From a bacterium (GTDB taxonomy: Bacteria > BMS3Abin14): a stretch of DNA of 8,114 bases. Positions within the stretch are counted from its first letter, which is position 1, and every line of letters begins with the position of its first letter. The notes beneath the pieces are model-generated. The model made no database searches, was not told where the DNA came from, and saw only the letters and a program-made list of their open reading frames with translations. The position numbers and the translations under genes were made by a program. This document shows, piece after piece, positions 1 through 8,114 of this stretch. Location of the stretch: positions 1 to 8,114 of the forward strand of contig JARGFV010000109.1 of NCBI GenBank assembly GCA_029210545.1, read 5' to 3'.

Positions 1-1
1 T

Positions 2-193
2 TCGGGGTCGGCGGGTGGCGTCGATGCCGAAAAGTCCAGGTACCAGGACCGGCGTGTCAAAAACAGACCCCTCAGACCCCCCGACCAGGGGCCGGCCCAA
101 ACCAATCGCGGATTTCGGGTCTCTGCACAGCACTTGCTTGATGACCGCCATGAATGGTACAAATTCCTGATAATGTTCCGGTGGGGAATGTAA
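2..193 (+). CDS. C-terminal fragment of an unrecognised protein
   Basis: This reading frame is open from the window edge to a TAA at 191-193, giving 63 codons, so the gene would begin upstream. By eye about two thirds of its third codon positions are G or C, which fits the coding style of the neighbours. The fragment is rich in Arg, Pro and Gln, then ends in an aromatic stretch (HEWYKFLIMFRWGM). I recognise no domain. Frame 1 is also open to about base 138, so the choice of frame rests on length and codon bias. The stop lies 35 bases before the next start, so the two genes could be co-transcribed. A chance open frame in GC-rich DNA is the main alternative. Confidence 0.42.
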   Translation, partial: SGSAGGVDAEKSRYQDRRVKNRPLRPPDQGPAQTNRGFRVSAQHLLDDRHEWYKFLIMFRWGM

Positions 194-228
194 GGATGGT
201 TAACCGAAGTATCGGGTGAGGTGAGGGT

Positions 229-1227
229 ATGTACGAACTCCTGTCCGACGTTGCGATAGTACCGGTGAAAGCCGATTTCCTGAAGCGGGTTTACACCGGG
301 ATGAACAAGGTACGCATCTCGGTGGGCGAGCACATCTCCGAACCCTCAGAGGTCTACATCGTCACAGGCGACATGGGTAAGGGCTATGAGACCTACATCG
401 TGTTTTTCATGATCGAGCCTGCTTTTCATATTGTTTACGGGTGCGACAAGAACCCTTACGACCCCGCCGGAGCCGAAGAAGCGATCGACGAGGCGATCGA
501 CTTCGTGGAAGCGATGGGGTCCATCCTCGAGGAGGTTCCGTGGGAGACCATGTCATCGGAACAGAGGGCTTCCTGGGCCGGGAAAGAGGCCCTGTACCGG
601 GAGACCGGAACCATCGAGCCGGAGCTCCTTGAGGTCGACGATGAGATCGCGTCGACCGAGCTTCTGGAGGTCATCGAGGAAGAAAATCCGGAAGGTGGAT
701 TGGTCGACCAGGCCCCTGAGACTGACAATGGGGCTACGGAGGTGGACGATGACCAGGAGCCGGAAGTTGAGGACAAGCCGCCCAGGGATAATGTCCTTGT
801 CGCCGATGGTGATTTCGACGAGCTATTAAAGCAGGCTTTCCTGAAGCCCGAGGATGCCAGGAAAACGGGCAAACGAAAGGGGATGGTCGCTGCCATCGAA
901 GAGGTTGCGGAAGAGCCTGTTGAACCGGCCTGGGAAGAGGCCATGGAAAAGGTCGAACCAGACGGGGTGGGAGCAACTGAAGAGGAGATCGGGACCGGGG
1001 GTGTAGAGGTCGAGGAAGAGGAACTCCCGCCCCCTGAAGAGAATATTGAAACGGAAGCCGTAGAGGTGTCACCGGTTCTGCCGGCCGCCTTTGCTCCTGG
1101 TGGGGGGGAAGCTGCGGCTGGGTTACCCGCAGCCCGTCCTGATGATGCAAAGGTTACCGGAGATGCCGCCTTTCCCGATGACCGTAAGATCCAGCTAAGC
1201 GTGGTGAGGTTTCTGTCGAGGTTTTGA
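229..1227 (+). CDS. Hypothetical acidic protein with a compact N-terminal domain and a disordered Glu/Asp/Pro-rich tail
   Basis: I do not recognise this 332-aa protein. The ATG at 229 has GAGG at 218-221, seven bases upstream. Residues 1 to about 125 look folded, with alternating hydrophobic strands (for example VYIVTGDMG and YIVFFMIEPAFHIVYG) and a helix rich in Ala, Glu and Ile. From about 130 to 315 the chain is low-complexity, very rich in Glu, Asp, Pro and Val. It is interrupted by a more ordered island near 186-220 (DNVLVADGDFDELLKQAF), and it ends in a short basic/hydrophobic tail (KIQLSVVRFLSRF). There is no signal peptide or transmembrane segment, so a cytoplasmic location is likely. 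The layout of a folded head, acidic linker and short terminal motif suggests an adaptor or scaffold, but that is inference. The long minus-strand frame beneath it is a shadow created by the GC-rich codons. Confidence 0.85.
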   Translation: MYELLSDVAIVPVKADFLKRVYTGMNKVRISVGEHISEPSEVYIVTGDMGKGYETYIVFFMIEPAFHIVYGCDKNPYDPAGAEEAIDEAIDFVEAMGSILEEVPWETMSSEQRASWAGKEALYRETGTIEPELLEVDDEIASTELLEVIEEENPEGGLVDQAPETDNGATEVDDDQEPEVEDKPPRDNVLVADGDFDELLKQAFLKPEDARKTGKRKGMVAAIEEVAEEPVEPAWEEAMEKVEPDGVGATEEEIGTGGVEVEEEELPPPEENIETEAVEVSPVLPAAFAPGGGEAAAGLPAARPDDAKVTGDAAFPDDRKIQLSVVRFLSRF

Positions 1228-1228
1228 G

Positions 1229-1254
1229 AATCAGCTAATAGCAAAGAGCTGATT
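1229..1254. repeat. Inverted repeat just after the acidic-protein stop codon
   Basis: Perfect 8-base arms, AATCAGCT (1229-1236) and AGCTGATT (1247-1254), flank a 10-base loop and start two bases after the TGA. Only a short T-run follows (TTTCC), so it is at best a weak intrinsic terminator. It overlaps the first heptamer array and may simply be a by-product of it. Confidence 0.55.
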
Positions 1255-1304
1255 TCCTGGAATGTGGAATTTGGAATCTGAAATTGGATTTAGCTGACAG
1301 CTAA
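1232..1304. repeat. Intergenic heptamer-repeat block (NAGCTRA, TGGAATN, NAGCTRA arrays)
   Basis: Almost the whole gap between the acidic protein and the TPR lipoprotein is built of 7-base units. Three NAGCTRA-type units begin at 1232, 1239 and 1246. The middle one is degenerate (TAGCAAA). Four TGGAATN units begin at 1258, 1265, 1272 and 1279. The last has one change in the core. Two further NAGCTRA units begin at 1291 and 1298. Five-base spacers (TTTCC, GGATT) separate the arrays. The outer arrays also create the two hairpins annotated separately. The block is non-coding, and its function is unknown. Confidence 0.75.
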
Positions 1305-1308
1305 ATCC
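1286..1308. repeat. Strong hairpin immediately upstream of the TPR lipoprotein ribosome binding site
   Basis: Perfect 10-base arms, GGATTTAGCT (1286-1295) and AGCTAAATCC (1299-1308), enclose a GAC loop. The hairpin ends six bases before the GGAGGG ribosome binding site at 1315-1320. In RNA it would be a stable element in the leader of the lipoprotein gene. It could shield the 5' end, influence translation or act as a processing site. No T-run follows, so termination is unlikely. Confidence 0.6.
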
Positions 1309-1314
1309 ACTCCC

Positions 1315-1320
1315 GGAGGG
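1315..1320 (+). promoter_or_regulatory. Ribosome binding site that selects the TTG start of the TPR lipoprotein
   Basis: GGAGGG lies eight bases before the TTG at 1329. It directly overlaps the upstream in-frame GTG at 1320 and is 17 bases from the in-frame ATG at 1338. The spacing therefore favours TTG 1329, which also gives a textbook MKK lipoprotein signal peptide. Confidence 0.7.
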
Positions 1321-1328
1321 TGACGGTT

Positions 1329-2102
1329 TTGAAAAAGATGAGAACCTGCCTGATCATGATCGCTGTTCTTTTTCTCGCGGCCGGGCTCCAGTCATGTGCC
1401 GGGACTGCCGAAAAGAGAGCGGAAAACCGCAGGGAGGGGGAGATCCTGCGGGATGAGGGGTTCAACTACCTTTCCGATGGGAATATGGAAAGAGCCCAGT
1501 TCAACCTGACCAAGGCCGTGAGGCTGATCCCCAACGACGCGGAGGCCCATTTCGGCCTCGGAACGATCTATCTCCTGCGTACCAATTACGAGCTTGCCGT
1601 GGAGGAGTTCGAGCGGACGATCGACCTGGACAAGACCCACGGCGACGCCTACAACAACCTGGGATTTACCTTTATGAAGCTGGGACGCTGGGACGAGGCT
1701 ATCTCGGCCTGCCGGAAGGCCATGGACCAGATCGCGTACGACACACCGGAAAGGGCCATGACGATCATCGGGTGGTCCTACTACAAAAAGGGCGAGGCCG
1801 CCAGGGCCCTCGAGATGCTCCACAGGGCCCTCAACACCAGGGACAACCAGCCGGATATCGAGAACATGATCGCCCAGATCTACCTGGAAGAGGGCAGGCT
1901 GGAAAAGTCCAAAGCGATGCTTCTGGACCTGTTGAAACGGGTGCCCGGGTTTACTGGCGCCCGGCTCAACATGGGCATCGTCTACTACAAGGAAAAGGAT
2001 TACGTCGCCGCCAGGCGCGAATTCAGGAAGGTCCTCGAACTCACGGACGGCCAGGGCGAGGAAGGGCGGCTCGCGAGGGGATACCTTGATCTCATCGAAT
2101 GA
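1329..2102 (+). CDS. pilW: PilF/PilW-like outer-membrane TPR lipoprotein
   Basis: From the TTG at 1329 the protein has 257 aa. It begins with a basic, hydrophobic signal peptide and a lipobox-like LQSC, with the lipidated cysteine at residue 23, so it should be exported and anchored by lipid. About six consecutive TPR units fill residues 36-257. Typical signatures are AHFGLGTIYLLRTNYELAVEEF, shortened here to the pattern G-Y-A-F, plus AYNNLGFTFMKLGRWDEAI and ARLNMGIVYYKEKDYVAA. Length, lipoprotein signal and six TPRs match PilF/PilW, the pilotin-like factor that helps the type IV pilus secretin PilQ assemble in the outer membrane. The following gene is RodZ-like, and pilF-rodZ adjacency is also known in Gammaproteobacteria. 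The pilus role is family inference, because no other pilus gene is visible. A generic TPR lipoprotein is the alternative. The 3' end overlaps the next gene by 17 bases. Confidence 0.85.
   Translation: MKKMRTCLIMIAVLFLAAGLQSCAGTAEKRAENRREGEILRDEGFNYLSDGNMERAQFNLTKAVRLIPNDAEAHFGLGTIYLLRTNYELAVEEFERTIDLDKTHGDAYNNLGFTFMKLGRWDEAISACRKAMDQIAYDTPERAMTIIGWSYYKKGEAARALEMLHRALNTRDNQPDIENMIAQIYLEEGRLEKSKAMLLDLLKRVPGFTGARLNMGIVYYKEKDYVAARREFRKVLELTDGQGEEGRLARGYLDLIE
2075..2080 (+). promoter_or_regulatory. Ribosome binding site for the TTG start of the RodZ-like gene
   Basis: GAGGGG sits five bases upstream of TTG 2086, inside the end of the TPR lipoprotein gene. The next in-frame ATG (codon 27) would cut into the helix-turn-helix domain, so the TTG start is favoured. 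The overlap implies translational coupling. Confidence 0.65.
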
Positions 2103-2820
2103 GACCCATGAGGCCGAAAAGGAACTTGGGGAGAGGCTCAGAAGCTACCGTACCGATTCCGGGATGGAGATCGGTGAACTGGCGGTTCGCACCCGGATCA
2201 CCGCCCGGCACATCGCTGCCCTGGAGGAAGGACAGCTGCATGTTCTACCGGGCCAGATTTTTATCAGGGGGTTCGTCAGGTCAATTTGCCAGGAACTGGG
2301 CCGTGATCCGGAGCCGCTGTTCGCCATCCTCGACGGCGCATTGGTAGCGGAGCCGCAGGAGGAAACCGATGCGAGCAACGGGTGCAAGAGGCCCACTCCT
2401 CTCATCCTGTCCGGTCTTGTCCTGGTGGCGCTTATTCTCGGTGGGATCCTGATCCACGGCAAGGGGAATGAGGAAAAGCCGGCTCGCAATGTCACAGAGG
2501 CGGCATTTGATACCGCTGACCAGTCCGTGACAGAGCCGCCGGAAGGACGACAGGCGGTCCAGGAGGCGGTCAGGGAACTCGACCTGCTCATAAGAGCCAT
2601 CGACAAGACATGGCTGCGCATACAGCCGGACAACGCCGAACCGTGGGAAACCACCATGAGGGCAGGGGATGAGATCGCTCTCAAGGCCACTGAAAGGATC
2701 ACCCTTTTCATAGGGAACGCGGGCGGGGTGCTCTTCGAGCTCAACGGAAAACGTTTCGGCCCGCCGGGAGCACAGGGGCAGGTTATCTCCAACTACACGA
2801 TCACGAGGGATGAGCTATAA
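2086..2820 (+). CDS. rodZ: RodZ-like helix-turn-helix membrane protein (HTH_25, TM, DUF4115)
   Basis: This 244-aa protein has the RodZ layout. Residues 13-82 form a Cro/C1-like helix-turn-helix of the HTH_25 type (GERLRSYRTDSGMEIGEL, then ITARHIAALEEG, LPGQIFIRGFVRSICQELG). Residues 85-104 are a short polar linker, 105-123 a single hydrophobic membrane span (LILSGLVLVALILGGILI), and about 165-244 a periplasmic DUF4115 domain (WLRIQPD, IGNAGGVLFELNG). RodZ spans the inner membrane and links the MreB cytoskeleton to the elongation machinery to keep rod shape. In this family the HTH binds MreB rather than serving mainly as a DNA reader. At 244 aa it is shorter than the usual 300 or more, mainly in the linkers. 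The TTG start is supported by GAGGGG at 2075-2080. It overlaps the TPR lipoprotein gene by 17 bases and is probably co-translated with it. Confidence 0.88.
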   Translation: MISSNETHEAEKELGERLRSYRTDSGMEIGELAVRTRITARHIAALEEGQLHVLPGQIFIRGFVRSICQELGRDPEPLFAILDGALVAEPQEETDASNGCKRPTPLILSGLVLVALILGGILIHGKGNEEKPARNVTEAAFDTADQSVTEPPEGRQAVQEAVRELDLLIRAIDKTWLRIQPDNAEPWETTMRAGDEIALKATERITLFIGNAGGVLFELNGKRFGPPGAQGQVISNYTITRDEL

Positions 2821-2827
2821 TAGGGTC

Positions 2828-2855
2828 GCGAAAAGTCCAATCCGGGACTTTTCGC
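2828..2855. repeat. Perfect hairpin after rodZ, containing the TCGCGAAAAGTC core
   Basis: Eleven-base arms, GCGAAAAGTCC (2828-2838) and GGACTTTTCGC (2845-2855), flank a 6-base loop only eight bases after the rodZ stop. It is well placed to end the pilW-rodZ transcript or protect its 3' end, but no U-tract follows. I therefore annotate it as a structured repeat rather than a proven terminator. Confidence 0.65.
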
Positions 2856-2860
2856 TTCAC

Positions 2861-2890
2861 GGAAAGGGAAAAGCGTCGTTTTCCCTTTCC
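2861..2890. repeat. Perfect 12-base-pair purine/pyrimidine hairpin
   Basis: GGAAAGGGAAAA (2861-2872) pairs exactly with TTTTCCCTTTCC (2879-2890) around a GCGTCG loop. The stem is all purine on one arm and all pyrimidine on the other. There is no T-run after the stem on either strand. It belongs to the post-rodZ hairpin cluster. Confidence 0.65.
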
Positions 2891-2982
2891 TCACGGAGAC
2901 TGCTGTAATATCGCCAAAGTCCGGGTAAGACTTTGGCTCAACGGGAAGGGAAAAGCGGAAGAGCTTTTAACGCAGCGGATGA

Positions 2983-3060
2983 AGGATCGGTAGAAGTAGA
3001 AACAACAAGTCATCTGGTGTAGCTGGTGCAACCTGCTGTTTCTACTCCTACTATTATCCT
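2983..3060. repeat. Long imperfect inverted repeat in the rodZ-fusA gap
   Basis: The 15-base arms at 2990-3004 (GTAGAAGTAGAAACA) and 3037-3051 pair with a single mismatch. A flanking AGGAT/ATCCT pair (2983-2987 with 3056-3060) extends the stem beyond an asymmetric internal loop. The 32-base centre contains CTGGTG twice. It could be a non-autonomous mobile-element relic, a structured leader or a small RNA. No promoter or T-run fixes a transcript. A minus-strand frame over 2891-3112 lies across these hairpins and does not look like a protein. Confidence 0.5.
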
Positions 3061-3152
3061 GCCGCCGATAAAGCCTTTTTCCATTGAATACCTGTTTTCC
3101 GTCAAGATTCATCTGGTGAGGTTTTCAGCGCCTGGGTAAGCGGATTGTGCAT

Positions 3153-3187
3153 TGGAACCTGTAACCCGGAACTCGGAAAGCGGAACC
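3153..3187. repeat. Heptamer array (YGGAACN, five units) before fusA
   Basis: Five consecutive 7-base units begin at 3153, 3160, 3167, 3174 and 3181, with consensus YGGAACN. Unit 2 has T for the second G, and unit 4 has AAG in place of AAC plus its last base. The array ends 24 bases before the fusA ribosome binding site. It would be translated if fusA were started at the in-frame TTG at 3145, which is another reason to reject that start. Confidence 0.7.
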
Positions 3188-3210
3188 CGATTGATGCGCC
3201 ATTGGCATCA

Positions 3211-3214
3211 GGAG
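3211..3214 (+). promoter_or_regulatory. Ribosome binding site that fixes the fusA start
   Basis: GGAG lies five bases before ATG 3220. The longer in-frame option at TTG 3145 would add 25 residues with no counterpart in EF-G, whose N-terminus normally reads close to [11 protein letters not shown]. Confidence 0.8.
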
Positions 3215-3219
3215 CATGC

Positions 3220-5241
3220 ATGGCCCGCGAAAAGCTCAGGAACATAGGGATCATCGCTCACATCGACGCCGGGAAGACGACCACCACCGAACGGATCCTC
3301 TATTATTCAGGGAAGATCCACAAGATGGGGGAGGTGGACCAGGGTTCGGCCCAGATGGACTGGATGCCCCAGGAGCAGCAGCGGGGGATCACCATCACCT
3401 CGGCGGCTACAACCTGCGTGTGGAACGGTCATACCATCAACATCATCGATACGCCGGGGCATGTGGATTTCACCGCCGAAGTGGAGCGCTCACTGCGTGT
3501 TCTGGACGGGGCCGTGGTGATATTCTGCTCTGTAGGCGGGGTCCAGCCTCAGTCTGAAAAGGTTTGGCGCCAGGCTGAAAAATACAGGGTACCAAGAATA
3601 GTATTTGTCAATAAAATGGATAGGATAGGAGCTAATCCTGAGAAAGTACTCGAAGATATATCAGAGACTTTAGGTGCCCTGCCCCTGCCGGTTCAGATGC
3701 CCGTGGGCGCCGAGTCAGGTTTCGAGGGGGTCGTGGACCTGGTGACCATGAAACAGCTTGCCTGGACCGGAGACGAGGGTAAGGGGGTCGAGGTCAATGA
3801 CATCAGCGAGGGGATAGCCCCACTGGCGGAAAAGTGGAAGGAAAGGCTCCTCGAGGGTCTTTCGGAAGCCGACGACAGGGTCATGGAGCTTTACCTGGAG
3901 GGGAAAAAGGTTCCTGCGGAACTTCTTGTTGAAGTCATGCGGAAGGGGACCATCCAGGGCCGGTTCCATCCAGTCCTTTTCGGTTCGTCCCTCAAGAAAA
4001 AAGGGGTACAGACCCTCATGGACGCCATCGTGTCGTACCTTCCGTCTCCGGCAGACCTGCCACCGGTCAGGGGCGTGTGGGAGGGGCAGCCCGTAGAAAG
4101 GGCCCCTGACCCTGACGGACCGTTTTGCGCGCTCCTGTTCAAGGTCATGGCCTATGCGGGAAGACCGACCCTGCACTACCTCAGGGTCTACTCGGGCCGG
4201 TGCTCACTGGGTGACAGGATGCTCATCGCCCGGACGGGAAAAACCGAAAGGGCATTAAAAATCATGAGAATGCACGCCAACAGGAGGGAGGAGATACGGG
4301 AGATGTCCGCAGGGGACATCCTTTCCCTGGTCGGCCTTCGCGGAGTCCGGACCGGGGACACACTTTGCCATCCGGAACACCCTGTAATCCTTGAAGAACC
4401 TGTGTTCCCGGAGCCGGTTATCTTCATGGCCATCGAGCCCAGGAGCGTGAAGGACCAGGAGAAACTGCTGACCGTCCTCGATCTTCTCGCTCAGGAGGAT
4501 CCGACCTTCGGTGTCCGCGTGGATGAGGAGACAGGCCAGGTCATTCTGAGCGGGATGGGAGAACTCCACCTGGAGGTCCTGGCCCAGCGCCTGTTCTCCG
4601 ATTTCAAGGTGGAAGGACGGGTTGGGAACCCCCAGGTCTCCTACCGCGAGACGGTGACGAAAAAGGTCAGCAAAACGGTTAAGTTCTCGAAAGAGATCGC
4701 GGGACAGCTTCAGGAGGCCGAGGTCACCCTCAAGGTGGAGCCGATGATGATGGCCGGGACGGTCCATTACGAAGACAAAGCACCGGGTGTGAACATTCCG
4801 GCCGGGATACGATCTGTCATAAGAGAAGCGGCTCTGCAGGCGGCGGGCAGCGGAACAAGGGCAGGCTACCCGGTCACCGACGTGCGGATCACCCTGCTCG
4901 ACGCCGGATATCACCCCGACCGCTCCACGGAAACGGCTTTCAGGGCCGCTGCCTCTTCAGCACTCAACCAGTGCCTGAGGGATGCCGATCCCGTCCTGCT
5001 GGAACCGGTGATGTCAGTCCAGGTGGAAACCCCCGAAGATCACACCGGGGACGTCATGGGCAGCCTCACACAGAGAAGGGGCTCTATCGAAGGCGTCGAG
5101 AAACTGGGCCAGGTGGAGATCATCAGCGCCAGCATCCCTCTAAAGGAGATGTTCGGGTACACGACAACATTGAGATCGCTGACCCAGGGACGCGGCAGCT
5201 TCACCATGGAACTGGCCCGCTACAGGCCGGTGGAGGACTAG
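3220..5241 (+). CDS. fusA: Elongation factor G, probably a specialised paralogue (spd/EF-G2-like)
   Basis: This is a 673-aa translational GTPase, slightly shorter than the usual 690-705. The G domain carries AHIDAGKT (13-20), switch I RGITITS (55-61), DTPGH (77-81) and NKMD (131-134). Domain II runs from about residue 300 to 390, domain III ([12 protein letters not shown]) from about 400 to 475, domain IV from 475 to 600 and domain V to the end. The tip loop of domain IV keeps the histidine of GYHPD (H565), which matches the translocation-critical H583 of E. coli. The other domain IV loop, normally SGGRGQ-like, is replaced by [15 protein letters not shown] (488-502). EF-G drives tRNA-mRNA translocation and, with RRF, ribosome recycling. 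Deltaproteobacteria, spirochaetes and planctomycetes carry split spdEFG1/spdEFG2 forms, so a recycling-biased role is possible. There is no tuf, rpsL or rpsG beside it. Codons 112-152 are unusually AT-rich. Confidence 0.93.
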
Positions 5242-5248
5242 GAGCTTG

Positions 5249-5283
5249 CCTCGCAAAATGTCTTGGAGATGATTTTTGCGAGG
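5249..5283. terminator. Possible terminator or repeat hairpin after fusA
   Basis: Perfect 10-base arms, CCTCGCAAAA (5249-5258) and TTTTGCGAGG (5274-5283), flank a 15-base loop, starting seven bases after the fusA stop. The following TTATTTAT is only moderately T-rich, so intrinsic termination is plausible but not strong. The left arm carries a TCGCAAAATGTC core like the hairpins at 2828 and 8039, so this may instead be one more copy of a dispersed repeat. Confidence 0.45.
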
Positions 5284-5338
5284 TTATTTATAGCAGGTAA
5301 ACTGGTAATTCGTGGGTGGAAAAAGAGGATCCAATAGG

Positions 5339-6205
5339 GTGAGCTCTCCCAAAAATACATGCGTTGTACCGGGGCGATCCGACAGGACGCGTCGATACGT
5401 TGTGTTCACGGATATGGACGGCACTCTGCTCGATCACGAAACTTACAGCGTGCGTGGAGCCGTATCCGCCCTGGACCTGCTCATGCGCAGGAAGGTCGAC
5501 GTCGTCCCCGTAACCAGCAAGACGGCAGCGGAGGTCCTCCGCTGGATGAGGCTTCTGATCCTTGACGGTCCCTACATCAGCGAGAACGGATGCGGTATTT
5601 CCATCCCGGAAGGGTTCTTCCGGGACAATCCCGATGGGGCCGAACTGATCCACGGGGAGTGGAAGATCCATCTTGGCGTGGAGATCGGGCAGGTGCGGGC
5701 GGTGCTGGAGAAGATCGCCGGAGAAGTCGGTTTCCAGTACCGGTCTTTCGGGCAGATGGAAGCGTCCGAGATCTCGGCCCTGACAGGTCTCACATGGGAA
5801 GAGGCCCAGCTGAGCCGCCAGCGGGATTACGACGAGGCGTTCTTTATCCCCATGGAGCATGAACCCGAAAAGATCCGTGAGGCCGCCCAAAAGCACGGGT
5901 TCACCTTGTTGAGAGGGGGCAGGTGCTACCACCTCACCGGGGGCTGTCACAAGGGAAAGGCTGTAAAGATCCTTTCGGAGCTGTACAGAAGGCACAAAGG
6001 CATGGTGTTGACAATCGGGATCGGCGACAGCGCCAACGACCTCCCCATGCTGGAGGCCGTGGACAGGCCGTTCGTCGTACAGAAACCCGACGGGAGCTAC
6101 GACCCGGATATCCCGGCAGGGGCTGCTCACAGGGTCGACGGGATCGGTCCAAAGGGGTGGCGGATGGCTATCGAGGAGATCATGGCCGGTGATGGAAAAC
6201 ATTAG
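5339..6205 (+). CDS. HAD-IIB phosphatase, mannosyl-3-phosphoglycerate phosphatase (MPGP) type
   Basis: From GTG 5339 the protein has 288 aa. That start has GAGGAT at 5325-5330; the longer in-frame GTG at 5312 lacks a good ribosome binding site. All four HAD motifs are present: TDMDGTLLD (catalytic Asp 25 and 27), PVTSKTAAEV (57-66, the MPGP-style motif II), the motif III lysine in GGCHKGKA (K205), and GIGDSANDLPML (motif IV, 227-237). The IIB cap lies at about 85-200 and includes GGRCYHLTGG, as in MPGP/YedP enzymes. MPGP enzymes remove phosphate from mannosyl-3-phosphoglycerate to give the compatible solute mannosylglycerate, using Mg2+ in the cytoplasm. No synthase is visible, so the true substrate may be another phosphorylated sugar or glycerate. 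The gene ends inside the rnc start region (overlap up to 17 bases), which implies co-transcription with rnc-era. Confidence 0.85.
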   Translation: MSSPKNTCVVPGRSDRTRRYVVFTDMDGTLLDHETYSVRGAVSALDLLMRRKVDVVPVTSKTAAEVLRWMRLLILDGPYISENGCGISIPEGFFRDNPDGAELIHGEWKIHLGVEIGQVRAVLEKIAGEVGFQYRSFGQMEASEISALTGLTWEEAQLSRQRDYDEAFFIPMEHEPEKIREAAQKHGFTLLRGGRCYHLTGGCHKGKAVKILSELYRRHKGMVLTIGIGDSANDLPMLEAVDRPFVVQKPDGSYDPDIPAGAAHRVDGIGPKGWRMAIEEIMAGDGKH

Positions 6206-6887
6206 CCTGGTCCGGCTGGTCCAGGAAAGGATCGGCTACACCTTCAAAAACGAGGCACTTCTCGCGGAGGCGTTGACACACCCGTCGGCCGTCAAGGAGG
6301 GGAGGAGCCGTGGTCCGGATAACCAGAGGCTGGAGTATCTGGGGGACGCCGTGCTGCAGCTGGCTGTTTCCCACATGCTGGTCATCCGGTTTCCGGAGTC
6401 GGGAGAAGGGGACTTGAGTTTCTTGAGGGCCGAGATGGTGCGCCGGGAGAACCTGGCCGAGGTGGCGGCTGCATCGGGGATCCCGGAGCTGGTTCTCATG
6501 GGTCCCAGCCTGGAATCGGCTCCGACGGTGGCCCACGACACCGTGGCCGCCGACGCACTTGAGGCCCTGCTGGGAGCGGTGTACCTGGACGGCGGCTGGG
6601 ACAATACGGTTCAGCTCGTGGAAGAGCTGTTTACCCGGATACCCGAACCCGGTGGAATGCTTAAAGGGGCCAAATCGTCCCTCCAGGAGATCATACAGGG
6701 CCGGTTCGGCGGCGAGGTGCCCGAATACGAGGTTGCTGAGGACACCAATGGCTGCAGCGATTCCAGGTTCACGGCCCGCGTTTTCCATCGGGGGCGTTTC
6801 CTGGGCGAGGGGATCGGCCGCAGCAAGAAGAGGGCTGAAGAGGCGGCCGCCATGAAAGCCCTGGCAGGCTTCGAGGAAGAGCCATGA
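6189..6887 (+). CDS. rnc: Ribonuclease III
   Basis: RNase III cleaves double-stranded RNA and starts maturation of 16S and 23S rRNA from the 30S precursor. It also trims some mRNAs. The 232-aa protein is of normal length and complete. The catalytic domain has the signature NQRLEYLGDAV (45-55, with E49 and D53) and the second metal-binding cluster DALEALLGAVYLD (D122, E125). The dsRNA-binding domain spans about 160-228 (GAKSSLQEIIQ, then GIGRSKKRAEEAAA). The start is either GTG 6189 or the adjacent ATG 6192. AGGAG at 6174-6178 is 10 and 13 bases away respectively, so I keep GTG. It overlaps the phosphatase gene and leads directly towards era, the widespread rnc-era order. RNase III often autoregulates by cutting its own leader, but no leader hairpin can be seen here because the start is inside the upstream gene. 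Confidence 0.95.
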   Translation: MMENISLVRLVQERIGYTFKNEALLAEALTHPSAVKEGRSRGPDNQRLEYLGDAVLQLAVSHMLVIRFPESGEGDLSFLRAEMVRRENLAEVAAASGIPELVLMGPSLESAPTVAHDTVAADALEALLGAVYLDGGWDNTVQLVEELFTRIPEPGGMLKGAKSSLQEIIQGRFGGEVPEYEVAEDTNGCSDSRFTARVFHRGRFLGEGIGRSKKRAEEAAAMKALAGFEEEP

Positions 6888-7018
6888 TGGGCCCCGCAAA
6901 AGACGGTCAGGCTGAATGTGCGCAAGAAGTGCGACCTGTGGGCTGGGGCCGCGCCATCGGGGTGACCGCCAGCGGTAAAATCGCTCCAGGAGGCTTTTTA
7001 CGAGGTTGTCAGAGATGA
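6884..7018 (+). CDS. Possible 44-aa linker ORF bridging rnc and era
   Basis: The frame opens with ATG 6884, overlapping the rnc stop by four bases (ATGA), and closes with TGA 7016-7018, overlapping the era ATG by four bases (ATGA). It has an AGGA ribosome binding site at 6874-6877, six bases upstream. The peptide contains Gly-rich and cysteine-containing stretches (VGWGRAIGVTASGKIAPGG) and matches no family I know. About half of its third positions are G or C (23 of 44), lower than its neighbours, so the coding evidence is weak. It may act only to carry ribosomes from rnc to era (translational coupling). A chance open frame is a serious alternative. Confidence 0.33.
   Translation: MMGPAKDGQAECAQEVRPVGWGRAIGVTASGKIAPGGFLRGCQR
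7002..7005 (+). promoter_or_regulatory. Ribosome binding site supporting the ATG start of era
   Basis: GAGG ends nine bases before ATG 7015. A stronger AGGAGG at 6988-6993 lies 12 bases before the in-frame TTG 7006, which would add only three residues. I prefer the ATG because the spacing is better and Era proteins usually begin shortly before GFVGI(L/V)GRPNVGKS. Confidence 0.6.
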
Positions 7019-7905
7019 CCGGATTCAGGTCCGGTTTCGTGGGGATCCTGGGCAGGCCCAACGTGGGGAAATCCACCCTGTTGAACCGGCTTTGCGGTGA
7101 AAAGCTGGCCATCATCTCCGACAAGCCGCAGACCACGAGGAACAGGATCCTCGGGGTCCTCCACCAGGAGGGTTCCCAGATCGTGTTCGTGGACACTCCG
7201 GGCATGCACGAGACCGGGAAGGCCCTCAACAGGTATATGCAGGCGGTCATTGCCGGTGTAGCGGGAGACGTGGATATCGCGCTTTACATGGTGGATGCCA
7301 CGAGGGCCCAGGGTAGGGAGGATGAACTGGCCCTTGCCATGCTGCCCGAAAGGCCTGAAGTGCCCGTGTTCCTGGTCGTCAACAAGGTCGATCAGGCCGG
7401 GAGCCAGGCTGCGGCGGAAAGAGCCGGAGAGCTGACAGGCCGGTACGGTTTCGCAGGGGTCGCCGCTGTGAGCGCCCTTAACGGCGAAGGCACCGGGAAG
7501 CTTGTGGAGATGATCCTCGGCGCGCTCCCGGAGGGTGTTCCCTACTTTCCGGAGAACATGGTCACCGACCAGCCGCTGGGCTTCAGGCTGGCCGAGATCG
7601 TCAGGGAAAAACTTTTCGATCTGACCCGGGAGGAGATCCCTTATTCCATCGCGGTGGTTGTGGAAAACATCTTCACCCGGCCCGACGGCCTCATGGAAGT
7701 GGGCGCAACGATCTTCATCGAGAAGGAGTCACAGAAGGGGATCATTATCGGGAAGGGAGGGAAAATGCTCAGGGATATCGGATCCCGGGCGCGTCACGAG
7801 ATGGAGTCCCAGCTGGGGAAAAAAGTGTTCCTGCAACTGTGGGTGAAGGTCAAGAAAGGCTGGACCGACAGGGAAGGGCTGCTCAGGCAGATGGGGTATG
7901 AGTGA
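7015..7905 (+). CDS. era: GTPase Era
   Basis: Era is an essential small GTPase that binds the 3' end of 16S rRNA and assists 30S subunit maturation at the cytoplasmic face. This 296-aa protein is complete and of standard length. The GTPase domain shows GRPNVGKS (13-20), the switch I threonines in KPQTTRNRI (38-46), DTPG (60-63), NKVD (123-126) and SALNG (153-157). The C-terminal KH domain that grips rRNA carries the GKGG loop (IIIGKGGKMLRDIG, 243-256) and ends with WVKVKKGW and MGYE. It follows rnc, a conserved pairing that joins rRNA cutting to subunit assembly. ATG 7015 is preferred over TTG 7006. Nothing is missing or unusual in the sequence. Confidence 0.96.
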   Translation: MTGFRSGFVGILGRPNVGKSTLLNRLCGEKLAIISDKPQTTRNRILGVLHQEGSQIVFVDTPGMHETGKALNRYMQAVIAGVAGDVDIALYMVDATRAQGREDELALAMLPERPEVPVFLVVNKVDQAGSQAAAERAGELTGRYGFAGVAAVSALNGEGTGKLVEMILGALPEGVPYFPENMVTDQPLGFRLAEIVREKLFDLTREEIPYSIAVVVENIFTRPDGLMEVGATIFIEKESQKGIIIGKGGKMLRDIGSRARHEMESQLGKKVFLQLWVKVKKGWTDREGLLRQMGYE

Positions 7906-7909
7906 AATA

Positions 7910-7944
7910 CAGTACTCAGTAAACAGTAGCCGGTATGCAGGTCA
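7910..7944. repeat. Heptamer array (CAGTANN) after era
   Basis: Five 7-base units start at 7910, 7917, 7924, 7931 and 7938. The first three keep CAGTA, the fourth reads CGGTA, and the fifth has drifted to CAGGT. The array begins four bases after the era stop codon. It is non-coding. Confidence 0.65.
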
Positions 7945-7982
7945 TACGGATACTGCGTACATGGTTTATGACTTACATTTGA

Positions 7983-8017
7983 CAGTAATCTGTAGTCAGA
8001 AGACAGATGTCAGTATC
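7983..8017. repeat. Second heptamer array (CAGTANN) after era
   Basis: Five further units of the same family begin at 7983, 7990, 7997, 8004 and 8011. The first and last keep CAGTA, and the middle three have one or more changes. It is 38 bases beyond the previous array and out of register with it (38 is not a multiple of 7). The spacer shows no clear repeat, which suggests separate expansion or an intervening indel. Confidence 0.6.
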
Positions 8018-8038
8018 GTGAAACTTATCAGCTGAAGT

Positions 8039-8064
8039 TTGATGACTTCGCAAAAAGTCATCAA
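8039..8064. repeat. Perfect hairpin with a GACTT/AAGTC core
   Basis: TTGATGACTT (8039-8048) pairs with AAGTCATCAA (8055-8064) around a 6-base CGCAAA loop. The loop and right arm together contain TTCGCAAAAAGTC, the same core as in the hairpins at 2828 and 5249. No T-run follows, so it is not an obvious terminator for era. Confidence 0.65.
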
Positions 8065-8065
8065 C

Positions 8066-8083
8066 GCGCCCCGCGCGGGGCGC
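8066..8083. repeat. 18-base perfect GC palindrome
   Basis: GCGCCCCGCGCGGGGCGC is a perfect palindrome made only of G and C, placed one base after the preceding hairpin. In single-stranded DNA or RNA it can fold on itself, and in duplex DNA it offers a symmetric protein-binding site. Confidence 0.7.
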
Positions 8084-8089
8084 CCAAAT

Positions 8090-8114
8090 CAATGACTCAC
8101 CCCGTAAGTCATTG
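8090..8114. repeat. Third hairpin of the terminal cluster, reaching the window edge
   Basis: CAATGACT (8090-8097) pairs with AGTCATTG (8107-8114) around a 9-base loop. The TGACT/AGTCA core is shared with the hairpin at 8039, so arms from the two could also pair with each other. The element may extend past the end of the window. Confidence 0.5.

Follow-up and report, generated by a model that had tools for sequence, protein, structure and literature searches.

The window, by which we mean the whole stretch of DNA that was analysed, is a complete contig of 8114 bases belonging to a 2.72-Mb MAG in 241 contigs. It carries a TPR gene, a rodZ-like gene (HTH_25 and RodZ_C), an EF-G-like gene, a HAD hydrolase gene, an rnc-like gene and era; the names EF-G-like, rnc-like and era were taken from reading of the sequence together with gene order. 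Tandem arrays and the arms associated with them were located at the following positions:

1257-1291, plus strand: GGAATNT array flanked by hairpins at 1229-1254 and 1284-1309 (lag-7 matching, TRF and folding)
2988-3058, no strand assigned: two short arms of AGTAGA type (period 6), convergent and forming a hairpin, fold z -2.59
3153-3190, plus strand: GGAACCC array upstream of the EF-G-like gene, lag-7 matching +5.2 SD, TRF period 7
7910-7944, plus strand: array 1, five CAGTANN-type units with the AG-strand on the plus strand, left arm of a convergent hairpin
7945-7966, minus strand: complementary (inverted) arm within the 38-base spacer, forming the hairpin 7928-7966 with its loop at 7944-7948
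7983-8017, plus strand: array 2, five CAGTANN-type units in the same orientation as array 1

The initial annotation had described two five-unit CAGTANN arrays after era, 38 bases apart and out of register, and this description was confirmed. Array 1 has units starting at 7910, 7917, 7924, 7931 and 7938, array 2 has units starting at 7983, 7990, 7997, 8004 and 8011, and the spacer between them (7945-7982) puts the two arrays 3 bases out of phase. Lag-7 matching in 7905-8030 lay 6.1 SD above dinucleotide shuffles and was the strongest among lags 1-21. TRF did not report the 7910-8017 site even at score 30, because the copies are degenerate; it did report the sites near 1232 and 3153. These had also been annotated as period-7 arrays and stood up as such, the former with lag-7 matching of +4.8 SD against dinucleotide shuffles and a fold z of -2.6 to -2.8. 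The 38-base spacer itself was not random, being mostly complementary to the end of array 1, with which its first half pairs. Folding of 7918-7972 gave -19.7 kcal/mol (z -3.93, equalled by 0 of 200 shuffles); the whole of 7903-8040 folds barely above chance (z -1.3), the hairpin at 7928-7966 having been chosen from within it. Array 2 alone showed no significant fold (z 0.06) and has no partner arm in the contig; a partner, if there were one, would have to be on its right side, which is taken up by a dispersed repeat and then the end of the contig. Rfam had no match in the window, a PF05635 (S23) gene was absent from it, and there was no ORF between the arms of its array sites. Positions 2821-2985 and 8039-8114 are copies of a dispersed palindromic repeat, of which the sampled 1.47 Mb has some 90-115, and the contig breaks at the right end of the window because 8039-8114 is a cut copy of that repeat.

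The periodicity was then measured in 1.47 Mb of the 2.72-Mb MAG, with genes predicted by codon usage. Autocorrelation at lag 7 in all intergenic regions, the check suggested with the initial annotation, revealed an enrichment everywhere in the genome: intergenic lag-7 matching was 1.145 times expectation, an excess of 40 SD that recurred as harmonics at lags 14 and 21. The next strongest lag was 8, with a harmonic at 16, the remaining lags were near nothing, and coding DNA displayed a 3-base pattern. Counted as intergenic arrays in the same 1.47 Mb, there were 165 at lag 7, 53 at lag 8, 63 at lag 14 (a harmonic), 16 and 24 at the harmonics 16 and 21, respectively, and at most 6 at every other lag. 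About one in five intergenic gaps has an array. The density of lag-7 arrays was 125 per Mb in the window's genome versus 3 per Mb in 1.58 Mb of mostly Firmicutes DNA. The pattern CAGTANNCAGTANNCAG, of which array 1 is one occurrence, was found at 87 places in the genome versus 0 for the backwards control pattern. Four successive AGT trinucleotides occurred 69 times at a spacing of 7 and 5 times at a spacing of 8 in the window's genome, with none at 5, 6, 9, 10, 11 or 12; in the 1.58 Mb of mostly Firmicutes DNA none was found at any of the spacings tried (6-10).

The arrays are degenerate tandem 7-mers scattered over the intergenic DNA of the genome, which is the character of dispersed bacterial heptamer repeats. 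The initial annotation had counted three unit families; there are instead dozens of unit types in one genome, with period 7 (for example CAGTANN, CAGTTTA, GGTTCAC, CCAAAGT, GTGCAGA, GAGATCT, GGAACCC, GGAATTT and GGAGGGA) or with period 8 (for example GGAGACGC, CGGGGTAT and GGGGTAAG). The claim that all of them begin Y-R-G depends on the rotation chosen. When the 165 arrays were aligned by rotation and strand alone, with no other input, comparison of the unit consensuses yielded one common register, RG(T/A)NNAN, with 2.91 bits versus 2.21 +/- 0.04 for column-shuffled arrays, and the 8-mers likewise exceeded their shuffled arrays (4.57 bits versus 3.17 +/- 0.08). The period is not strictly 7: arrays of period 8 are common as well, one genus has period 6, and one S23 locus has period 9. 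Some arrays are composite, one heptamer type grading into another, sometimes three in a row (L012:19147-19218, L013:9931-10028, L017:18151-18200 and L257 in G011); examples are TCCTCCC to TTTCCAC and CAGTAAT to AACCCGA.

Eleven genomes were classed in the family of the window's genome, and beyond that family nothing was nearer than the domain. Period-7 arrays were present in all sampled genomes of the family but one (G006, with none in 42 kb by this measure), and their density in the other sampled family genomes ranged from 17 to 278 per Mb. A genus of the same family (g5) had been considered as an array-free natural knock-out and was rejected, as more sequence gave a low density, not zero.

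An inverted partner was detected within 150 bp for 52 of 159 arrays as compared with 13 of 159 in the control, a fourfold difference; about two thirds of the dispersed arrays had no detectable partner. By flank matching, in a tally that may count both arrays of one pair, convergent partners (AG-strand arm first) outnumbered the others by 47 to 6 among the period-7 arrays and by 13 to 0 among those of period 8. Neighbouring arrays that were detected independently of each other were convergent in 22 cases, divergent in none and direct in 7, and the arms of one pair shared their unit type (permutation p < 0.0005). The arrays thus show the convergent pairing of the Xanthomonas heptamer repeats. 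Near-identical copies of whole elements were almost absent from the window's genome, and therefore recent transposition was not seen; the arrays may be built or rebuilt in place, or they may be old.

Genes for four-helix-bundle proteins (S23, IVP) may sit in repeats of this kind, and this prompted a test of PF05635. We used 39 PF05635 loci, 9 own and 30 foreign, the foreign ones being among the best-scoring hits and not a random sample. Genomes from some 30 families had inverted arms around their PF05635 genes, including genomes nearly devoid of other heptamer arrays, and this recurrence offers a common origin for the heptamer repeat type. The left flank matched the complement of the right flank with a mean score of 34.8, versus 18.8 at mismatched loci; the score was above the 99th percentile of the control at 24 of the 39 loci and above the 95th at 28, with 11 lacking convincing arms, and direct repeats at the same locus numbered only 3. 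A lag-7 array was present in a flank of 25 of the 39 genes versus 13% of random genes in the window's array-rich genome, and in both flanks of 8 versus 1%. Other loci had period 8 (L306, L324, L300 and L326) or period 9 (L303), with an equal period on both sides. The layout is illustrated by L290, which reads (AGGCATA)n, PF05635 gene, (TGCCTTA)n, and by the own locus L324, which reads GGAGTAAG, PF05635 gene, CTTACTCC. Where the arms were clear, the whole span had a median of 490 bp. The own PF05635 arms share unit types with the dispersed arrays (for example TTTACAG, CCAAAGT and GGAGTAAG). When a register model, trained blind on the dispersed arrays of the window's genome, was applied to the PF05635 arms, unrelated genomes included, 39 of 42 arms proved convergent (p 6e-9, the two arms of a locus not being independent). 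An Rfam scan of 20 PF05635 loci detected no rRNA and a single tRNA. An empty site of an S23 element was sought in two genomes of one genus, in which no orthologous flank was found. The solved structure closest to one of the own S23 proteins is that of XCC0516 (2GSC) from X. campestris, which is one of the two Xanthomonas species with described arrays.

The link between the gene and the arrays was also visible across genomes. Hits of AGTNNNNAGTNNNNAGTNNNNAGT were strongly bimodal in number among 241 genomes, and genomes were called array-rich or array-poor from the summed hits of this pattern and of the same pattern read backwards, TGANNNN, which is a heptamer pattern too. Outside the own family, PF05635 was present in 54 of 64 array-rich versus 32 of 165 array-poor genomes (OR 22, p 6e-20), a test that ignores kinship, most families giving one or two genomes; the number of array hits correlated with PF05635 (Spearman 0.67). 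The transposase family PF01797, taken as a control, had an OR of 3.2 with array richness, and the PF05635 OR was 20 in the PF01797-positive stratum and 26 in the PF01797-negative one. The initial annotation had proposed to look for a protein encoded only in genomes with arrays, and PF05635 answers to this in part: it tracks the arrays, but 11 of the 60 genomes classed as strongly array-rich (20 or more pattern hits) had no match to it, namely G004-G006, G050, G058, G063, G076, G133, G184, G232 and G238. The genome G019 has 18 PF05635 matches and almost no heptamer arrays by the pattern, and possibly carries a different branch of the family. As a missing partner in the array-rich genomes without PF05635, bAvd (PF22296) was rejected, since it was present in 1 of 26 genomes tested (G058), where 0 of 3 matches had arms.

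Taken together, these results make it fairly probable, in our estimation, that the arrays are the arms of dispersed, S23-type, IVS-like hairpin elements, which exist either with the S23 gene or in a reduced form. A complete element would be about 0.5 kb long and consist of a degenerate array of 7-mers (sometimes 8- or 9-mers), a PF05635 four-helix-bundle gene and an inverted array, with the element strand reading RG(T/A)NNAN in the first array. In this genome most copies have their arms separated by no more than a short loop of 2-200 bp, or survive as a lone arm, and the sites in the window are of this reduced kind. The period, the register, the convergent polarity, the shared arms around PF05635 genes and the co-occurrence across genomes were observed; that S23 acts on the stems and that the elements move is what we infer. 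The transcript would fold into a long periodic stem that is recognised by the S23 ring, which is a pentamer in the solved Xanthomonas relative, and the S23 protein, by itself or assisted by host factors, would promote the formation or spreading of such stems. Copies in the reduced form may rely on S23 made elsewhere or may be decaying remnants, and the number of units would drift through replication slippage in steps of 7 nt. The shared process suggested in the initial annotation is upheld insofar as the genome-wide lag-7 signal, the common register and the tracking by PF05635 point to one process for all arrays; two of the forms in which it had been put, simple slippage and a binding protein with fixed spacing, were not supported as stated, because they leave the convergent pairing and the arms bracketing PF05635 genes unexplained.

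Neutral slippage by a polymerase with a 7-nt preference, through which arrays would grow out of random seeds in intergenic DNA free of constraint, is a reading reportedly given by Mrazek et al. 2007, and as a full account of the present arrays we regard it as unlikely. It agrees with the statement, cited in PMC4679880, that heptamers outnumber all other long repeats in many bacteria, with an indel of exactly one unit at site B between sister species, and with the lack of bias by gene orientation, arrays being found in 20 of 92 convergent, 21 of 101 divergent and 118 of 556 codirectional gaps. However, it predicts neither convergent pairing (22:0 was seen) nor a common register nor a tie to a single gene family. 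Slippage is therefore disfavoured as the sole cause and probably survives as a mechanism of length change acting on existing arrays.

The arrays could also be kept by selection as the sites at which a regulator binds DNA or RNA sequence-specifically with a 7-base spacing, which we hold to be very improbable. Variability within arrays was indeed uneven by column (0.14-0.35 for 7-mers and 0.11-0.50 for 8-mers), part of which may reflect register fitting; one array, at site K, was kept almost base for base between the sister species G003 and G011; and translational regulation was proposed by MacGregor for the TAACTGA repeats (PMC4679880). Against a regulator stand the dozens of unit types in one genome, the absence of any preference for promoter or terminator gaps and the equal distribution of the AG strand with respect to genes (57 sense and 61 antisense). 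Moreover, many intergenic gaps were wholly replaced between G003 and G011 (about 91% identical) with their flanks well conserved, and at site H the two species have arrays at one position with different units, AGGATTC versus ACGCAGA. With no bias in gene context or strand, inference of a function from either was rejected; a stop-codon function of the units was rejected on inspection, several unit types being without a stop.

The least probable reading, that PF05635 genes and arrays both hitchhike in genomes tolerant of selfish DNA and that S23 genes merely land in hairpin-rich DNA, is in line with PF01797 being somewhat commoner in array-rich genomes and with the roughly 100 copies of unrelated palindromic repeats in the window's genome, but is disfavoured by inverted arms persisting at 7 of 8 PF05635 genes in array-poor genomes (<10 pattern hits), by arms matching across the gene in unit type and polarity, and by PF01797 genes (lag-7 arrays in the flanks of 1 of 26 loci) and bAvd genes being without arms.

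With the arrays read as arms of S23-type elements, a wider proposal can be made, to which we give somewhat less than an even chance: that an S23-maintained class of selfish hairpins, with inverted arms of 7-mers or 8-/9-mers, explains the heptamer repeats of very many lineages, Xanthomonas, Nostoc and Beggiatoaceae included, with rRNA IVSs as one branch. If so, the fixed unit length would reflect how the S23 ring reads or templates the stem. It was observed long ago that heptamers are the most frequent of the long simple repeats in many bacteria; to our knowledge no cause for this has been accepted, and we know of no function for the S23/IVS proteins, the structures of which have been solved. 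Joining the two would supply a testable explanation for each, that is, a protein plus a nucleic-acid target of defined period and polarity, and one class of element could account for a large part of the intergenic DNA that changes fast in such genomes. Heptamer arrays and S23 ORFs in rRNA IVSs were each already known. A paper connecting them was not found in a search that covered subscription journals thinly, so one may exist.

In the rRNA IVSs of Leptospira and Coxiella the S23 ORF is bordered by complementary sequences, and excision of the Coxiella IVS from RNA by RNase III has been reported (PMC4990558). The elements described here resemble them in having a PF05635 ORF between stem-forming complementary ends, in size (about 0.4-0.5 kb), and in being patchy and selfish-looking, but they are intergenic and not in rRNA helices 9/25/45, their arms are tandem 7/8/9-mer arrays, and gene-less copies number hundreds in one genome. 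The GGGAATC repeats of Xanthomonas, with 70 convergent pairs in Xcc and 75 in Xac (PMC4692102), and the GGGGA(T/C)T repeats of Nostoc are likewise degenerate, dispersed, intergenic heptamers with units that vary between close species; convergent pairs are frequent in Xanthomonas, and inverted pairs are few in Nostoc. Unlike the present arrays, they are of one G-rich unit type and are discussed as G-quadruplexes with no S23 link made (PMC4692102); the majority of the units in the present arrays lack a G-tract and would not fold into quadruplexes. The TAACTGA repeats of marine Beggiatoaceae (PMC4679880) are also intergenic heptamer arrays, and their complement, TCAGTTA, resembles the CAGTT-type units found here, but they are a single unit lying mostly just upstream of start codons, with almost no inverted pairs. 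Calothrix has three types of heptanucleotide repeat (cited in PMC4692102) and so, like the window's genome, several heptamer families per genome; the passages on them do not describe arms, a gene or polarity. REP/RAYT systems (PF01797) are similar in being scattered hairpins between genes that a gene acting in trans possibly serves, and differ in having no tandem 7-mers.

Some further features of these genomes were noted. Period-6 arms of the AGTCCT/AGTAGA type, seen in the window at 2988-3058, also occur at L200, L202 and L213; period-6 arrays are frequent in the related genus g4 (G003 and G011), there in hairpins as well. A relative of the palindromic repeat, about 163 bp long (L200:13178-13340), is scattered through G011 and G008. 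The free positions of CAGTANN are species-specific, being CC in G003, GT or TT in G001 and AT, GC or GT in G000, as if homogenised per genome.
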